Source of the DNA: Desertivirga brevis
GTDB taxonomy: Bacteria > Bacteroidota > Bacteroidia > Sphingobacteriales > Sphingobacteriaceae
Length of the DNA: 64,000 nt
Direction of reading: 5' to 3'
Assembly: GCF_017355835.1 (NCBI RefSeq)
Contig: NZ_JAFEWF010000005.1
Coordinates: 248,001 to 312,000 of the forward strand
Made by a program: the position numbers and the translations under genes. The notes beneath the pieces are model-generated. The model worked only from the letters and a program-made list of their open reading frames with translations, made no database searches and was not told the origin of the DNA. Positions 1-64,000 of the stretch are shown piece after piece (within the stretch, counting starts at the first letter, position 1; each line of letters starts with the position of its first letter).

Positions 1-309
1 GAAAGTTGAACCTCCTTCATACAAATTTACTCCGGGACCGCCTCCTAAATAGAACTTTAATCCTTGAGCGTCTTTCAATGGCCAATGGTGCTGATAAAAT
101 CCCTGGATCAATGTAGAGTTGCCTCCGAATATGATTTCGGCGTTAACAGCGTCAGCTGGGTTGAAGAAGTGCTTAATGGAAGGACCTACTAGCGTTGCTC
201 CTGTACCAAAATCAATTGATAAACCTACTGCGGTCTTGTAGTCCTGAGCTTTTGCACCTGTTACAGACAACAAAGCTGTCAGGGAGAAGAGAAGTAGTAA
301 CTTTTTCAT
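1..309 (-). CDS. Outer-membrane beta-barrel protein, C-terminus cut by window edge
   Basis: The reverse strand opens with ATG at 309 and stays open to the window edge, giving 103 residues. Residues 1-22 form a signal peptide (MKKLLLLFSLTALLSVTGAKAQ) ending in an Ala-x-Ala type site before Gln. The rest alternates hydrophobic and polar residues with many glycines (GLSIDFGTG, IIFGGNS, YLGGGPG) and looks like the start of a small outer-membrane beta-barrel. The pattern of hairpins separated by short glycine turns is typical of OmpA/OmpW-like or generic porin-family proteins in Bacteroidota. The barrel's C-terminal part lies outside the window, so the exact family cannot be named. Confidence 0.75.
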   Translation of the reverse strand, partial: MKKLLLLFSLTALLSVTGAKAQDYKTAVGLSIDFGTGATLVGPSIKHFFNPADAVNAEIIFGGNSTLIQGFYQHHWPLKDAQGLKFYLGGGPGVNLYEGGSTF

Positions 310-495
310 GTTCTTTGTGTTGTGTAGATAAGTTTGAGGCATAACACGAAAGAAAAGCTAATGTTTGCTATATTTTGAAATATTTTTACATCTATGGCAA
401 GTTCTGTTCAGAATCCAGCGATATTATTACTACTGCCGAGAAGTTTTAGCAACTTGTTTGGATCGAAAGACTGGGTAAAAAGTCCGCTGATTCCC

Positions 496-1578
496 CTAAC
501 GTCCTAAAACATCAAAATATAATCCATTTTTTAATCCCGTATAGCTTGTTTCTATTAATCTATCAGACAGCTTCATTCTCTTAATTTCCCCATCATTTTT
601 ACTCGTCATCCAGTATAAGCAGTTTTTTTCGACATCCATTTCTAGATCAAGGATAAGCACTGGTTGTGAAATGTTACCAAAGGGTAGTGAGTTTTCCTGG
701 AACAACTTGCTTAAGGAACCCGTTCCATCTAAGTTGCCCTGAAGGATCATACCGCTTTCCTTTTGCATTCCGGAAGGAGTGGGTTCGCCGTCAAACGAAT
801 TAATATAGATTTTTTGATTTTTTCCGTCAACCGCAATGTTCCAACAGTAAAGCAATCCATCCGTTTGATCAAAAAGCACAATCGGGCTTTGCTGACCGTT
901 TATGCTTCCCTGCATGATTTTTGCCGAACCATTATTAATTCCGGTGTCCTTTATAATCCCCATGGCCCAGTAGATTTTTCCGTTTGCTTTGTCTAATTTG
1001 ACATCTGAAATTGAGGCTTCTGTATTAATAGTGTAAAGTGGTGCCGAGCTTTGCGGCTGGTTAAGGCTTATTTTATAGATTTCGGCCTTATTGACACGTG
1101 GACCCTCAGCTGGATTGAGTGGTCGGTCTTCACTTACGGAATTCGTAAGATATAGTAAATTCGATTCAGTATCAAGAACCAAATCGATGAAAAAGTTAGT
1201 CTTATAATCTTTGCTAAAAATTACTTCTAAAGGTCCATTCCCACTTAATGGCGCCCTTACCACATCCATATCGTTTGTCAAGGAGTTATAACCGTTGATC
1301 CAGTAAACATAGTTTCTAATAGTATCTACTGCAATTCCCCAAGGGATTCTCACCCCATCCGGGGTGTTATACAAAACTTCTACTTTGCTTTTTCCACTTG
1401 CATCTGTAGTTCCTTTCATAATAGCACCACCATCGGTACCTTCATTAACCGTCCAATAGACAGTTCTTGCTATGTCTGGCCCTGAAACAATAGACTGTTC
1501 CTTTTTGCATGCGGATAAAAGGATAACAGAAAGAAAAAGGAATAATGAAACTTGACGGAAAGGATGCATTCTGTTCAT
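496..1578 (-). CDS. YWTD-repeat beta-propeller lipoprotein
   Basis: A 360-residue exported lipoprotein. Residues 1-24 are a signal peptide with lipobox LLSAC, and the lipidated Cys is followed by Lys-Lys-Glu. The mature part has repeated tyrosine-tryptophan blades (VYWTVNEG, VYWINGYN, LLYLTNSV, IYWAMG, LYCWNI, LYWMTS). These match the low-density-lipoprotein-receptor YWTD propeller repeat, here probably six blades. Such proteins sit on the outer membrane and are assumed to bind ligands; no catalytic residues are evident. The gene appears monocistronic, with a TAgtTTTG promoter element just upstream on the same strand. The fold call is fairly secure, the role is not known. Confidence 0.8.
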   Translation of the reverse strand: MNRMHPFRQVSLFLFLSVILLSACKKEQSIVSGPDIARTVYWTVNEGTDGGAIMKGTTDASGKSKVEVLYNTPDGVRIPWGIAVDTIRNYVYWINGYNSLTNDMDVVRAPLSGNGPLEVIFSKDYKTNFFIDLVLDTESNLLYLTNSVSEDRPLNPAEGPRVNKAEIYKISLNQPQSSAPLYTINTEASISDVKLDKANGKIYWAMGIIKDTGINNGSAKIMQGSINGQQSPIVLFDQTDGLLYCWNIAVDGKNQKIYINSFDGEPTPSGMQKESGMILQGNLDGTGSLSKLFQENSLPFGNISQPVLILDLEMDVEKNCLYWMTSKNDGEIKRMKLSDRLIETSYTGLKNGLYFDVLGR

Positions 1579-1605
1579 AAGGAAAATTGTGATAACTTAT
1601 GGTAT

Positions 1606-1613
1606 CAAAACTA
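1606..1613 (-). promoter_or_regulatory. Bacteroidota -7 element upstream of the YWTD lipoprotein
   Basis: On the minus strand the bases read TAGTTTTG, a perfect match to the Bacteroidota -7 consensus TAnnTTTG, 27 bases before the start codon at 1578. I do not see a good TTTG about 19 bases further upstream, so only the -7 part is supported. Confidence 0.4.
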
Positions 1614-1698
1614 AGGATTTTATATAAACCTGTTGAAAATGGAGTTTATTTTAATACTTAACATCGATAAGGAATTAATTTTCGTCCGTATAAATAAA

Positions 1699-1796
1699 GA
1701 AAGGGAGTAGTAAAATTACCGCTCCCTCTCTATCAACCTCACCAATAAACCTAACTATGAAAATCTTTATTCCTAATGGATATACTTGCTTCTACG
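1699..1796. repeat. Direct repeat copy 1 (hairpin plus conserved tail)
   Basis: Hairpin arms around 1700-1710 and 1721-1730 (AAAGGGAG against CTCCCTCT, one mismatch) are followed by a tail that aligns with copy 2: ATCAACC.CACC.AAT..ACCT, then CTTTA.T.CTAATG.ATATAC.TGCTTCTAC. The two copies differ by scattered substitutions and a one-base indel. Neither strand encodes a conserved peptide of useful length. It could be a fossil leader, a 3' module or a small RNA. Confidence 0.6.
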
Positions 1797-1981
1797 GGGC
1801 AATAAGTTCTAAGGTTACAAGATTTGTTTATTGAATTTTAAGGTGATATTCCCTTGACAATTAAGGCTTAATGTAGGGTCTACTTAATTCTATGAACAGA
1901 TTGTAAATCTGCGGTAGCAGTATCATGAAAAGTTAATCTGTGATGATATGAATGAAAACAAGTAGCCGGGTTACATCGGCT

Positions 1982-2018
1982 AAAAAAAATAAGGGAGCTG
2001 TATTCTAGCTCCCTTATT
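1982..2018 (-). terminator. xrtN: Rho-independent terminator of the exosortase N operon
   Basis: Perfect 12-base-pair stem, AATAAGGGAGCT at 1988-1999 with AGCTCCCTTATT at 2007-2018, loop of seven bases. On the minus strand it is followed by a run of seven T (plus-strand A at 1982-1988). It lies about 130 bases past the stop of the exosortase gene at 2147. Confidence 0.85.
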
Positions 2019-2083
2019 ATCAACCCCACCTAATCTAACCTTGAGATATCTTTAATTTCTAATGAATATACCTGCTTCTACGT
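1988..2083. repeat. Direct repeat copy 2 (hairpin plus conserved tail)
   Basis: Second copy of the module at 1699-1796. Its hairpin is longer (12 perfect base pairs) and acts as a terminator for the minus strand. The tail reads ATCAACCCCACCTAATCTAA and continues to the shared block ending TGCTTCTAC at 2082. Confidence 0.6.
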
Positions 2084-2146
2084 GTTTTGCTCCAGCAGGT
2101 TTCGATCGTGTTATTTGCTGATACTAGAATTACAATTCTTAGACCA

Positions 2147-3469
2147 CTAATCGTCAACGCCTCTTCTAATAAGCTCTTTTACCAATTTCATTAAGTCTTC
2201 TTCCGAATTTGCAGTTGCGTTAATAAGGTAAAATCCCTCATTAGAAACGCAGGCCTTCCATCGCCACTCCAATTGATTTACTGTTTGTGTTTTATCACTG
2301 CTATACCACCAGGCGGTATATAACTTCTCTTTGCCTTTGATTAAGGTGCCTGTATAAACTTTGTAGTTGGGAAAATTCGTTTCTTTAACCGAGCTAAACT
2401 TGTACCCACTTCCTTTCCAACATATTTTGGGATCATGATCTGGTGCATAAAAAGCACTAGGTTTGAAATAGAGAAGTGCCTTGTTATTGCTGAACTTTAC
2501 AATTTTGTTATCCATAATTTCCCTTTTATATCCGCTGAGCTGAATATTTGTCGCCCTGTTATTCATCTTGTCTAAGCTATTTAAATTCAGTGATACGTAT
2601 AAAACAACGGAAAAAAGTACGCAGTGGACGAGGTGCAGTAGACGAACGGGATTGTTTTGAGGAATGGCATTAATAACAGGTACCCCTGTACTTCCAACAA
2701 GCCGTTTTACCATAAACATTAATGGAAAGACGGAATAAACAACTAAGCAGACTATGCCGGTTAAATCATGCAAAAAATTCTCTGGCTCTATTTTCAATAG
2801 AACCAGGAAAAGGATACGAATGAGATTACCGATTAGATTCAGTAAAATACAGACGAATAACAGAGAGAAGACTTGCCAGTTCTTGATTCGCTGATACATG
2901 GTGTTTTCCCAGTGAGAAATAAGAAAAAGGCAGATTATCAGTGAGACATTTAGCATGCTCAGTCCGGCACACGCCTGCTCGACTATAAAACTATTTCCAT
3001 TAACGATTAAAGTATTACCTTCTGCAATTGCTTGTATACCGCTGGCGTTAATCACCTTTGCCGCAAGGCCACTTATCCATAACCGTAGAGGGAAACCGAA
3101 GGTGTTCATGACAACCTTGAAGACTGGGGAAACGATAAGCAATGTGAGGATAGTTGCCAAATTGATCTTTCCCAGGTAAGTTTCTATAAAAAATATCAGC
3201 GCGAACAAAGCCGCGAGAAACAGGCAGGTATTAACAGGGAAGAAAATAGCCAAAGCGGCTGTTAGTACCGAAATAGGAAGGAATCGTAGGGATGAGGAGC
3301 CTTGATTTAGTCTGGCAATTAAGGGCAGTAATAAGAAGCCGCAAACAGATATTGCATCAAAGATGAAGTACCTTCGAAGTGCAAAAATGCTTATTGCGAG
3401 GTAGCAAAAGACCACCAAGCCAGGGAATGTAAAAGGCCTTGATCGAAGTGCAATGGATTGAGCGCTCAT
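2147..3469 (-). CDS. xrtN: Exosortase N (membrane cysteine transpeptidase)
   Basis: A 440-residue polytopic membrane enzyme of the exosortase/archaeosortase family, which cleaves PEP-CTERM-like sorting tails at the inner membrane. The catalytic triad is visible: Cys167 in VEQACAGL, Arg218 in the NLIGNLIR segment and His234 in FLHDLTG. Residues 1-260 carry most of the membrane helices. The C-terminal third (about 280-440) is a soluble EpsI/DUF3485-like domain with KICWKGSGY and LYTAWWYSS. Its start codon shares one base with the stop of the upstream gene (TAATG), so the two are translationally coupled. Context and length fit exosortase N, the Bacteroidota type dedicated to one neighbouring VIT-domain substrate. 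Confidence 0.88.
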   Translation of the reverse strand: MSAQSIALRSRPFTFPGLVVFCYLAISIFALRRYFIFDAISVCGFLLLPLIARLNQGSSSLRFLPISVLTAALAIFFPVNTCLFLAALFALIFFIETYLGKINLATILTLLIVSPVFKVVMNTFGFPLRLWISGLAAKVINASGIQAIAEGNTLIVNGNSFIVEQACAGLSMLNVSLIICLFLISHWENTMYQRIKNWQVFSLLFVCILLNLIGNLIRILFLVLLKIEPENFLHDLTGIVCLVVYSVFPLMFMVKRLVGSTGVPVINAIPQNNPVRLLHLVHCVLFSVVLYVSLNLNSLDKMNNRATNIQLSGYKREIMDNKIVKFSNNKALLYFKPSAFYAPDHDPKICWKGSGYKFSSVKETNFPNYKVYTGTLIKGKEKLYTAWWYSSDKTQTVNQLEWRWKACVSNEGFYLINATANSEEDLMKLVKELIRRGVDD

Positions 3470-5991
3470 TAAGCTACAGATTTCGTTTGCTGTCTATTTC
3501 GGAGAAAGTAAATTACAACTGCCCCTGTAATTAAAATTAGCATCCACTCATGAGGCTCGGGTACTGCTCCTGAAGACTTCATAGAGGCATTTTTTAAACT
3601 ATTTTTACTTTCTTCTATTCCAAACCGTTCATAGTCTTTTTGGGTCTCCAGCACGATCAGGCTTGATACAGGCGTTACGATATTAGCTTGCTCTGCTTCA
3701 GCAATAGTTTCTGGTTGAATAAAATCATTTTTAAAATAGCCTCCTGCTACTTCTTTCATAATATGATTATAGGCATATAAGCGGAGTAGGTGATCGGGTG
3801 CATTACTCTTCAAATTGCCCGAAGTTTGACGAATGCTTATTTTCGCTGGGTCAATGGTAGTTGAAGTTGAATCTTCAGCAGTGCTTTCAAATGTGTTGGT
3901 GCTTACGTTGTTCAACAGATCGGTAAGCTGCCCAGCATGAAAATCGAATACTCTCAACTCTTTTAAGGTCTTTAAATAAGGAGAAATCTGCCCTTCAAGA
4001 GCGTAAAGATGGATCTTCCCGGACGATGACAGATATTTTCCCATCTTACGTGCAAATTCAGAGTCCTTAAGATCGCTTAAATTAGGTGAAGGACCGTTAC
4101 CTTTTGATATCAGTAATGACGTTTTAGGATCATCAATTTTGTACAGCGGAAAGAGACTAAAGTTAAGCTTTGATAAACGCTGGAACTCAAGGTCTACATT
4201 ACTTTCATCCAGTTGCAATAGTTTCTCATCGAATACATATACTTTTCTCATCTTGATATGTTCCCATAATTCCAAATATTCTTTTTTACTCCATGAACCG
4301 TTGATATCGAGATAAATATGCTTAGGTGAAAAGGAATATTGATTCACTTTTGCTTCAGATATCTGGTATGCCTTGTTGTTAAATGAGAATCCTTGAGAAG
4401 ATAAGGGAGATGCAGGGAATTGAAGGATCCAGTCAGGTTTATAATCTCTGTCCAGCTGATAGGCATTTTTTGAAACCAACTCGGAGCCATCAGGAATAAG
4501 TGGTTCAGGTAAGGGTTTAGAAGAACTTATTCGCAGGGTTTCAGTGGCATCTGACGCAGATGGGCCGTCAAAGTAGATATTTTCATAAACGAGTTCTGAC
4601 CCGGCCTTTTTCAACGGACTTGTAACTCCAATCTTGAACTTCCGGTCTTCTTCGATGGAACATGGAAAGACCCGCACACTAACAGTGTTTCCTTCCTGCC
4701 AGTGAATTACTGAAGGGTCATGTTGTTCTACCCCTACAATTTGCCGGTAGGCCGAATCAGCTTTAGCTTTAGTTGTAAGGTAGCCTTTCTCTTCTTTACC
4801 CGCAATCCAAAGGGAAAGTGAACTTACAACTGCTCCTTCTGGCAGATGAAAGGTGTAGACTGCTTCCTGATTTCTGTTCCACATTGAAGTAGATCTATTC
4901 GTAATGGTGAGGATCTTCTCGGTATATGCTATTCGATATTCTGGAATAAGCCTTACGTTAGAAATTACATTACGTGTTTCAAGCTTGTCGCCACTCCATA
5001 ATCTTTCCTGAGCCTGATGTCTGGCGTCATATAGCGATTCAAGTATTTTGATACGTTCTTTTTGATCAAGCTGAGATTTTCCTGCGAAAAGACTTGCCAA
5101 AACAACCAAAGGATCATGCTGCTGCTTCTCGTCGAATGTCTTGTTCATAAAGCCACCCCATAACCAAGATCCATCCATATCAATTGTGCGGTAAACAAGG
5201 TCAGACTTCAGGTTACGTTCTGTAATTAACCCTTTTGGAATACTTTGGCTTATCACTACCCAATTTGGCAGTTTGCCTTCTGCAAGTATATTCCGGTTGG
5301 ATACCTTGCTGATGGTGTTATTAATAGAAAACCAGTTATAAGTGAAGATGGCAATCACCGAAATAGAAAAAATGAGCCCGGCTGCTATAGAATAGATTAT
5401 TTTTCTATCCCTTTTAACATTGCGGCAGCAGATGGTGAGAGTAACAATGGTAAGGCACAGGGGAATAAAAGAGTGAAGCGAAATCCCCAGTCCGATAGAT
5501 GCAGGAACGCTTATTAAGTATAATGGTATAAGGGAGAATGCGAAATAGGAGAAGAGGATAAGTGCTATCCCGAGCACAAAATGGTTAAGATGTTTTAGCA
5601 GGCTGGGCTGGAGATCAAGGAACAGTGCAGCTATTAGCGCAATACAGCTCAATACAAGCAAGACGACCAGCCATAAAACGGAGTCATCAAATACATTCAT
5701 AACCTTGTTCAATACGAACGCACTTACAAACCATAAAATAAGCATTAGGACGGTATACTCTATTTTACTTTTGGAAAGCTTCCAGCGATATCGGTTTAGG
5801 GCGGTACCAAAAACAATGATAGTGTAAATGACGGTGATAACATAACTAAGGAAAAACATTCCATGGTGGCCCTCCGGGTTTTTCATCTCAATTAGTGTGC
5901 TTGCAAGCAAGATCAGACTGGAGAAAATGATCATCCAAATACCTGTACTTGTGATTAGGTCTTGCTGAAGGTTGGTTATTAATTTCTTCAT
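3469..5991 (-). CDS. XrtN-system VIT domain protein with PEP-CTERM-like tail
   Basis: An 840-residue protein, the presumed sole substrate of the adjacent exosortase. Residues 1-220 contain about six or seven membrane helices. Residues about 335-480 form a VIT (vault/inter-alpha-trypsin) domain: VISNVRLIPEYRIAYTEKIL, then EAVYTFHLPEGAVVSSLSLW and SVRVFPC. A long soluble region follows. The C-terminus is a tripartite sorting signal: VPEPHEW, a membrane helix (MLILITGAVVIYFL) and a basic tail RNRQQTK. The VIT domain normally accompanies a VWA domain; no MIDAS motif is evident after it here. First gene of the operon, preceded by two inverted repeats at 6018-6091. Confidence 0.85.
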   Translation of the reverse strand: MKKLITNLQQDLITSTGIWMIIFSSLILLASTLIEMKNPEGHHGMFFLSYVITVIYTIIVFGTALNRYRWKLSKSKIEYTVLMLILWFVSAFVLNKVMNVFDDSVLWLVVLLVLSCIALIAALFLDLQPSLLKHLNHFVLGIALILFSYFAFSLIPLYLISVPASIGLGISLHSFIPLCLTIVTLTICCRNVKRDRKIIYSIAAGLIFSISVIAIFTYNWFSINNTISKVSNRNILAEGKLPNWVVISQSIPKGLITERNLKSDLVYRTIDMDGSWLWGGFMNKTFDEKQQHDPLVVLASLFAGKSQLDQKERIKILESLYDARHQAQERLWSGDKLETRNVISNVRLIPEYRIAYTEKILTITNRSTSMWNRNQEAVYTFHLPEGAVVSSLSLWIAGKEEKGYLTTKAKADSAYRQIVGVEQHDPSVIHWQEGNTVSVRVFPCSIEEDRKFKIGVTSPLKKAGSELVYENIYFDGPSASDATETLRISSSKPLPEPLIPDGSELVSKNAYQLDRDYKPDWILQFPASPLSSQGFSFNNKAYQISEAKVNQYSFSPKHIYLDINGSWSKKEYLELWEHIKMRKVYVFDEKLLQLDESNVDLEFQRLSKLNFSLFPLYKIDDPKTSLLISKGNGPSPNLSDLKDSEFARKMGKYLSSSGKIHLYALEGQISPYLKTLKELRVFDFHAGQLTDLLNNVSTNTFESTAEDSTSTTIDPAKISIRQTSGNLKSNAPDHLLRLYAYNHIMKEVAGGYFKNDFIQPETIAEAEQANIVTPVSSLIVLETQKDYERFGIEESKNSLKNASMKSSGAVPEPHEWMLILITGAVVIYFLRNRQQTKSVA

Positions 5992-6017
5992 TTTATAATT
6001 TGTGTTTTATTTAAAGT

Positions 6018-6034
6018 ACTTTGTTATTCAAAGT
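6018..6034. promoter_or_regulatory. Inverted repeat ACTTTG-N5-CAAAGT, copy 1
   Basis: Perfect palindromic half-sites ACTTTG and CAAAGT with spacer TTATT, 27 bases upstream of the XrtN operon start. It overlaps a perfect minus-strand -7 element TAACTTTG (6029-6036). A second copy with the same half-sites and spacing is at 6075-6091, which suggests a dimeric regulator with two sites. Confidence 0.6.
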
Positions 6035-6036
6035 TA
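6029..6036 (-). promoter_or_regulatory. -7 element of the exosortase N operon
   Basis: Minus-strand TAACTTTG matches TAnnTTTG exactly and is 38-45 bases upstream of the start codon at 5991. It shares its TTTG with the inverted repeat 6018-6034, so binding there should occlude the promoter. No clear -33 element is visible, consistent with a regulated promoter. Confidence 0.5.
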
Positions 6037-6074
6037 AAGGGTAAAAAAAATTGACCTCCGCCAATCGTTAAAGA

Positions 6075-6091
6075 ACTTTGAAATACAAAGT
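6075..6091. promoter_or_regulatory. Inverted repeat ACTTTG-N5-CAAAGT, copy 2
   Basis: Half-sites ACTTTG and CAAAGT with spacer AAATA. Starts 57 bases from copy 1 and has identical arms. It lies about 50 bases upstream of the probable transcription start of the minus-strand operon. Confidence 0.6.
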
Positions 6092-6237
6092 AAAGTAGAA
6101 TAAGGCTTAATTGCAATAGGGGAGGAGGGATTATTTATAACTAATTTACAAAGTTCTTTCTTGAACTTATCCTAATTTAACTAAAGGTAGGTTGCGGAAT
6201 GATGGAAAGACAGTGGTAAATCTGTAATAAATATCAT

Positions 6238-6267
6238 TTTGGATTTCGCTGGGAATTTTTAGTTTTG
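6238..6267 (+). promoter_or_regulatory. Bacteroidota promoter of the 6317-9466 gene run
   Basis: TTTG at 6238-6241, an 18-base spacer, and TAGTTTTG at 6260-6267. Both elements match the Bacteroidota consensus. The start codon of the first gene is 49 bases downstream. Confidence 0.7.
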
Positions 6268-6316
6268 CGCGCACTGCTCCCTGTAGCAGAATGATGAGTA
6301 ATTTATTAACCTTATT

Positions 6317-6949
6317 ATGATTAAACCCTTTTTGGTTGCGTGCCTGATATTTTCAGCATTCCACGCAAAATCACAATCGTATGGCCTCCAGGTTGGAGCA
6401 GACTACGACACACCTGTTGGCGATTTCGCCTATACTTTTAAACCGACAAAAGCCTATCACTTAGATCTGCTCTGGTATTCCTATGAGAAGGACAACACTA
6501 TCAATTTCACCATCGGAACCAACACTTTTACACCAAAGGAAGAAATCTTTTATTTTCTCACCAATTCGGATCAAGGTTATGGGACTACTGTGTATTCAGA
6601 TTACAAGATATTTTCTGCATACATGGGGTGGATGAGAAATTTAAATTTGGCAGAAAGACTAAAACTAGGGCTTGGCTTCAATTTTGGTGCCTATTTTTCT
6701 CACTACACAACGGAATCGAATGGGGGAGGATCAAGCTCTGATATCGGTGATACAAACGTTTACCTCGCGGCAAAATCAGGTTTTTCATTTGATCTGTCTG
6801 ATCATCTGCAGCTAAACCTTCAGGCTAAGTATAATGCTTTCGCGCCCACAGGTAAAAATGATGCAAGAACTCCTGCATTTCAGGATAACAGAATTGGTAC
6901 TTTTAACCGTACCTGGTCTAGTGGACTTGCTATTGCTTACAAATTCTAA
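6317..6949 (+). CDS. Exported outer-membrane beta-barrel-like protein
   Basis: A 210-residue protein with a signal peptide (residues 1-19, ending FHAKSQS). The mature part has alternating strand segments with aromatic girdles (YHLDLLWYSYE, YFSHYTTES, LQLNLQAKYNAF) and ends in WSSGLAIAYKF, a terminal aromatic typical of Bam-inserted barrels. The size fits an 8-stranded barrel. It is the first of three exported proteins in a row, with a strong promoter in front. No specific family recognised. Confidence 0.75.
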   Translation: MIKPFLVACLIFSAFHAKSQSYGLQVGADYDTPVGDFAYTFKPTKAYHLDLLWYSYEKDNTINFTIGTNTFTPKEEIFYFLTNSDQGYGTTVYSDYKIFSAYMGWMRNLNLAERLKLGLGFNFGAYFSHYTTESNGGGSSSDIGDTNVYLAAKSGFSFDLSDHLQLNLQAKYNAFAPTGKNDARTPAFQDNRIGTFNRTWSSGLAIAYKF

Positions 6950-6979
6950 ATCTAGTTAACCAATCCTTTGATCTTTGTA

Positions 6980-7915
6980 ATGAAACTCTTTCGCAACCTT
7001 TGCATTATTTTTCTATTGTCTTGTTTCGTGGCCTGCAAGAAGGGCGAAAATCCCTGGGTGCCAAAATCGGCTATAGATTCGCTGATCTCTGCCCGAAATC
7101 CTATGATGAACCATGTCGCCGTCATCTATAACCAAGATATTTATTATTTCCCTTCTATTGAACAATCGCCAATTCGCATCACCCAAACTCCGAACGTAAA
7201 CAAGCGAATGTTAAGCATGTCTCATAATCATAAAAAATTTGCATTTCTTAATGGTAGCACCATTGTTATTGTTGATGATAAAGGCGCTCAGCTTGCCGAA
7301 CTAAGTCAATATTCAAACGTTAAAGGTTTTGACTGGAGTGCAGATGACGCCACTCTCTATATTCTCAATAACAATACAATTTCCTACTTCGGTCCGTCAA
7401 TGAACCTTCCTGCAATCACCTATCCTGGCATAAATTGGGCCACTAGTCCTCAGGTACTTTCTGCGACGGTTTCTTCAAGAGGAGATTTTGCCTACGTGTT
7501 TACGGCTTATCACCCTTTTAGCCCAGATCCTTACAAACTTGTTATCAAACGCGCAGATGGCAGACCAGATGTGGTTTATACCGCTGAACATAATGAACGT
7601 CTTAGTTATGCTGCTTTCTCCGCAAACGACTTCGATTTGGTAGTAGGATACAAGGATAATGAGAGCGACCGCAGTTTTGGCAAGTTGGGCATCTTTACAG
7701 GTTTAAAAAACTATCCTGATTTCGAAATGAGGTTTTCGTCAAAATACTCAAGCCCGAGGTATAACAGCAAACTGAACTTCATGGTCTGCGGATATAAGTC
7801 CTCCAGCTCTGATGTTTTCCTTTTAAGCGCGAGGAATTTTGCTGATCTGATTGATAAAAGTACGAACCGGGATGATTTTAACAACAGGGATGTGTTGTAT
7901 ACAGACTGGAAGTAG
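6980..7915 (+). CDS. Lipoprotein with TolB/WD40-like propeller
   Basis: A 311-residue lipoprotein. I start it at the ATG at 6980 rather than an in-frame TTG 12 bases earlier, because this puts the signal peptide MKLFRNLCIIFLLSCFVAC directly at the N-terminus with lipobox FVAC followed by KKG. The body has repeated short strands ending in aspartate-rich turns (FAFLNGSTIVIVDDKG, FDWSADDATLYILNNN, FVCGYKSSSS-like) that resemble WD40/TolB blades. No catalytic residue is visible. It follows the barrel gene by 30 bases and precedes the next exported protein by 45, so an operon is likely. Confidence 0.75.
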   Translation: MKLFRNLCIIFLLSCFVACKKGENPWVPKSAIDSLISARNPMMNHVAVIYNQDIYYFPSIEQSPIRITQTPNVNKRMLSMSHNHKKFAFLNGSTIVIVDDKGAQLAELSQYSNVKGFDWSADDATLYILNNNTISYFGPSMNLPAITYPGINWATSPQVLSATVSSRGDFAYVFTAYHPFSPDPYKLVIKRADGRPDVVYTAEHNERLSYAAFSANDFDLVVGYKDNESDRSFGKLGIFTGLKNYPDFEMRFSSKYSSPRYNSKLNFMVCGYKSSSSDVFLLSARNFADLIDKSTNRDDFNNRDVLYTDWK

Positions 7916-7960
7916 CCAGTCTTTACCTTATTATAAAACCAAAATACTTTATTCATAAAA

Positions 7961-9466
7961 ATGAAAAGACAATTTTTTAGAGTACTATTCTCTGGGTTCC
8001 TATTGTGCTCCACTACTGGTCTAATGGCTCAAACCCAAACCAGAACACCTGATTTCTTCACTGGAAGCACACATGTAAAAAGCTTTATTCACGGGGGACA
8101 GGTAATACTTCTGTCGAGCGAAAATGATAAGCAGGTGAAAATCGTTAACTCCACACCCGGAATGAAAAAGAACTGGGAACAGACAATAGATGGATCTTTG
8201 ATGTTCGGTGCCAGTTTAGAGGATAAGATCCTGATTGTGGTGAGCACTGATTTTGCAGCAATGGTAGGTGGAAATAATAGTACATATAAGGCTGCTGTCT
8301 TGAATCCAAAGGATGGTAGGATTATAGCCGAAAAGGTCATTTATAATGGTAATAATGATTATGTTACCATCTCCGATTTTGCTGTTTCCAAAGGTAAAAA
8401 AACGTTTTCCTTGTTTGCACGCGAAACCAGCGTAAAGCGAAACGTAAAGGTGGCTCCCGGAGCAATTGGAGCAATCCTTGTGGCAAAGAAAATGGATAAT
8501 AATGCAAATATCATAAGGTCTTTTAGTGTTTCAACTTTTAACAGTAATCTGGAAATTACTGATAAGGTTTTCCCGGTATTGCCTAAAGGGGATTTTGTAG
8601 GTGCAGCAACTACCAACAATAATGATCTGTATGTTGCTGTTGCGGAGGATAAAAAAGGGGTAACTATCGCTAAGTACGAAGCAGGAAAAGATAAAGCAAC
8701 CGCCACAGTAGTAGAGCCGTTCAACCATTCGGCTGGCTTTCTGGGTACAGCGAAATTGAACGACTATTTATCTCTTATTACCGATACTCTACACAATAAT
8801 AGGGTATACCTTTCAGGAGCATTCAAAAACGATGATGAGTTTATCTGCATATTCAATAAATATGACTTCGGAACTAATCAGCACAACCGCTTTAAGAAAA
8901 GTTTCAGAAAAGCTGATCTGAAGGCGTTTGAAAAATCTTACACTCCTATAAATAAACAATTTGCTGATCTGGAGCTTGGAAGTGCTACAGGTGTTGAAGT
9001 TTTGGGTGTAATGTTTTCGGAAGATAAGTATTTGGTTGCCCTTGGAGATGTTCACTATGTGCCGTCTAGCCCAGGAAGCCGTTTGCCAGCAACGTACAAT
9101 GCAAATGGAATGCTTATCTATAATCTCGATGATAATTTAGTAGAAAAGTCTGTTTCTGCAATTCCAAGATCTTACGAAAATGTTCCCAGACCTTCGTTTA
9201 CCTCATATTATAAGGATAATGCCTGGTATTTGTTCGCTTCTGACGATTGGAGGGCGAAGTTTAGTGTAGCTAAGATCAACGCCACCACAGGGAAAGTGGA
9301 AGACCTTAAATTAATTGAGCCGGATAAGGCTGGTAAAGGTGATGTTGCCGAGCTAAGCGAAATGGTTATTACTGATAAATATCTGATTCTTCCAGTTAAA
9401 GATATTAAAATGTCTTTTAGTGCGAAGTTTAAATACGATGTGCATATGTACCAGATCAACTGGTAA
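7961..9466 (+). CDS. Exported protein of unknown function, propeller-like
   Basis: A 501-residue secreted or periplasmic protein with a signal peptide (residues about 1-23, ending GLMAQ). It is rich in short beta strands and repeated patterns such as LVALGDVHYV, GMLIYNLDDN and DNAWYLFASDDW, suggesting a beta-propeller. I do not recognise a family. Third and last gene of the run starting at 6317; a strong terminator follows 18 bases after the stop. Confidence 0.7.
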   Translation: MKRQFFRVLFSGFLLCSTTGLMAQTQTRTPDFFTGSTHVKSFIHGGQVILLSSENDKQVKIVNSTPGMKKNWEQTIDGSLMFGASLEDKILIVVSTDFAAMVGGNNSTYKAAVLNPKDGRIIAEKVIYNGNNDYVTISDFAVSKGKKTFSLFARETSVKRNVKVAPGAIGAILVAKKMDNNANIIRSFSVSTFNSNLEITDKVFPVLPKGDFVGAATTNNNDLYVAVAEDKKGVTIAKYEAGKDKATATVVEPFNHSAGFLGTAKLNDYLSLITDTLHNNRVYLSGAFKNDDEFICIFNKYDFGTNQHNRFKKSFRKADLKAFEKSYTPINKQFADLELGSATGVEVLGVMFSEDKYLVALGDVHYVPSSPGSRLPATYNANGMLIYNLDDNLVEKSVSAIPRSYENVPRPSFTSYYKDNAWYLFASDDWRAKFSVAKINATTGKVEDLKLIEPDKAGKGDVAELSEMVITDKYLILPVKDIKMSFSAKFKYDVHMYQINW

Positions 9467-9483
9467 TTATTAAACTAATAATG

Positions 9484-9526
9484 AAATAGAGCCTATAAAG
9501 ATGCACCATCTAAATAGGCTCTATTT
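9484..9526 (+). terminator. Terminator after the 6317-9466 gene run
   Basis: Perfect 13-base-pair stem: AAATAGAGCCTAT at 9484-9496 pairs with ATAGGCTCTATTT at 9514-9526, loop of 17 bases, followed by GATTTTG. The 3' T content is modest but the stem is strong. Confidence 0.75.
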
Positions 9527-9551
9527 GATTTTGCATCAGTGATTAGGAGTG

Positions 9552-9826
9552 TCACAGATAGCCGCCTAATCCTGGCTTACCCTCATCGTTGAGTATAACG
9601 AAGCCATCAATGATGATGGCTTGTATAAGTTCAAAATTAATTTTGTCAAGCAAGCTTAAGATGCCGGGTAGTTCGCGTTTGTAAAACTCTCCGGGGATAT
9701 ACTCTTGATCACAATCTAGAACCTCGATCAATGTGTCTACCGGTTCCTGATCTTCCCAGGTATTAAAACATAGACAAACAGTCCGGCTTTACTTTCATAG
9801 TAATAGCTGTCAAAGGCAAGTATCAT
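9552..9826 (-). pseudogene. nfi: Endonuclease V remnant, frameshifted and truncated
   Basis: From ATG at 9826 the minus strand reads MILAFDSYYYESKAGLFVYV, then runs out of frame to an early stop. Restoring one T in the homopolymer near 9762 gives FNTWEDQEPV, EYIPGEFYKRELPGILSLL and AIIIDGFVILNDEGKPGLGG, then a stop at 9552. These blocks match endonuclease V, which cuts DNA or RNA near inosine: the early Asp in LAFD, the EYxPGxFYxREL block and the IIxDG block. Intact proteins continue for about another 80-100 residues with the GVAK and late catalytic motifs, which are absent here. One frameshift plus loss of the C-terminal half indicates a dead gene. A single-base sequencing error could explain the frameshift but not the truncation. 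Confidence 0.8.
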
Positions 9827-9837
9827 TCTTCAATTAC

Positions 9838-10287
9838 TCATTTACTTTTTTTCTTCTTTAGAAACTTAACATCATCGCGAGCTTCTTCTTTGTTATAGTT
9901 TTCCGCCTTTGAACTAATAGCCTTAGATCTGGTACACATGCTGGTAGTGTAATTTTCGTCAGTGCCATTAGCAAAGATCAACCATTTTTCCCCTTCCTTT
10001 GGGGAGATGCCGCAAGCAGCCGACTCTGCCGGTGTTGATACTATAACAGGCCCAGATTGCCTATTGCCTTTAAAGTAATTAATGACTTTAACTGTGATCT
10101 TCTTTTTCATGCCATCGGTATCAACCTTAAGGATCTTGCCTTTAATGATCAGATCGTACTGACTGAATTGTTTATCGTCCATCTTACCTAAAGCCACGCA
10201 TTTACACGAGCTGGCAATTTTAGTGGTAAGAAGAAATAAAAATAGGAGGCAGTATTTAAAGGAGATGCACGTGATTTTGAAACCCAT
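9838..10287 (-). CDS. Secreted TIMP/netrin-like (NTR) domain protein
   Basis: A 149-residue exported protein. After a signal peptide of about 27 residues the mature chain begins with a Cys-x-Cys pair (SCKCVAL). This is followed by FSQYDLIIKGKILKV, VKVINYFKG, STPAESAACGISPKEGEKWLIFA and TTSMCTRSKAI. The order of an N-terminal CxC, a KG-containing strand, CG, a W-L-I-F strand and a late CT fits the tissue-inhibitor-of-metalloproteinase/netrin OB-fold found in bacterial secreted proteins. The tail is basic (FLKKKKSK). Ligand unknown. Lies alone, next to the endonuclease V remnant. Confidence 0.7.
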   Translation of the reverse strand: MGFKITCISFKYCLLFLFLLTTKIASSCKCVALGKMDDKQFSQYDLIIKGKILKVDTDGMKKKITVKVINYFKGNRQSGPVIVSTPAESAACGISPKEGEKWLIFANGTDENYTTSMCTRSKAISSKAENYNKEEARDDVKFLKKKKSK

Positions 10288-10378
10288 AAAAAGTTAATTT
10301 ATTTTTGTTATACTAAGCTCGTAAAAGAAAAGGATGATAATATTTTTTTCATGAAGGCATTTTGGAAAAGGCAATAGA

Positions 10379-11080
10379 TCAGTGGCATTCATAATTCAAA
10401 GCGAAACTGTAGCCCCCATTTTCCGCACTAACTATTCGGCCTTGGTCGTCCATTTGAAACTCATAAGGATGATTTCCAGGGAAGTCCCCATATTTAATTT
10501 CTGTTGGTAAGTTTGCTGGCATTTTACCATAATAATCAAGCAAATAAGGATTTACAACTTCCAATAGATTATATACAAGTCCATTTGGTAATTGCTGGTA
10601 AGCTTTGTTGGAGTACATTACTTGTTCTGGTACACCAACAGCATAACCATAATTACGATTTTTTTCGATCATATTACCATTAATCCAGGTATAGTTTAGG
10701 ATTTGATAGTTCTTTCCATCATTCATAACTTCCTTTACCAAATAACTATCAGGACTATATTCATATGTATAGAGCGCCCCTGTGTTGCTCTCGTCTGATA
10801 TTATTCTACCGCGATTATCAAGTTTAGATGTGAAAACAATATTGGTAGAAAGTCTCGTTTCAATAGAGTTCTGATTATAACTTATACTTATTTCTCCATT
10901 AGAAAACCGCACTCTTTTAAGCTTTTTATGCTCATCATAATAATAAGTTTCGAGCTTGGTGTCACTTAGAACATCTGTTTGCATAGAAACTGCCGCACAT
11001 CCTTCAAATTCAGGTTTATCTTTCTTACAGGCCGACAAAAAAACAAATAGGATTAGGCAAAGGTTTAAGAGTTTCATCAC
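10379..11080 (-). CDS. Lipoprotein with YD/RHS-like repeats
   Basis: A 233-residue lipoprotein with signal peptide and lipobox FLSAC followed by KKDK. The body carries weak YD-type repeat motifs (ETYYYDEHKKLKRVRFSNG, LDNRGRIISDESN, YTYEYSPDSYLVKEVM, QMDDQGRIVSAEN), as in the RHS-like DUF4595 lipoproteins of Bacteroidota. No enzyme motif. Monocistronic as far as spacing shows. Function unknown. Confidence 0.7.
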   Translation of the reverse strand: MMKLLNLCLILFVFLSACKKDKPEFEGCAAVSMQTDVLSDTKLETYYYDEHKKLKRVRFSNGEISISYNQNSIETRLSTNIVFTSKLDNRGRIISDESNTGALYTYEYSPDSYLVKEVMNDGKNYQILNYTWINGNMIEKNRNYGYAVGVPEQVMYSNKAYQQLPNGLVYNLLEVVNPYLLDYYGKMPANLPTEIKYGDFPGNHPYEFQMDDQGRIVSAENGGYSFALNYECH

Positions 11081-11286
11081 CCAAACCTAAATAATTAATA
11101 GATCCCAGTCAAGAAGAGGTGACCTTTTCTCAGTGTTCGCCTATCCAAAATATCTTTTTTTAGCCTTCAAACAGCTTCAAGGCCTATTTAAATTACTTAT
11201 ATAGCTGGTCCTAAGGACACAGCCGACATGCTCGTAATTCTTTATCCTGCTGGAACAATTAATAGGAAAACGTGTAATCGTAGAAT

Positions 11287-11724
11287 TTATGAAGATTGCT
11301 GACCCAATGCAACTAGAATGGCTCCGCCAAGCATTAATGCAACACCGGTAACCAGTTGCCAGGTCAATTTTTCGCGGAGAAAGATGACTGAGAAAATGAT
11401 TGCGAATACCAGGGATAGCCTTTCAAGAGCAGTTACATAAGAAGCTTTACCTGATTTGAGCGCATAATAGGAAAACAAAGTCGACAAAGTTGTTGCTATT
11501 CCTGCGGCTACCAGGAACATCCAGGCTTTTTTGTCAATGTCCTTAAGCATTCCGATGTTTCCCTGAAATGCTACTACTCCCCAGGTAATAGTCAGGATCA
11601 GCACCGCCTGGATGGCAAAAGCAAGACTTGAGTCTACATTCTTCAAACCCGCCTTAGTAAGTACAATTGTAATTGCAGCTGAGAAAGCTGCTAAAAGAGC
11701 GAACAATATCCACGATTGACCCAT
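11287..11724 (-). CDS. EamA-type transporter, single-domain (five helices)
   Basis: A 145-residue inner-membrane protein with five predicted helices and the EamA signature near its end (ALERLSLVFAIIFSVIFLREKLTWQLVTGVALMLGGAILVA). Full drug/metabolite transporters have ten helices in two EamA repeats; this is one repeat. Single-repeat members exist and probably work as dimers, so this need not be a truncation. No neighbour suggests a substrate. Confidence 0.8.
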   Translation of the reverse strand: MGQSWILFALLAAFSAAITIVLTKAGLKNVDSSLAFAIQAVLILTITWGVVAFQGNIGMLKDIDKKAWMFLVAAGIATTLSTLFSYYALKSGKASYVTALERLSLVFAIIFSVIFLREKLTWQLVTGVALMLGGAILVALGQQSS

Positions 11725-11870
11725 ATATCCCTTCTTAAAAAAATGGCAAAAAAGCCAATCTTTGGTGTTTTTGTATATCAGCTCTCTTAACCTCAGTTTA
11801 GTTCTTTAGTTTGCGAAAGTTTCATTTTCTACTGGGGATTATGAAAGGCGGTGATTATAATTTTCAAACA

Positions 11871-12320
11871 TCAATTGAGTGATAACTCCATTAATAAAAG
11901 AGGGTAGGGTTTTCCAAGTCCGTCCACTTCAACCCGGTCATACACTTGAAAACCCATCTTATGGTAAAAGGCAATAGCCCCAAGATTCTGTTCATTTACA
12001 TCTACTTTCTTCACACCATGAAAGTCAATAGCGAAACTTAGTAAAGCTTTACCAATTCCTTTCCCAAAAAACTTAGGCTTCACAAATAGCATCTCAACTT
12101 TATCTTCTGAAAAACCAATAAATCCTTGTATTTCGTTATCGTAATTCTTTACATAATAAAGCCTTAATTGTACTAAGTACTCGTTAAGAATCAATGGCTT
12201 GAAAAAGAGAATATCTTTTTCTGTAATGAAATCATGAGTTGCTCTTACCGAGGCTTCCCAAACTTCAGTTAATTCATTGTAATCGCAAGCACTAGCTTTG
12301 CTTATTCCACCTTTGGTCAT
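11871..12320 (-). CDS. GNAT family N-acetyltransferase
   Basis: A 149-residue acetyl-CoA-dependent acyltransferase. Motif A is visible as VEMLFVKPKFFGKGIGKALLSFAID, with the pyrophosphate-binding loop F-G-K-G-I-G-K-A. The following VDVNEQNLGAIAFYHKMGF matches motif B. Substrate cannot be inferred. Related by layout to the YhbS/PhnO-like single-domain enzymes. It sits 42 bases downstream of the GrpB gene on the same strand and may be co-transcribed. Confidence 0.85.
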   Translation of the reverse strand: MTKGGISKASACDYNELTEVWEASVRATHDFITEKDILFFKPLILNEYLVQLRLYYVKNYDNEIQGFIGFSEDKVEMLFVKPKFFGKGIGKALLSFAIDFHGVKKVDVNEQNLGAIAFYHKMGFQVYDRVEVDGLGKPYPLLLMELSLN

Positions 12321-12362
12321 GTTTTCTATGAGTTATAATAATGCTTAAGGGTCAAGTTGAAT

Positions 12363-12935
12363 CTATATCATTATATCAGAAGGAGGGATCTTCCAATTCA
12401 CTGAAGCTGCCCAGTGCTCTGCACCTGCCATTAAAACATCAAAAACAGGATCCTTAATATCGTAATAGGCTTTCATATCATGAGGGAAATACCTTGCTAA
12501 ACTAATCTTTACCGCCTCGTAGGCCTTTGCTGCAAAATCATCATTTCGCAGGTAATCGCGACAAAGCAAGGCATAGCGTTGATTGTATCTTCCAGATATT
12601 CTTACATGTAGGTTAACTGCAGGCTCAAGCATTTGAAAGAACCATTTCTGCAGTTCTGATGCTGGAAGGTGCGCGGCCCCCGCTGGCAGGTGATCACTAT
12701 TGATATGCTCCAGATTGTGGAAACCAAGCATTTCCAGTTCTTTTATGATCTTTGGATCAAATTTAGCCAGTGTCACCTGAATATCGATGACATCCTTCGC
12801 GCCAAGTTCACTAACGGCGGTAGAGCCTATGTGATGAATTCCTTTAATCGAACCGGTTAGGGTATCTTTAAGCCGGCTACCTAGTTTTTCAAACTCAACT
12901 TTCCATTGAGGTTTGTGTGGTACTATTTCTATCAT
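12363..12935 (-). CDS. GrpB family protein (nucleotidyltransferase-like)
   Basis: A 190-residue protein of the GrpB/YqkA family. It shows the family start IEIVPHKPQWKVEFEKLG, the IHHIGSTAVSELGAKDVIDIQV block (GSTAV-x-KDVIDI) and FRDYLR-like CRDYLRNDDFAAKAYE. The GS and D-x-D pattern is shared with the nucleotidyltransferase fold. Substrate and activity are not established for the family. Confidence 0.88.
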   Translation of the reverse strand: MIEIVPHKPQWKVEFEKLGSRLKDTLTGSIKGIHHIGSTAVSELGAKDVIDIQVTLAKFDPKIIKELEMLGFHNLEHINSDHLPAGAAHLPASELQKWFFQMLEPAVNLHVRISGRYNQRYALLCRDYLRNDDFAAKAYEAVKISLARYFPHDMKAYYDIKDPVFDVLMAGAEHWAASVNWKIPPSDIMI

Positions 12936-13284
12936 TGGTAATTACTACATATTTTCTTAAAGTGAACCAGAGCTTAGACTTACAAGCTGGTCTATTACTT
13001 ATATCTCCTTCAAGAATAATTCAAATGTGAAAAAATGAAATCACTTGAGAATAATCAGATTAAGGAAATTTGAACGTAACAGTTAAATGTAACACATAAA
13101 ATAAAGCTGTTCTGTGGCGGTCTGTCGACCATTTAACTCATGAACACTTTTTGTATCCTATATCGATATTTCACTGCTTTCTGTTACATTAGCGCGATTT
13201 TGACGTTAGCTACAACGTTCTAAATACGAGGAAATGCGTGTAGTCGGTAAAGAATAAAAGATAACATTAAAAGATATAACAGGT
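12936..13284. other. 349-base gap between divergent GrpB and map genes
   Basis: No gene, repeat or RNA recognised on either strand. Presumably it holds the divergent promoters; I found no convincing TTTG-N19-TAnnTTTG pair. Confidence 0.5.
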
Positions 13285-14049
13285 ATGTTAATTACGAATG
13301 AAACAGAGATGGAGGGTATGAAAAAGGCAAGTGATGCAGTGGCTTGCGCTTTAAAAGAAATGATAAAATACGCGCAGCCGGGTATCACAACAAAGCAGCT
13401 TGATGATTTTGGGGCGGGTATTCTTAAAGATTTTGGCGCTAATTCTGCTCCATTCATGGCTTATAAATTTCCAGGCTGGACATGCATTAGTGTCGACAAC
13501 GAATTTTGCCATGGTATCCCATCCGAAAAGAGGATACTTCAGAAAGGGGATTTAATCAACATCGATGTTTCAGCTGAACTTGACGGCTTTTACTCGGATA
13601 ATGGAGCTTCTTTTATTCTTGGTGAGGATCTAAAGCAACATCAAAAACTAGTTGAAGCTTCAAAACAAATTTTACGATTAGCGATCAACAGTATTAGAGG
13701 AGGGGTTAAAATTTCTGATGTTGGCTTATTAATTGAAACTGAAGCAAAGAAACGCGGCTATAAAGTTATTAAGAATTTAACGGGTCATGGAGTAGGGAGA
13801 AGCCTTCACGAAGAACCAAATGAAATAGCTAATTATAAAGACCGCTTTAACCAGACCAGGTTCAAAAAGAACAGCGTGGTGGCAATAGAAACCTTCATAT
13901 CGACAACGTCAACAATTGCCGAAACTCTAAGTGACGGCTGGACTATGGTTGGAAACAAAGGAGGCTATATGGCACAGCACGAGCATACCATTATGGTAAC
14001 AGAAGGTAAGCCAATTATATTAACGGAAAAAAATGAGATCTGGAGTTAG
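13285..14049 (+). CDS. map: Type I methionine aminopeptidase
   Basis: A 254-residue cytosolic metalloenzyme that removes the initiator methionine from nascent proteins. All five metal ligands are present: Asp94 (INIDVS), Asp105 (GFYSDNG), His168 (LTGHGVG), Glu202 (IETF) and Glu233 (QHEHT). His76 (CHGIP) and His175 complete the active site. Length is normal and there is no N-terminal zinc-finger extension. It is not next to ribosomal protein or translation genes, so it may be a second map copy; Bacteroidota often carry more than one. Confidence 0.93.
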   Translation: MLITNETEMEGMKKASDAVACALKEMIKYAQPGITTKQLDDFGAGILKDFGANSAPFMAYKFPGWTCISVDNEFCHGIPSEKRILQKGDLINIDVSAELDGFYSDNGASFILGEDLKQHQKLVEASKQILRLAINSIRGGVKISDVGLLIETEAKKRGYKVIKNLTGHGVGRSLHEEPNEIANYKDRFNQTRFKKNSVVAIETFISTTSTIAETLSDGWTMVGNKGGYMAQHEHTIMVTEGKPIILTEKNEIWS

Positions 14050-14059
14050 TGACCTGGAG

Positions 14060-14092
14060 AACCAGCAGGGATACCTTAATCCTTCGCTGGTT
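14060..14092. terminator. Hairpin between converging map and DUF1456 genes
   Basis: AACCAGC at 14060-14066 pairs with GCTGGTT at 14086-14092, with further pairing inside (GGGAT against ATCC). It overlaps the DUF1456 stop codon. No clean T run follows on either strand, so termination is only a suggestion. Confidence 0.35.
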
Positions 14093-14306
14093 TCGGTCCT
14101 CTGTTATGAATTATAAGCCCATTTAAAAAATTTCGCAAAATCTGATCGCCACAAGGTTTAAAGTTGGGGTGATCTTCACTGCGAAAAATAGCACTAAGTT
14201 CTGTTTTGGTGATCCGGAAGTCTACTAGTTTTAAAACGTTGATAATATCATCATCCGTAAATTTCATAGCTACCCGAAGCTTCTTCATTATATCATTATT
14301 GGTCAT
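14076..14306 (-). CDS. DUF1456 (YehS-like) protein, single repeat
   Basis: A 76-residue cytosolic protein matching the DUF1456 repeat: MTNNDIMKKLRVAMKFTDDD, then VLKLVDFRITKTELSAIFR, CGDQILRNFLNGLI and a basic end RGPKP. E. coli YehS has two such repeats in about 156 residues; here there is only one. The ending is a clean RGPKPAKD tail rather than a broken frame. Lies 16 bases downstream of the helicase gene, probably in one transcript. Confidence 0.8.
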   Translation of the reverse strand: MTNNDIMKKLRVAMKFTDDDIINVLKLVDFRITKTELSAIFRSEDHPNFKPCGDQILRNFLNGLIIHNRGPKPAKD

Positions 14307-14322
14307 CGCTTACATGCTTGAA

Positions 14323-15624
14323 TTAGATGGAAACCTCTATTTTAACTTTCTTGTTTTTGATCTTTTCAGTCTTAAGTAGCTGCGCGGTCTTTTCAATTAA
14401 GCTGCGTTTTACGGCAACATAGGAAGAATAATCGAGCACCTCTATCAACCCAATTTCATCTCTTTCAAGACCACCTTTCTTTGCCAGCAGACCTACAATA
14501 TCGATCTTATTTATTTTATCTTTCTTTCCTGCAGCGATATATAGGGTTGCCCACTCGGAAGGTTGTGGCACTATTGGCCGCTTAGGTAATTGTTCAGGTT
14601 CGGGCAGTTCGTTGAGGTAAACCGGGTTCTCGTCCTTAGTCAATAGGAGATAAGAAGTTCCTTTTGCATGCATACGTGCTGTACGTCCATTGCGGTGGGT
14701 GAAGGCCTCTTCGTTATGCGGTAATTGATAATGCACCACATTCTCGATCTCAGGAATATCTAATCCGCGGGATGCCAGATCGGTAGTTATGAGTATCTTG
14801 TGACTTCCATTCCTAAATTTTAGTAATGCACGCTCCCGGTCATCCTGTTCCATCCCGCCATGGAAGATTCCATGAGGCAAGCCCATATTCCAGAGCAATT
14901 CGCTGATCCGTTCTACGGCCTCGCGGTGGTTACAGAAAACCAATGTTGAATGGTTGCCTATCTTGCATATTAAACCGAAGAGCGCTTCAAGTTTATCCTC
15001 AGCTTCGCATATCACTACCTTTTGCAATAAATCGGGCGTTGCAGCGACATTACCAAGGTAATCAAGAACTGCAGGATCCTTTATCCCTGTAAAGGCTGGT
15101 ATCTGGTCCATTTGGGTAGCCGAAGTTAGCATACGCTTAGTAACAGCAGGCATTTGCCGGATAATGAACTCCATATCCTCCTGGAAACCATATTCCAAAG
15201 CTTTATCGAATTCATCAAGAATTAAGGTATGAACTGCAGTGCTATCAAAACTCTTTCTGCGGAGGTGATGAGCAATTCGTCCAGGCGTTCCAATCAATAC
15301 CGCTGGGGGCTCAGTAAAATTGTTCCGCTCAATTTTTACGGAATGCCCACCATAGCAGCAGTTCACTTTAAATCCACTACCAATGGTTCTGAAAACTTGC
15401 TCGATCTGTAAAGCTAATTCGCGTGACGGTACCAGAATTAAGCACTGAACTGTTTTTATATTGCTATCTAACAAGCCAAGTAATGGCAACAGGAAGCCCA
15501 GGGTTTTGCCGGATCCTGTTGGAGCAAGCAGGACTATATCGCTCTTTTTGGCTGCACTAAGAGATGCTTGTTGGATTTCATTCAGTGCATTTATTTTAAG
15601 ATTTTCGAGGGCTTGCTTGATCAT
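14323..15624 (-). CDS. DEAD-box RNA helicase, DbpA-like
   Basis: A 433-residue ATP-dependent RNA helicase. Motif I is APTGSGKT (34-41), motif Ia VPSREL, motif II DEFD (137-140) in place of DEAD, motif III SAT (168-170), and late motifs TDLASRGLDIPEI and HRNGRTARM. Residues about 355-433 are a DbpA-type RNA-binding domain (IAAGKKDKINKIDIVGLLAKKGGL, LIEVLDYSSYVAVKRS). DbpA binds 23S rRNA hairpin 92 during ribosome assembly, so a similar role is likely. DEFD is an uncommon spelling of motif II but keeps both acidic residues. Confidence 0.9.
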   Translation of the reverse strand: MIKQALENLKINALNEIQQASLSAAKKSDIVLLAPTGSGKTLGFLLPLLGLLDSNIKTVQCLILVPSRELALQIEQVFRTIGSGFKVNCCYGGHSVKIERNNFTEPPAVLIGTPGRIAHHLRRKSFDSTAVHTLILDEFDKALEYGFQEDMEFIIRQMPAVTKRMLTSATQMDQIPAFTGIKDPAVLDYLGNVAATPDLLQKVVICEAEDKLEALFGLICKIGNHSTLVFCNHREAVERISELLWNMGLPHGIFHGGMEQDDRERALLKFRNGSHKILITTDLASRGLDIPEIENVVHYQLPHNEEAFTHRNGRTARMHAKGTSYLLLTKDENPVYLNELPEPEQLPKRPIVPQPSEWATLYIAAGKKDKINKIDIVGLLAKKGGLERDEIGLIEVLDYSSYVAVKRSLIEKTAQLLKTEKIKNKKVKIEVSI

Positions 15625-15681
15625 TAATTTGGGATTCGGATAAAGATAGCTTTATTTTTAACTTACTTGGTTTCCACAGTT

Positions 15682-16812
15682 TTATTTCAGCTCCTTCCAC
15701 CATTCCTTAAATACCTGCTTTTCATTATCCATCCACACAACTTCGCCAATTAAGGGAGTTACCAGAGGAATATCTTGAGCTTTAGCAATACGCGAAACCT
15801 CTATAAGTGGCCCATCCCAACTATGCAGGGCCAGCGAGAACTTACTGGAGTGAACCGGCATAATACGTTTCGCATTCAGGTCTTTACCTGCTTTCACTAC
15901 TTCTTCCGGAAGGCAGTGGATCGCATGCCAAGCCAGGTTGTATTGTCCGTTTTCCAGTATGGCGAGATCAATGTCGCCGAAACGTCTGCCGATAGCCGCA
16001 AAATGAGTATCGTAACCACTATCGCCTCCAACAAAAACTTTCGTATTTGAGGTTTCAAGTAGATATGACATCCAAAGAGTATTGTTCCTTTTGAAGGTTC
16101 GACCACTAAAATGCCGGGCCGGTAGGGTATGAACTTTGAACTTATCGTTTAGTGTGATGGTTTCATTCCAGTCGTGCTCAGAAATAATTTCGGGAGCGTA
16201 ACCCCAGTGTTCAAAATGCTCCCCAACTCCTAAACCACAGATCACCTTTTTTACTTTGCCTTTAAGATCTTTGATGGTTAGGTAGTCGAGATGATCATAG
16301 TGATCGTGACTTATAAGAAGTACGTCAATCTCTTGAAAATCATTAACCCCGTAAGTATTTGCTCCGTCAAATGCACGTGTTGTAGAGGGAACAGGAGAGG
16401 CATTACCGCTAAATACCGGGTCGACGAGGATCTTTAAACCATCTAATTGCATATAGTACGAAGAGTGACCAAACCAAACTACTACATTACTATCAACAGG
16501 TAGACTTTTAAGGTCTGTTTTTACATAGGGTAAAGGTTTAGCAGGTTTTTGGCGGGGATTCGACTTGAAGAAAAAGTCAAACATTACAGACGTCATTGAA
16601 TAGCCTTCTGTAAGCGTCGGGGTATGACTAAAATTATGAAATACTCCGTCTCTAAAATGTTTCGACTGTTTCATTCGCTCGAGACGTTTACCTGAAGCTG
16701 CCTTTCCAAATTGAGGTTGCTGAAGAAATATAAATGTTGCAAGTGCAAGTAAAACTGCCAGAGATATCAGGGTGATCATACCGTATTTTAATATATTAAG
16801 AAATCGTTTCAT
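15682..16812 (-). CDS. Membrane-anchored metallo-beta-lactamase-fold hydrolase
   Basis: A 376-residue protein with one N-terminal helix (residues about 11-31) and a metallo-beta-lactamase domain. The metal motif is HDHYDH (169-174), with later ligands in LPARHFSGR, VFVGGDSGYD and MPVHSSKF. WFGHSSYYMQLDGLKILVDPVF is typical of the UlaG/NAPE-PLD-like branch, which includes lipid phosphodiesterases. The substrate may therefore be a membrane lipid, by inference only. It lies downstream of a TetR regulator on the same strand, and a TetR-like operator sits just before its start. Confidence 0.85.
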   Translation of the reverse strand: MKRFLNILKYGMITLISLAVLLALATFIFLQQPQFGKAASGKRLERMKQSKHFRDGVFHNFSHTPTLTEGYSMTSVMFDFFFKSNPRQKPAKPLPYVKTDLKSLPVDSNVVVWFGHSSYYMQLDGLKILVDPVFSGNASPVPSTTRAFDGANTYGVNDFQEIDVLLISHDHYDHLDYLTIKDLKGKVKKVICGLGVGEHFEHWGYAPEIISEHDWNETITLNDKFKVHTLPARHFSGRTFKRNNTLWMSYLLETSNTKVFVGGDSGYDTHFAAIGRRFGDIDLAILENGQYNLAWHAIHCLPEEVVKAGKDLNAKRIMPVHSSKFSLALHSWDGPLIEVSRIAKAQDIPLVTPLIGEVVWMDNEKQVFKEWWKELK

Positions 16813-16837
16813 CTATTACTACTATAACCTTTGGACT

Positions 16838-16849
16838 GAATGTTCATTC
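16838..16849. promoter_or_regulatory. TetR operator candidate before the hydrolase gene
   Basis: GAATGTTCATTC (minus strand GAATGAACATTC) has the form GAAT-N4-ATTC, the same as the core of the inverted repeat in the TetR promoter at 17444-17461. It is 26-37 bases upstream of the hydrolase start codon. Confidence 0.55.
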
Positions 16850-16868
16850 CATTTGTTACTAAAAATTT

Positions 16869-17426
16869 TTATTCTTTTATAGCATCCCACACCAACCGCA
16901 ATTGTCTTTGTAAATGTGTCGGGTCATTTTTCTTTCCCTCGCTCTGCATCCATCTTACATAAGTAGTGATAGTACCGGCAAGGAAATGAAGTAAGGCATT
17001 CAGGTCCATATCTTTGATTATTCCGTCCTTTTGGCCTTGTTGTAACAGATCAATCACATCCATAAAATCTTGCTGACCTGCTTTTCGTGTATTCTCTGTT
17101 ATTAGCGGGGAGCTATGGAACTGATCCATAAAAGCAAAACAATCCGGGTAATTAAAATAAAAGTTTACCAAGCCTCCGTAAAAGTTGAAAAACCGTGCTT
17201 TTAATGAAGTTTGGTTATTCACCGTTTCAGCTATCAAATGGATTTTAGATCGCTTAATATAAAGGTAGATCTCATTTATTAAATCCTCTTTAGTTGCAAA
17301 ATAGTTGTAAATAGTACCCATACCAGTATTGGCAGCTTTGGCGATAGCCGACATTGGCGTTGCCTGCACCCCGCGTTCTGTAAGTAAACGCATTGCAGCT
17401 ATAATGATTTGTTCCTTCTTATCCAC
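16869..17426 (-). CDS. TetR family transcriptional regulator
   Basis: A 185-residue DNA-binding repressor. The helix-turn-helix is near the N-terminus (IIIAAMRLLTERGVQATPMSAIAKAANTGMGTIYNYFATKEDLI, listed here only by its key parts AIAKAA, GTIYNYF and KEDLI). The longest open frame begins at 17483, but a complete promoter (17432-17462) lies inside that extension. I therefore start at the GTG at 17426, giving M-D-K-K-E-Q. An inverted repeat inside the promoter suggests autorepression. A sister site precedes the hydrolase gene downstream, its likely target. Confidence 0.87.
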   Translation of the reverse strand: MDKKEQIIIAAMRLLTERGVQATPMSAIAKAANTGMGTIYNYFATKEDLINEIYLYIKRSKIHLIAETVNNQTSLKARFFNFYGGLVNFYFNYPDCFAFMDQFHSSPLITENTRKAGQQDFMDVIDLLQQGQKDGIIKDMDLNALLHFLAGTITTYVRWMQSEGKKNDPTHLQRQLRLVWDAIKE

Positions 17427-17431
17427 TGCGA

Positions 17432-17462
17432 CAAAGGTATAACTTGGAATGGATATTCCAAA
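17432..17462 (-). promoter_or_regulatory. Promoter of the TetR gene
   Basis: On the minus strand TTTG (17459-17462), 19 bases, then TACCTTTG (17432-17439): a canonical Bacteroidota promoter with perfect elements. The -7 element ends six bases before the GTG start chosen for the regulator, so the mRNA would have almost no leader. Confidence 0.75.
17444..17461. promoter_or_regulatory. TetR auto-operator (inverted repeat)
   Basis: TTGGAAT-GGAT-ATTCCAA, perfect seven-base arms with a four-base spacer, lying between the -33 and -7 elements of the TetR promoter. The core GAAT-N4-ATTC recurs at 16838-16849. Confidence 0.7.
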
Positions 17463-17543
17463 TTCAATAGCATTAAGTAACACTCACACTACATTTGGAT
17501 ATTGTGTAGTTTAGTTCATAGCTTTATAAATCCAATTTCAAGT

Positions 17544-20060
17544 ATGAACCTAAGTTTCTATACCCTTGCAATAACAGTATTTGCCTTAGTGACTGGCCCA
17601 ATAAGCGGTTCTGCCGCTAAATCCCGGCAAGTAGCAAATTTCCGGCCGGGTAATTCCTCATTTAACGATGTTATTAAAACAATTAAATATCAGGGAAGAA
17701 CTATTCACTTGAATGAGCGGGCTTTATATCTAAATCCAAAGCTTAATGAATCGCAGTTAGGTCTTTTTGCTTTTCGAACCTTACAGGATGTTGTCAAGTT
17801 TGCGAAGGACGGAACCGAAGAGCGGCCTACAGTGATCTATATGGAGCCAGACGTGTATTGGACGGATGACCCAAAGGGCGACAACAGGGAGAATAAATTG
17901 ATAGGCCTTATTATTCCTCAGTCTAATATTACCTTGATTGGCTTATCGAAAAATCCTGAGCATACAATTATCGCAGGCAACAGGGGACAAATGGCTGGGG
18001 CAATAGGAAATTGGAATACCCTTGGTGTAGGAGACGGCTTTAAGGCTTATAACATTACTTTCGGCAATTACTGTAATGAGGATCTGGTTTACCCTTTAGA
18101 TCCTTCTAAGAACCTTCCCAAGCGTCAATCTACTATTACTCAGGCCCAGGTATTAACTAAGGCTCATAACGGTAAGATGGATAAATGGATATTTGACAAT
18201 TGCAGATTCATCAGCTATCTTAATACTTTCGCGGCCGGTAATCAACCTCATCGCACTTACTATAAAAATTGCTTCTTACAATGTACAGATGATGCGGTTG
18301 GCTCAGGAGATTATAGTGTATTTGACAGATGCAGTTTCCGGTTCTATGCAAATCATCCTTCCTGGGGAGGGTCGCGTGTCCTTCAGGCCTATCTCGGCTG
18401 TAGGTTTGAAACAGTATTACGCGATCCCGGGGCTAACTCAACTATCTACTTTGCAAAGAATAATAATGTTTTTGCAGTAATTGATGCGAGGTTTGAAGGG
18501 AATGCCACTGCATTAGGGTGGACAGATGTTACTCAGGATCACGTAAGGCATTATGTTTACAATAATACCCTTAACGGGAAGATCGTTCAAATAAGTCCTT
18601 CTAAACCCGAACTTTCTGTTCAATTAAAAGGAGGTAGTCTGGCTGCTTTTAAGGTGGGTGAGGAGTACAATATTTACAATTTATTGAGAGGAAATGACGA
18701 CTGGGATCCCGCCGGTCAGAAGGATCGTTTGTCGGATTTCAAAGATATTCCATTCCGTATGGAGCTAACAACAGATAAGGCTAAGTTAAAAGGTGCAGAT
18801 AAAGAACAAGCCACCTTATCCTACAACATCTATCCGGAACGAGTAAGGAAGAACACCACTTTGAAGTGGACAGTTAGCGATTCAAAGCTGTTATCGCTGC
18901 GGCAAAATATAAACGGTACCATTACCGTGGCCGCAACAAACAGCAGCGACAGTACCCGGCGGGCCTTCGTAAAAGCGGAAACCGAGCAGGGAATTCAAGC
19001 ATTGGTTTATTTTGATATAAGCGGAATTGCACAGGAAGCGCCGTCTTTCAAAAAGAAACCGGAGATCAAAGGTCCGGAAGCCGGGATACTTTCTCTTAGT
19101 TATGATTTAAATTTAAATAACCGTAGAGATAATTCCCTAATCACCTGGTATAGAAGCTCTGGCAAAAATGCTATTGATTCAATTAAGGTTGGAGTAAGTA
19201 CATCTACAGCTCCTTTGAAGAATTATTCCCTTTCTGCTGGTGATATTGGTTATTACCTGAATGCTGTGATTTATCCTAAACATAACACCAGCAAAACAGG
19301 GAAGCCTGTTTTTGTGCAAAGCCGAAAAATCAGTGCAAAAGATATTCTGACTTCTTCTATCACTACTGACTTTAAAAATCTTCCTACTTCGAGGAACTCT
19401 GTGATTAAGGAGGGTTTTTGGACTGTAGACACATATCGTCCAACAGATTTAAGTAAAGAATTTGTCTGGACACCAGATGAAGGGAACGGATGGGAGTATG
19501 GTCCAGGAATGGATGCCGCCGCCGGCCGGGAAGGTTTGATGACGGTAGGCAGGGGAGCTCGTCTACTTTATACGCAGTCGGGAAGACTTAAAGATATGAC
19601 CCTGATTTTGAAATTAAGTCCACATAAAGCTGCAGGACAGGGATTTGGCAGCGCAACCGGACAGTACCTGGATATTTATACTAAATACGACACGAAAAGC
19701 CAGAGCGGATACGGACTACGAATTGAACGTACACCAAAATTTGGTAACGGCGTACAGTTTACACTATATAAGTTCAGTAAGGGGGTAGGTACCGCCATCT
19801 CAGACAGTCAATACTCCTCGGTTTTTTTACCCGGATGCAAGGTGGAACTTAGCACTGGCGGCGACATCCTTAGCGCAAGAGTAAGCACCAGCAGTCCACA
19901 GCAGCAGGGTCAAAAAGAAGCAGGCCTTGCACATAGCGTAAGTCTTGAAGCAAAGGTTGAACCGAATGAATTTGGTGGCTTTGGTGTTCAACATACTGGC
20001 AGTACTGGAGGAGCCAGCAGGATAATGCTTGAAGGTCTGGAGGTGACTTACAAGGACTGA
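17544..20060 (+). CDS. Exported pectinesterase-like beta-helix protein, multidomain
   Basis: An 838-residue exported protein. I start at ATG 17544 because it gives a signal peptide (MNLSFYTLAITVFALVTGP, cleavage near SGSAAKS); an upstream TTG at 17502 adds only a non-signal stretch. Residues about 60-370 form a right-handed beta-helix of the pectin-lyase/pectin methylesterase type: TVIYMEPDVYWTDDP, NITLIGLSKNPEHTII, GFKAYNITFGNYC, RTYYKNCFLQCTDD and FDRCSFRFY. The TDDAVGSGD stretch sits where methylesterases have TVDFIFG, keeping one aspartate. Residues about 400-600 look like Ig-type domains and about 620-838 like a jelly-roll domain. Pectin or another uronate polymer is the likely target, but the altered motif makes the activity uncertain. 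Confidence 0.75.
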   Translation: MNLSFYTLAITVFALVTGPISGSAAKSRQVANFRPGNSSFNDVIKTIKYQGRTIHLNERALYLNPKLNESQLGLFAFRTLQDVVKFAKDGTEERPTVIYMEPDVYWTDDPKGDNRENKLIGLIIPQSNITLIGLSKNPEHTIIAGNRGQMAGAIGNWNTLGVGDGFKAYNITFGNYCNEDLVYPLDPSKNLPKRQSTITQAQVLTKAHNGKMDKWIFDNCRFISYLNTFAAGNQPHRTYYKNCFLQCTDDAVGSGDYSVFDRCSFRFYANHPSWGGSRVLQAYLGCRFETVLRDPGANSTIYFAKNNNVFAVIDARFEGNATALGWTDVTQDHVRHYVYNNTLNGKIVQISPSKPELSVQLKGGSLAAFKVGEEYNIYNLLRGNDDWDPAGQKDRLSDFKDIPFRMELTTDKAKLKGADKEQATLSYNIYPERVRKNTTLKWTVSDSKLLSLRQNINGTITVAATNSSDSTRRAFVKAETEQGIQALVYFDISGIAQEAPSFKKKPEIKGPEAGILSLSYDLNLNNRRDNSLITWYRSSGKNAIDSIKVGVSTSTAPLKNYSLSAGDIGYYLNAVIYPKHNTSKTGKPVFVQSRKISAKDILTSSITTDFKNLPTSRNSVIKEGFWTVDTYRPTDLSKEFVWTPDEGNGWEYGPGMDAAAGREGLMTVGRGARLLYTQSGRLKDMTLILKLSPHKAAGQGFGSATGQYLDIYTKYDTKSQSGYGLRIERTPKFGNGVQFTLYKFSKGVGTAISDSQYSSVFLPGCKVELSTGGDILSARVSTSSPQQQGQKEAGLAHSVSLEAKVEPNEFGGFGVQHTGSTGGASRIMLEGLEVTYKD

Positions 20061-20087
20061 AGAGAGGAAATCATTAAAATACCTTAA

Positions 20088-20666
20088 CTAAAACTGCTTC
20101 GGTCTTTGTTTCTTTGCAGCAAGCTCGGCTACTTCTCTGACTCGCTTTTCGCGGGTTTCTGGCCTTTTGGCTACTGCAACCCATTGCAGGATCATTTTCC
20201 TGACAGACTTGCTCAAGGTAATAAAATACTCCTTTGATCCTGGGTTACTTTCAAATTGACGTTCTAATTCAGCGGGAATTAGCAATTCTTCAACTTCGTC
20301 CAGAATGGTCCAGGATCCATTCTCTTTTGCAGTTTCGATCGCTTTGTAGCCAGCTTCGGTCATTAAACCTTCATTAATCAATTGCTCAACCTTAGCTTTA
20401 TTGATTTTAGACCATGCACTTCGTGCCTTTCGAGGGCAGAAAAATTGAATAAAACTTTCCTTATCGATTGATTTCCTAATACTGTCTATCCAGCCGAAGC
20501 AAAGTGCTTCGTCAACCGCTTCACTCCATGAAATGCTCGGCTTATTTGTATTTTTTCTATACTGCAATATCCATACAGCCTCTTTTGATTTATGATTTTC
20601 TTTTAACCACTCTCGCCATTCCTGTCTGCTGGCCGGATAAAAAGTTTCGACGGGAGTTTCCTTCAC
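20088..20666 (-). CDS. YdeI/OmpD-associated family protein
   Basis: A 192-residue cytosolic protein of the YdeI/OmpD-associated (bacteriocin-protection) family. It has EWREWLKENHKSKEAVWILQYRK, the hallmark ISWSEAVDEALCFGWIDS, and RSAWSKINKAKVEQLI. The frame is open up to a GTG at 20738 that shares one base with the stop of the preceding gene. The homology-like part begins near the GTG at 20666, which I prefer; both starts are possible. The family is linked to bacteriocin resistance in Enterobacteria, a role that cannot be carried over here. Cotranscribed with the DUF6933 gene. Confidence 0.85.
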   Translation of the reverse strand: MKETPVETFYPASRQEWREWLKENHKSKEAVWILQYRKNTNKPSISWSEAVDEALCFGWIDSIRKSIDKESFIQFFCPRKARSAWSKINKAKVEQLINEGLMTEAGYKAIETAKENGSWTILDEVEELLIPAELERQFESNPGSKEYFITLSKSVRKMILQWVAVAKRPETREKRVREVAELAAKKQRPKQF

Positions 20667-20737
20667 TTGAATATAATGGAATTTTATTGATGCATTCTGC
20701 CGGCAATCAGGAAAATTAGATTTTAGAATATAAAGCA

Positions 20738-21262
20738 CTATAGATTTACCATGGCTTTCATATCTTCAATGGGCCAACCATATGCTCGTTTACCTGATCT
20801 TCCCGCCCCAACAGGTATCTGATTAAGTCTGCTATTTAAAACTGGTAGATCGGGTTGATCTTCATCCGAATATTCCAATTGCCCTTTAAATTGGAATATA
20901 AACTCGTTCAGCGTACCAATTGCTTTTTTATCGTTATTCGTTTTGGAGAAAGTTAAAGGAAGTAGTCGGCTTAAGATAACAAGGGAAGAGTCTTCATAAA
21001 TAATTTTATCAAAAACTAATTGCTCTAAAAGTCTTTGAAGAAATATATTTTCCAGGTTCTTTAAATCCGCTTTTTTAATGGGAGGAATAAGTACAGCATA
21101 ATAAGTTTTACTATTGACAAACATTAAATACTTCTTCCTTTGATAATAAAAGAGATGACCGTTCCAATTTCCAAATTGAGCTTCATTTACCTCGGGAGGG
21201 GTAGAGAGCTTTTCTTTTCCTAAGAAATCCGCTAGTTTGCCGGAACAATAGATCGTTGTCAT
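20738..21262 (-). CDS. DUF6933 family protein
   Basis: A 174-residue protein of unknown function. The start MTTIYCSGKLADFLG and the block FGNWNGHLFYYQRKKYLMFVN match the DUF6933 family as I remember it. I use the ATG at 21262 because the 27 residues upstream look like chance translation. C-terminus RAYGWPIEDM is also conserved in my recollection. No catalytic motif. Its stop overlaps a possible GTG start of the YdeI-family gene, suggesting coupling. Confidence 0.72.
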   Translation of the reverse strand: MTTIYCSGKLADFLGKEKLSTPPEVNEAQFGNWNGHLFYYQRKKYLMFVNSKTYYAVLIPPIKKADLKNLENIFLQRLLEQLVFDKIIYEDSSLVILSRLLPLTFSKTNNDKKAIGTLNEFIFQFKGQLEYSDEDQPDLPVLNSRLNQIPVGAGRSGKRAYGWPIEDMKAMVNL

Positions 21263-21472
21263 TATCTTGATAAGTACTATAAAGGTTCGTAAAGATATTT
21301 GTTGGTTTATTACCAGCAAAATTAAACAAACAGAAAGCTGCAATTGTTCGCGGTCGAGTAACGAAAGGATTAATTAGAATATATAATGTCAGCTTCAGGG
21401 TAAATATAATAGAGGCAAAAACTACTACTTGTATCGTTATTGAATTTCCCCTCGTCATAGAGTAAATTAAAA

Positions 21473-22615
21473 TTGATGAGATACTATTTTCTTCTATTTA
21501 TCTATCTGATAGCTTTCACATCCTGTAAAAAAGATAAAGACAATGTTAAAGATGACGATGTTAAAGAACTTAAAGTATTGGGCTGGGCCCAAACCACTAA
21601 CAACAGCAATTCTATACCCTCCCTCTGGACTGAAAGCCGGCAGCTTGACTTTCTGCCTATTCTAAATAATGCCCATTATAAGATGTACTTCAGCCATAAG
21701 ATGAACGGAAAATTAATCTACGTGGGAATTGAGGATATCCATTCTCCTGCATCATCAAAAATAGTAATGTGGAAAGGATCCTCTAAAATGATCCTTTCTG
21801 AAATAATCCTTTCTCCGGTACAACAGGAAAGAATTTTAGGTATATCTGTTGATCCTCAAAGTAATGGCATCTTTATTCTTGCCTCTAATCTAAACAACTA
21901 TTATTACTATCGAATTACTGATGGAGGGAATGAAATCATTAAAAGTTCTGTCAATGCTGGGGCTCATGGAATTCCAGTGTATATTCAAGCTAATGGCACC
22001 GACATAAATGTCCTTACAATTACTCAGGTATATAGTGATCAGGTTACTGAAGGGAAAACAACAATCAAGCATTTAAAGAATGATGTAGTTTATGCGACCT
22101 ACGATATTCCTCTTAATGAAGAAGAGTATTTTTGGAACAATCTTATAGTGGGTTCAGCATATATTGAAAATAATGTATGCCACTTGCTGGCAGCCGCGGA
22201 TCAGTCGCTAGACTACTATTATTTGAAGCTAAGCAAGAATGATCCAATAGTGCAGCGGTCTTTTCAAACTGATAATTATACACCTGCCTTCGGTGCTGAA
22301 ACAGCAAGTATAAGTTCGGCAAGTGGCCTTTACGAGGATGGCAGGTTTTATGTGGCTGCCAAGAAGAGTGCAAGAGATGTTGCTTGCCTAACTATTGATG
22401 TAAGACCGGCTGTACCCACAGTGGTTAAATCGACATTAGAAGCACCTGAATCAAATACTACCTATACTCCCACGAAAGTGTATAAATATGACGGGGATAT
22501 TTATTTAAGTGGGCTTGCTAATGACTTTGGGGTTTACTGGAAGAATGGAAAGCTGACCGTGCCGGACAAATCAGGGTTATCGATGTCAAGAATAGGGTAC
22601 ATAGCTTACCATTAG
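21473..22615 (+). CDS. Lipoprotein, probable beta-propeller, function unknown
   Basis: A 380-residue lipoprotein with signal peptide and lipobox AFTSC, followed by KKDKD and an acidic linker. The body is all-beta by appearance, with recurring patterns such as LWTESRQLDFLPIL, GIFILASNLNNYYYYRI, FYVAAKKSARDVACL and VYKYDGDIYLSGL. Each pattern suggests one blade of a propeller. I recognise no named family and no active-site residues. Stands alone between the DUF6933 gene and the sensor kinase. Confidence 0.7.
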   Translation: MMRYYFLLFIYLIAFTSCKKDKDNVKDDDVKELKVLGWAQTTNNSNSIPSLWTESRQLDFLPILNNAHYKMYFSHKMNGKLIYVGIEDIHSPASSKIVMWKGSSKMILSEIILSPVQQERILGISVDPQSNGIFILASNLNNYYYYRITDGGNEIIKSSVNAGAHGIPVYIQANGTDINVLTITQVYSDQVTEGKTTIKHLKNDVVYATYDIPLNEEEYFWNNLIVGSAYIENNVCHLLAAADQSLDYYYLKLSKNDPIVQRSFQTDNYTPAFGAETASISSASGLYEDGRFYVAAKKSARDVACLTIDVRPAVPTVVKSTLEAPESNTTYTPTKVYKYDGDIYLSGLANDFGVYWKNGKLTVPDKSGLSMSRIGYIAYH

Positions 22616-22703
22616 TTAAAAGTTTGTTCTGATTTGACTCTTTATCCAAGATTTCTCGAATCATGTTAAAACACGTAAATTAGGAGGCACTTATTTTTAG
22701 ACT

Positions 22704-24908
22704 TTGGACATCGAAAGCTTTAATTCAATTATCAACCAGTTACCACTTCCTTTTATTGTTTATACTGGCACCGACTTAAAAATAGAGTTAATAAGTGGTG
22801 AGGCAAAAGACCTATTAGACCTTAAGTATTCATGGGAGGGCTCAAATTTTATTGACCTCTTTGCTGGAAGCAGCAGCGACCAGGTAGAAAGTTCTTTACA
22901 TGCAGCAATGGAAACGGGTAAAGAACTTAAACAAGAAGCAATAGCATTAGAGATTAAGGAAGGTGATAGTACACGTCACCTTTACCTCAATGTACAAAAT
23001 AGGCCATTAAAGCTTGAAGATGGAACAGTGTATGGTGTTTTGCAGGTGCTGAGTAAGGCCAGCCAGCCTAAACAAGAATACAATCCTGCAATGAATGATC
23101 ATCGCCGGCTGATTGCCTTGGTTGAAAATAGTAGCGACCTCATTGGGATCACTGATATGGAGGGAAATGTTATCTATCTAAACAAGGCAGGACAAATGCT
23201 TATGGGCGCATCAAGCCCCGAGGAGTGTTACCGCCCAGCAGGTGAATATCTCCTGGAAGAGGAACATTCAAAGTTGCGTTTGGAAATGCAAGCCTCAATG
23301 AAATCGAGGGGGATGTGGCGAGGAGAGATAAACTACAAGCATTTTAAAACCGGAGAGGCAATCCTTTGTGATCTTAACGCTTTTGTAATAGTCGACCCGG
23401 TAAGCGGAGAAGCAATCGGAATGGCTTCTGTTACCCGGGATCTAAGGCCTACTTTGGCCGCAAGGAAGGAGCAGCAGAAATTGCTAACTCTGGTTGAGAA
23501 TAGTGGCGATTTGATGTCGGTCCTGGAACCTACGGGGTATAATTCGTATCTAAATAAAGCCGGACGGGAAATGTTGGGTTTTGAGTCCGACGAGCAAGTT
23601 GTGTCTACACCAATCTCAAACCTCCACAGCGCTGAACATTTTCTTGAAGTAAGTCAGAAAGTGTTACCAGCCCTTGAAAATTTTGGTCGCTGGGAGGGAC
23701 AGATGATTGTCCGGCACTTGCAAACGGGAGAGGAGTTCCCCGTATTCAATAAATCTATCAGAATTGATGATCCTAAAACAGGTAAAATGCTTGCCGTAGG
23801 AGCACTAATGCGGGATATGCGTCCTGAACTAGCGGCCCAACAGGCCCTTGCTGATAGTGAAAGGCTTTTCCGCGAAATTACCACAGCTGCACCTGCTGGT
23901 TTGTGGATGTGCGATACAGAACAAAAACTTACCTATGTAAATAGGATCTGGGAAGAATGGACAGGTAAAACTTTTGATCAGCAAGTAGGGGAATTGGTTT
24001 GCGATACGGTTATTTTATCAGACAGAGCCTCAGCTGAGTCCAAATTCAGGGAGGATTTTGAAAGGCGTAGCTTTCATCAAAGCCAGTTTCGTATCTCGAA
24101 TGGCTCCACTACACGCTGGATTATAAGAACAGGAAATCCCCACTATTCAGCAAAGGGAGAGTTTTTGGGTTATGTTGGTGCTTGTGTGGATATTACGGAA
24201 TTGAAACAGCTTCAGGAACAAAAGGACCAATTTCTGGGGATTGCAAGTCACGAACTAAAAACTCCTGTCACAAGTATCAAAGCATACACGCAGGTACTTG
24301 AATCCATGTTACGAGATAGTGGAGATCTCAAGAAGGCTGATATGGTAAAGAGGATGGATGTACAGGTAAATCGTTTAATAAACCTTATTGGCGACTTATT
24401 AGATGTGACCAAGATCCAGACAGGCAAGTTACAGTTTAATGACCAGGAGTTCGACTTCAACCAGATGGTAGAGGAACTAGTGGAAGATTTAGCGCGTACT
24501 AGTCCAAAGCACCAGATCGTTACTCACCTTGAAGAAACTGGAGCAGTATATGCCGATAAAGAACGAATAGGGCAGGTGGTAACTAATTTGATAACCAATG
24601 CCATTAAGTATTCACCAAATGCTGATAGAATTGAGGTCTATAGCAGACTTGATAATAATAAGGTTCGCCTTTGTGTTCAGGATTTCGGAATAGGAATACC
24701 AAAAGAGAAAAAAGACCGGGTATTTGAACAATTCTACCGTGTTAGCGGCGACGAACAACACACATTTCCAGGCTTGGGCTTAGGTCTTTTTATTTCGTCT
24801 GAGATCGTAAAACGCGAAGGTGGAGAAATTTGGGTAACCAGTGCGGAAGGAAAGGGTTCTACCTTTTGCTTTTCAATACCTGCCCACAATACCAATGAAA
24901 ATAAATAA
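22704..24908 (+). CDS. Multi-PAS sensor histidine kinase
   Basis: A 734-residue soluble histidine kinase, with no membrane helix. Four PAS/PAC units lie at about 1-125, 130-255, 260-385 and 385-505 (INQLPLPFIVYTG, LVENSSDLIGITDMEG, LVENSGDLMSVLEP, APAGLWMCDTEQ). The dimerisation domain has FLGIASHELKTPVTSIKAY, with the phospho-accepting His. The ATPase domain has the N box LITNAIKYSPNA, DFGIGIPKEK, FEQFYRV and GLGLGLFISSEIV. The start is TTG at 22704. An AGGAGG at 22682-22687 is too far for a normal ribosome site. It overlaps the response-regulator gene. Confidence 0.92.
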   Translation: MDIESFNSIINQLPLPFIVYTGTDLKIELISGEAKDLLDLKYSWEGSNFIDLFAGSSSDQVESSLHAAMETGKELKQEAIALEIKEGDSTRHLYLNVQNRPLKLEDGTVYGVLQVLSKASQPKQEYNPAMNDHRRLIALVENSSDLIGITDMEGNVIYLNKAGQMLMGASSPEECYRPAGEYLLEEEHSKLRLEMQASMKSRGMWRGEINYKHFKTGEAILCDLNAFVIVDPVSGEAIGMASVTRDLRPTLAARKEQQKLLTLVENSGDLMSVLEPTGYNSYLNKAGREMLGFESDEQVVSTPISNLHSAEHFLEVSQKVLPALENFGRWEGQMIVRHLQTGEEFPVFNKSIRIDDPKTGKMLAVGALMRDMRPELAAQQALADSERLFREITTAAPAGLWMCDTEQKLTYVNRIWEEWTGKTFDQQVGELVCDTVILSDRASAESKFREDFERRSFHQSQFRISNGSTTRWIIRTGNPHYSAKGEFLGYVGACVDITELKQLQEQKDQFLGIASHELKTPVTSIKAYTQVLESMLRDSGDLKKADMVKRMDVQVNRLINLIGDLLDVTKIQTGKLQFNDQEFDFNQMVEELVEDLARTSPKHQIVTHLEETGAVYADKERIGQVVTNLITNAIKYSPNADRIEVYSRLDNNKVRLCVQDFGIGIPKEKKDRVFEQFYRVSGDEQHTFPGLGLGLFISSEIVKREGGEIWVTSAEGKGSTFCFSIPAHNTNENK

Positions 24909-25287
24909 TGAAATGAATAATAGTAATATAAGAATTATGATTGCGGATGATGATCCAGGTATACTGGATTCGGTTTCGATCATGTTGGAATACCGTGGTT
25001 ATGATGTTCTCTTGTCTTCAATAAATACACTCGAGGCGGTTAAACAAGAATTACCAGATCTACTACTCCTTGACATTTGGATGTCTGGGCAGGACGGGAT
25101 AGATATCTGCAAAGCTTTAAAGGCAGATGAAAAAACCAAAGAATTACCTGTCTTAATGATCTCAGCCAGCCGTGATATTGAAGGCTCGGCAAGGAATGCA
25201 GGGGCGGATGATTTCCTTGCAAAGCCGTTCGAAATGAATCAACTTTTCGCCAAAATGGAGACTTTATTAAAAACAGTAAAGCATTAA
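24895..25287 (+). CDS. Single-domain response regulator
   Basis: A 130-residue receiver-only protein (CheY-like). The acidic pocket is IADDDPG, the phospho-acceptor Asp is in LLLLDIWMSGQDG, and the conserved Lys is in FLAKPF. There is no output domain. The ATG at 24895 overlaps the kinase stop by 14 bases; an ATG at 24913 is also possible. The pair forms a two-component system whose output must go through another protein. Confidence 0.9.
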   Translation: MKINNEMNNSNIRIMIADDDPGILDSVSIMLEYRGYDVLLSSINTLEAVKQELPDLLLLDIWMSGQDGIDICKALKADEKTKELPVLMISASRDIEGSARNAGADDFLAKPFEMNQLFAKMETLLKTVKH

Positions 25288-25304
25288 GTTGAATTTTTAT
25301 AAAA

Positions 25305-25331
25305 CCGCCTATTTCCTATGAAAATAGGCGG
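25305..25331. terminator. Hairpin after the two-component operon
   Basis: CCGCCTATTT (25305-25314) pairs perfectly with AAATAGGCGG (25322-25331). The T-rich side faces the minus strand, but the hairpin lies 18 bases after the response-regulator stop and probably ends that transcript. Confidence 0.55.
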
Positions 25332-25473
25332 AGTTCCTGTTGCTGGTGACATTGTCAAAGAAGTCCTTCCTAACCAGTTTGCCCCGGAAAACGATAAAAC
25401 TGGATCACCCAGCTGTTCATTTGTCTGCCTAAGTTTGTATTGACAATAAGGTCAAAACTCAAACAAATAAAAA

Positions 25474-25707
25474 ATGGCAAAATCAATTTTCTATCATGCT
25501 GGTTGCCCGGTATGTGTAAGCGCAGAGCAAGATATTATTAATCTGATAGGTGAGTCGAATGTGGAAGTGGTTCACCTTGGAGACGATCAAACTCGTATCA
25601 CTGAGGCTGAAAAAGCTGGAATAAAATCTGTACCAGCTCTGGTAACTCCGAATGGGAATGTTTTACACATCAATTACGGAGCATCTTTAGAAGACGTAAA
25701 AGGTTAA
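25474..25707 (+). CDS. Small thioredoxin-fold protein (CPVC)
   Basis: A 77-residue thioredoxin/glutaredoxin-like protein. It begins with a beta strand, then the redox motif Cys-Pro-Val-Cys (residues 11-14), and has the cis-proline region KSVPALVTPNG. At 77 residues it is a minimal glutaredoxin-size fold with no signal peptide, so it is cytosolic. Next to a DUF2024 gene, which likewise has a CxxC. Electron donor unknown. Confidence 0.85.
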   Translation: MAKSIFYHAGCPVCVSAEQDIINLIGESNVEVVHLGDDQTRITEAEKAGIKSVPALVTPNGNVLHINYGASLEDVKG

Positions 25708-25722
25708 GTGTTTTACCTAATC

Positions 25723-25745
25723 GCCAGCAGTATCCTTCTGCTGGC
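25723..25745 (+). terminator. Terminator after the CPVC protein gene
   Basis: GCCAGCAG (25723-25730), loop TATCCTT, CTGCTGGC (25738-25745), a perfect eight-base-pair stem followed by TTAAATTT. It lies 16 bases after the stop and 20 bases before the next start. Confidence 0.6.
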
Positions 25746-25764
25746 TTAAATTTAAAATCATCAA

Positions 25765-26028
25765 ATGAAAATTTCAGTCTGGGACACCTACGTTCAAAAA
25801 AAAGATGGACAAACAATGCACTTTGACATTCTTGTACCCTCAGATATTACCAACGATGCTCTAATCTATGAGATGGGTAAGCAGTACCTCACTACTAAGG
25901 GGCAGGAAGGGCAAGCCCTAAGCTCAAAGGAATGTCAGTACTGCCACCAGGAAATAGCTTCAGAAGAAATGGTGGATGCTATTGACAAGCAGGGCTTTTA
26001 TATTATTGAGATGGAAGGTTGCAATTAA
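25765..26028 (+). CDS. DUF2024 family protein
   Basis: An 87-residue protein matching DUF2024: MKISVWDTYVQKKDGQTMHFDILVP, then SSKECQYCHQEIAS and a final GFYIIEMEGCN. The CxxC in the middle is a possible metal or redox site. The family has a solved fold but no assigned role. It follows the CPVC thioredoxin-fold gene and may share its transcript by read-through. Confidence 0.87.
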   Translation: MKISVWDTYVQKKDGQTMHFDILVPSDITNDALIYEMGKQYLTTKGQEGQALSSKECQYCHQEIASEEMVDAIDKQGFYIIEMEGCN

Positions 26029-26039
26029 TAATAAAGCTT

Positions 26040-27452
26040 TTACAAGAATTGCGCTATTATTCTAATACCTTTCTCCAGCTGATCCTCGTCCAGGGAGGCG
26101 TAGCCTAAGCGTAAACCTTGCACCGGGGAGCTAAAACTAAAGCTCTCTGGTGATAAGATTTGCACTCCTTTTTTTAACAGCACCTCAGACAGCTTCGTGA
26201 TATCTACCTGTCCTTTTGGTGTTAGCCAGAATGCAAGTCCCCCTTCTGGTTTATGAAAATGCACTTTATCCCTTAGATGTTCATTAATTACCTTTTCAAA
26301 AAAGTCTCTTTTATTTTTATACGTCAATGTGGCTTTGCGAAGATGTCTTTTAATATGCCCCTCATTAATAAGTTGAAGAACAGCCTGCTCCATCATGTTA
26401 TCCCCTTGAGCATCTATGATCTTCCGGAGACTTGCAACATTGGTGATGACTTGCTTTGAGGAGGCGAGATAGCCGATACGCAGAGCAGGAGCAACAATTT
26501 TACTCATCGTTCCGATATAGACAAAGTTGCCAACGTTCTCAGAGCTGCTTACCGGTAGTATTGGCCGCTGTCCAAAGTGGAACTCGTTGTCGTAATCGTC
26601 TTCAATGATTGTAAATCCATAAGCGTTTGATAAAGAAATAAGCTGCAAACGCCTTTGTAAACTTAAAGTAACCGTAGTGGGGAATTGATGATGCGGTGTG
26701 GTGTAAATTGCCTTTACTGATTTATGCGTCTGAAGGATAGTACGAAGTTCGTCAATATTTAAACCATTTTCATCAACGCTCAGCGGTACCAGTTCTGCTC
26801 CGGCACTCTGGAAAGCTTGCCATGCTGGCTTATATCCAGGATTTTCTACGATCACTTTATCGCCTGGCTTGAGCAGGGCATGTGCTGTTAAGTACATCGC
26901 CATTTGGCTTCCCCTGGTGATGAAAATCTCGTCGGGAGATAACCGCATGGAACGCTTGTAGTTAAGCATTTGCGCAATAGCGTTTCTGAAATCCCAATCA
27001 CCAGCCTCTTCGGTATAACCCATCATTTGCCATCTTCCTTTTCGACTGAATATTTGTCGATAGGCCGCTGCAAGTTCATTTATTGGCGCTATTCGCGTGT
27101 CGGGGATTCCATCGTCAAATATAATTTCTGGCTTGATGCTTACCACTTGCTCAGAAACCACTGAATTAGGATGTTTTACCGCTGAAAAGTCCGGTAAATT
27201 ATCCGCAATGAACGTTCCTTTCCTCACTTTCGAAACCAGCCAACCTTCTGCAAGGAGAACATCTAATGCATCGATCACTGTATTACGGTTGAGCTTTAAT
27301 TGCAGTGCCATTTGCCTGCTGCCCGGTAGTGGATCGCCACTTTGCAGTTTTCCTCCCTTTATTGCCTCAATAATCGAATCGGCCACCTGAATATAGATCG
27401 GCCGTTCGCAGTTCACGTTTATTGTTATCTGTAGATCCCAGGGTCTGAGCAT
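26040..27452 (-). CDS. MocR/PdxR-type regulator (GntR + aminotransferase fold)
   Basis: A 470-residue regulator. Residues about 10-85 are a GntR winged helix (RPIYIQVADSIIEAIKGGKL, GSRQMALQLKLNRNTVIDAL). Residues about 110-470 are an aminotransferase class I fold with the PLP lysine in GTMSKIVAPALRIGYLA and DDYDNEFHF. I use the ATG at 27452, because the 36 residues before it are hydrophobic and unlike the family. MocR proteins such as PdxR sense PLP and control pyridoxal synthesis or amino-acid genes. No such genes are adjacent, so the target is unknown. Divergent from the potassium channel. Confidence 0.9.
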   Translation of the reverse strand: MLRPWDLQITINVNCERPIYIQVADSIIEAIKGGKLQSGDPLPGSRQMALQLKLNRNTVIDALDVLLAEGWLVSKVRKGTFIADNLPDFSAVKHPNSVVSEQVVSIKPEIIFDDGIPDTRIAPINELAAAYRQIFSRKGRWQMMGYTEEAGDWDFRNAIAQMLNYKRSMRLSPDEIFITRGSQMAMYLTAHALLKPGDKVIVENPGYKPAWQAFQSAGAELVPLSVDENGLNIDELRTILQTHKSVKAIYTTPHHQFPTTVTLSLQRRLQLISLSNAYGFTIIEDDYDNEFHFGQRPILPVSSSENVGNFVYIGTMSKIVAPALRIGYLASSKQVITNVASLRKIIDAQGDNMMEQAVLQLINEGHIKRHLRKATLTYKNKRDFFEKVINEHLRDKVHFHKPEGGLAFWLTPKGQVDITKLSEVLLKKGVQILSPESFSFSSPVQGLRLGYASLDEDQLEKGIRIIAQFL

Positions 27453-27700
27453 ATCTGGACTTGTGGCTATTAATAATTCAACTACAATTATATCAACAAT
27501 ATCATGGAATATTAGAAGATCATAAGGATTTACCAGTAATTGAACTGACAGTAGATACAAACAGAACTTGCCTGCGGGTCATACAATTTTTGCGATTAGC
27601 AAATATTTTCTATTGATTAATAAGCCCGATCATTACCAGGTTGTAGAAAGGCTAGGAAAAAGGTCCGCAAACTTTATGTTTTAGCCATTGTTCAGCATGC

Positions 27701-28522
27701 ATGTCCCTAGCTGAATTTCGTAACAGGCTTTACATTGTAATTTTTCATTCAGATACACCCGGCGGACGTAGGTTTGACATTGCTTTACTATGGCTTATAG
27801 TATTAAGTGTTGGGGTGGTTTTTATGGAGAGCATTGCTTCTGTAAGGAAGGAATATGCTCTTTTAATAACAGCCGCCGAATGGTGCTTCACTATCCTCTT
27901 CACCATAGAATTTGTAGCCAGAGTATTTAGTTCACCCAACCGGTACCGGTATATATTTAGTTTTTATGGGATGATTGATCTTTTAAGCATTCTTCCCGCA
28001 TACCTGGCTTTGTTCATTCCAAACCTTCAATATTTGCTGGTAATTAGGGCATTGAGATTACTCAGGGTCTTCCGGATACTAAAGCTTACAAGGTTCTTGA
28101 AAGAAGGAAATGTGCTTGCAGTAGCATTAAGAGCGAGCATGTATAAAATTGTAGTGTTCCTTACAACTGTAATTACCCTGGTAATTGTAGTAGGTACAAT
28201 GATGTATGTGATCGAGGGAGAAAAAAATGGCTTCACAAGTATACCTATTTCCATCTATTGGGCCATCGTTACAATTACCACCGTTGGCTATGGTGACATT
28301 TCTCCTTCAACTCCACTCGGCCAGTTCCTTGCAGCCCTACTGATGATTTTAGGCTACGGTATCATTGCTGTACCCACAGGAATTGTATCTTCAGAAATTA
28401 CCAGGATTTCAAATTCGGGACTGTTGCCTTGTCCAAATTGTAATCATATGATTTTCCCGGCCAATGCAAGGTTCTGCGGCAACTGTGGCACCGAACAGAA
28501 ACGCTCAGATAACAAAAATTAA
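27701..28522 (+). CDS. Six-helix voltage-gated-type potassium channel with zinc ribbon
   Basis: A 273-residue inner-membrane channel. The selectivity filter is TTVGYGD (193-199). An S4-like helix (RALRLLRVFRILKLTRF, 116-132) has arginine or lysine every third residue, as in Kv voltage sensors. Pore helices flank the filter. After the last helix, residues about 240-265 hold a zinc ribbon (CPNC...CGNC), which is unusual as a C-terminal extension. The channel is otherwise like KvAP/Kch-type bacterial ion transporters. Stands alone on its strand. Confidence 0.9.
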   Translation: MSLAEFRNRLYIVIFHSDTPGGRRFDIALLWLIVLSVGVVFMESIASVRKEYALLITAAEWCFTILFTIEFVARVFSSPNRYRYIFSFYGMIDLLSILPAYLALFIPNLQYLLVIRALRLLRVFRILKLTRFLKEGNVLAVALRASMYKIVVFLTTVITLVIVVGTMMYVIEGEKNGFTSIPISIYWAIVTITTVGYGDISPSTPLGQFLAALLMILGYGIIAVPTGIVSSEITRISNSGLLPCPNCNHMIFPANARFCGNCGTEQKRSDNKN

Positions 28523-28582
28523 CATCAGACCGAAAGGATAGAACTTTTAGTTCAATGACCGGGAAAATCTAAAAAAACAATA

Positions 28583-29920
28583 TTATTTAGCGGGGGCAAC
28601 CCTCCAAATAGTATTAGAAGCATCGTCTGCTACCAGAAGGGAACCATCACGAATTACGGCAACTCCCACCGGTCTTCCATATACTTTACTTTTTTCCTTA
28701 TCTGCAATAAATCCGGTTAAGAAATCCTGGGGTTTACCTGAAGGTTTGCCGTTCTTAAATGGCACAAATACTACCTTATATCCTACAAGCTGAGAATGGT
28801 TCCATGATCCATGTTGCCCGATGAAAGCTCCTCCCTGATATTCACCTGGGAATGCTTTTTGATCATAAAAGGCTAAACCTAAAGATGCCGTATGAGAACC
28901 AAGCGAAACATCTGGAACTATAGTTTTTTTAACGAGGTCGGGCCGTACATTTTTCATTCTGGGATCTTCATTAGGACCAAAGTAAGCATAGGGCCAGCCA
29001 TAAAAACCATTTTCTTTAACACTGGTGATATAATCGGGCACTAACTCATCACCCAGTTCATCGCGTTCATTCACTGCTGTCCACAAGGTTTGGGTTCCTG
29101 GCTCCCAATCCATTCCTACTGGATTTCGCAGTCCTGATGCATAGATCTTCTCCCCTGAACCGTCAGGATTTACAACCAGTATAGCAGCCCTTCGAACCTC
29201 ATGCTCCATTCCATTCTCTCCGTTATTAGATCCTGATCCTACAGAAATATAGATCTTGGAACCATCCTTACTCGCAATAATATTACGCGTCCAATGATTG
29301 TTATACCCGCCTGCTGGAAGCTCAACGATTTTAGTCCCCTTAGCACTGATCTTCGTAGTACCAGGAGTATATGGAAAACGCATCAAACCACTTGTGTTGG
29401 CTACATAGAATGAATTATTTAAAACTAGCATACCCAGTGGTTGCTCTAAACCTGTTAAAAAAACCTGTTTAAGGTCTACTTTACCGTCTTTGTTACTATC
29501 CCTAAGAATAGTGATCCGGTTGGCGCTTGCATCCTGCTGATTCGCCTTTGCTTTACCGGTAATATTATCTTTGATCTTTGCCTTTAGTTTCTTTTCGGTA
29601 GCAGCTTCAGCAATGAAAATATCTCCATTTGGAGCCTCATATATCCACCTGGGGTTTTGAAAACCATCGGCGTACTTTGTAACCTGAAAACCAGAAGGTG
29701 CTACAGGAGTCTTTCCTTCCGGCCAGCCAATAATATCAGAAAAATTTGTCTTTGAGGCGGTAGTATCTGGCTCAGGAAGAACCAGTTCTCCAGCCGCGGT
29801 TGATGTTCTGGAAATAGTATCAGCACCGCTATTTTTCGTTTGCTTGTTATTCGAATTACAACCTGTCCAAGCCAACCCAAGTGCCAAAACTAACCCGGGT
29901 AATACAAATTTGTTATTCAT
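28583..29920 (-). CDS. Sorbosone dehydrogenase-like PQQ propeller lipoprotein
   Basis: A 445-residue lipoprotein with signal peptide ending in Cys (GLAWTGC). The mature part is a six-bladed propeller of the glucose/sorbosone dehydrogenase family. It shows GFQVTKYADGFQNPRWIYEAPNGDIFIAEA, NHWTRNIIASKDGSKIYISVGS, GLRNPVGMDWEPGTQTLWTAVNERDELG and a closing PVGVAVIRDGSLLVADDASN. These enzymes oxidise sugars with PQQ in the periplasm. No PQQ synthesis gene is near. The substrate is unknown. Confidence 0.86.
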   Translation of the reverse strand: MNNKFVLPGLVLALGLAWTGCNSNNKQTKNSGADTISRTSTAAGELVLPEPDTTASKTNFSDIIGWPEGKTPVAPSGFQVTKYADGFQNPRWIYEAPNGDIFIAEAATEKKLKAKIKDNITGKAKANQQDASANRITILRDSNKDGKVDLKQVFLTGLEQPLGMLVLNNSFYVANTSGLMRFPYTPGTTKISAKGTKIVELPAGGYNNHWTRNIIASKDGSKIYISVGSGSNNGENGMEHEVRRAAILVVNPDGSGEKIYASGLRNPVGMDWEPGTQTLWTAVNERDELGDELVPDYITSVKENGFYGWPYAYFGPNEDPRMKNVRPDLVKKTIVPDVSLGSHTASLGLAFYDQKAFPGEYQGGAFIGQHGSWNHSQLVGYKVVFVPFKNGKPSGKPQDFLTGFIADKEKSKVYGRPVGVAVIRDGSLLVADDASNTIWRVAPAK

Positions 29921-29975
29921 GCTCTTTTTTCAAAATTTCACTCAAGCAACCGTAAAAATACTTGTATTGTTTGAA

Positions 29976-30605
29976 CTATAAGACGGAAACCGTTGACTGC
30001 TTAGCTATAAAGAGTTGGTCCAGATGCTGCTGGTAGCGCTTCAAATCTTTCTCAATATCTGCATTCTTCTCTACGTCGTGAAAATGCAGGCTTTCCAATG
30101 GATGCATTCCAGTGAAGGCATTCATGCGATGGAAACCGAATAAAGGCCCGTCGTCAACACTTCTTTGGTTAAAAAACTCACCAGGCAACGTAAAGGCAGT
30201 TGCCGGTGCATTCCAGGAAGTAGTTAGCAGATAATTACGCCCGTGTAGCATGCCCCCAGTCCCATAATTAACGTCAGGGTTCTCCGCCTTCCGGCCATCA
30301 CTATGATAAATTCCCTTACGGTGCCCAGCGGTGAAAACTTCGTCTATATACTTCTTGAAGCCGTGGGGCAACTGAAACCACCAAATAGGAGTGTGATAAA
30401 TGATAGTATCAGCCCAAACAAAGTTCTCTACCTCTTCAATAACATCATATTCCTTATTTATATCTGTAGATCTCACTTCGAAACCTTCTCTGGTGTTGAA
30501 AAATTCTTTGGTTGCATCGAAAACGGATCTATTGAATCTTCCGCCTGAATGTCCAAATACCTGACCTCCATTTATTACAAAAATCTTTTTACTTTGATTA
30601 CTCAT
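29976..30605 (-). CDS. mdaB: NAD(P)H-dependent oxidoreductase, MdaB-like flavodoxin fold
   Basis: A 209-residue flavoprotein related to MdaB/NQO1-like quinone reductases: KKIFVINGGQVFGHSGGRFN, then YHTPIWWFQLPHGFKKYIDEVFTAG and LLTTSWNAPATAF. The ATG at 30605 is used because the 19 residues upstream (to 30662) overlap the operator and promoter region. It probably reduces quinones or nitro compounds with two electrons. Divergent from a LysR regulator, a common arrangement for such reductases. Confidence 0.87.
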   Translation of the reverse strand: MSNQSKKIFVINGGQVFGHSGGRFNRSVFDATKEFFNTREGFEVRSTDINKEYDVIEEVENFVWADTIIYHTPIWWFQLPHGFKKYIDEVFTAGHRKGIYHSDGRKAENPDVNYGTGGMLHGRNYLLTTSWNAPATAFTLPGEFFNQRSVDDGPLFGFHRMNAFTGMHPLESLHFHDVEKNADIEKDLKRYQQHLDQLFIAKQSTVSVL

Positions 30606-30622
30606 ATTTATTGCTTTTGACA

Positions 30623-30630
30623 CAAATGTA
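30623..30630 (-). promoter_or_regulatory. -7 element of the mdaB-like gene
   Basis: Minus-strand TACATTTG matches TAnnTTTG perfectly. No TTTG lies 19 bases upstream (TTTA instead), which fits activation by the LysR protein bound at 30654-30680, centred near -50. Confidence 0.55.
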
Positions 30631-30653
30631 GGACGGTAAATACTTCTATTAAA

Positions 30654-30680
30654 ATAATACAAATCATACCTTTGTATTAT
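30654..30680. promoter_or_regulatory. LysR operator between divergent genes
   Basis: ATAATACAAA (30654-30663), seven bases, TTTGTATTAT (30671-30680): a perfect ten-base inverted repeat. It covers the -7 element of the LysR gene (30667-30674) and lies about 50 bases upstream of the reductase start. Confidence 0.75.
30667..30674 (+). promoter_or_regulatory. -7 element of the LysR gene
   Basis: TACCTTTG, a perfect match, 26-33 bases before the start codon at 30700. It lies within the inverted repeat, so LysR binding should repress its own promoter. Confidence 0.6.
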
Positions 30681-30699
30681 AATTATAATAGATATTACT

Positions 30700-31596
30700 A
30701 TGGTGAATTTAGAGTGGTTCAGAACTTTTAAAGCTATTTACGAGACAGGAAGTCTTACGGGAGCGGCAGAAGCATTATATGTTTCTCAACCTGGGGTAAG
30801 TTTACATCTTAGCTCTTTGGAGGCATACGTGGGCTACAAATTATTCGACCGTAGTTCAAGAAAAATGGTCACTACAGAAAGAGGTAAGGTTTTATATAAC
30901 TATATTGTAGAAGCACTTACCCACCTTGAAAAGGCAGAACAGCATTTTCACAAAAGCACAGAAAAAGAGCGGCCAACTATTAGTATAGGTATGTGCTTCG
31001 AAACTTTTCAATTTACTTTGGAGCCCTATTTGCCAAGATTACCCTTTAATGTGATCATCAAGTTTGGGGATTATCCAGAGATGCTGAGCGATCTGGATGC
31101 TGGTATTCTTGACCTGATCATTACTCCACAGAAGGGGGAATTTACGGGATTAGAATATGAGGCATTTTTTAAGGAACGTATTGTAATAGTAGGAGGGGCT
31201 AATACTGATATAGAGGGCTTTAAAAAACTGCTGAAGGATGGAAACAAGGTTGATATTCAAAAATGGTTGAAGAAACAGATCTGGTACGGGACAAATGGAG
31301 ATATGGAGCATCTTCGAAGGTTCTGGCATTTCAACTTTGGGAAAAGACCCGACTTCAAGCCAAACTACATAGTGCCCAATATGAGCTCCATACTAAGATG
31401 TCTTGGCGGAGGCGAAGGCATTGCCGTAATACCTGACTTTTTATCAAAAAAGGAATTCGAGCAGGGCCACGTTAAATTGGTATGGGAAGGTGATAAACCA
31501 ATTGAAAACACCCTTTATTTTGGCACCCGTAAAAAGACTACTTATAATAATGAAATTGCCATGGTCAAAGAGATTTTTTTAAGGGAAATGGTTTAA
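30700..31596 (+). CDS. LysR family transcriptional regulator
   Basis: A 298-residue regulator. The winged helix at residues 1-60 contains WFRTFKAIYETGSLTGAAEALY and VSLHLSSLEAYVGYKLFDRSSR. A periplasmic-binding-like effector domain (about 90-298) follows. The start ATG GTG AAT at 30700 gives the family-typical MVNLEWFRTF. It is divergently transcribed from the MdaB-like reductase and shares its operator. The inducer is probably a quinone or electrophile, by analogy. Confidence 0.92.
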   Translation: MVNLEWFRTFKAIYETGSLTGAAEALYVSQPGVSLHLSSLEAYVGYKLFDRSSRKMVTTERGKVLYNYIVEALTHLEKAEQHFHKSTEKERPTISIGMCFETFQFTLEPYLPRLPFNVIIKFGDYPEMLSDLDAGILDLIITPQKGEFTGLEYEAFFKERIVIVGGANTDIEGFKKLLKDGNKVDIQKWLKKQIWYGTNGDMEHLRRFWHFNFGKRPDFKPNYIVPNMSSILRCLGGGEGIAVIPDFLSKKEFEQGHVKLVWEGDKPIENTLYFGTRKKTTYNNEIAMVKEIFLREMV

Positions 31597-31599
31597 AGA

Positions 31600-32793
31600 T
31601 TATAATTTCTTTATTATCCAATAGAAACCTGCCGCGGTGATGATAGAAACCAAGCCGGTAAGTGTCCATAGAACATCAAACCCAAAGTGGTCGGCAATAC
31701 GCGTCCCTATAAATGGAGATATGATATGTGCAGCAGAAAATGCCAGGGAATTTACTCCCATATAAGAACCCTGCTTTTTTCCTGAAGCCCTTTTCATAGT
31801 CAATGTTGCCATAAAAGGCATGGCTAGAATTTCGGATATACATAGCAGGAACATACCGAAGTAGAGAAGCAGGAATTTGCCGGGCAATAGTAGTACGAGA
31901 AAGGCAGCACCACCTAACAAAGTCCCGATGATGATCGTTCCACTTGCTCCAAGTCGTCTTTCTGCAATATGTACGAGGATCATCTCGAGTGAAAAGACCA
32001 CGAATCCACTGTAGGCGAGTATTACTCCGATACTCCATTCACTAAGGTGATGGACCGTCCTGTAAAACAGTGGGAGAGTGCTTAGAAGCTGGAAAAAACA
32101 AACACTGTACAGCAGGCAGAAAAAACTAAATACTAAAAACGGAGCATCCTTCCATGGAGACAAACCAGTTGTTCCCTTTTCAGGATCTTTTTGAACACCT
32201 TTAACGGGTTGCAGATTCCGGAAATAAAAGTAGAAAAAGAGGCCAGCAAGTCCCGTACTGATCGCATTTCCATAAAACAACCAATGGTAAGAGATAGCCG
32301 CAAGTAGACCTCCCAGAGCCGGGCCAATAGAGAAGCCCAGGTTCATAGCCATTCTGTTAAGAGAAAAAGCTTTTGTGATATTTTCAGGCGACGTATACGA
32401 CGCAATAGAAACGGTATTCGCTGGCCGGAAAGTTTCACTGATAACACTTAGAATAAAGACTCCAATACTTAATTGAACGGGAGTACTTAGAACAGGAAGG
32501 ATACAGTATACCGGAACACAAAGCATAAGGCAAAGGAACTGAACCCTGAAATTACCAACCTTATCACTTAACCATCCTCCTAAAGCTGACCCAACTACGG
32601 CACCTGCACCAAAACAACTTAAAGTATTTCCGGTATCTTTCAAGCTAAATTTAAGCGCATCAGTCATGTAAACCCCGAGAAATGGAATAACCATCGCTCC
32701 GCTGCGATTGATAAGCATTATCAATGCCAGCATCCAGGCGGGTTTAGACAGACCACGATAAGAATTAAGGTAAAGTTGTATTAAATGCTTCAT
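31600..32793 (-). CDS. MFS transporter (efflux type)
   Basis: A 397-residue twelve-helix major facilitator protein. The loop 2-3 motif is GGWLSDKVGNFRVQ, matching the family signature GxLaDrxGrk. NRSGAMVIPFLGVYMTD near the N-terminus is typical of drug or metabolite exporters of the YxaM/MdtH group. The ATG at 32793 is used; 14 residues upstream of it look non-coding. Its stop is four bases from the stop of the LysR gene (converging). Confidence 0.87.
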   Translation of the reverse strand: MKHLIQLYLNSYRGLSKPAWMLALIMLINRSGAMVIPFLGVYMTDALKFSLKDTGNTLSCFGAGAVVGSALGGWLSDKVGNFRVQFLCLMLCVPVYCILPVLSTPVQLSIGVFILSVISETFRPANTVSIASYTSPENITKAFSLNRMAMNLGFSIGPALGGLLAAISYHWLFYGNAISTGLAGLFFYFYFRNLQPVKGVQKDPEKGTTGLSPWKDAPFLVFSFFCLLYSVCFFQLLSTLPLFYRTVHHLSEWSIGVILAYSGFVVFSLEMILVHIAERRLGASGTIIIGTLLGGAAFLVLLLPGKFLLLYFGMFLLCISEILAMPFMATLTMKRASGKKQGSYMGVNSLAFSAAHIISPFIGTRIADHFGFDVLWTLTGLVSIITAAGFYWIIKKL

Positions 32794-32880
32794 GGGCAGG
32801 CGGTAAAAATAAGAGAATTGGACCGACCTTGACAAATCGTTTTGTCATAAAAGAAAGGATATCCTAAACCTTCCAATTGA

Positions 32881-32911
32881 TTTGCAGTTTTGTGCGGAAT
32901 CTTTAATTTTG
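32881..32911 (+). promoter_or_regulatory. Promoter of the 32946 lipoprotein gene
   Basis: TTTG (32881-32884), 19 bases, TAATTTTG (32904-32911), both perfect. The start codon lies 35 bases downstream. Confidence 0.7.
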
Positions 32912-32945
32912 CACCGCACTATAGAAATACTACTTAATTGGGAAT

Positions 32946-33596
32946 ATGAACTTTAAGCTTATCACTTGTACATTTATCACCGCTCTTTTTGCATTCACTT
33001 CCTGCAAGAAAACGCAAGAAGAACCTGTAATTGAATACCCTTTCACTTTAGAAAATTCAACCGTAGAAAAAAAGTCGGAGATACAGCTCTTTACTAGTAA
33101 TCAGGAATTGAAGGACGTAGGAAAGATCACAAAGTTTGTTGAAAATAGTCAGCTATTTAACATGCATTTACAAGATAATCGTTTCGGTTCGTTGACTGTC
33201 TTTTCTGCCGACTCCTCTTATTTCAATTTTCCTGAAAACAAGTATACGTATGAGAAAAAAAACGGCTTGTATTACTTTTATTCTACATACTTATATGATC
33301 TTGGAGATGCTCCGGCTGGCTCATTGGCATTAGTAAAACATAAGGAACCACATTTTAATACCGCCCAGGGAGTAATGGCAAAAGAAATCAGGGTTGCTAA
33401 GGGAACATTAAAATCACTGGAATTTTCATGCCTTGCCTATAAATTATCCAGGAACAGCTATAATGTAAACGGAAAGCTTACGGGGTCTACAGAGGAGGAA
33501 GGTGTTCTATATAATGAATTCAATGAAGACTTCCTGAGAAGCCTTGGAGAACATGATACTTTGGCTGTCCAAAAATTTGTGATAACCGTAAAATAA
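32946..33596 (+). CDS. Lipoprotein of unknown function
   Basis: A 216-residue lipoprotein. Signal peptide MNFKLITCTFITALFAFTSC with lipobox FTSC, then KKTQEEP. The mature domain is mixed alpha/beta with no motif I can name. One CLAYK segment and a basic-aromatic pattern (YYFYSTYLYDLGDAP) are visible. Monocistronic with a good promoter. Confidence 0.7.
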   Translation: MNFKLITCTFITALFAFTSCKKTQEEPVIEYPFTLENSTVEKKSEIQLFTSNQELKDVGKITKFVENSQLFNMHLQDNRFGSLTVFSADSSYFNFPENKYTYEKKNGLYYFYSTYLYDLGDAPAGSLALVKHKEPHFNTAQGVMAKEIRVAKGTLKSLEFSCLAYKLSRNSYNVNGKLTGSTEEEGVLYNEFNEDFLRSLGEHDTLAVQKFVITVK

Positions 33597-33692
33597 TTAG
33601 TCGTATTCTACCCTGCTTTTGTCGCAATGTACACACCTTTTACTTCATATTAACTTCGATATTTGGATAAAAATCACCGAAATAAAAGAAAT

Positions 33693-34103
33693 ATGAAAGA
33701 CGAAAGAAACCCCATTGGATGGACAGAGATTTATGTGGAAGATCTTGTCCGCGCCCAAAAATTCTATGAAGATGTTTTGCAAATTACGATGCAACCAGCT
33801 CCGGTGCCTCAAGGAATGGAAGCTGAGGAAGGAAGTGACGACTACTTCGAAATGGTATTTTTTCCAGGTAACATGGAAGCCCCGGGAGTAAGTGGTTCTT
33901 TGGTAAAATCAAAAATGTTCAAACCGGGATCAGGAGGAACAATGGTCTACTTCTCATGTAGTGATTGCGCAGAGGAAATTTCAAGGGTTGAAGCCGCTGG
34001 AGGGCAGGTAATAGCAGGTAAAATGCCTATTGGTGAATATGGATTCTGCGGGATTTGCATGGATACGGAGGGTAACCAGATTGGTTTCCACTCAATGCAA
34101 TAG
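33693..34103 (+). CDS. VOC (glyoxalase/bleomycin-resistance) family protein
   Basis: A 136-residue vicinal-oxygen-chelate fold protein. It starts GWTEIYVEDLVRAQKFYEDVLQ, contains VFFPGNMEAPGVSGSLVKS and GGTMVYFSCSDCAEEISRVEAAGGQV, and ends FCGICMDTEGNQIGFHS. This is the two-beta-alpha-beta-beta-beta layout of YybH/glyoxalase-like enzymes. The ATG at 33693 replaces a longer frame from 33663, since the domain begins right after it. Substrate unknown. Followed by a strong terminator. Confidence 0.88.
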   Translation: MKDERNPIGWTEIYVEDLVRAQKFYEDVLQITMQPAPVPQGMEAEEGSDDYFEMVFFPGNMEAPGVSGSLVKSKMFKPGSGGTMVYFSCSDCAEEISRVEAAGGQVIAGKMPIGEYGFCGICMDTEGNQIGFHSMQ

Positions 34104-34118
34104 GAAAAATTTTCTTGC

Positions 34119-34145
34119 AAAGGGAGTTGAATGCTCCCTTTTTTT
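34119..34145 (+). terminator. Terminator after the VOC gene
   Basis: AAAGGGAG (34119-34126), loop TTGAATG, CTCCCTTT (34134-34141) and a run of T to 34145. It lies 16 bases after the VOC stop codon. Confidence 0.9.
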
Positions 34146-34267
34146 ATTCCCTGAAAATGATTGCATTAGGGCGAAATATTTATTTAGAAGGGGAATTCCC
34201 CCTAGATTACATTTTCCGATATCATCACTATTTCTATATTTGCGCCATAATACGTCGTTCCCAGCCT

Positions 34268-34354
34268 GCCCGGATGGCGAAATTGGTAAACGTTGCGGTC
34301 TCAGAAGCCGTTGAGAATTGTCTCTTGAGAGTTCGAGTCTCTCTCCGGGCACCA
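34268..34354 (+). tRNA. tRNA-Leu (anticodon CAG)
   Basis: An 87-base gene with the CCA end encoded. Acceptor arms GCCCGGA and TCCGGGC pair fully. The anticodon loop CTCAGAA reads CAG. A long variable arm (TTGAGA, loop, TCTCTT) marks a class II tRNA, and the T arm GAGAG-TTCGAGT-CTCTC is perfect. Reads CUG leucine codons. Confidence 0.95.
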
Positions 34355-34364
34355 GGTTAACCAC

Positions 34365-34715
34365 TTATTCACCCTCATTTTGTTTCAGCTGTAACCTTAA
34401 GTTTTTAGGAGCAACTTCGCAATAGGCGGTTCTCAAAGCATCTGTAAACAACCCTTCATTTACCCGCTTCATTTCTATCATTGTCCAGCCTTGTTTTCCC
34501 CATTTATTATTAACGGGATAGATCACTGTTCTGTCATTAGAGGAAAATACATCCTGGTCTATTTCAGACAACTTCACTGTGGCTATTTGTAGTTCGGCTA
34601 CGTAAGTGGCAAAAATCTTTTTCTTAACCCTGAATGACGTTTTTTCAAAGTGGGGTTCTTCCGTTACTTCCGGCAATGAGAGAGCCAGTTGTCTGAATAA
34701 GTCAAATGTTACCAT
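34365..34715 (-). CDS. MmcQ/YjbR family DNA-binding protein
   Basis: A 116-residue protein of the MmcQ/YjbR (CyaY-like fold) family. It shows FRQLALSLPEVTEEPHFEKTSFRVKKKIFA, then VIYPVNNKWGKQGWTMIEMKRV and LFTDALRTAYCEVAPK. The first ATG at 34721 is two codons earlier; I prefer 34715. The family binds DNA or folds like CyaY; its role is not settled. Its stop is ten bases from the tRNA end, in the opposite direction. Confidence 0.88.
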   Translation of the reverse strand: MVTFDLFRQLALSLPEVTEEPHFEKTSFRVKKKIFATYVAELQIATVKLSEIDQDVFSSNDRTVIYPVNNKWGKQGWTMIEMKRVNEGLFTDALRTAYCEVAPKNLRLQLKQNEGE

Positions 34716-34811
34716 AATCAACCAAATAGAAGGATTCTTTTTTAGCTTTACAAAACATTGGCTGTTTAGCTACAATCTCCAGTAATACAAGATTGTCGAA
34801 AAGATAATTGA

Positions 34812-35672
34812 ATGAACAAAATTCCAATAGCAGAAATTCCGGCTTCAGAAAGAAATTCTGAAGAGAATGGCTTTAGCATCTCCGAACTAGATTCATCCTT
34901 ATTAGCTAAGGAGAGGATAAGGGGAAAGCACCGCCATAATTTCTTCTTCATTCTGCTTATAAAAAAGGGAACAGGGATTCATGAAGTTGATTTGGTGAAC
35001 TATGATGTAGCAGACAATATGATCTTTTGTTTACGGCCAGGTCAGATTCATCTCCTGAAGTTAGAGAGCGACGTTACCGGGTATGTGATGAGGTTCAATA
35101 CCAACTTTTACCAGCCAAACGAGAAGTCAATCCTACAGAAATTCAGGAAGGCAACTCACACTAACCTCTGTCCACTCGACAATAACCGTTTCGAAAGAGT
35201 ACACGCCATAGCAGAACGGATTTTCAAAGAATTTAGCGATAAGGAAGAGGGTTATACTAGTGTTATAAAGGCTTCTCTTGATATGTTTTTTATTGAACTT
35301 GTTCGTCGATGCAACAATGGCGGCCAGGTGGAAGACCAGGTGCATTCTTATAAACAGGACCGACTTGAGGAGTTTCTGGATTTACTAAGATGCAATCTCT
35401 CATCTATGAAGCAAGTTTCTCAATACACCACAATGATGAACCTATCGGCATTTCAATTGAACGAAATTACCAAGACAACAATTGGAAAAACTGCATCGGA
35501 AGTCATAAATGAACAAATAGTCCTTGAGGCAAAAAGGCATTTGCTGGCTTTAGACGAACAGGTGAAAATGATCAGCGAGAGCCTTGGTTATGAAGACGTC
35601 TCCTACTTCATTCGTTTCTTTAAAAAGCATACTGGCTATTCTCCCGACGCCTACAGGAAAAACTTTAGATAA
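34812..35672 (+). CDS. AraC family transcriptional regulator
   Basis: A 286-residue regulator. Residues about 20-160 form a cupin-like sensor domain (KHRHNFFFILLIKKGTGIHEVDL, FCLRPGQIHLLKLES). Residues about 185-286 contain two helix-turn-helix motifs with the AraC signature: YTTMMNLSAFQLNEITKTTIGKTASEVIN and ISESLGYEDVSYFIRFFKKHTGYSPDAYRK. Probably controls the thioredoxin-reductase-like gene 86 bases downstream. Confidence 0.9.
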   Translation: MNKIPIAEIPASERNSEENGFSISELDSSLLAKERIRGKHRHNFFFILLIKKGTGIHEVDLVNYDVADNMIFCLRPGQIHLLKLESDVTGYVMRFNTNFYQPNEKSILQKFRKATHTNLCPLDNNRFERVHAIAERIFKEFSDKEEGYTSVIKASLDMFFIELVRRCNNGGQVEDQVHSYKQDRLEEFLDLLRCNLSSMKQVSQYTTMMNLSAFQLNEITKTTIGKTASEVINEQIVLEAKRHLLALDEQVKMISESLGYEDVSYFIRFFKKHTGYSPDAYRKNFR

Positions 35673-35720
35673 GTACTATCCAAGTAAATTTTTGTTCTAT
35701 TTCTCATTTTCAGCCTAAGC

Positions 35721-35728
35721 TAGTTTTG
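35721..35728 (+). promoter_or_regulatory. -7 element of the thioredoxin-reductase-like gene
   Basis: TAGTTTTG, a perfect match, 31-38 bases before the start codon. The nearest TTTG upstream is 26 bases away, so the -33 element is weak, consistent with activator dependence. Confidence 0.4.
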
Positions 35729-35758
35729 TAGCTATAAATTATTGCTAGTTTAACTGAT

Positions 35759-36679
35759 ATGGAAACACCGAACAAAACATTTGATGTGATAATAATTGGA
35801 GGAAGCTACTCAGGTTTAGCAGCCGCACTTGCCCTTGGTAGAGCATTGATGAATGTTTTAATTATTGATGGAGCAGAGCCGTGCAACAAGCAAACGCCTC
35901 ATTCCCATAATTTCCTTACGCAAGACGGGAAAAAGCCAGCAGAGATCCACAAACAAGGAAAAGAACAAGTATTGATGTACAATACAGTAGAATTCCTTGA
36001 AGGAGTTGCGGTCGCGGGGAGAAAAATGGATGATGGAACTTTTGAAATACAGGTGTCAAAAGGAGAAATATTCAGAGCAGGCCAGTTAATATTCGCCACA
36101 GGCATCAAAGATGATCTGTCAGGAATTCCTGGACTTGCAGAATGCTGGGGTATTTCGGTGATCCACTGTCCTTACTGCCATGGGTATGAAGTAAGAAATG
36201 AACCTACCGGTATTTTAAGTAACGGACCAGAGGCTATTGAAATAGCGGGTTTAATCTCCAACTGGACAAAGGACCTTACTATTTTAACAAATGGAGAGCA
36301 TACTTTTAGTGAGGAGGAAGAGCTTAAACTGAAAAAACATGATATTAAAATTGATGAAAGAACAATTGCGAAGTTAAAGCACGATAATGGCTACTTAAGC
36401 AGTGTTACTTTTCAAGATGGATCAGAGCTCTCGCTGAAGGCAATTTATTATCGGCCCACCTTTGTTCAGCACTGTCAAATACCACAGGCATTAGGCTGCG
36501 AGTTAACAGAAGAAGGCTATATTAAGGTTGATTCAACTCAGGCAACTAGCATTAAAGGTATTTTTGCCTGCGGAGATAATGTAACAAGGATGAGAGCTGT
36601 GGCCAATGCTGTATTTATGGGTACCATGGCTGGGGTGGCAGCTAGTAGACAGCTTATACTCGACAGATTTAGCGAATAA
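35759..36679 (+). CDS. Thioredoxin-reductase-like FAD/NAD(P) oxidoreductase
   Basis: A 306-residue flavoprotein. The FAD-binding loop is IIIGGSYSGLAAALALG (11-27) and the second dinucleotide site lies near residue 150. The redox pair Cys137 and Cys140 in HCPYCHGYE matches thioredoxin reductase rather than the HxC types. The end FACGDNVTRMRAVANAVFMGTMAGVAASR binds FAD. It probably passes electrons from NAD(P)H to a small disulfide protein; no thioredoxin gene is adjacent. Preceded by an AraC regulator. Confidence 0.9.
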   Translation: METPNKTFDVIIIGGSYSGLAAALALGRALMNVLIIDGAEPCNKQTPHSHNFLTQDGKKPAEIHKQGKEQVLMYNTVEFLEGVAVAGRKMDDGTFEIQVSKGEIFRAGQLIFATGIKDDLSGIPGLAECWGISVIHCPYCHGYEVRNEPTGILSNGPEAIEIAGLISNWTKDLTILTNGEHTFSEEEELKLKKHDIKIDERTIAKLKHDNGYLSSVTFQDGSELSLKAIYYRPTFVQHCQIPQALGCELTEEGYIKVDSTQATSIKGIFACGDNVTRMRAVANAVFMGTMAGVAASRQLILDRFSE

Positions 36680-36681
36680 GG

Positions 36682-37299
36682 TCATGCACCTGTTTTCCTT
36701 ACAATTTCCTTTATGCGGACATCTAATTGTTCTGTACTTGTTTGAAGCATCTCTACAATACCTAGAACATCCTCGCTGATGTCCATTGTTTTTACGAGGG
36801 AAATAAGCGCCAGCATGTTAGCAAGAGGCGCCCTTGCTAAATGGGCCTGATCGAATGCGATATCGTTCAGAACCTGAACTTTATCCTTCTTTTCTTCTTC
36901 CGCCTGAACCTTCTTTTTCAGCAATTCGCTTTCGTACTTTTTTCTGTCGGCTACCTTGTAAAAAGCGCAATAAAAAAGCTCTTCGTCATCTGATTTGGGG
37001 CCGGATTGTGCAGTGAACAGACAAGGAAAGCTAGCATTATTACTTCGAATAGTAAGATCAATTTCTTTAACGGTTCCGTGCATTTTTAAAATCGGCTGCA
37101 CAAAAAGCTGATAATAAACTTTACCACCCTTATCCAGCAAGTCTGAAATGTTTTTTCCAAGAATATCTGTTTCATCCAGGTCTAACCACTGTAAGAGAGT
37201 TGAATTCACATTTGAAATCTTGCCTTGTCTGAGCGTTAATAAGCCGCAGGGCGAATTATTAAAAAGGCTTTTGTAATCGGGAATGAGAGCGTGAGTCAT
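36682..37299 (-). CDS. PAS protein with kinase-like dimerisation helix, no ATPase
   Basis: A 205-residue cytosolic protein. Residues 1-115 form a PAS domain (NNSPCGLLTLRQGKISNVN). Residues about 118-145 are a coiled linker. Residues 146-205 resemble the histidine-kinase phospho-acceptor helices, with His153 in QAHLARAPLANMLALI, where kinases have SHELRAPL. The chain then stops; there is no ATPase domain. Its start overlaps by one base the stop of an RsbQ-type hydrolase gene. In Bacillus RsbQ works with the PAS phosphatase RsbP, so this is a likely signalling partner with a different output. Confidence 0.8.
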   Translation of the reverse strand: MTHALIPDYKSLFNNSPCGLLTLRQGKISNVNSTLLQWLDLDETDILGKNISDLLDKGGKVYYQLFVQPILKMHGTVKEIDLTIRSNNASFPCLFTAQSGPKSDDEELFYCAFYKVADRKKYESELLKKKVQAEEEKKDKVQVLNDIAFDQAHLARAPLANMLALISLVKTMDISEDVLGIVEMLQTSTEQLDVRIKEIVRKTGA

Positions 37300-38099
37300 T
37301 AATGAGTATCGAGATAATTTTCAATCGCTGCAATAGTCTCTTCCGGTGCGCTGAGATGAGGACAATGACCAGTTGCTTTCATGATTACCAGAGTATTTTG
37401 CGGTGTGTTCCTTTCAATATAATAGCCCACCTCCAGTGGAGCAAGTATATCCTCTGAACATTGAAGGCTAAGACTTTTTACTTTTAGTTTTTGAAGATCA
37501 GAACGGTTATCTGAAAAGAAAGTTACCCGCGCGAATTCTCTCGCTATCTCCGGGTCTGTAGCGCAGAAGTTTGCCGCAAGCTCATCGCCTAACTCGGGTG
37601 CTTGAGGATTACCCATGATCAGGGGAGCCATAGAGGTCGACCAGCCAAGGTAATTAGCATCCATTACTTCAAATAAAGACTCAATGTCTTCTCGGTTCAT
37701 TCCTCCTACATAATCTTCACTGTTTATATAGGAAGGAGAGGGGGCTACCATAATTAGCCTTTCAAATTGCTCTGGATGTCTTATAGCTGCTCTCAAACCG
37801 ATCATGCTACTAACAGAATGTCCAATAAAAATAACCTTGCTAAGCTCAAGAGCCTGTATTACTTCATTTACATCTTCGGCATAGCCATCCAGCGATGAGT
37901 ATCTATTAGGGTCATAGGCCTCTATGTCTGACTGACCTGCTCCTACATAATCGAAAACAACAATTTTGTACCTTGACTCAAAAGCTTTAATTAGATGCCT
38001 CCAAACGTTTTGGTCGCAACCAAAACCATGGGCCATTAACATACATTGGTTTCCGTTTCCGTAAATCCGGACATTATTACGCTTAACTATATCTATCAT
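37299..38099 (-). CDS. rsbQ: RsbQ-type alpha/beta hydrolase
   Basis: A 266-residue alpha/beta hydrolase of the RsbQ/KAI2/D14 group. The catalytic triad is Ser95 (FIGHSVSS), Asp217 (CSEDILAP) and His245 (ATGHCPHLSAP). The sequence VFDYVGAGQSD and the opening IVKRNNVRIYG match RsbQ, which binds a small hydrophobic ligand and passes the signal to a PAS domain protein in the sigma-B energy stress pathway. The coupled PAS gene downstream supports the same logic. No sigma-B is near. Confidence 0.9.
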   Translation of the reverse strand: MIDIVKRNNVRIYGNGNQCMLMAHGFGCDQNVWRHLIKAFESRYKIVVFDYVGAGQSDIEAYDPNRYSSLDGYAEDVNEVIQALELSKVIFIGHSVSSMIGLRAAIRHPEQFERLIMVAPSPSYINSEDYVGGMNREDIESLFEVMDANYLGWSTSMAPLIMGNPQAPELGDELAANFCATDPEIAREFARVTFFSDNRSDLQKLKVKSLSLQCSEDILAPLEVGYYIERNTPQNTLVIMKATGHCPHLSAPEETIAAIENYLDTH

Positions 38100-38224
38100 A
38101 AGCTTTTCTGGCTTAATTTTATACGTTTTATCCCTAGTTCAAGTTTCCACTATAATCCATCCAATGGGTATTTAATTCATTTTTGTGAATTATACCAATA
38201 CTCTGATTTATAACCGCCAGGCGT

Positions 38225-39214
38225 CTAATGTTTACTAAGCCTTGTTTTATAAACAACCTCACCATCTATACTTACCGCTTGCATTAATAATTGCTTCTCT
38301 TTAACCGAAAAAGTCATGAACCCGGGAACAGCTTTGGCCAGTTTACTTTTTGGAATTGTTTTCAATGAAAGTACTTCTGAACCTGCACCTGATATGAATT
38401 GTTGAGTTATCTTGTTCACTTTAAGATGCTGCAAGTTATGTTCATGCCCTGAAATGTATGCGTCCACTTTGTACTTGGAAAATAAAGGCTTTAGTTGTCT
38501 CCGGACCGCCCTTGTATCATAAGCAATTCGACGGTGCCCACCTGTATGAATAGGATGGTGACCCACAATTATTTTCCACTTTACACTGGGCGACGCGGTT
38601 TCTAATTCTTTCCTTATCCATTCTTTCTGTTCTGCTGGCTTTTGGCTTTTTATATTATTTCCGTAGTGTTGCTTTTTATGGTACAGCTTAACCAATGGAT
38701 TAGTATCCAAAAAAAGTATTAGAACTTGTTGGCTTGTGTCTCCATCAATAGCAAACTTCTTCGAATAGTACCTGGAAGGCATAGACCATCTGCTGTTGGT
38801 ATTAGAATATTCAATCTGAGCATCGGGGTTTGCCATATAATCATGGTTACCAAGAACCGGGTACCACTTTACCTGCAGTGATTTTTGATTGTAAATCTTT
38901 TCAAATGAATTTTGAAAGAGTGGATCAAGGGTATCTTTAACTCCAGCTGGATAAAAGTTATCTCCAGTGCTTACAATAAAATCTGCGTCTAACTTCTCCG
39001 CCGCTATAGCCATCTGAGTGGCAACCGGCCGTTGAAAATCTCCTCCGCTTTTACCCCAATCGCCAATAGCAATAAAGTGTAAAGCAGAATCACTTTTTTC
39101 CAATTCAAGCTTTGACGAATATTGCTTGTTGCCAGAATTAAACGAACCTTGCGAAAACGCTTGAGGGAGACAAATTACAAGAAGTAAAAGCTGAAAAATA
39201 GGGAAGAACCTCAT
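38225..39214 (-). CDS. Exported metallophosphoesterase (purple acid phosphatase type)
   Basis: A 329-residue secreted phosphatase with signal peptide ending AFSQG. All metal motifs of the tartrate-resistant purple acid phosphatase family are visible in order: AIGDWGKSG, VSTGDNFYPAG, LGNHDY, IVGHHPIHTGGHR and ISGHEHNLQHL. It should hydrolyse phosphomonoesters outside the cytoplasmic membrane. Monocistronic. Confidence 0.9.
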   Translation of the reverse strand: MRFFPIFQLLLLVICLPQAFSQGSFNSGNKQYSSKLELEKSDSALHFIAIGDWGKSGGDFQRPVATQMAIAAEKLDADFIVSTGDNFYPAGVKDTLDPLFQNSFEKIYNQKSLQVKWYPVLGNHDYMANPDAQIEYSNTNSRWSMPSRYYSKKFAIDGDTSQQVLILFLDTNPLVKLYHKKQHYGNNIKSQKPAEQKEWIRKELETASPSVKWKIIVGHHPIHTGGHRRIAYDTRAVRRQLKPLFSKYKVDAYISGHEHNLQHLKVNKITQQFISGAGSEVLSLKTIPKSKLAKAVPGFMTFSVKEKQLLMQAVSIDGEVVYKTRLSKH

Positions 39215-39316
39215 TTATCTTTTTCTTAGAGTTCAAAATAGTTCATAAACTGACAAATTGCTTGAAAGTTTTTATTAAGAACACCTGATGAATGAGTGAG
39301 ATTAGACAGAAATTCA

Positions 39317-39342
39317 CCAGGTAGGCTTAGGGCCCTACCTGG
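39317..39342 (-). terminator. Hairpin after the LruC lipoprotein gene
   Basis: CCAGGTAGG (39317-39325) pairs with CCTACCTGG (39334-39342), with outer AAATTC/GAATTT pairing. It lies 38 bases past the LruC stop, on the minus strand; the T run is short. Confidence 0.5.
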
Positions 39343-39380
39343 TACGAATTTCGATGCAAAAAAGAACCTTGATCTAATTT

Positions 39381-41579
39381 TTATTTACTAAACAAGTTAA
39401 CAGAATTTCTATACCCAGAACCAGTGTTGGCGTACCAATCGGTGTATTGTGTTCCTCCTGATAAGATCCAGTTCGGAAGTTTTAAATACGCTGTGCTAAT
39501 ATCTTTTCCTTCTAATGGATAAACAAAGTTTTTCACAGGAACGCTGATTGCCCATGGATATCCTTCTGCTGTGAGGTAGTACTTTCCTGCAGCAACATTG
39601 CTGCGATCGTCTCCCGTTCCAAATAAGCTTTTATCAGCTAAAGTAGTTGGAGTTTTTCCTGGTAGGTGGATCTCTGAACCTCTACCTGCGTTTTTATTCC
39701 AGATAAAAGGATTGTACTCACCCAAGCCGAAGCTTGCCAAAGATGGCCCGTTTGCAATTGTAAAGCTGATATTATATGATTTTGCCGTTTGCTTAGGTTC
39801 TTCCAGGCGGGTGTTATAGTAAAGCATTTCCGAATGTGTATTATCGAAAAGTGTTATAACAGCCTTTTCCTGTCCTGCTTCAAGAGAACCACCTGTAACA
39901 TCACCTATCAGTTCTCGTTTAACCGGGAATTCTATACCAAAACCATTTTGGAAAATTCCACCTCTTGCCTGAAGCTCATAGTTACCGTCAACCTGAACTA
40001 CTTTGTTTCCAGCATTAGTGATCACTTTTAATTTGTAAGAGAATACCACATCATTCATGTCGTAATCTCCTTTAACTGGCCACATATCCTCGAAAGCAAT
40101 TGTTGCCCCAGCATCAGCAGCTGCATTTGGATAATAGTTATTAAAAGCTTTTGAAGCATCATTAGGGTAGTCGTCAAGATTATCGGCAACACCATCACCG
40201 TCTGAATCTACAATTGTTGCCATGCCGTTTCCTGGATTACATCCAGTAGCAGGAATATAAAGATCACAACCTTGAGATGCACCATCCTTGAACAACCCAG
40301 AAGGTAAGGTAGAACCATAACACACTCTTAAATTACCTTTAAACTTCTGACCATTCGAAGTTTGTTGAGCATCAAGTATCAGGTTAGAGTTAATTGTTCC
40401 AGTAACTTTTACCATAGATGTTGATCCACTTGCGGAAAAACCTCCTGTTATTTTATCAAGGTCTTTCGTCTTGAAATATGATGCATCATACAAATTGACC
40501 TGCGCGCTGCCATTAATTTGTGTATTACCGCTAACCTGAACATAACTGTAGTTATTTAACAGATTATTATTCATCAGGCTATTAGAAACCAGAAGTTTAC
40601 AGCGGTTATTTACAATACCGCCACCATTAATTTGAAGGTTGTTAACTGTTGCAGAGCCTTTATTCTCAAAAGTTGTTGTGCTGTTCACGTTCATTGTACC
40701 ACCAACCGAAATTGTGCCTTCGTTAGTGTCGGTAATATTAGATGAGTTAAGATTAAAGTCGCTCGTAACCGTTAGATCACCATAGTTATTTACAGTACCT
40801 GAGGAAGCAAGGTTTCCTGTAAACTTAGCTGTTCCGTAGTTACTGAAAACATGAGTAGCCCTGTCAAACTCTAAACCAGGAAAGCTTACCCTGCTACCAT
40901 TTGTTACCACAAAACCAATAGCACTGCTTCCTGCATTTTTATTAATGTTCTGTACCGTAAGATCAGTTCCACACAAACGGGCAATACCACCACCGTTACC
41001 AAAGGTAAGGTTAACTATTTTATTAGAACCGCTGATACAAACTGTTTTACCACCATCAATAGTGATCCACTGACCTGAAGAGGTAAGGCTTACGCTTTGA
41101 GTACAGCCGGTATTGCAATCAGGACTAGTAGCAAATGTACTAGCACCAGATTTAGTGGAAGAGACAGTAGTGTTTATTGCTCCAAGTGAAATATTTACTT
41201 CAGCTCCGCTTAATTCTACTTTTTTGTTTACGGTTGAATTGTCTGGCGCTGTTTTAATTACATATACCTCTGTAATGCTGCTTGGAACATAAACCTTCGT
41301 TTCAAAACTAGCATCCGTTGAAGCTGACCCTTTTGAAAGTAATTTACCGTCAGGAGTATAAATAGCAATAATGTGAGTAGCATCAGAAAAACGTGTATCT
41401 GTAACTGCAACCTTGAATGTTACATCGCGTGAAGATTCCCATAAGAATCCTTCAGGAACTATTACGTCCGTCAACTTGTTAATATCGCCATTGGCCAATA
41501 ACTGATCATCGGTTTTCTTGCAAGCCTGAAAAACACTCGCAATAATAAGGGAGTAGGTTAGTAAATGTTTGTAACTCAT
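39381..41579 (-). CDS. LruC-domain lipoprotein, large surface protein
   Basis: A 732-residue lipoprotein; signal peptide MSYKHLLTYSLIIASVFQAC, then KKTDDQ. The ATG at 41579 is used; one at 41585 is equally possible. Residues about 170-440 are repetitive beta-strand segments rich in Ser, Thr, Asn and Gly (FSNYGTAKFTG, VNNYGDLTVTSD, VNLYDASYFK), suggesting a beta-solenoid stalk. A thrombospondin-type calcium loop follows (DSDGDGVADNLDDYPND). The C-terminal LruC domain is marked by GDYDMNDVVFSYK and NPFIWNKNAGRGSEIHL. Probably an outer-surface protein or adhesin. Confidence 0.85.
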   Translation of the reverse strand: MSYKHLLTYSLIIASVFQACKKTDDQLLANGDINKLTDVIVPEGFLWESSRDVTFKVAVTDTRFSDATHIIAIYTPDGKLLSKGSASTDASFETKVYVPSSITEVYVIKTAPDNSTVNKKVELSGAEVNISLGAINTTVSSTKSGASTFATSPDCNTGCTQSVSLTSSGQWITIDGGKTVCISGSNKIVNLTFGNGGGIARLCGTDLTVQNINKNAGSSAIGFVVTNGSRVSFPGLEFDRATHVFSNYGTAKFTGNLASSGTVNNYGDLTVTSDFNLNSSNITDTNEGTISVGGTMNVNSTTTFENKGSATVNNLQINGGGIVNNRCKLLVSNSLMNNNLLNNYSYVQVSGNTQINGSAQVNLYDASYFKTKDLDKITGGFSASGSTSMVKVTGTINSNLILDAQQTSNGQKFKGNLRVCYGSTLPSGLFKDGASQGCDLYIPATGCNPGNGMATIVDSDGDGVADNLDDYPNDASKAFNNYYPNAAADAGATIAFEDMWPVKGDYDMNDVVFSYKLKVITNAGNKVVQVDGNYELQARGGIFQNGFGIEFPVKRELIGDVTGGSLEAGQEKAVITLFDNTHSEMLYYNTRLEEPKQTAKSYNISFTIANGPSLASFGLGEYNPFIWNKNAGRGSEIHLPGKTPTTLADKSLFGTGDDRSNVAAGKYYLTAEGYPWAISVPVKNFVYPLEGKDISTAYLKLPNWILSGGTQYTDWYANTGSGYRNSVNLFSK

Positions 41580-41851
41580 AGTCATACTTAATGCATACGG
41601 AAGGGCAATTCTAATGCCATGGCTGTTAAGATGCGTTTTAAAGCGGTGGTGGTTCAAACTGTAGGTCCCAAATGCCTCATCCTGTTCTATAGACTGCGAA
41701 ATTTTGGGAAAGGTTTTCCTCTTTCCCAGTTATAAATCCATTGTAAAGCCTCTTGTCCTTTAATAAGGAAGGGCATTATTATTACTTACACAATGGTAGA
41801 CCCAACTACAATGACTTAATTTGTACCTTCTCTGAAATAGAATAGCTAAAC

Positions 41852-42436
41852 ATGCAGGAAGATCTACAGCAACTTAGAAATTTACTGGAAACAATCGGAG
41901 TTTTGCAGAGTGAGGATTGGGAAGCATTTTCAAAAGTATGGTCGCCTTACTCCGCAAAGAGAAAGATCAGTCTTACCGCCATTGGCGAAACCGAGAAATA
42001 CCTTTATTTTGTTTTAGACGGTGTTCAACGGGTTTACTATTTTGACGGGGAGGGGCGAGAGGCCACTATTGTTTTTATGTACCCACCTTCATTTGGCGGT
42101 GTGTTAGATTCCTTCATGCTTCAGCAACCATCTCGCTATTGTTACGAAACCTTAACTCCCTCACGGTTCCTGCGTGCTCCATATGCTGAGGTGAACGCCC
42201 TGATGAAATCACATCCGTCAATACAGCACCTTATCCTTCAGGGCCTCTCGGCGGTGCTTTCAGGAGTATTACAGCGACTTACAGAGTTGCAATGCTTCAC
42301 TTCTGAAGAAAAGTTTTCGAGCTTTTTAAAACGAAGTCCCCATATTCTACAACTAGTTCCACATAAGTATCTGGCTAGCTACATTGGAATAGATCCAACT
42401 AATTTTAGTAAGCTGATCAATAAAGTGAAAATCTAA
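41852..42436 (+). CDS. Crp/Fnr family transcriptional regulator
   Basis: A 194-residue protein with a cyclic-nucleotide-binding-like cupin (LTAIGETEKYLYFVLDGVQRVYYFDGEGREATIVFM) and a short C-terminal helix-turn-helix (LVPHKYLASYIGIDPTNFSKLINKV). This is the common Bacteroidota Crp type with no arginine pocket for cAMP. Effector unknown. The DinB gene follows 52 bases on in the same direction. Confidence 0.87.
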   Translation: MQEDLQQLRNLLETIGVLQSEDWEAFSKVWSPYSAKRKISLTAIGETEKYLYFVLDGVQRVYYFDGEGREATIVFMYPPSFGGVLDSFMLQQPSRYCYETLTPSRFLRAPYAEVNALMKSHPSIQHLILQGLSAVLSGVLQRLTELQCFTSEEKFSSFLKRSPHILQLVPHKYLASYIGIDPTNFSKLINKVKI

Positions 42437-42455
42437 ATCATGGTATTTACCAAGG

Positions 42456-42483
42456 TTGACGTGAACAAGGATTGCCAACTTTG
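42456..42483 (+). promoter_or_regulatory. Promoter directly before the DinB start codon
   Basis: TTG (42456-42458), 17 bases, CAACTTTG (42476-42483), seven of eight matches to TAnnTTTG. The -7 element ends six bases before the ATG at 42489, so transcription should begin almost at the start codon. Confidence 0.5.
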
Positions 42484-42488
42484 CATCT

Positions 42489-43025
42489 ATGAAACTCAAT
42501 AAAAACCACCTCTTAAATAAGCTTGGCGACCAAGTAGAAAGCCATTTGCATATTGCAATTTCATCATTTCAGAACGAGTCTGAGAAAGTGTTGCTATGCC
42601 CGTCTGCTACCGGCGGCTGGAGTATTGCCCAATGCCTTGACCACTTGAACTCTTATGGGGATTACTTCTTACCTCGATTGAGTAAGGTATTACAGGTGGA
42701 AACCTCCGATAATGCCGTTACGTTCAAAAGCGGCTGGTTGGGAGATTATTTTAGTAAGATGATGGAGCCTTCAGCAAAGAAATACAAAGCAGCTAAAGGG
42801 CATACTCCGAGGAAAGATCTAGATGTATACAAGGTTACCGCCACTTTCATTGCTCAACAAGAAGAATTACTGTTGCTGTTAAGGAGGGCAACAAGTGCTA
42901 ATCTTAATCACAGGATTCCAATTTCTATATCTCCAATAATACGTTTAAAAGCCGGCGATGTCTTTCGTTTTCTTATAGCTCATAATGAAAGACACATGCA
43001 ACAGGCACTTAGGAATCTCCCTTAA
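42489..43025 (+). CDS. DinB family protein (DinB_2, metal-binding four-helix bundle)
   Basis: A 178-residue protein with the DinB-type fold. A metal-site His lies in WSIAQCLDHLNSYGDYF and the HNERHMQQ motif near the C-terminus supplies the other histidines. The Bacillus homologues are bacillithiol or mycothiol S-transferases; the substrate here is unknown. It has its own promoter next to the start codon. Confidence 0.88.
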   Translation: MKLNKNHLLNKLGDQVESHLHIAISSFQNESEKVLLCPSATGGWSIAQCLDHLNSYGDYFLPRLSKVLQVETSDNAVTFKSGWLGDYFSKMMEPSAKKYKAAKGHTPRKDLDVYKVTATFIAQQEELLLLLRRATSANLNHRIPISISPIIRLKAGDVFRFLIAHNERHMQQALRNLP

Positions 43026-43033
43026 TCTCACTA

Positions 43034-44878
43034 TCATGCATGTGATAGTAACCATTCCCGGGCTTCAGTCGTGGACGTAAAAAACTGCGTTATCACATTT
43101 CCCTGCTTTAGATCGACCGCTTTCTGAGCGGAGATATTGTTAAACATTACCGAGGAGAAGACCCAGGCAAAATGGCGCAGTCCTGCAGCTTCCATCATAG
43201 GAAACCACTGACCACCTACCCATTCGGAAGCGTCAGAAACGCCGGTGATGTTCGAATTATCATTCAACACGAGTCGGCAATTATTCGCCTTCAACAGTTC
43301 ATGCATCTTCAAACAACCATATTTCACAGACTCAAGGTCCTGAAAGCCGATCCAATCTACCTCAAGGATGCCAGTTGCAACGTTGAAGCTTATAGCCATC
43401 TGATTATCTTTATACTCAGTTGAAGATTCAACAATAATTTCACGACGAAGGTCATTAATGGGAAGTTTAAAAAAGAACGTGGAGCCTTTTCCCAGTTCGC
43501 TTTCAATCCAAAAATCTCCACTATGTCTAATTAATATCTCAGACACTATAAAAAGGCCTAAACCCAATCCTTCGTACTTCATGGCCGTAGCATCTACACG
43601 ATAGAACCGCTGAAAAATCCTCGCCAGATCCTCATCTGCTATGCCGATGCCAAAATCTTTAATTGAAGTAATTACATAATTCGCTTGGACGTAAGTATCT
43701 ATTTCAACACGATCGGCTCCAGGCGAATATTTAACAGCATTGGAAAGTATATTCGCAAATACCTGCTCTAATCGGTAGCGATCTCCCTTAAGCTTTACAG
43801 ATGATTTATTTTTAACAATAACTTGATGCTTTACATTCCAGCTCCTAAACGTATGAACAAAATCGTCTATTAGTTCAGCAAAATCAATTTCTTCAATATT
43901 GTATACGAGCTTTCCAGCTGATATTTTAGACACATCAAGTAAATCGGAAGTAAGCCTCTCCAAACGTTTCAATTGATCAAGGCCACGAGAGATAAAAGTA
44001 GTCTGTTCTGCGGTTTTGTTTTTATCTAAAAGCTGCAGATAAAGCTTTAGACTAGTGAGCGGAGTTTTGAGTTCGTGACTCGCGATACTTACAAACTCAT
44101 CCATTTTCTTCAATTGCAAATTGCTGTGTTGATGTTCTCTTTCCTGCTCGGTGATGTCTGTCAATGTACCAAGAAAACCAGTTTCTCCATCAAAAACGGG
44201 TAAGCCTACCGAGAGGAACCATCTATATTCATTATTTGCACTCTTAAGTCGAAATCTGCCACTATAATGCTCTCTATTCCGCAAAGCTTTATCGTAGTAT
44301 TTTTGAACCTCCGGAATATCATCCTCATGCAATAACTTGGTCCAGCCGCTATCAAATCCATCAGCGACAGGCATGCCAGAAAATTTCTCCCACTGCTTGC
44401 TAATATAATTCAAACTTCCGTCAACCCCGGTTCGCCAAATAATAACAGGAGTATTATCGGCAAGAAATCTGAAGTATTGTTCATTTTTTCGTAAGGCTTC
44501 AGACGATTGCTTTTGTTCTTCAATATCCACGCATATACCTAACCAGGAAGTCAAGACCCCATTTTTGTCGAACACAGGCTTCGTTTTACTTAGGTGCCAG
44601 CGATAAATTCCGTTTTTATCTCTAAAACGCTGCTCAATTTCATAACTTGTGGCACTCTGTAGATTTCTCTGCGCTTCTCTCTGCACTAGCGGTAGATCCG
44701 CTGGATGTATCAAAGTCCAAATAATCTTTTTTAATTCACTAACACATGTCGTTCCCGTAAAATCAAACCATTCCTGGTTATAATAATTCGCGGACATATT
44801 TGCATCAGCCCTCCAAACTTTGGCAGGAACTGCATCAGCTAAAAAACGAAATTCAGAATCAAACGAGCTATCAGGCAT
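43034..44878 (-). CDS. PAS sensor kinase with C-terminal STAS-like domain
   Basis: A 614-residue soluble histidine kinase. Two PAS/PAC units (about 8-125 and 128-245: FLADAVPAKVWRADAN and FLADNTPVIIWRTGVDG) precede the dimerisation helix FVSIASHELKTPLTSLKLYL and an ATPase domain (NILSNAVKYSPGADR, DFGIGIADED, GLGLGLFIVSEIL). About 125 further residues follow: YDNQMAISFN-like start, LEVDWIGFQDLESVKYGCLKMHEL, LVLNDNSNITGVSD, FFTSTTEAREWL. This looks like a STAS/SpoIIAA-type module, which is rare at a kinase C-terminus. Confidence 0.88.
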   Translation of the reverse strand: MPDSSFDSEFRFLADAVPAKVWRADANMSANYYNQEWFDFTGTTCVSELKKIIWTLIHPADLPLVQREAQRNLQSATSYEIEQRFRDKNGIYRWHLSKTKPVFDKNGVLTSWLGICVDIEEQKQSSEALRKNEQYFRFLADNTPVIIWRTGVDGSLNYISKQWEKFSGMPVADGFDSGWTKLLHEDDIPEVQKYYDKALRNREHYSGRFRLKSANNEYRWFLSVGLPVFDGETGFLGTLTDITEQEREHQHSNLQLKKMDEFVSIASHELKTPLTSLKLYLQLLDKNKTAEQTTFISRGLDQLKRLERLTSDLLDVSKISAGKLVYNIEEIDFAELIDDFVHTFRSWNVKHQVIVKNKSSVKLKGDRYRLEQVFANILSNAVKYSPGADRVEIDTYVQANYVITSIKDFGIGIADEDLARIFQRFYRVDATAMKYEGLGLGLFIVSEILIRHSGDFWIESELGKGSTFFFKLPINDLRREIIVESSTEYKDNQMAISFNVATGILEVDWIGFQDLESVKYGCLKMHELLKANNCRLVLNDNSNITGVSDASEWVGGQWFPMMEAAGLRHFAWVFSSVMFNNISAQKAVDLKQGNVITQFFTSTTEAREWLLSHA

Positions 44879-45043
44879 AAGACATATTAGCTGACAAACA
44901 AGTCAGGGTAGCAAAGATATTATTTATGCATTTTACAGCACTATATCCAAGGAAGGATTTTCTGGACTGCGAAAAGCCGTAAGTAAATAAGAACTGGTGT
45001 TTATAGATTTAGCTGTTATGAAATATTCCGTACTTTGCTTCAA

Positions 45044-45658
45044 ATGGATCCTATTTACATTACTGAATTGTTTGGCACATTCTTTTTTGCAATGTCAGGA
45101 GCTCTGGCTGCTGCTGAACATAATGAGGAGCACGACTGGTTTGGCGCGGGCTTTATAGGCTTCGTTACCGCAATAGGAGGAGGTAGTTTGCGGGATATTT
45201 TGCTAGGTAGTTATCCACTTATATGGGTCGGCAATGTACGATTTCTGTATGCCATCCTCCTGGGAATTCTACTGGCCGGTTTATTTTATAATACCCTGTT
45301 AAAGCTTCGCAGAACCTTTTTGCTTTTTGATACTTTGGGTATTTCCCTTTTCACCATCCTTGGAACGGAAAAAGCACTTAGGTATGGTATTAGTTCTGAA
45401 GTTGCTGCCATGATGGGAATGTTTACAGCAGTGATGGGCGGAGTAGTAAGAGATACTTTGCTAAACGAGGTGCCTGTAATTTTTAAGAAGGAGATCTACG
45501 CAAGTGCTTGCTTGATGGGAGCAAGTATATATCTGTTACTTATTAATTTTGGGGTAGAGCGGAACAGCAGTTTCTTTGCTTCAATACTTGTAGTCGTTAT
45601 CATAAGAATTCTGGCTCTGAAATTTAAATTAAGCTTACCAAAATTTAAAAGAGGCTAA
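45044..45658 (+). CDS. Trimeric intracellular cation channel family protein (TRIC/UPF0126)
   Basis: A 204-residue, seven-helix membrane protein of the TRIC/UPF0126 (YicG) family. It has two glycine-rich repeats (GFVTAIGGGSLRDILLGSYPLIWV and GMFTAVMGGVVRDTLLNEVPVIF), one per three-helix bundle. Prokaryotic TRIC channels form trimers that conduct K+ and Na+. I start at ATG 45044; an in-frame TTG lies nine bases earlier. Monocistronic. Confidence 0.88.
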   Translation: MDPIYITELFGTFFFAMSGALAAAEHNEEHDWFGAGFIGFVTAIGGGSLRDILLGSYPLIWVGNVRFLYAILLGILLAGLFYNTLLKLRRTFLLFDTLGISLFTILGTEKALRYGISSEVAAMMGMFTAVMGGVVRDTLLNEVPVIFKKEIYASACLMGASIYLLLINFGVERNSSFFASILVVVIIRILALKFKLSLPKFKRG

Positions 45659-45797
45659 ATGTTTATGCCTGCTGCTATTATTGTAAAGCCTTAATGGAAT
45701 AAGAAACTTTTTACTATTTAATTGAAATTCATTTTTGTAAATTTGGAACTATCCTATCAGAGGCAATTTCGGTCTCCATTCAAAATCCAATAAACAT

Positions 45798-45852
45798 TAT
45801 AGCAACCTTATAGCGACCTTACAGCGATCTTATAGCGACCTTATAGCGATAT
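45798..45852. repeat. Five tandem 11-base repeats (TATAGCGACCT type)
   Basis: Units start at 45798, 45809, 45820, 45831 and 45842 and read TATAGCAACCT, TATAGCGACCT, TACAGCGATCT, TATAGCGACCT and TATAGCGATAT. Exactly 11 bases per unit, with no unique spacers, so not CRISPR. The period is close to one DNA turn. Confidence 0.85.
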
Positions 45853-46184
45853 TTATTCCATACTGATTCGTAAATGCTCCGGCACTGATCTCACTATCGT
45901 CCAAGGATTGGCTTAAGGTTCGCTTCCTCTTATTTTCTACTGCCCCCCAAAATTCCGAACCTGTCCCGAACCAGTATGATCTTCTTCTATAAGGCAACCT
46001 GAAATTAATTCTTTTAGACAGACTACTTTTATAATAGGAGGGATCTTTCAAAAAAAACTTCCATGAGCAGAAACTCACAAACGTAGGATGAAAGCAGCTT
46101 AAGGGTTTTACTGTGGGGAAGGCAGGGTTGTGATACCATAACAGACTATAATTAGGATCATCATTGGTATCCCAGAAAGTAAAA

Positions 46185-46210
46185 GGCCGGCATTAGTTAT
46201 TATGCCGGCC
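46185..46210 (-). terminator. Terminator of the VWA gene
   Basis: GGCCGGCAT (46185-46193) pairs with ATGCCGGCC (46202-46210), a perfect nine-base-pair GC-rich stem. On the minus strand it is followed by TTTTAC. It lies 48 bases beyond the VWA gene stop. Confidence 0.75.
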
Positions 46211-46257
46211 TGGGAGGCTAACTCCCTGTTTAGCACGGTTTAGGATGCCCGGTGTTA

Positions 46258-48171
46258 TTAATAAGAGTCTTTAGCAAGTTCCATTCCTTTAGATAGCATG
46301 GCTGCGCTTTCAGCTAAACGAACAAATTCTGCACGATAGCCATCATCATCTTTTCCTCTTGCGCCTTTTGCTCTTAAGATGAGCTTATCAAAAGAAGAAG
46401 CTTGTTTAAACTCAGAATTTCTTAGTAGCATACCGAACTCGGCTACTGCACTAGCAAAACGAAAATCTGCAGAGGCTGATTCAAAGGCAAGGGCTCTATC
46501 TTCCTGGATAACTTGCACTAAGCGACTTTTATCAGAATGAGGATCCTTGTAGCGGAATTTAATAGTTGCAACATCATCCGAATTCGTAAGATCTTCTTTC
46601 CTTGCTTGTTTTTGATACTTTAGAGGATCAACGCTTAAGGAAAAATCACTTTTTACGCCCACCGGTATTATTTCATACAGGGCAGTTACAGTGTGCCCTA
46701 CACCCATATCTCCGCCTATCTTTTTATCATTATTAAAGTCTTCTTTTGCCATAAGTCTGTTTTCATAACCTATTAGCCGGTACGCCTGAACTTTGCCTGG
46801 ATTGAACTCAACCTGAATCTTTACATCTTTAGCAATTGTGAAAAGGGTTCCGCCAAATTCAGTGACCATTGCTTTCCGCGCTTCTGTAATATTGTCAATA
46901 TAAGCATAGTTCCCTCTCCCTTTATTTGCGATAGTCTCCATTTTGCTGTCTTTCAGATTTCCCATACCAAACCCTAAAACAGAAATATTAACTCCGCTTT
47001 CTCTTTCCTGAACAATCAGATCTTCCATTTCCTTATCGCTCGAGGCACCTACATTGAAATCTCCATCCGTCGCCATAATGATCCTGTTATTACCTTCTTT
47101 CTTGAAATTTTCACGGGCAACCTGGTAGGCCATTCTTAAACCAGCACCGCCTGACGTAGAACCGCCAGAGCCTAAAGCATCAATGGCGTTCTTAATTTCT
47201 GCTTTACGGCTACCCGGGGTACTCTTCAAAGCTAGTGTTACGTAGCCTGCATAAGTTACTATAGCTACCTGGTCTTTATCCCGTAACTGATCTACCAACA
47301 TTTTTAAAGAGGTTTTAACCAGTGGAAGTCTGTTTTCTGGAGACATTGAGCCTGAAACGTCGATCAGGAAAACAAGATTAGAGGCTGGCAACTTTTCTGT
47401 CTTAACCTCTTTTGCCTTTAAACCTATCCGTAATAGCTGGTGCTGGGGATTCCATGGGGCTGAGGATAGTTCTGTATGAATTGCGACTGGTTTATCGTCT
47501 TTTGGTCCTTCCAGATCATATTTGAAGTAATTGATCATTTCCTCAACTCGTACTGCGTCTTTAGGAGGAAGCTGCCCATTATTAATAAAGCGACGCAGAT
47601 TTGTATAGGAAGCGCCATCCACATCTACTGCAAAGGTCGATAAAGCTTGATCTTTGGGATTCTGGAAACCGTTTTCGGTAATCTCCTTGTAAGATTCTGT
47701 GTTGTGGTCGGGAATTAATATATGTCGGGTATATACCTGATTGTTTTGACCTCTTATTGCAATCCCAGATATTTTACCATGCATAGCAGCTGTAGGAGCA
47801 GCTGCCACTGCTCCAGTGACATCCTGTTTTCTTTGGGTTCCATATCCAACTATCACTACTTCCTTCAGTTCTGATTTCGACTGCTTTAGAGTAACATTGA
47901 GGCGATCAGTTTTCCCCGGCTTAACTTTCAGAGTTTCATATCCAACAAATGAAAAGACCAAATTCACATCGTTGGATGGAATCTTTAAAGAATAATGCCC
48001 TTCGGTATCTGTTGATGCTCCAATAGTTGTACCTTCAACTCTTACAGACACACCCGGTAGAGGAGAGCCGTCTAATTGTTCGCGCACCGTTCCACTAATA
48101 GTGCGCACTGAGCTGCTTTTAAAGCCAACCAGACTTAAGAGCAGGATAATGAGGTATAGATTTCCTTTCAT
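46258..48171 (-). CDS. VWA protein with SusC-like N-terminus (YfbK-like)
   Basis: A 637-residue exported protein starting MKGNLYLIILLLSLVGF (signal-like); 25 upstream residues to 48246 are discarded. Residues about 25-110 are a carboxypeptidase-regulatory-like domain (ISGTVREQLDGSPLPGVSVRVEGT). A plug-like stretch follows (EVVIVGYGTQRKQDVTGAV, HGKISGIAIRG). Next come the YfbK-type domain (FAVDVDGASYTNLRRFINN, RVEEMINYFKYD), a VWA domain with MIDAS DVSGSMS and ATDGDFNVG, and a C-terminal DUF3520. It lacks a barrel, so the plug motif is a relic or a binding mimic. Divergent from an ECF sigma gene. Confidence 0.87.
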   Translation of the reverse strand: MKGNLYLIILLLSLVGFKSSSVRTISGTVREQLDGSPLPGVSVRVEGTTIGASTDTEGHYSLKIPSNDVNLVFSFVGYETLKVKPGKTDRLNVTLKQSKSELKEVVIVGYGTQRKQDVTGAVAAAPTAAMHGKISGIAIRGQNNQVYTRHILIPDHNTESYKEITENGFQNPKDQALSTFAVDVDGASYTNLRRFINNGQLPPKDAVRVEEMINYFKYDLEGPKDDKPVAIHTELSSAPWNPQHQLLRIGLKAKEVKTEKLPASNLVFLIDVSGSMSPENRLPLVKTSLKMLVDQLRDKDQVAIVTYAGYVTLALKSTPGSRKAEIKNAIDALGSGGSTSGGAGLRMAYQVARENFKKEGNNRIIMATDGDFNVGASSDKEMEDLIVQERESGVNISVLGFGMGNLKDSKMETIANKGRGNYAYIDNITEARKAMVTEFGGTLFTIAKDVKIQVEFNPGKVQAYRLIGYENRLMAKEDFNNDKKIGGDMGVGHTVTALYEIIPVGVKSDFSLSVDPLKYQKQARKEDLTNSDDVATIKFRYKDPHSDKSRLVQVIQEDRALAFESASADFRFASAVAEFGMLLRNSEFKQASSFDKLILRAKGARGKDDDGYRAEFVRLAESAAMLSKGMELAKDSY

Positions 48172-48250
48172 GTTATTGAATTTTGGCGAAGGATGCATCA
48201 TCAGGAAAATTTCCATAAGCGATAAATAAAAATTATTTTCAAACACTTAA

Positions 48251-48826
48251 ATGAGTTGGTTTAGTAATTCAGGGAAATCAGATCAGTATAGCGACCAGGA
48301 ACTCCTGGACCGTTATCTGGCTACGCACGATCTGGAAATCCTGGGTAAACTGTATAAAACCCATTCCTCAATGGTTTACTATGTCTGCTATCGCTACTTC
48401 CAGGATACTGAACGGAGTAGGGATGCCGTAATGCAGATCTTCGAAGAGCTTATCAGGAAGATAGATAAGCAGGAGATCAGGCAATTCGCCAGCTGGCTTT
48501 ATGTGTTGACCAAGAACTACTGCCTAATGCAGCTGCGTTCAAACAAGAAAATGCAATATGTTTCGTTCGATGAATTTGTGGAATTTCCTGTAAGTCAGCA
48601 TCAGGAAGACCATAAAGAAAAGGAGGCAGCCCTTACCGCACTCGAGAAATGCGTGGAGAAGCTTCCAGAACGGCAAAAACAAAGTATCGACCTGTTCTTT
48701 TTAAATGAAAAGTGCTACAAAGAGATTGTGGATTTAACAGGCTTCAGTTTGAATGAGGTTAAAAGCTATATACAGAACGGAAAAAGGAATTTAAAAATTT
48801 GTATGGAGAAGAACGGTGGAGAGTAA
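48251..48826 (+). CDS. ECF-type RNA polymerase sigma factor
   Basis: A 191-residue sigma-70 family factor. Region 2 is SSMVYYVCYRYFQDTERSRDAVMQIFEELI and region 4 is CVEKLPERQKQSIDLFFLNEKCYKEIVDLTGFSLNEVKSYIQNGKRNLK. The length is typical of group IV factors. It overlaps the downstream anti-sigma-like gene by 11 bases, so the two are expressed together. The divergent VWA gene starts 80 bases away and is a natural target. Confidence 0.92.
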   Translation: MSWFSNSGKSDQYSDQELLDRYLATHDLEILGKLYKTHSSMVYYVCYRYFQDTERSRDAVMQIFEELIRKIDKQEIRQFASWLYVLTKNYCLMQLRSNKKMQYVSFDEFVEFPVSQHQEDHKEKEAALTALEKCVEKLPERQKQSIDLFFLNEKCYKEIVDLTGFSLNEVKSYIQNGKRNLKICMEKNGGE

Positions 48827-50138
48827 CAAATACGACATATCCTTAATTCGGAAGTATCTTAACGGAGAGCTTGATGCAAGAACTATGTATCAACTGGAAC
48901 GCCAGGCTCAGGAAGATCCGCTTTTGATGGATCTGATTATGGGAATGGAATTGGGAGACCAGTTGAAACATGATAAAGCTTTAATTGAGGTAAATGATCT
49001 TATCGATCAAAGGACAAAACCTGAAAAGACCCGCATTATTCCTCTGCTTCGTTGGAGTATTGCAGCTTCTGTAGTTATCGTGTCTGGAATTGCTGCATTG
49101 CTTATCCTAAGGAAGGATTCACCCGAAAGAATTTCAATGGCGGAATCCAAGAAACCTGTAACTGTAGTGGACAGCCTGGAAAAGCCGGGGGTTGAGGATC
49201 TTCCTGAAGTTCATCAAGATCAAACGAAAGTGGCAGAAGTTAAACGGAAGTCAAAACCGTTGAAAACTTATGGGAAGGACAAGGATTTAGAAGTATCGAA
49301 GAGTAAGGAACAAATAGCAATGCTTGAACCAGGGAAAACAGGAGAGTCCGGAGTATTGAATGAGGTTGTGATAACAGGTTATCCCACACAGAAAAGAATG
49401 GAACTTACAGGCGCTGTAGTAAGTGTAAAAGCAGAAGAATTAAGCCCACAAATAGCCTTACAAGGGCGTGTTCCTGGGGTGGGAGTTGAGCCACCCATGT
49501 CAAAATCGATCAGAATTAGAGGTTCTTCTTCATTGCCAGCAGAAAACAAGGATTATAGAGCACAAATAAGTGGCATAGTTAGAGACAAGCAATCCAATCA
49601 GGCGCTTCCGGGTGTATTCATAAAAGTTAAAGGAACAAACATTGCAACAGTAACAGATATCAACGGAAAATTTAAGCTGGCCGTTCCAGACCCTCAACAA
49701 ACCCTTGAAGTGTCTTTTGTTGGTTTTGACCATGCTTCTGTAAAGGTTAATAGTAACGATAGCGTGGTTATTGCGATGAACCCGGCAAGCTTGGCCTTAA
49801 ACGAAGTTGCAGTAGTTCGCTACGGAAGCAAAAAAGATAATGACGATCTAGCGGACAATCAAAACAGGGAAGTTGCACCGGCTAATGGATGGGAGGAATA
49901 TAACAAGTACATAAAGGAAAACGCAATAGTATCAAAAGGGCAAAAAGGTACGGTTGTACTAAGCTTTTCTGTTTCTTCTAATGGTTCCTTAAGTGATTTT
50001 AAAATTATAAAAACAGACAGGCCTTCTCTGAACCTACAGGCAATCAAACTGGTATCAGACGGTCCGCAATGGCGGGGCCCAAAGGCAGGCACACAGAAAG
50101 TGAGATTAAGGATCAAGTTTAAGGAGGTTGAAGACTAA
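48816..50138 (+). CDS. Anti-sigma-like membrane protein with plug and TonB-C domains
   Basis: A 440-residue single-pass protein starting at a GTG. Residues 1-65 form a helical cytosolic part (ISLIRKYLNGELDARTMYQLERQAQEDPLLMDLIMG) typical of Bacteroidota anti-sigma factors, followed by a membrane helix (about 77-97). The periplasmic part has a SusC-plug-like stretch (NEVVITGYPTQKRMELTGAV, LQGRVPGV, IRIRGSSSL), a carboxypeptidase-regulatory-like domain (QISGIVRDKQSNQALPGVFIKVKG), and a TonB C-terminal domain (GTVVLSFSVSSNGSLSDFKI). The domain order is unusual and suggests recognition of a TonB-linked partner by its periplasmic side. Confidence 0.87.
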   Translation: MESNKYDISLIRKYLNGELDARTMYQLERQAQEDPLLMDLIMGMELGDQLKHDKALIEVNDLIDQRTKPEKTRIIPLLRWSIAASVVIVSGIAALLILRKDSPERISMAESKKPVTVVDSLEKPGVEDLPEVHQDQTKVAEVKRKSKPLKTYGKDKDLEVSKSKEQIAMLEPGKTGESGVLNEVVITGYPTQKRMELTGAVVSVKAEELSPQIALQGRVPGVGVEPPMSKSIRIRGSSSLPAENKDYRAQISGIVRDKQSNQALPGVFIKVKGTNIATVTDINGKFKLAVPDPQQTLEVSFVGFDHASVKVNSNDSVVIAMNPASLALNEVAVVRYGSKKDNDDLADNQNREVAPANGWEEYNKYIKENAIVSKGQKGTVVLSFSVSSNGSLSDFKIIKTDRPSLNLQAIKLVSDGPQWRGPKAGTQKVRLRIKFKEVED

Positions 50139-50192
50139 TAAGCAGAGTGGTTTAATACCTGGTATGCATAAAGACAAGTAACAGTGATCCGA

Positions 50193-51263
50193 TCAAAATT
50201 TCTTTCTAATTTTCCAAATGAAGCCATCAAGAACGTAATGGGTGGATTGAGGAAGGGCAAGCAGTGGAACCAATAACGAAAGTAGTTGACGTTCTTCAAT
50301 CTTTGGTAAATTTGAGAATGCGGGAAAAAGGTCATTATGTTCCTTCCAGATCAAGCCATCCCAAAGTCCTTCTTCCGCGTATGCCAAAGAAGCAAGGATA
50401 AGGATGAAGACTACAACGCCATACTTGCCAAAGGAAAACTTTAAGACCTTGCTTCCTTCAGACATCTCTTTACTATATCTTTTCTTTTCGAAAAACCAGA
50501 TTAAAGCCATGTAGGGGATACCATGCGATAAGACGTTGAGGGTAGTGAAGGCCATATCTCCATTATAGTAAACTATCCCAAAATACCAGGATAAGACTGT
50601 GCCCAGGATCAAGATATTTTTGGGGACATTAAACTGCTTACGTTTGTATAACAACGCTATCTCCTTAAGGATGTAAAGTACAAGTACAGCAACATATGCC
50701 CAGCCGAATAGCTGTGATAGGAAGGGCAGAGGATAACGAAGGAAATCGTTTTCAATAAACCAATTGAAGTTCCGGTTCGGGTTAAGATGCCAGAAGCAGA
50801 TCGGATAAATGGTTGCTGAATAGATCGTTAGAGAGTCGATCACTACGGATAGTTTATCTTTTTTCTCGTGTCGTGAGTATAAACGCATGATCCCGTACTG
50901 TTGCCGGATAAAGTGAAATACCGCCAGATAAGCTAATACGCGCCAGAACAATAGTTGATCAAGGCTGTAGAAAACGACACTGATGACGTAGCAGAACAAA
51001 GGAACCGCCACTAATAAGGATTTTTTTGATTTGAGTTCCCTGGGGTTAAAATAGGTGCGGTATAAAGTGCTGTAAACATGTGCCACATCCACAAATACAA
51101 TCAATATCAGCCAATAAAGAGCAGGCATTGCCTCTGATTCCTTAAACTGCATCGGGAAAAAACCGACTATCAACAAGGCCAGATAGGGTGGTAGCAGGAT
51201 AAAAATAGTGTCAGAGCTGGCAGAATTTAGCCAGGGTTGCTTGATCTCCTTAAACTTTTCCAT
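50193..51263 (-). CDS. Polytopic membrane protein of the polyamine operon
   Basis: A 356-residue membrane protein with about nine helices, no signal peptide, and family unknown to me. Conserved-looking residues include WLNSASSDTIF at the N-terminus, DVAHVYSTLYRTYF, FHFIRQQYGIMRLYSRH, LSHGIPYMALIWFFEKKR and TLNVLSHG; several histidines lie at helix ends. The histidine pattern suggests a membrane metalloenzyme but that is a guess. Last gene of the seven-gene operon; its start overlaps the amine-oxidase stop by 14 bases. Confidence 0.75.
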   Translation of the reverse strand: MEKFKEIKQPWLNSASSDTIFILLPPYLALLIVGFFPMQFKESEAMPALYWLILIVFVDVAHVYSTLYRTYFNPRELKSKKSLLVAVPLFCYVISVVFYSLDQLLFWRVLAYLAVFHFIRQQYGIMRLYSRHEKKDKLSVVIDSLTIYSATIYPICFWHLNPNRNFNWFIENDFLRYPLPFLSQLFGWAYVAVLVLYILKEIALLYKRKQFNVPKNILILGTVLSWYFGIVYYNGDMAFTTLNVLSHGIPYMALIWFFEKKRYSKEMSEGSKVLKFSFGKYGVVVFILILASLAYAEEGLWDGLIWKEHNDLFPAFSNLPKIEERQLLSLLVPLLALPQSTHYVLDGFIWKIRKKF

Positions 51264-52926
51264 TCGAATTGAGTACTTGTTTGGCTGCCTTTATTCCCTG
51301 GTAAAAGGCTTCTTCGAAAATGGAAACTCCACTTAGATCACTATGTCCAAAAAATATCTGATCATTTAGAGGCTGGTTAGCATTTCTTCTGCTTTCGCCC
51401 CAAACAAAACCTCTTGCAGGACTTATCATTCCATGTCCCCAAACCCAGAACTCTACATTTTCAATCTGTTCCGTGATATTAGGATGCAGGTACTCAAGCT
51501 CGGGCACTACTATGTCGAGCCATTGTTCATGATTCCTAGCGTATGCAGCTAGCCGGGCAACACGGGTATCGTGATCGCATAATGGAAGATAGTATGTAAT
51601 GATCTTGGAACCGCCCTCTGCTGTAATATCCTGGTGATTTGCATTGACATAACCAACGGAAGGCGTGTTATAAGCTACATTATCCCAGGAAAGTGGCGCG
51701 CCCGGTGCTCCTGTTAGGCCTTTAAGTGTAATGTTGGCAACCAGCCAGGGTGCATAGTTAAAGTCGTCATAATCCACCTCCGTCCTGGTAAAATTTCTAA
51801 GCAATTTCCTTGTTACATATTGAGGTGTTGCCATGATCAATTTTTCTGTTCTTATCTGGTAAGATTCCTTTTTCTTCAGATCATACACGTCGACCAGCAT
51901 AAAAGACTTATCTTCCTTAATTCCATAAACAAGTGTAGAGGAACGGACGTGCCGTTTAAGTCCGGCAGTAAGACCCTGCATCAAAAATCCGTTTCCTTCC
52001 GGCCAGGTTAGAACTGTTGAGCTCTCGGCGTTCACCGCTTTTCCCTTTCTACCTGCAAAGTAATGCAAACCCGCCCATGCTGATATCTTATCAAGCTTCT
52101 GGCCATAATCGTCCTTACAACAATATTCAAGATACCATAGGAGGTAAGGGGAGTTGAAGCCGTTTTTGTTTAAGTAATCGCTGAATAATAGTTTATCGAG
52201 TTTCCGCCATTCGGCATCTGTCGAACTTCGATCCAGGGGAATATCGAAGGCGTACTTTCCATCATTTCCTCTAACATATCTCAGTTCCTCCATTAAAGCC
52301 AGAAATCTTTTTATCTGGTCTTTATCCTCTGCTGGTATACCAAATTCAGGAATAAGGCCTTCCTGCCACTGTCCGTTGATGAGTAATCTTTCCTCAGGGT
52401 CGAAACAGAGTGAATATTCATTATAAAAAGGGAGACCGTTCTCGAAATGAGTGATCAGGTTACATTCCTGATAAAAATCAATCAGATCTTTATTTTCATT
52501 ATTGGCAGGGGTAACATAGTGTGCACCCAAAGGGTATTTTGAAACCTTCGATTCCCCGAACTTTGAGTTTCCCCCTGGCTGGTTCTCTAATTCCAGCAGT
52601 TCAAAATTCTCTAAGCCATTTTTCTTCAGCCAACGCGCAGCTGAAAGACCGGAAATTCCTCCTCCAATAACTAAAACACCAACATCCCTGGAGTAAGAGG
52701 GTTTAGGCAGTGATACCTTGTCCCTCAGAATATGTCCAGCGCTTGCATCGGGTCCTTTAAGTTCCGCTGGTATACCTGAATAAGGAGAAGACCCGGGCTT
52801 AATTTTTCGGATACAGGCATTGAGCGCAATGCCAGAACAAATAAGTCCCGCACGAAGCATAAATCCTCTTCTGCTGATACTATTTGTAACTGAGTTTCTA
52901 AAGAACCGATGCCCACTCATCCTCAA
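51250..52926 (-). CDS. Tat-exported FAD-dependent amine oxidase-like protein
   Basis: A 558-residue flavoprotein. The N-terminus has a twin-arginine signal (SISRRGFMLRAG) followed by a hydrophobic stretch and a Cys (ALNAC), so it may be a periplasmic lipoprotein. The FAD loop is VLVIGGGISGLSAARWLKKNG, with ELENQPGGNSKFG after it. LIMATPQYVTRKLL and the end VWGESRRNANQPLNDQIFFGHSDLSGVSIFEEAFYQG fit the flavin amine-oxidase/phytoene desaturase superfamily. Given its neighbours it may oxidise polyamines or their derivatives. Overlaps the spermidine-synthase gene by 29 bases. Confidence 0.85.
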   Translation of the reverse strand: MRMSGHRFFRNSVTNSISRRGFMLRAGLICSGIALNACIRKIKPGSSPYSGIPAELKGPDASAGHILRDKVSLPKPSYSRDVGVLVIGGGISGLSAARWLKKNGLENFELLELENQPGGNSKFGESKVSKYPLGAHYVTPANNENKDLIDFYQECNLITHFENGLPFYNEYSLCFDPEERLLINGQWQEGLIPEFGIPAEDKDQIKRFLALMEELRYVRGNDGKYAFDIPLDRSSTDAEWRKLDKLLFSDYLNKNGFNSPYLLWYLEYCCKDDYGQKLDKISAWAGLHYFAGRKGKAVNAESSTVLTWPEGNGFLMQGLTAGLKRHVRSSTLVYGIKEDKSFMLVDVYDLKKKESYQIRTEKLIMATPQYVTRKLLRNFTRTEVDYDDFNYAPWLVANITLKGLTGAPGAPLSWDNVAYNTPSVGYVNANHQDITAEGGSKIITYYLPLCDHDTRVARLAAYARNHEQWLDIVVPELEYLHPNITEQIENVEFWVWGHGMISPARGFVWGESRRNANQPLNDQIFFGHSDLSGVSIFEEAFYQGIKAAKQVLNSNGKV

Positions 52927-54406
52927 AATATTTCACCAGCACCTGATTGTTCAATTTATTCACTTCCGTCTCTCTCTTGGCCATGTCTTTTGGAAAATAC
53001 AGCATTTGATCCATGCTTTCCTTACTTACGAACTTAAGGTTGGAAATAAAGGAATTCGGCTTCTTATAGAAACTCTTCTTCATCGCCATGATATATCCCC
53101 ATTCGCCGAAAGATGGAACATAGTTATGATAGGGAACAGTGTGCAAACCTACAGATTCAAGGGTTTTATTGACGGTCCAGAACGATTTAGGGGCTACAAA
53201 AGGAGATGTAGATTGTACGACCATGATCCCGTCAGGATTTAATAGTTCCTTAATTATTGAATAAAAGGAATTTGTATATAATTTTCCTACAGAATAGTTA
53301 GAAGGATCCGGGAAATCAACAACTATAAAATCAAAGGTATCCTTTTGCTGACGGGCCCAGGTAAAAGCATCTGCATTAATCACCTTCACTTTCTTCGACA
53401 GTAATGATTTCTTGTTCAAACTCAATAACATCTCATTCTTTTGAAACAAAGAGGTCATTCCTTTGTCCAGGTCAACAAGGGTAATTTGCTCTACATTAGG
53501 ATATTTAAGTATTTCTCTAACCGCCAAACCGTCGCCGCCTCCCATTATCAAAACCTTACGTGCTCGCGGCAGAGCCTGAAGTCCGGGATGTACCAGGGCC
53601 TCATGATAACGGTACTCGTCGTCGGAACTGAACTGAAGATTTCCGTTCAGGAATAAACGCAATACTTTTCCTCGTTTAGTTAGGATGATGCGTTGGTAAG
53701 AGGTACTCTTGGAATAAATAATGGTGTCATTATAACTGAGACTTTCAGAGAAATTGGTGATCTTTTCGGCGTAAACAAAACCCAGCAGCAGACCAAGGAT
53801 ACTTATTATAGAGGCAGATTGAAGGTAATTAACCGCTGGTATCTCTTTTTTAAAATTTACACAGACCAATAAAGCAACAGAGACATTGAGGATACCAAAC
53901 AGATATGCTGTTTTTACCAAGCCTAAATAAGGGATCAATACCAGCGGAAAGATAAGGGATGCAAGCAAGGCCCCAATATAGTCGAAGGTAAACACCTTCG
54001 ACACGAGATCCTTAAACTCAAAACGGTTCTGAAGGATACGCATCAGCAAGGGGATTTCCAAACCTACCAATATCCCCGTAAGGGATACCAGACCGTACAA
54101 CAGTACCCTGAAAGAGGCAATGCTTTCAAATAGAAGAAATAGTAAAGTAGAACTTATTCCACCAACAATTCCAACCAATATTTCTATTTGGATGAACCAG
54201 GATAAGATATTTTTCTCAAAGTACTTGGACAACCAGCTGCCAATTCCCATTGAAAATAAATAAACACCAATAATGGTAGAGAACTGCGTTACGGAATCTC
54301 CAAGAAGGTAACTGGCAAGAGTTCCGGCAATCAGTTCATAAATTAACCCGCATGTTGCAACTACAAATACAGAGAGCAGCAACACTGCAGGAAGTTTGTT
54401 ATTCAT
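52898..54406 (-). CDS. speE: Membrane-embedded spermidine synthase-like aminopropyltransferase
   Basis: A 502-residue protein. Residues 1-210 have about seven membrane helices, and residues about 225-480 are a spermidine synthase domain. The SAM/dcSAM loop is MGGGDGLAVREIL (GGGDG at 289-293), the acidic residue follows in VDLDKGM, the substrate loop is NGNLQFSSDDEYRYHEALVHP, and DFPDPSNYSVGKLYTNSFY matches the D-x-x-D-P region. Typical cytosolic SpeE is about 290 residues; the added helices put this enzyme at the membrane. Confidence 0.9.
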   Translation of the reverse strand: MNNKLPAVLLLSVFVVATCGLIYELIAGTLASYLLGDSVTQFSTIIGVYLFSMGIGSWLSKYFEKNILSWFIQIEILVGIVGGISSTLLFLLFESIASFRVLLYGLVSLTGILVGLEIPLLMRILQNRFEFKDLVSKVFTFDYIGALLASLIFPLVLIPYLGLVKTAYLFGILNVSVALLVCVNFKKEIPAVNYLQSASIISILGLLLGFVYAEKITNFSESLSYNDTIIYSKSTSYQRIILTKRGKVLRLFLNGNLQFSSDDEYRYHEALVHPGLQALPRARKVLIMGGGDGLAVREILKYPNVEQITLVDLDKGMTSLFQKNEMLLSLNKKSLLSKKVKVINADAFTWARQQKDTFDFIVVDFPDPSNYSVGKLYTNSFYSIIKELLNPDGIMVVQSTSPFVAPKSFWTVNKTLESVGLHTVPYHNYVPSFGEWGYIMAMKKSFYKKPNSFISNLKFVSKESMDQMLYFPKDMAKRETEVNKLNNQVLVKYFEDEWASVL

Positions 54407-54411
54407 ATTTT

Positions 54412-54636
54412 CTATCCGTGAATGGCAGAACTAATAATTATAGCGATAGCAATAATAAATGCAGCACAAACAATAGCAAGTGCGTTATTCTTCTTATCAA
54501 CGATCTCTTTCCAGAGATTTTCCGGAGTGATCTTTTCTATTATAACGAAGGAAATAACCAGGATTACAATACCAAGTACTGAATAAACCAGGGATGCAAC
54601 TAAATACTTGTAATTGATCAGTTCGTGTAAACTCAT
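54412..54636 (-). CDS. DUF350 family small membrane protein
   Basis: A 74-residue inner-membrane protein with two helices (YLVASLVYSVLGIVILVISFVII and NALAIVCAAFIIAIAIIISSAI) joined by EKITPENLWKEIVDKKNN. This matches one DUF350 (YjfL-like) repeat. Its stop is five bases from the spermidine-synthase start, so they are coupled. The family has no known function but often lies near stress or polyamine genes. Confidence 0.88.
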   Translation of the reverse strand: MSLHELINYKYLVASLVYSVLGIVILVISFVIIEKITPENLWKEIVDKKNNALAIVCAAFIIAIAIIISSAIHG

Positions 54637-54684
54637 TTTCTTATTTTTTTGAAGTTTTCTTATTATTTGAGATGACTGGTTAAC

Positions 54685-54861
54685 CTACTTGTGGTAAAAC
54701 CTTGCTCCTGAACCAAAATGTCCACGGCTCGTATTTGTATACTCGGTGTTTTTTTCTGCCTTATCTGCCCAAAATGTGATTCCATTCCAGGTAGCATATC
54801 CAAAATAAAACAGAATAACCAGCATAAATCCTATATAGTATTTTAATGGTTTGATATCCAT
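54685..54861 (-). CDS. 58-residue membrane protein of the polyamine operon
   Basis: A short frame from ATG at 54861: MDIKPLKYYIGFMLVIL, then a helix (FYFGYATWNGITFWA) and a polar tail ending SRGHFGSGARFYHK. It has one membrane helix with the positive inside end at the N-terminus and a conserved-looking, glycine-rich periplasmic C-terminus. It fills the only gap in an otherwise tightly packed operon, three bases after the DUF4178 gene stop. I know no family name. The fit of frame, start and operon spacing makes it a likely real gene. Confidence 0.72.
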   Translation of the reverse strand: MDIKPLKYYIGFMLVILFYFGYATWNGITFWADKAEKNTEYTNTSRGHFGSGARFYHK

Positions 54862-54864
54862 ATC

Positions 54865-56214
54865 TTAATTATCAGTTTCGTAAGGAGAATAGTCACTGTT
54901 CATCCAACGCTTCCTTTCGAAGCTTGTCCAGCGGATGTAACTAATGATTGGGTAAATACTTAGTAGAAGCCAGACTAGTAGGATGTTACGCCACATCAAT
55001 ACGTTTGCAGTCACCGCAATATGGAGATAGGTTTGAGTGGGATCACCTGAAGCTGGATAAATATTAAGATGATATTTACCTTCAGGGATTTTCGAGAGGA
55101 TTATAGATTGGCTCTTCGATCCCTCAGACCATGATTCACCACTTTCATAGCCGTGATAGTATTCAATTCCTTTAGTTACTTCCCAGGTTTCATTTGTGCC
55201 TTCGTTAACCAAAACAACTGTCGCTTCCATCCAGCTATTATCAACATTTGCGCGTACTTCTATTTCGAGTGTTGTTCTCCCATATGGTTGCTCAAAAGAA
55301 GAGCTTAGGAATGGCTTGTATTCGTAAGTGCCTGAACTGGAACCCAAATAACTAGTTGAATCTGAGGAGTTTCGCTCAAATGAAATATTAAAATCACTAT
55401 TAAGCAATTCCCGCTCGGGCCTGATTGTCCTAAAAAGGAATACAACCAGCAATACAGCAAGAGCAGCTAGAATACTGACCTTGGCCAGGGTGTCAAAACT
55501 AGCTCCCTGTCGGGACGGCTGATTTGCCCCAATCTCAACTTTAGGTGGAAAACTCTCCGCGTTCAATCCAAAACCTTCAGCAATTTCTTCCAGCTCAGTA
55601 TATTCCCCCCAAAAATACTGTGCTTTGTTACTTCCGGAGTTTCCAACTTCCTTGAAAATAATAAAGGGTGGGGCAATGAATTCGTGCACCCTGGGGCGGT
55701 CATCCATAACATCGGAATCGAATTCCCCAATTGCACCAGTAATTACAGGCGTATACTTATTAAAAATCCGGTAATCGATATTGTTATGGGTGGCAGTTGT
55801 TGAATCGCTATACGCTTTTTCAAGGGAAGGTTCCCATGTCTGGTCAACAATAAAATTCCAATGACCGTTAAACTCCGACAATGTTGCATATCCCTTCTCG
55901 TAGTTATATAGCAAATATTCTTTCCAGCCATAGCTTGTACCTTTCTCTTTCTTTTCGAGGTAGGCTATCACCCGGAACTTATGGTCCTTTAAGGTTCCTA
56001 GGGCCCCAAGTGGAATAAGGGGTTTTGCTTTAACAGGAGGAACGTTTTTTTGGACTTTCGGTGTATAAGCAGTAACAAAACGAATAAAGGAATTACACGA
56101 ACTGCAAATACAATAATCACTTCCATCAGGATCATAAAGTGTAATTGCTTCATGGCATTTCGGGCACTTGAAGGTTTCCGGTTCCGGAAAAGAAAGCTGT
56201 TTTACTGTTGCCAT
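54865..56214 (-). CDS. DUF4178 protein with zinc ribbon and membrane helices
   Basis: A 449-residue protein. Residues 14-42 are a zinc ribbon (CPKC at 17-20 and CICSSC at 35-40). A DUF4178-type domain (GTSYGWKEYLLYNYEKGYATLSEFNGHWNFI) lies at about 70-150. Helices lie near 247-268 and near 405-428, with a soluble all-beta region between them. Starts two bases after the SpeD-like gene, so it is the second gene of the operon. DUF4178 proteins recur next to DUF350 and polyamine genes, as far as I recall; function unknown. Confidence 0.82.
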   Translation of the reverse strand: MATVKQLSFPEPETFKCPKCHEAITLYDPDGSDYCICSSCNSFIRFVTAYTPKVQKNVPPVKAKPLIPLGALGTLKDHKFRVIAYLEKKEKGTSYGWKEYLLYNYEKGYATLSEFNGHWNFIVDQTWEPSLEKAYSDSTTATHNNIDYRIFNKYTPVITGAIGEFDSDVMDDRPRVHEFIAPPFIIFKEVGNSGSNKAQYFWGEYTELEEIAEGFGLNAESFPPKVEIGANQPSRQGASFDTLAKVSILAALAVLLVVFLFRTIRPERELLNSDFNISFERNSSDSTSYLGSSSGTYEYKPFLSSSFEQPYGRTTLEIEVRANVDNSWMEATVVLVNEGTNETWEVTKGIEYYHGYESGESWSEGSKSQSIILSKIPEGKYHLNIYPASGDPTQTYLHIAVTANVLMWRNILLVWLLLSIYPIISYIRWTSFERKRWMNSDYSPYETDN

Positions 56215-56216
56215 AA

Positions 56217-56570
56217 TTAGCGCCTTAATTCGGTTTTCTGCAATTCGCTGCCTTCAAAAAATGCTAAGACTTCCGTGTAGATCGCTCTAACCTTTTCCGT
56301 ATTGTCCTTCCTGAAATTGGAAAGGAATATATCAAAAGTGGCAAGCTGAAACTCCGGCCAGGTATGTATAGAAAGATGGGATTCTGTAAGACAAATTACA
56401 GATGTGAAGCCTCCCTGATCGAAGTCATGATAAACTTCGCCAACGGAAGATAGCTCAAACCTCGTGATGAGTTTTTCAAAAAGTTCTCTCGAAGCTACCG
56501 AAGAGTAGAGAAGATCAGCTCTCTCAGTTTTAAATTCAGCTAAAATGTGTAACCCGGGATTATATTCCAT
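56217..56570 (-). CDS. speD: SpeD family protein (AdoMet decarboxylase homologue)
   Basis: A 117-residue prokaryotic class SpeD homologue, a pyruvoyl enzyme made by self-cleavage between Glu63 and Ser64 in LTESHLSIHTWPE. The His of the active site is His69. The usual proton-donor cysteine (Cys in the D-x-F-x-C-G block of Thermotoga SpeD) is Ser84 here (FDIFLSN). This could mean a changed substrate, since some SpeD homologues have become ornithine or arginine decarboxylases. First gene of the seven-gene operon, with a -7 element upstream. Confidence 0.87.
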   Translation of the reverse strand: MEYNPGLHILAEFKTERADLLYSSVASRELFEKLITRFELSSVGEVYHDFDQGGFTSVICLTESHLSIHTWPEFQLATFDIFLSNFRKDNTEKVRAIYTEVLAFFEGSELQKTELRR

Positions 56571-56586
56571 ATTGCAATAAGGAATT

Positions 56587-56594
56587 CAAAAATA
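56587..56594 (-). promoter_or_regulatory. -7 element of the polyamine operon
   Basis: Minus-strand TATTTTTG matches TAnnTTTG, 17-24 bases before the speD-like start codon. I found no TTTG at the expected distance upstream. Confidence 0.4.
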
Positions 56595-56788
56595 AATATT
56601 ATTTGAATATATGGAAATACGAGGGGCCAGGTAAGTGCATAACACATATTTTTTTCGCACATCATTCTTTAAATTCTTACAAATTTTTATGTTTGAGAGA
56701 ATTAAATCATTTCTAATGCGAAATAAACCTTGTCTGGAAACCTCAAATAAAAACATTTCTATAAACTCTTATACTCTTGCTATTTAAC

Positions 56789-58102
56789 ATGCAGTTTACG
56801 CAGGAACAGATTACTAAGCTAGCTCCCGATGATGCTTCAGCCAAAGCAGGTAAAGCTCTTGCCAGTAATTCCAAGTGGGTATTAAGGTGCGTGCATGAGA
56901 AAGCCTTGTGGGGTGACTGCCAGGGAAGTGGTAAAAATCCTTACAGAACGATTGTAGATCTAACTAATCTTGCTTTCAAATGCTCTTGTCCCAGTCGCAA
57001 ATTCCCCTGTAAACATGGGCTTGGCTTACTCTTCCTTTACGCTGCCAACCCTGATGTGTTTTCTGCAGAAAAGGAACTGCCTGAACATGTAGGTGAGTGG
57101 CTTGGCAAGCGCGCCGAAAGGGCAGAAAGCAAACCCATTCCGGTTGAAAAAGCAGCACCGGATGAACAGGCACAGCAAAAACGTATTGAAGCAAGAGAGA
57201 AAAAGGTAAGGGGCGGCATTGAAGAATTAAGGCTTTGGATGAAGGATGTGGTAAGAACTGGAATTATGAATGTGCCACAAGATCCTTATCAGTTTAATCA
57301 AAATATCATTGCCCGGATGGTTGATTCTCAGGCCGCTGGATTAGCGAATCATTTAAGGAGGATCAACAAAATTAACTATTACCAGGAAGGCTGGCAGAAG
57401 GCACTTATTAAGCAGTTAAGCAAGACCTATCTGTTAACAGAGGCATATGAAAATATTGAGGCCCTAAACACTGAACTTCAATCAGACATTAAAACCTTAA
57501 TAGGATGGAACACACCGAAAGAGGATGTGTTTAATTCAACAGGTATAAAAGACGAGTGGCTGATCTTAAGTATTTCGAACGAAGAAGAGGGAAATTTAAG
57601 GACCGAAAAGATCTGGCTTTATGGTTTAGGGTGTCAAAAATTTGCACTTATCCTAAATTTTTATGCTGGGGCACAACTTAGTGGACACGCTTTTGTGGAA
57701 GGGGGAACAGTAAAAGGTGAACTGGCGTTCTACCCGTCAACAACCCCGCTACGGGGATTAATGAAAGAACCGTTTGAAATAAATGGAAGGTTCATACAAC
57801 CTGGCATTAGAAGTTCTATATCAACACTTTTGGAGGATGTGACAAGTAAATTTTCACTTAATCCGTTTGTTTCTGAATTACCCTTTATTTTATCTTCTTG
57901 CCGGATAGCTCTTAATGGAAAAAACTGGTACATTATAGGAGATGATGGGAGTGGTTTGCGACTTTCTAATAATGAAGAGGAATGCTGGACTGTCCTTTCG
58001 ATCAGTAAAGGAAAAATGTTTCCTTGTTTCGGGATCTATGAAAATGAGTCGTTCAATATCCAGGCTTTATGGCCTTCCAATAGATACTATTCGATAAAAT
58101 GA
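56789..58102 (+). CDS. SWIM zinc-finger protein (YehQ-like)
   Basis: A 437-residue protein with an N-terminal SWIM finger. CSCPSRKFPCKHGLGLL places the metal ligands at Cys65, Cys67, Cys74 and His76 (CxC-x6-CxH). SWIM domains bind DNA or protein partners. Residues 90-440 are helical then beta-rich with no named domain. I use the ATG at 56789; a TTG 12 bases earlier is in frame. The stop overlaps the next start by four bases (ATGA). It corresponds to E. coli YehQ in this conserved set. First gene of the MoxR-VWA operon. Confidence 0.88.
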   Translation: MQFTQEQITKLAPDDASAKAGKALASNSKWVLRCVHEKALWGDCQGSGKNPYRTIVDLTNLAFKCSCPSRKFPCKHGLGLLFLYAANPDVFSAEKELPEHVGEWLGKRAERAESKPIPVEKAAPDEQAQQKRIEAREKKVRGGIEELRLWMKDVVRTGIMNVPQDPYQFNQNIIARMVDSQAAGLANHLRRINKINYYQEGWQKALIKQLSKTYLLTEAYENIEALNTELQSDIKTLIGWNTPKEDVFNSTGIKDEWLILSISNEEEGNLRTEKIWLYGLGCQKFALILNFYAGAQLSGHAFVEGGTVKGELAFYPSTTPLRGLMKEPFEINGRFIQPGIRSSISTLLEDVTSKFSLNPFVSELPFILSSCRIALNGKNWYIIGDDGSGLRLSNNEEECWTVLSISKGKMFPCFGIYENESFNIQALWPSNRYYSIK

Positions 58103-59568
58103 GCCTCCAGAACGATATTATAAAAACAGCCCTGCTGGGTACTGACAAAATACAATTTCAACTTCCAGAAGAGTTGTCGGATATTAGGGATGGTATCACC
58201 GCAACGCAGGAGGATAAAGAAGATGCCTTCCTAAAATCGGCTGCAATAGCTTTTCTCTATGAGGAGAGCGGCCAGGAGGCTAAGAATGCATTAAATGCTA
58301 TCCCTGAATGTCCTGATGATACCAGCGAAGAGTTGAGTGCAAGTACAAGTCAGCACTTAGAAGATGCGCTCCTATCAAAAGACGAAGTATTTTTCGAATA
58401 CCTGTTAACCAAAACCCTCGAGGCCGATAAAACCGTTTCTTCTAAATTGGTACCGCTGTTGCTAAACAAAGCAATTGAACAGAAAAGAAAAGCTGAAAAA
58501 CTGATCGCTGTTTGCGGGAAAACAGGAGAGTGGCTTTGCTCTTTAAACCCAAACTGGCAGAGACTAACCCTGAGGAATGAGGAGCAAATCGATTGGGAAA
58601 CGGGGAGCCTCGAAGACCGTAAGCTCTTTCTGGCACGACTAAGGACGACAGATCCTGATAAAGCTTTGCAGCTTCTCCAGGCAGTATTTGAGCAGGAAAA
58701 TGCAAATAATAGAGCTGAATTTCTGGAGATACTAGAAATTGGTATATCGGTACAAGATGAAGCCTTTCTACTGGAAGCATTAAAAGATAAAAGCAAGAAA
58801 GTGAAGGAAGTAGCCCTGAGATTACTTCAACCCTTACAGGGAACAGAAATTAACAACCTTTATATAAACTATTTTCTGGATTCTGTATCAATTAAAGAAG
58901 AACGTAGTCTGCTTATTCTTAAAAAAAAGGTCATCGAAATAGATCCAGCAGTCCTTCCATCTGATGACATGTTCAGATATGGGATAGAGAAAGTCAGTTC
59001 TGTTAAAGGTGTGGACGACCAGATATTCTGGCTTAGCCAGATCCTAAGTTTTATAGATCCTTCTGCTTTAGAAGAACGGTATCAAATAACCCAAGGTGAG
59101 TGGTTTAAGCTATTAATTGAGCATAAACAAAGCTCCGTTTTTATTCCTTACTTAGCCACTGCTGCTATTCGTTTCCGGAACACACCTCTTGCTAAGAACC
59201 TCCTCGCTCATGTCGAAGCTTTTCGAGAGGAATTACTCTTGGTCCTTTCTGAGGATGAACGCTACGAGTGGTATGATAAATACCTGGAGTCGAGGTTTCC
59301 CATTATATTAGGACTGTTGCTCAATGATCAGTATTCGATAATTCCGCAACAACTGGCAGAACGGATTGTAAAAAGGCTGGCGGTAAATCCATACGTGATA
59401 ACCCAGCCAATCTATACGAGGCTGGCTCTATCGCTACCAGTCAGCATTAGGATCTTTTTGAGCAAATATATTGAGGAAGGTGCTGACGACTATCAGAGAA
59501 GATACTTTAGTAGCCAGGCGTCTAATATGTTACATTATATTGAATTAAGAGAAGGTTTAACATTTTAA
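58099..59568 (+). CDS. DUF5691 family protein (helical repeat)
   Basis: A 489-residue cytosolic protein. It starts MSLQNDIIKTALLGTDKI, characteristic of DUF5691 with the TALLGTDK block. The body is mostly helical with repeated Leu-rich segments (ALQLLQAVFEQENANNRAEF, KSKKVKEVALRLLQPLQG) as in HEAT-type scaffolds. It ends 11 bases before the ATPase gene. Likely an adaptor for the MoxR complex. Confidence 0.82.
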   Translation: MSLQNDIIKTALLGTDKIQFQLPEELSDIRDGITATQEDKEDAFLKSAAIAFLYEESGQEAKNALNAIPECPDDTSEELSASTSQHLEDALLSKDEVFFEYLLTKTLEADKTVSSKLVPLLLNKAIEQKRKAEKLIAVCGKTGEWLCSLNPNWQRLTLRNEEQIDWETGSLEDRKLFLARLRTTDPDKALQLLQAVFEQENANNRAEFLEILEIGISVQDEAFLLEALKDKSKKVKEVALRLLQPLQGTEINNLYINYFLDSVSIKEERSLLILKKKVIEIDPAVLPSDDMFRYGIEKVSSVKGVDDQIFWLSQILSFIDPSALEERYQITQGEWFKLLIEHKQSSVFIPYLATAAIRFRNTPLAKNLLAHVEAFREELLLVLSEDERYEWYDKYLESRFPIILGLLLNDQYSIIPQQLAERIVKRLAVNPYVITQPIYTRLALSLPVSIRIFLSKYIEEGADDYQRRYFSSQASNMLHYIELREGLTF

Positions 59569-59579
59569 ATAAAGATATT

Positions 59580-60662
59580 TTGACACAAACTATTTTGCGG
59601 CAAGCAGCTGAGCAGCAATTTGCGCAGGAAATTGAAGAAATAAAGTTACAGGATAAACATGCGAAACCTGTCAGTTGGCAAATGTCACCAAATGCTGTGG
59701 TTACCTATCTTATGGGGGGAACGCTGAATAATGGCTTTGAGATCACTCCAAAATATATTGGTAACAGGCGTCTGATGGAAATTGCAGTTGCAACTCTTAC
59801 TACCGACAGAGCGCTCTTACTTTACGGGCTACCGGGAACAGCGAAATCATGGGTATCAGAGCATCTTGCTGCGGCTATTACCGGCGACTCTAATTTGGTA
59901 ATACAGGGTACAGCAGGTATTAGCGAAGAAGCTGTTCGGTATGGTTGGAACTATGCTATGCTTTTATCAGCGGGACCAGTAGCTGAAGCCATTGTGGAAA
60001 CTCCGGTAATGCGGGCAATGAAGCAAGGGAAGATCGTTCGTATAGAAGAACTTACAAGAATTGGCTCTGATGTTCAGGACTCCCTTATCACCATCCTTTC
60101 CGAAAAAATGCTTCCAGTCCCGGAACTTAATACTCAGGTGCAAGCTGTACGCGGCTTTAACGTGATTGCAACCGCTAATAACAGGGATAAAGGTGTGAAT
60201 GAATTATCCAGTGCTTTGAAACGTCGTTTTAATACTGTTATCCTACCAGTTCCTTCTAGTATGGAAGAAGAAGTTGATATCGTTCAACAACGAGTATCCA
60301 GCTTTAGCAGAGCTATAGAACTACCAATACAAAAACCAGTAACAGAAGAAATTAAACGGATTGTTACCATCTTTAGGGAATTGAGGAACGGTGTTTCTTT
60401 GGATGGAAAAACAAAACTTAAATCTCCGTCTGGAACATTAAGTACCGCCGAGGCTATTTCTGTTATGAATAGTGGCCTGGCCCTGGCTTATCATTTTGGT
60501 GATGGCCTTGTGAAGGCTGATGATATAGCAAGTGGTGTGATAGGCGCTGTAGTAAAAGATCCGGTTCAGGATAAGATCGTGATGCAGGAATATATGGAGA
60601 CCGTGCTTAAACAACGTGACGGCTGGAAAGATATTTATCGTGCTTGCCGGGATATTATTTAA
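59580..60662 (+). CDS. MoxR-type AAA+ ATPase (YehL-like)
   Basis: A 360-residue ATPase starting at a TTG. Walker A is GLPGTAKS (83-90), Walker B is IVRIEEL (152-158), sensor 1 is VIATANNRD (196-203) and the arginine finger region is SALKRRFN. It is the helical-insert MoxR group, whose members act with VWA proteins as chaperones or remodelling engines. Stop overlaps nothing; the DUF5682 gene starts four bases later. Confidence 0.92.
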   Translation: MTQTILRQAAEQQFAQEIEEIKLQDKHAKPVSWQMSPNAVVTYLMGGTLNNGFEITPKYIGNRRLMEIAVATLTTDRALLLYGLPGTAKSWVSEHLAAAITGDSNLVIQGTAGISEEAVRYGWNYAMLLSAGPVAEAIVETPVMRAMKQGKIVRIEELTRIGSDVQDSLITILSEKMLPVPELNTQVQAVRGFNVIATANNRDKGVNELSSALKRRFNTVILPVPSSMEEEVDIVQQRVSSFSRAIELPIQKPVTEEIKRIVTIFRELRNGVSLDGKTKLKSPSGTLSTAEAISVMNSGLALAYHFGDGLVKADDIASGVIGAVVKDPVQDKIVMQEYMETVLKQRDGWKDIYRACRDII

Positions 60663-60665
60663 CCT

Positions 60666-62906
60666 ATGGCCATTCACTTACTAGGTATAAGGCATCATGG
60701 ACCGGGTTCTGCACGGCATGTACTGGAAGCGCTAAAGCAAATCAAACCGGATATTATCCTTATTGAAGGACCTCCGGAGGGAGAGCATATGCTTCCCTGG
60801 GTTCTCCACGAGGAAATGAAACCTCCTGTTGCCTTACTTGCTTATGTACCTGACGACCCTCAACGTGCAGTATTCTACCCATTTGCGGAATTTTCACCTG
60901 AGTGGCAAGCGATCAGATATGGTGTAGAGCATAAGAGACCGGTAAGGTTTATTGATATGCCTCTGGTACACAAACTCGCCATTTCGCCTTCAAAAAAAGA
61001 AGATACTATTCCTTCGGATCTTAACGAAGAAAGCCTTGAAGCAAGACAGGAAATCGGGGATGTTGAAACTATAAGGAGAAATCCTCTTTCTTACTTGGCT
61101 TCTATTGCAGGCTTTGAAGATGAAGAGGAATGGTGGGAGCACCAGTTTGAATTAAACCAACAACCACGGGAGGTATTCTTGGCTATCGCTGAGGCAATGG
61201 GAGCTCTACGGGAATTACTTCCTCAGCGGAAGGATCAGCGGGAAGAAATTAGAGAAGCGTTTATGCGGCGCGGAATACGGACGGCAGAAAGAGAAATGTA
61301 TACTGAAATTGCCGTAATATGCGGAGGGTGGCATGTACCTGCACTGCAGAACATGCCGAAGCAAAAGGACGATGATGCCTTGCTTAAAAATCTTCCTAAA
61401 ACAAAAGTAGAGACCACCTGGATTCCATGGACTAATGACCGTTTGAGCTTTGAAAGTGGATACGGAGCGGGAGTAAATTCTCCGGGCTATTATGCTCACA
61501 TCTGGAACAAGCCTGAAGATGATGGGACAGTTTGGCTTTCCTACGCAGCAAGAGTGTTCAGGGAAAACAAGGTTGATATTTCATCAGCTCACATCATAGA
61601 AGCCGTACGCCTTGCAAATACGCTCGCGGCTATCAGGGACCTAAATCGCCCGGGATTAAAAGAGCTCAACGAGGCAACACAGACCGTGATGTGTATGGGA
61701 GACGATATTCCCATGCAATTGGTTCGGCGCGATTTGATCGTCGGAAAGGAACAAGGTGAAGTGCCGGAAGGAGCACCACAGGTACCTATCCAACGTGACT
61801 TGGAGCAGCAGGTAAAGGGTATGCGATTAAAACTCGCCATCGAAGACAAGGTTATTAGTCTCGATCTGAGAGAGAGTAGCGGTTTGCAGAAAAGTATCCT
61901 TTTTCATCGCCTCCTGGTCTTAGACATCCCTTGGGCTAAACAACAAAATACTTCTGGTAAGGGGACATTTAAAGAGGAATGGCGCATGAGATGGACTCCG
62001 GAACTTACCATCCAACTTCTGGAAAAAGCACCATGGGGAAATACTATTGAAGCAGCTTGTAACCATTATCTACAGAATAAAGCATTAAATAGTAAACAAC
62101 TTTCGGAAATAACAGAACTGGTAAGTAAAGCACTTCCCGCGGATCTGCATGCAGGTATAGAGGTGGTGATGAAAAGAATGGATGAACTGGCTTCGGGCAC
62201 AACTGATACCGCCATGCTCATGGACGCCTTTAATCCACTTGTACAGGTGAGCCGGTACGGTAACGTCCGCCAAACAGACCAGGAGACTGTTCAGGTAATT
62301 CTAAGATCAATATTCTACCGTATGGTTGCAGGTTTACCAATAAGCTGCACTGGGATAGACGAAGAACAATCGGCGGATATGGCAGAAAAGATCAAAGCTG
62401 TAAATAATGCAATCCTTTTCCTTGACGAGGAAGAACTTAAGAACACATGGCTGGAAACATTGCTGAAGATCACAACCGTAAAGCAAGTGTCGCCGCTGGT
62501 ACATGGGATGAGTTCAAAGATCCTTTATGATCTTAAGTATATTGACAGTGAGCAGACAGCTGCAGAGTTTAGTAAAGCATTGTCACCAGGCCATGATCCT
62601 TCTTATTCAGCTGCCTGGGCAGAGGGCTTCCTAAAAGATTCTGCCACTATTTTGATACTTGACGATGATATCTGGAATATTACCAATAATTGGCTGGCGA
62701 GCCTTGATCAGGAGGTATTCCTGCAGGTTGTGCCTTTACTCCGCCGGACATTCGCGGTGTACAATTCTGTTGAAAAAAGCAGGATAGCGCAAAGGGTGAA
62801 ATACAGCAAAGAGGGTGGGGAAAAGCGAGAAGCCGCAGTAACCATTAATAAAGAAAGAGCATCCAGGGTACTGCCAATACTAGGTACTATCCTGGGAATA
62901 AAATAA
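60666..62906 (+). CDS. DUF5682 family protein (YehM-like)
   Basis: A 746-residue protein. The opening LLGIRHHGPGSARHVLEAL, then PDIILIEGPPEGE and AVICGGWHVPAL, is typical of DUF5682. The three blocks, GxRHHGxGS, IEGP and GGxH, look like those of TraB/ChaN/EreA-type putative hydrolases, an inference from pattern only. The C-terminal half is helical with no motif. It corresponds to E. coli YehM and sits between the ATPase and the VWA gene. Confidence 0.87.
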   Translation: MAIHLLGIRHHGPGSARHVLEALKQIKPDIILIEGPPEGEHMLPWVLHEEMKPPVALLAYVPDDPQRAVFYPFAEFSPEWQAIRYGVEHKRPVRFIDMPLVHKLAISPSKKEDTIPSDLNEESLEARQEIGDVETIRRNPLSYLASIAGFEDEEEWWEHQFELNQQPREVFLAIAEAMGALRELLPQRKDQREEIREAFMRRGIRTAEREMYTEIAVICGGWHVPALQNMPKQKDDDALLKNLPKTKVETTWIPWTNDRLSFESGYGAGVNSPGYYAHIWNKPEDDGTVWLSYAARVFRENKVDISSAHIIEAVRLANTLAAIRDLNRPGLKELNEATQTVMCMGDDIPMQLVRRDLIVGKEQGEVPEGAPQVPIQRDLEQQVKGMRLKLAIEDKVISLDLRESSGLQKSILFHRLLVLDIPWAKQQNTSGKGTFKEEWRMRWTPELTIQLLEKAPWGNTIEAACNHYLQNKALNSKQLSEITELVSKALPADLHAGIEVVMKRMDELASGTTDTAMLMDAFNPLVQVSRYGNVRQTDQETVQVILRSIFYRMVAGLPISCTGIDEEQSADMAEKIKAVNNAILFLDEEELKNTWLETLLKITTVKQVSPLVHGMSSKILYDLKYIDSEQTAAEFSKALSPGHDPSYSAAWAEGFLKDSATILILDDDIWNITNNWLASLDQEVFLQVVPLLRRTFAVYNSVEKSRIAQRVKYSKEGGEKREAAVTINKERASRVLPILGTILGIK

Positions 62907-62912
62907 GGAACT

Positions 62913-64000
62913 ATGCAGGAAGAACTGGAGAAACGCTGGAGATTAGTATTAGGTTCTGAAACCAGAGACGAGCTTTCAGTAGATTTAAGTAGACAAGAAA
63001 CGGGCATTGACAACACCCTTCAGGCCTTGTATAATTCGGACCGGAAGGGAGGACTTGGTCCCTCATCCCCAAACGTTTCCCGGTGGTTGGGGGATATCCG
63101 GGAATACTTCCCTAATACCGTGGTTAAGGTGATGCAGCAGGACGCCCTTAAACGGCTTAACCTTACCTCCATGTTGACCGAACCAGAGATGCTCGAAACG
63201 GTAATTCCCGATGTACATCTCGTAGCCAACCTGCTTACCTTGGGCCGTGCTATACCGGAGAAAACCAAATCAACCGCCCGAATGGTTGTTAAGAAGGTTG
63301 TAGATGAATTATTGCAAAAACTTACAGCACCTACACAACAGGCTATTTCCGGAAGTCTAAATCGCTCAGCGAGGAACAGACGGCCCAGGCATAACGAAAT
63401 TAATTGGTCAGAAACGATCCGAAGGAACCTTAAGCATTATCAGCCAGATTATAAAACCGTAATCCCAGAAACCAGGATTGGCTTTGGCAGAAAAAGAAAG
63501 GCGCTGAAAGACGTTGTGTTATGCATTGACCAAAGTGGCTCTATGGGAACATCGGTAGTATACTCAGGAATATTTGGAGCAGTAATGGCTTCTATTCCAG
63601 CGGTAAACACAAAGATGGTAGTCTTCGATACCGAGGTAGCAGATCTCACGGAAGAATTACAGGATCCGGTAGAATTGCTTTTTGGTGTTCAACTTGGGGG
63701 TGGGACAGACATTCATAAGGCCCTGACTTATTGTTCTCAAATCATAACCCGTCCCTTAGATACAGTCCTGGTGCTGATAACAGATCTCTATGAGGGTGGA
63801 AATCAACAAGAGATGCGAAAGAAGGCAGCCCAGCTTGTTGACAATGGAGTACAGGTGATCACATTACTTGCCCTTAATGATGACGGTTCTTCCTTCCATG
63901 ATCATGGCAATGCTGATTTCCTGGCCTCTATTGGTGTGCCTGTTTTTGCTTGTACACCTGATCTTTTTCCCGACTTGATGGCTGCTGCATTAAGTAAACA
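62913..64000 (+). CDS. VWA domain protein (YehP-like), cut by window end
   Basis: The frame opens with ATG at 62913, seven bases after the DUF5682 stop, and runs to the window edge, 362 residues and two bases. Residues 1-190 are helical (LSRQETGIDNTLQALYNS, RWLGDIREYFP, KSTARMVVKKVV). The VWA domain begins near residue 200 with MIDAS DQSGSMGTS (Asp206), the Thr-loop GGGTDIHKA (about 262-270) and DLYEGGN. The MIDAS is intact. Corresponds to E. coli YehP. The C-terminus lies beyond the window. Confidence 0.92.
   Translation, partial: MQEELEKRWRLVLGSETRDELSVDLSRQETGIDNTLQALYNSDRKGGLGPSSPNVSRWLGDIREYFPNTVVKVMQQDALKRLNLTSMLTEPEMLETVIPDVHLVANLLTLGRAIPEKTKSTARMVVKKVVDELLQKLTAPTQQAISGSLNRSARNRRPRHNEINWSETIRRNLKHYQPDYKTVIPETRIGFGRKRKALKDVVLCIDQSGSMGTSVVYSGIFGAVMASIPAVNTKMVVFDTEVADLTEELQDPVELLFGVQLGGGTDIHKALTYCSQIITRPLDTVLVLITDLYEGGNQQEMRKKAAQLVDNGVQVITLLALNDDGSSFHDHGNADFLASIGVPVFACTPDLFPDLMAAALSK

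What the first reader, a model, noticed from the sequence alone, without database searches (positions are those of the whole stretch)
50193..56570. Seven-gene membrane-associated polyamine operon with DUF350 and DUF4178
The genes follow one another closely on one strand with overlaps of 14 and 29 bases. They join a SpeD homologue, a DUF4178 zinc-ribbon membrane protein, a 58-residue membrane protein, a DUF350 protein, a spermidine synthase with about seven membrane helices, a Tat-exported FAD amine oxidase and a polytopic membrane protein. Known: SpeD and SpeE are the classic polyamine pair, and DUF350 is unassigned. Inferred: a dedicated pathway that makes a polyamine at the membrane and oxidises it or attaches it to an envelope component, distinct from housekeeping polyamine synthesis. 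This is my main candidate for an undescribed system.
Basis: partly seen in the sequence, partly recalled or inferred. Interest (0 to 1): 0.78.

Follow-up and report, generated by a model that had tools for sequence, protein, structure and literature searches.

The report
Lysine-tail aminopropylation operon
A seven-gene bacterial operon pairs a membrane-fused enzyme of the spermidine-synthase family with a small, predicted-exported protein that ends in lysine, as do other predicted-exported proteins beside most relatives of this enzyme in several phyla, so the enzyme likely adds an aminopropyl group to that last lysine, which would be a protein modification that our searches did not find described in bacteria.

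Summary
The seven genes are real and keep their order in 37 other Bacteroidota loci; only DUF350 is often missing (8 of 37). The operon type is in print: Ravi et al. 2024 describe a 7TM-spermine-synthase fusion with DUF350, DUF4178 and a lipoprotein. What I did not find in print is the likely acceptor. The 58-residue protein ends in FYHK, with Lys last in every aligned relative. Beside the same fusion enzyme in other phyla, predicted-exported proteins of 18 sequence groups also end in Lys (-GGK, -FGK, -SGK, -SHK): 97 of 128 loci by one rule, against 3 of 157 control anchors. Of 16 loci where I found no such tail, four are the only ones with a YjfC/YgiC-type ligase. Charge bias puts tail and catalytic domain outside the cytoplasm; the amine oxidase has a Tat-lipoprotein signal. 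All 36 genomes searched have a deoxyhypusine-synthase-like gene and 35 lack a second full-length SpeE. I infer that the enzyme aminopropylates the terminal lysine, a spermidine-like cap that the oxidase may act on. Against it: no chemistry was seen, eight of 30 fresh Myxococcota loci show no tail, SpeD here has Ser for the catalytic Cys, and donor export is unproven.

The parts
56217..56570 (-). SpeD-like AdoMet decarboxylase, class 1b type, 117 aa; Ser84 where the active-site Cys is expected
   Evidence: PF02675 73.9 bits; PDB alignment to 2iii/1tlu; Ser in 36 of 36 scan Bacteroidota copies
54865..56214 (-). DUF4178-family protein, N-terminal CxxC...CxxC, hydrophobic segment at 243-261 and another at about 406-429
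   Evidence: profile link to an annotated DUF4178 protein in L087; Pfam model itself does not hit
54685..54861 (-). 58-aa protein with one hydrophobic segment, candidate aminopropyl acceptor
54688..54699 (-). codons for the C-terminal FYHK of the 58-aa protein; H57 and K58 invariant in 35 aligned rows
54412..54636 (-). DUF350 protein, 74 aa, two hydrophobic segments; absent from some relatives
   Evidence: PF03994 56.2 bits; absent from 8 of 37 Bacteroidota loci and from those 8 genomes
52898..54406 (-). membrane-fused aminopropyltransferase (SpeE fusion), 502 aa
   Evidence: NF002956 677.4 bits; AF2 model mean pLDDT 91.2
53771..54406 (-). seven predicted TM segments of the fusion, N-in by charge bias
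52910..53752 (-). aminopropyltransferase domain, predicted extracytoplasmic; GGGDG, YHE, D364xxD367P conserved
51250..52920 (-). FAD amine-oxidase-family protein, predicted Tat lipoprotein
   Evidence: PF01593, PF13450; RR plus lipobox-like motif in 35 of 41 rows
52813..52872 (-). twin Arg to lipobox-like Cys of the amine oxidase
   Evidence: sequence
50193..51263 (-). polytopic membrane protein with invariant His61, 116, 158, 246, 341 in 44 rows; found only where the amine oxidase is
   Evidence: AF2 mean pLDDT 89.2; oxidase present in 56 of 56 loci that have it

Best explanation
[quoted passage not shown] SpeD would make the donor in the cytosol. The seven-TM part of the fusion would hold the catalytic domain outside and may pass the donor across; that step is untested. 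The product, N-epsilon-(3-aminopropyl)lysine at the end of the tail, would resemble a spermidine joined to the protein. The predicted Tat-exported amine oxidase, found near the enzyme in 72 of 128 loci, may trim or oxidise the cap, with the His-rich last protein as a possible partner. Shown: the genes, their synteny, the recurrent terminal Lys beside this enzyme, the aminopropyltransferase fold of the model and the conserved catalytic residues. Inferred: acceptor, donor transport, topology, the substrate of the oxidase and the purpose (possibly envelope or membrane stress).
Against: No chemistry was observed. Eight of the 37 fresh loci (L181, L182, L190, L192, L193, L196, L201, L202) and four Streptomyces-type loci (L045, L046, L047, L049) show no tail that I accept. 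Loci were picked by the enzyme, so a link of the tail to DUF350 (99 of 128) or DUF4178 (89 of 128) is not fully separated. The 97 tail proteins are not all independent: 56 fall in one sequence group. SpeD of this clade has Ser where other AdoMetDCs have the Cys described as required for decarboxylation. A periplasmic enzyme would need donor export, for which nothing was shown. AF2 draws residues 131-184 as one helix, so seven rather than six TM segments rests on hydropathy and charges. The sister ligases need ATP (established for the ATP-grasp class), presumably in the cytosol.
Confidence: 0.55

Rival explanations
1. The fusion enzyme modifies a membrane lipid or other envelope molecule; the Lys tail has another role, such as contact with the enzyme or with DUF350.
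For: Membrane fusion and DUF350; Ravi et al. speak of aminopropylation of other substrates and of membrane structure.
Against: Does not explain why exported proteins of 18 sequence groups end in Lys beside this enzyme or why the tail is missing in the four loci with a YjfC/YgiC homologue.
Confidence: 0.18
2. It makes a free polyamine (spermidine or similar), and the tail binds or senses it.
For: SpeD and SpeE are the classic pair; catalytic motifs are kept.
Against: 36 of 36 genomes have a deoxyhypusine-synthase-like gene, a family that includes homospermidine synthase SpeY; Li et al. 2019, as I recall the abstract, saw no spermidine and no complementation by such fusions.
Confidence: 0.12
3. 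The terminal Lys is a processing or sorting signal: a carboxypeptidase removes it to expose -GG for a ligase, or it directs anchoring.
For: -GGK differs from the E. coli -GG tails by one Lys.
Against: No Lys-tail locus has a YjfC/YgiC homologue nearby; -FYHK has no GG to expose.
Confidence: 0.08
4. Same modification, but the catalytic domain is cytosolic and acts before export of the tail.
For: The donor is cytosolic; the long helix 131-184 in the model could mean six TM segments.
Against: Loops on both sides of 131-184 are Lys/Arg-rich, so that stretch should cross twice.
Confidence: 0.15

Closest known systems
PspA-linked operon group 2 of Ravi et al. 2024 (PMC11237479; section 19 read whole; passages elsewhere)
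   Same: 7TM-fused spermine/spermidine synthase, DUF350, DUF4178, a lipoprotein
   Different: The window operon has no PspA/CesT genes; PspA is in 7 of 36 related genomes, on other contigs. It adds SpeD, a Tat amine oxidase and the His-rich protein. The word lysine does not occur in the main text of that paper; supplements were not read.
AdoMetDC plus MFS-SpdSyn fusion plus DUF350 clusters of Li et al. 2019, Biochem J 476:2579 (not held; title seen, abstract recalled)
   Same: AdoMetDC beside a membrane-fused SpdSyn-like protein and DUF350, suspected non-putrescine acceptor
   Different: The abstract, as recalled, names no acceptor; the Lys tail supplies a candidate.
E. coli YjfC/YgiC 'peptide--spermidine ligase' with DUF1190 proteins YjfM/YgiB (RefSeq names; Pederick et al. 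2023, title only)
   Same: DUF350 (yjfL) and a membrane or lipoprotein-like partner with a Gly/Ser/Arg-rich C-terminus
   Different: The ligase joins spermidine; partner tails end -GG, not Lys. No such ligase near the window-type operons.
Diatom silaffin lysine modification (PMC3820600, passages)
   Same: Aminopropyl units on protein lysine side chains
   Different: Eukaryotic, internal lysines, silica formation; enzymes only proposed.

Membership tests
MFS/7TM-SpdSyn fusion (PRK03612, NF002956) | full-length match over curated cut-off | tested here: met
   677.4 bits against cut-off 472, residues 7-500
Operon group 2 of Ravi et al. 2024 | fusion with DUF350 and DUF4178 in one operon | tested here: met
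   DUF4178 by profile link only
Operon group 2 of Ravi et al. 2024 | CesT/Tir-PspA dyad in the operon | tested here: not met
   no such domain among the seven; PspA in 7 of 36 related genomes, on other contigs
Canonical spermidine synthesis (SpeD/SpeE) | soluble SpeE | tested here: not met
   seven hydrophobic segments before the domain
Canonical spermidine synthesis (SpeD/SpeE) | putrescine as acceptor | not testable with these tools
   needs an assay
Class 1b AdoMetDC | ESH self-cleavage Ser present | tested here: met
   TESHLSIHTWPE
Class 1b AdoMetDC | catalytic Cys (Cys83 in T. maritima, numbering recalled) | tested here: not met
   Ser84 aligned; Ser in 36 of 36 scan Bacteroidota copies; of 24 other readable copies 22 have Cys, 2 Ser; 8 not readable by the pattern
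YjfC/YgiC peptide-spermidine ligase system | ATP-grasp ligase in the locus | tested here: not met
   4 of 128 loci overall, none in L001-L038 or the fresh 37; no such domain in the window's seven
Tat lipoprotein | twin Arg then lipobox-like Cys | tested here: met
   window RR...LNAC; a loose pattern matches 35 of 41 rows

The most novel reading that the evidence does not exclude
Bacteria of several phyla mark the C-terminal lysine of exported proteins with an aminopropyl group, using a membrane-fused spermidine-synthase relative whose active site faces outward. It would be a bacterial counterpart of hypusine and silaffin lysines, and a second route, beside ATP-grasp ligation of spermidine to -GG tails, to polyamine-capped surface tails.
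Probability: 0.5. Interest if true: 0.92.

Novelty: new variant of a known kind. Interest (0 to 1): 0.8.

Why it matters
The acceptor of the widespread AdoMetDC/membrane-SpdSyn/DUF350 clusters has been an open question. A 2018 review says it may be worth investigating whether protein modifications exist that use aminopropyl groups (PMC6302742, passage). The Lys tail makes that directly testable on one 58-residue protein. If right, it names a protein modification not described in bacteria as far as I searched, and ties DUF350, DUF4178, DUF1190 and polyamine enzymes into one theme: polyamine-capped tails outside the membrane.

Tried and rejected

Searches for the tail in print: (aminopropyltransferase / C-terminal lysine / aminopropylation; 9 papers hold two terms, 'C-terminal lysine' occurs in none of them; peptide-spermidine ligase and related terms; listing only), and the find in PMC11237479.

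L051 was dropped from all counts (39 residues matched). The tail listings were exploratory and shaped the later rules. first applied the noted rule with a filter that hid tails overlapping core genes; one search lifted it. By the rule, L090 (-NRVK) and L122 (-NHYHK) count as misses. L045 and L049 have a frame 4.3 kb upstream ending -AAGK/-AIGK, and L181 a lipoprotein-like frame directly upstream ending -RGPK; I count neither. Two of the three control hits are the same ORF seen from two anchors.

Full report
OBSERVATION. The window is from a Desertivirga-like member of Sphingobacteriaceae: the last protein is 94% identical to one of Desertivirga arenae and the oxidase 100% identical to a database copy.

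SYNTENY. A scan of the species-genome collection with the fusion enzyme returned 51 loci; L051 matched 39 residues only and was dropped. In 37 Bacteroidota loci (L001-L036, L038) the order SpeD, DUF4178, 58-aa protein, DUF350, SpeE, amine oxidase, last gene is kept. DUF350 is missing in 8 (L015, L017, L020, L021, L023, L024, L027, L038) and was found nowhere in those 8 genomes, while 3 of 3 comparison genomes gave theirs. Six of these 8 genomes, against 1 of 28 others, carry PspA elsewhere. So DUF350 is dispensable there.

NOT A HOUSEKEEPING PATHWAY. In 36 related genomes (L009 not held), the only full-length PF01564 match is the operon's, except G021 with a second frame of 290 aa; the other hits are frames of about 185-226 aa with 20-33 bits. 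All 36 have a PF01916 (deoxyhypusine-synthase-like) gene, the family of homospermidine synthase SpeY according to a passage of PMC10407285. No nspC over cut-off.

THE LYS TAIL. In the alignment of the 58-aa family (35 rows) Y9, G27, G50, H57 and K58 are invariant and N38, F55, Y56 nearly so. Relatives that phmmer missed, read in the gap before DUF350, end NGFYHK (L029), NHFYHK (L032), GPGYHK (L031). Planctomycete, alphaproteobacterial, Lachnobacterium-like and other loci have at that place, or close by, other exported proteins that end -GGK, -GPSHK, -SSGK, -GGFGK. Where no separate protein is seen, the DUF4178 protein can carry the tail. Phylum samples are named after the record titles of their seed loci (L001, L037, L041, L044).

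COUNTS AND CONTROLS. Upstream rule: same strand, stop codon between 1500 bases before and 300 after the start of SpeE, ending [GSH]K, at least 7 of the last 16 residues G, S, Y, F, H or R. Result: L001-L038 38 of 38; other scan loci L039-L050 3 of 12; plasmid records 3 of 6; Bacteroidota sample 16 of 20; Planctomycetota sample 14 of 15; Myxococcota sample 16 of 30; Bacillota sample 7 of 7; in all 97 of 128. Control: 3 of 157 gene-like anchors in 20 regions of the same genomes. Fisher p 4e-44, or 3e-17 for the 23 of 37 Myxococcota and Bacillota loci. Anchors of the controls, and of the 37, start at the previous stop codon, those of the other loci at the first start codon. A prediction was noted before the 37 were fetched. 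As written it is met by 31 of 37, but by 42 of 157 controls too; in tighter form over the same wide window 29 of 37 against 9 of 157; tight and just upstream 23 of 37 against 0 of 157. The tighter forms were chosen. L001-L038 are close kin, so the phylum samples are the better measure. With the last 12 residues removed, the 97 tail proteins fall in 18 groups by phmmer at E 1e-3, the largest of 56 covering Bacteroidota and some loci of other phyla.

THE 31 MISSES. Fifteen have a tail at another place or of slightly other make-up (L039, L041, L043, L088, L090, L122, L133, L152, L156, L188, L203, L204, L205, L207, L208). Sixteen have none that I accept: L045, L046, L047, L049 (Streptomyces or Streptosporangium, weaker matches), L048, L050, L135, L136, and L181, L182, L190, L192, L193, L196, L201, L202. 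The only loci with a YjfC/YgiC homologue nearby are L048, L050, L135 and L136. By hand, the chance that four such loci all fall among 16 of 128 is 1820/10,668,000, about 2e-4; this split was noticed after looking. Three of the four have a divergent ORF ending -SYGG. In E. coli the DUF1190 proteins beside these ligases end -GHWGG (YjfM) and -RSMGG (YgiB), and RefSeq names YjfC and YgiC peptide--spermidine ligases. That the -GG ends are their substrates is my inference.

CHEMISTRY (established knowledge plus inference). Aminopropyl transfer to the epsilon-amine of a terminal Lys gives H2N-(CH2)3-NH-(CH2)4-CH(COOH)-NH-, a spermidine-like end that carries one extra carboxylated carbon. A -GG tail ligated to spermidine would look much the same, which would explain why Lys tail and ligase replace each other. 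Diatom silaffins show that aminopropyl units on protein lysines occur in nature (PMC3820600, passages). The oxidase could cut or oxidise the secondary amine; the last protein occurs only where the oxidase is (56 of 56). Their roles are guesses.

WEAK POINTS. SpeD in this clade lacks the Cys described as required for decarboxylation, so donor supply needs a test. Donor export is unproven. The eight Myxococcota loci without a tail are unexplained; DUF4178 was not detected in any of the eight, nor DUF350 in L181 and L202. Loci were selected by the enzyme, so the partner of the tail could be another member of the cluster; but DUF350, DUF4178, SpeD and the oxidase are each missing from part of the 128 loci.

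LITERATURE. Ravi et al. 2024 (section 19 read whole; passages elsewhere) describe the operon class and suggest aminopropylation of other substrates. Li et al. 2019 is not held; what I say of its abstract is recalled. Pederick et al. 2023 was seen as a title only.

AFTER RECHECK.

Noticed in passing
window 56217-56570; L001-L036, L038: SpeD has Ser instead of the catalytic Cys in all 36 scan Bacteroidota copies read; 22 of 24 other readable copies have Cys.
   Followed up: partly
L015, L017, L020, L021, L023, L024, L027, L038: DUF350 missing from operon and genome; 6 of these 8 genomes carry PspA, against 1 of 28 others.
   Followed up: partly
L048, L135, L136: Fusion enzymes next to an ATP-grasp ligase have GGGEG where the other 42 aligned have GGGDG.
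   Followed up: no
window 50193-51263: Polytopic protein with five invariant His and a confident AF2 model without a clear PDB match; found only where the oxidase is.
   Followed up: partly
L003 11147-12232: The last gene is read as two frames in this locus, possibly a frameshift; not examined.
   Followed up: no
G021 contig 10, 70032-70565: Only genome of 36 with a second full-length stand-alone spermidine-synthase-like frame.
   Followed up: no
L181 9585-12061: Two lipoprotein-like frames upstream of SpeE end in Lys (-RGPK, -RGCK) without the Gly/Ser-rich make-up.
   Followed up: no
window 56777-60662: Divergent neighbour cluster: SWIM zinc-finger protein, a 489-aa protein and a 360-aa protein that looks ATPase-like by eye; not part of the operon.
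   Followed up: no
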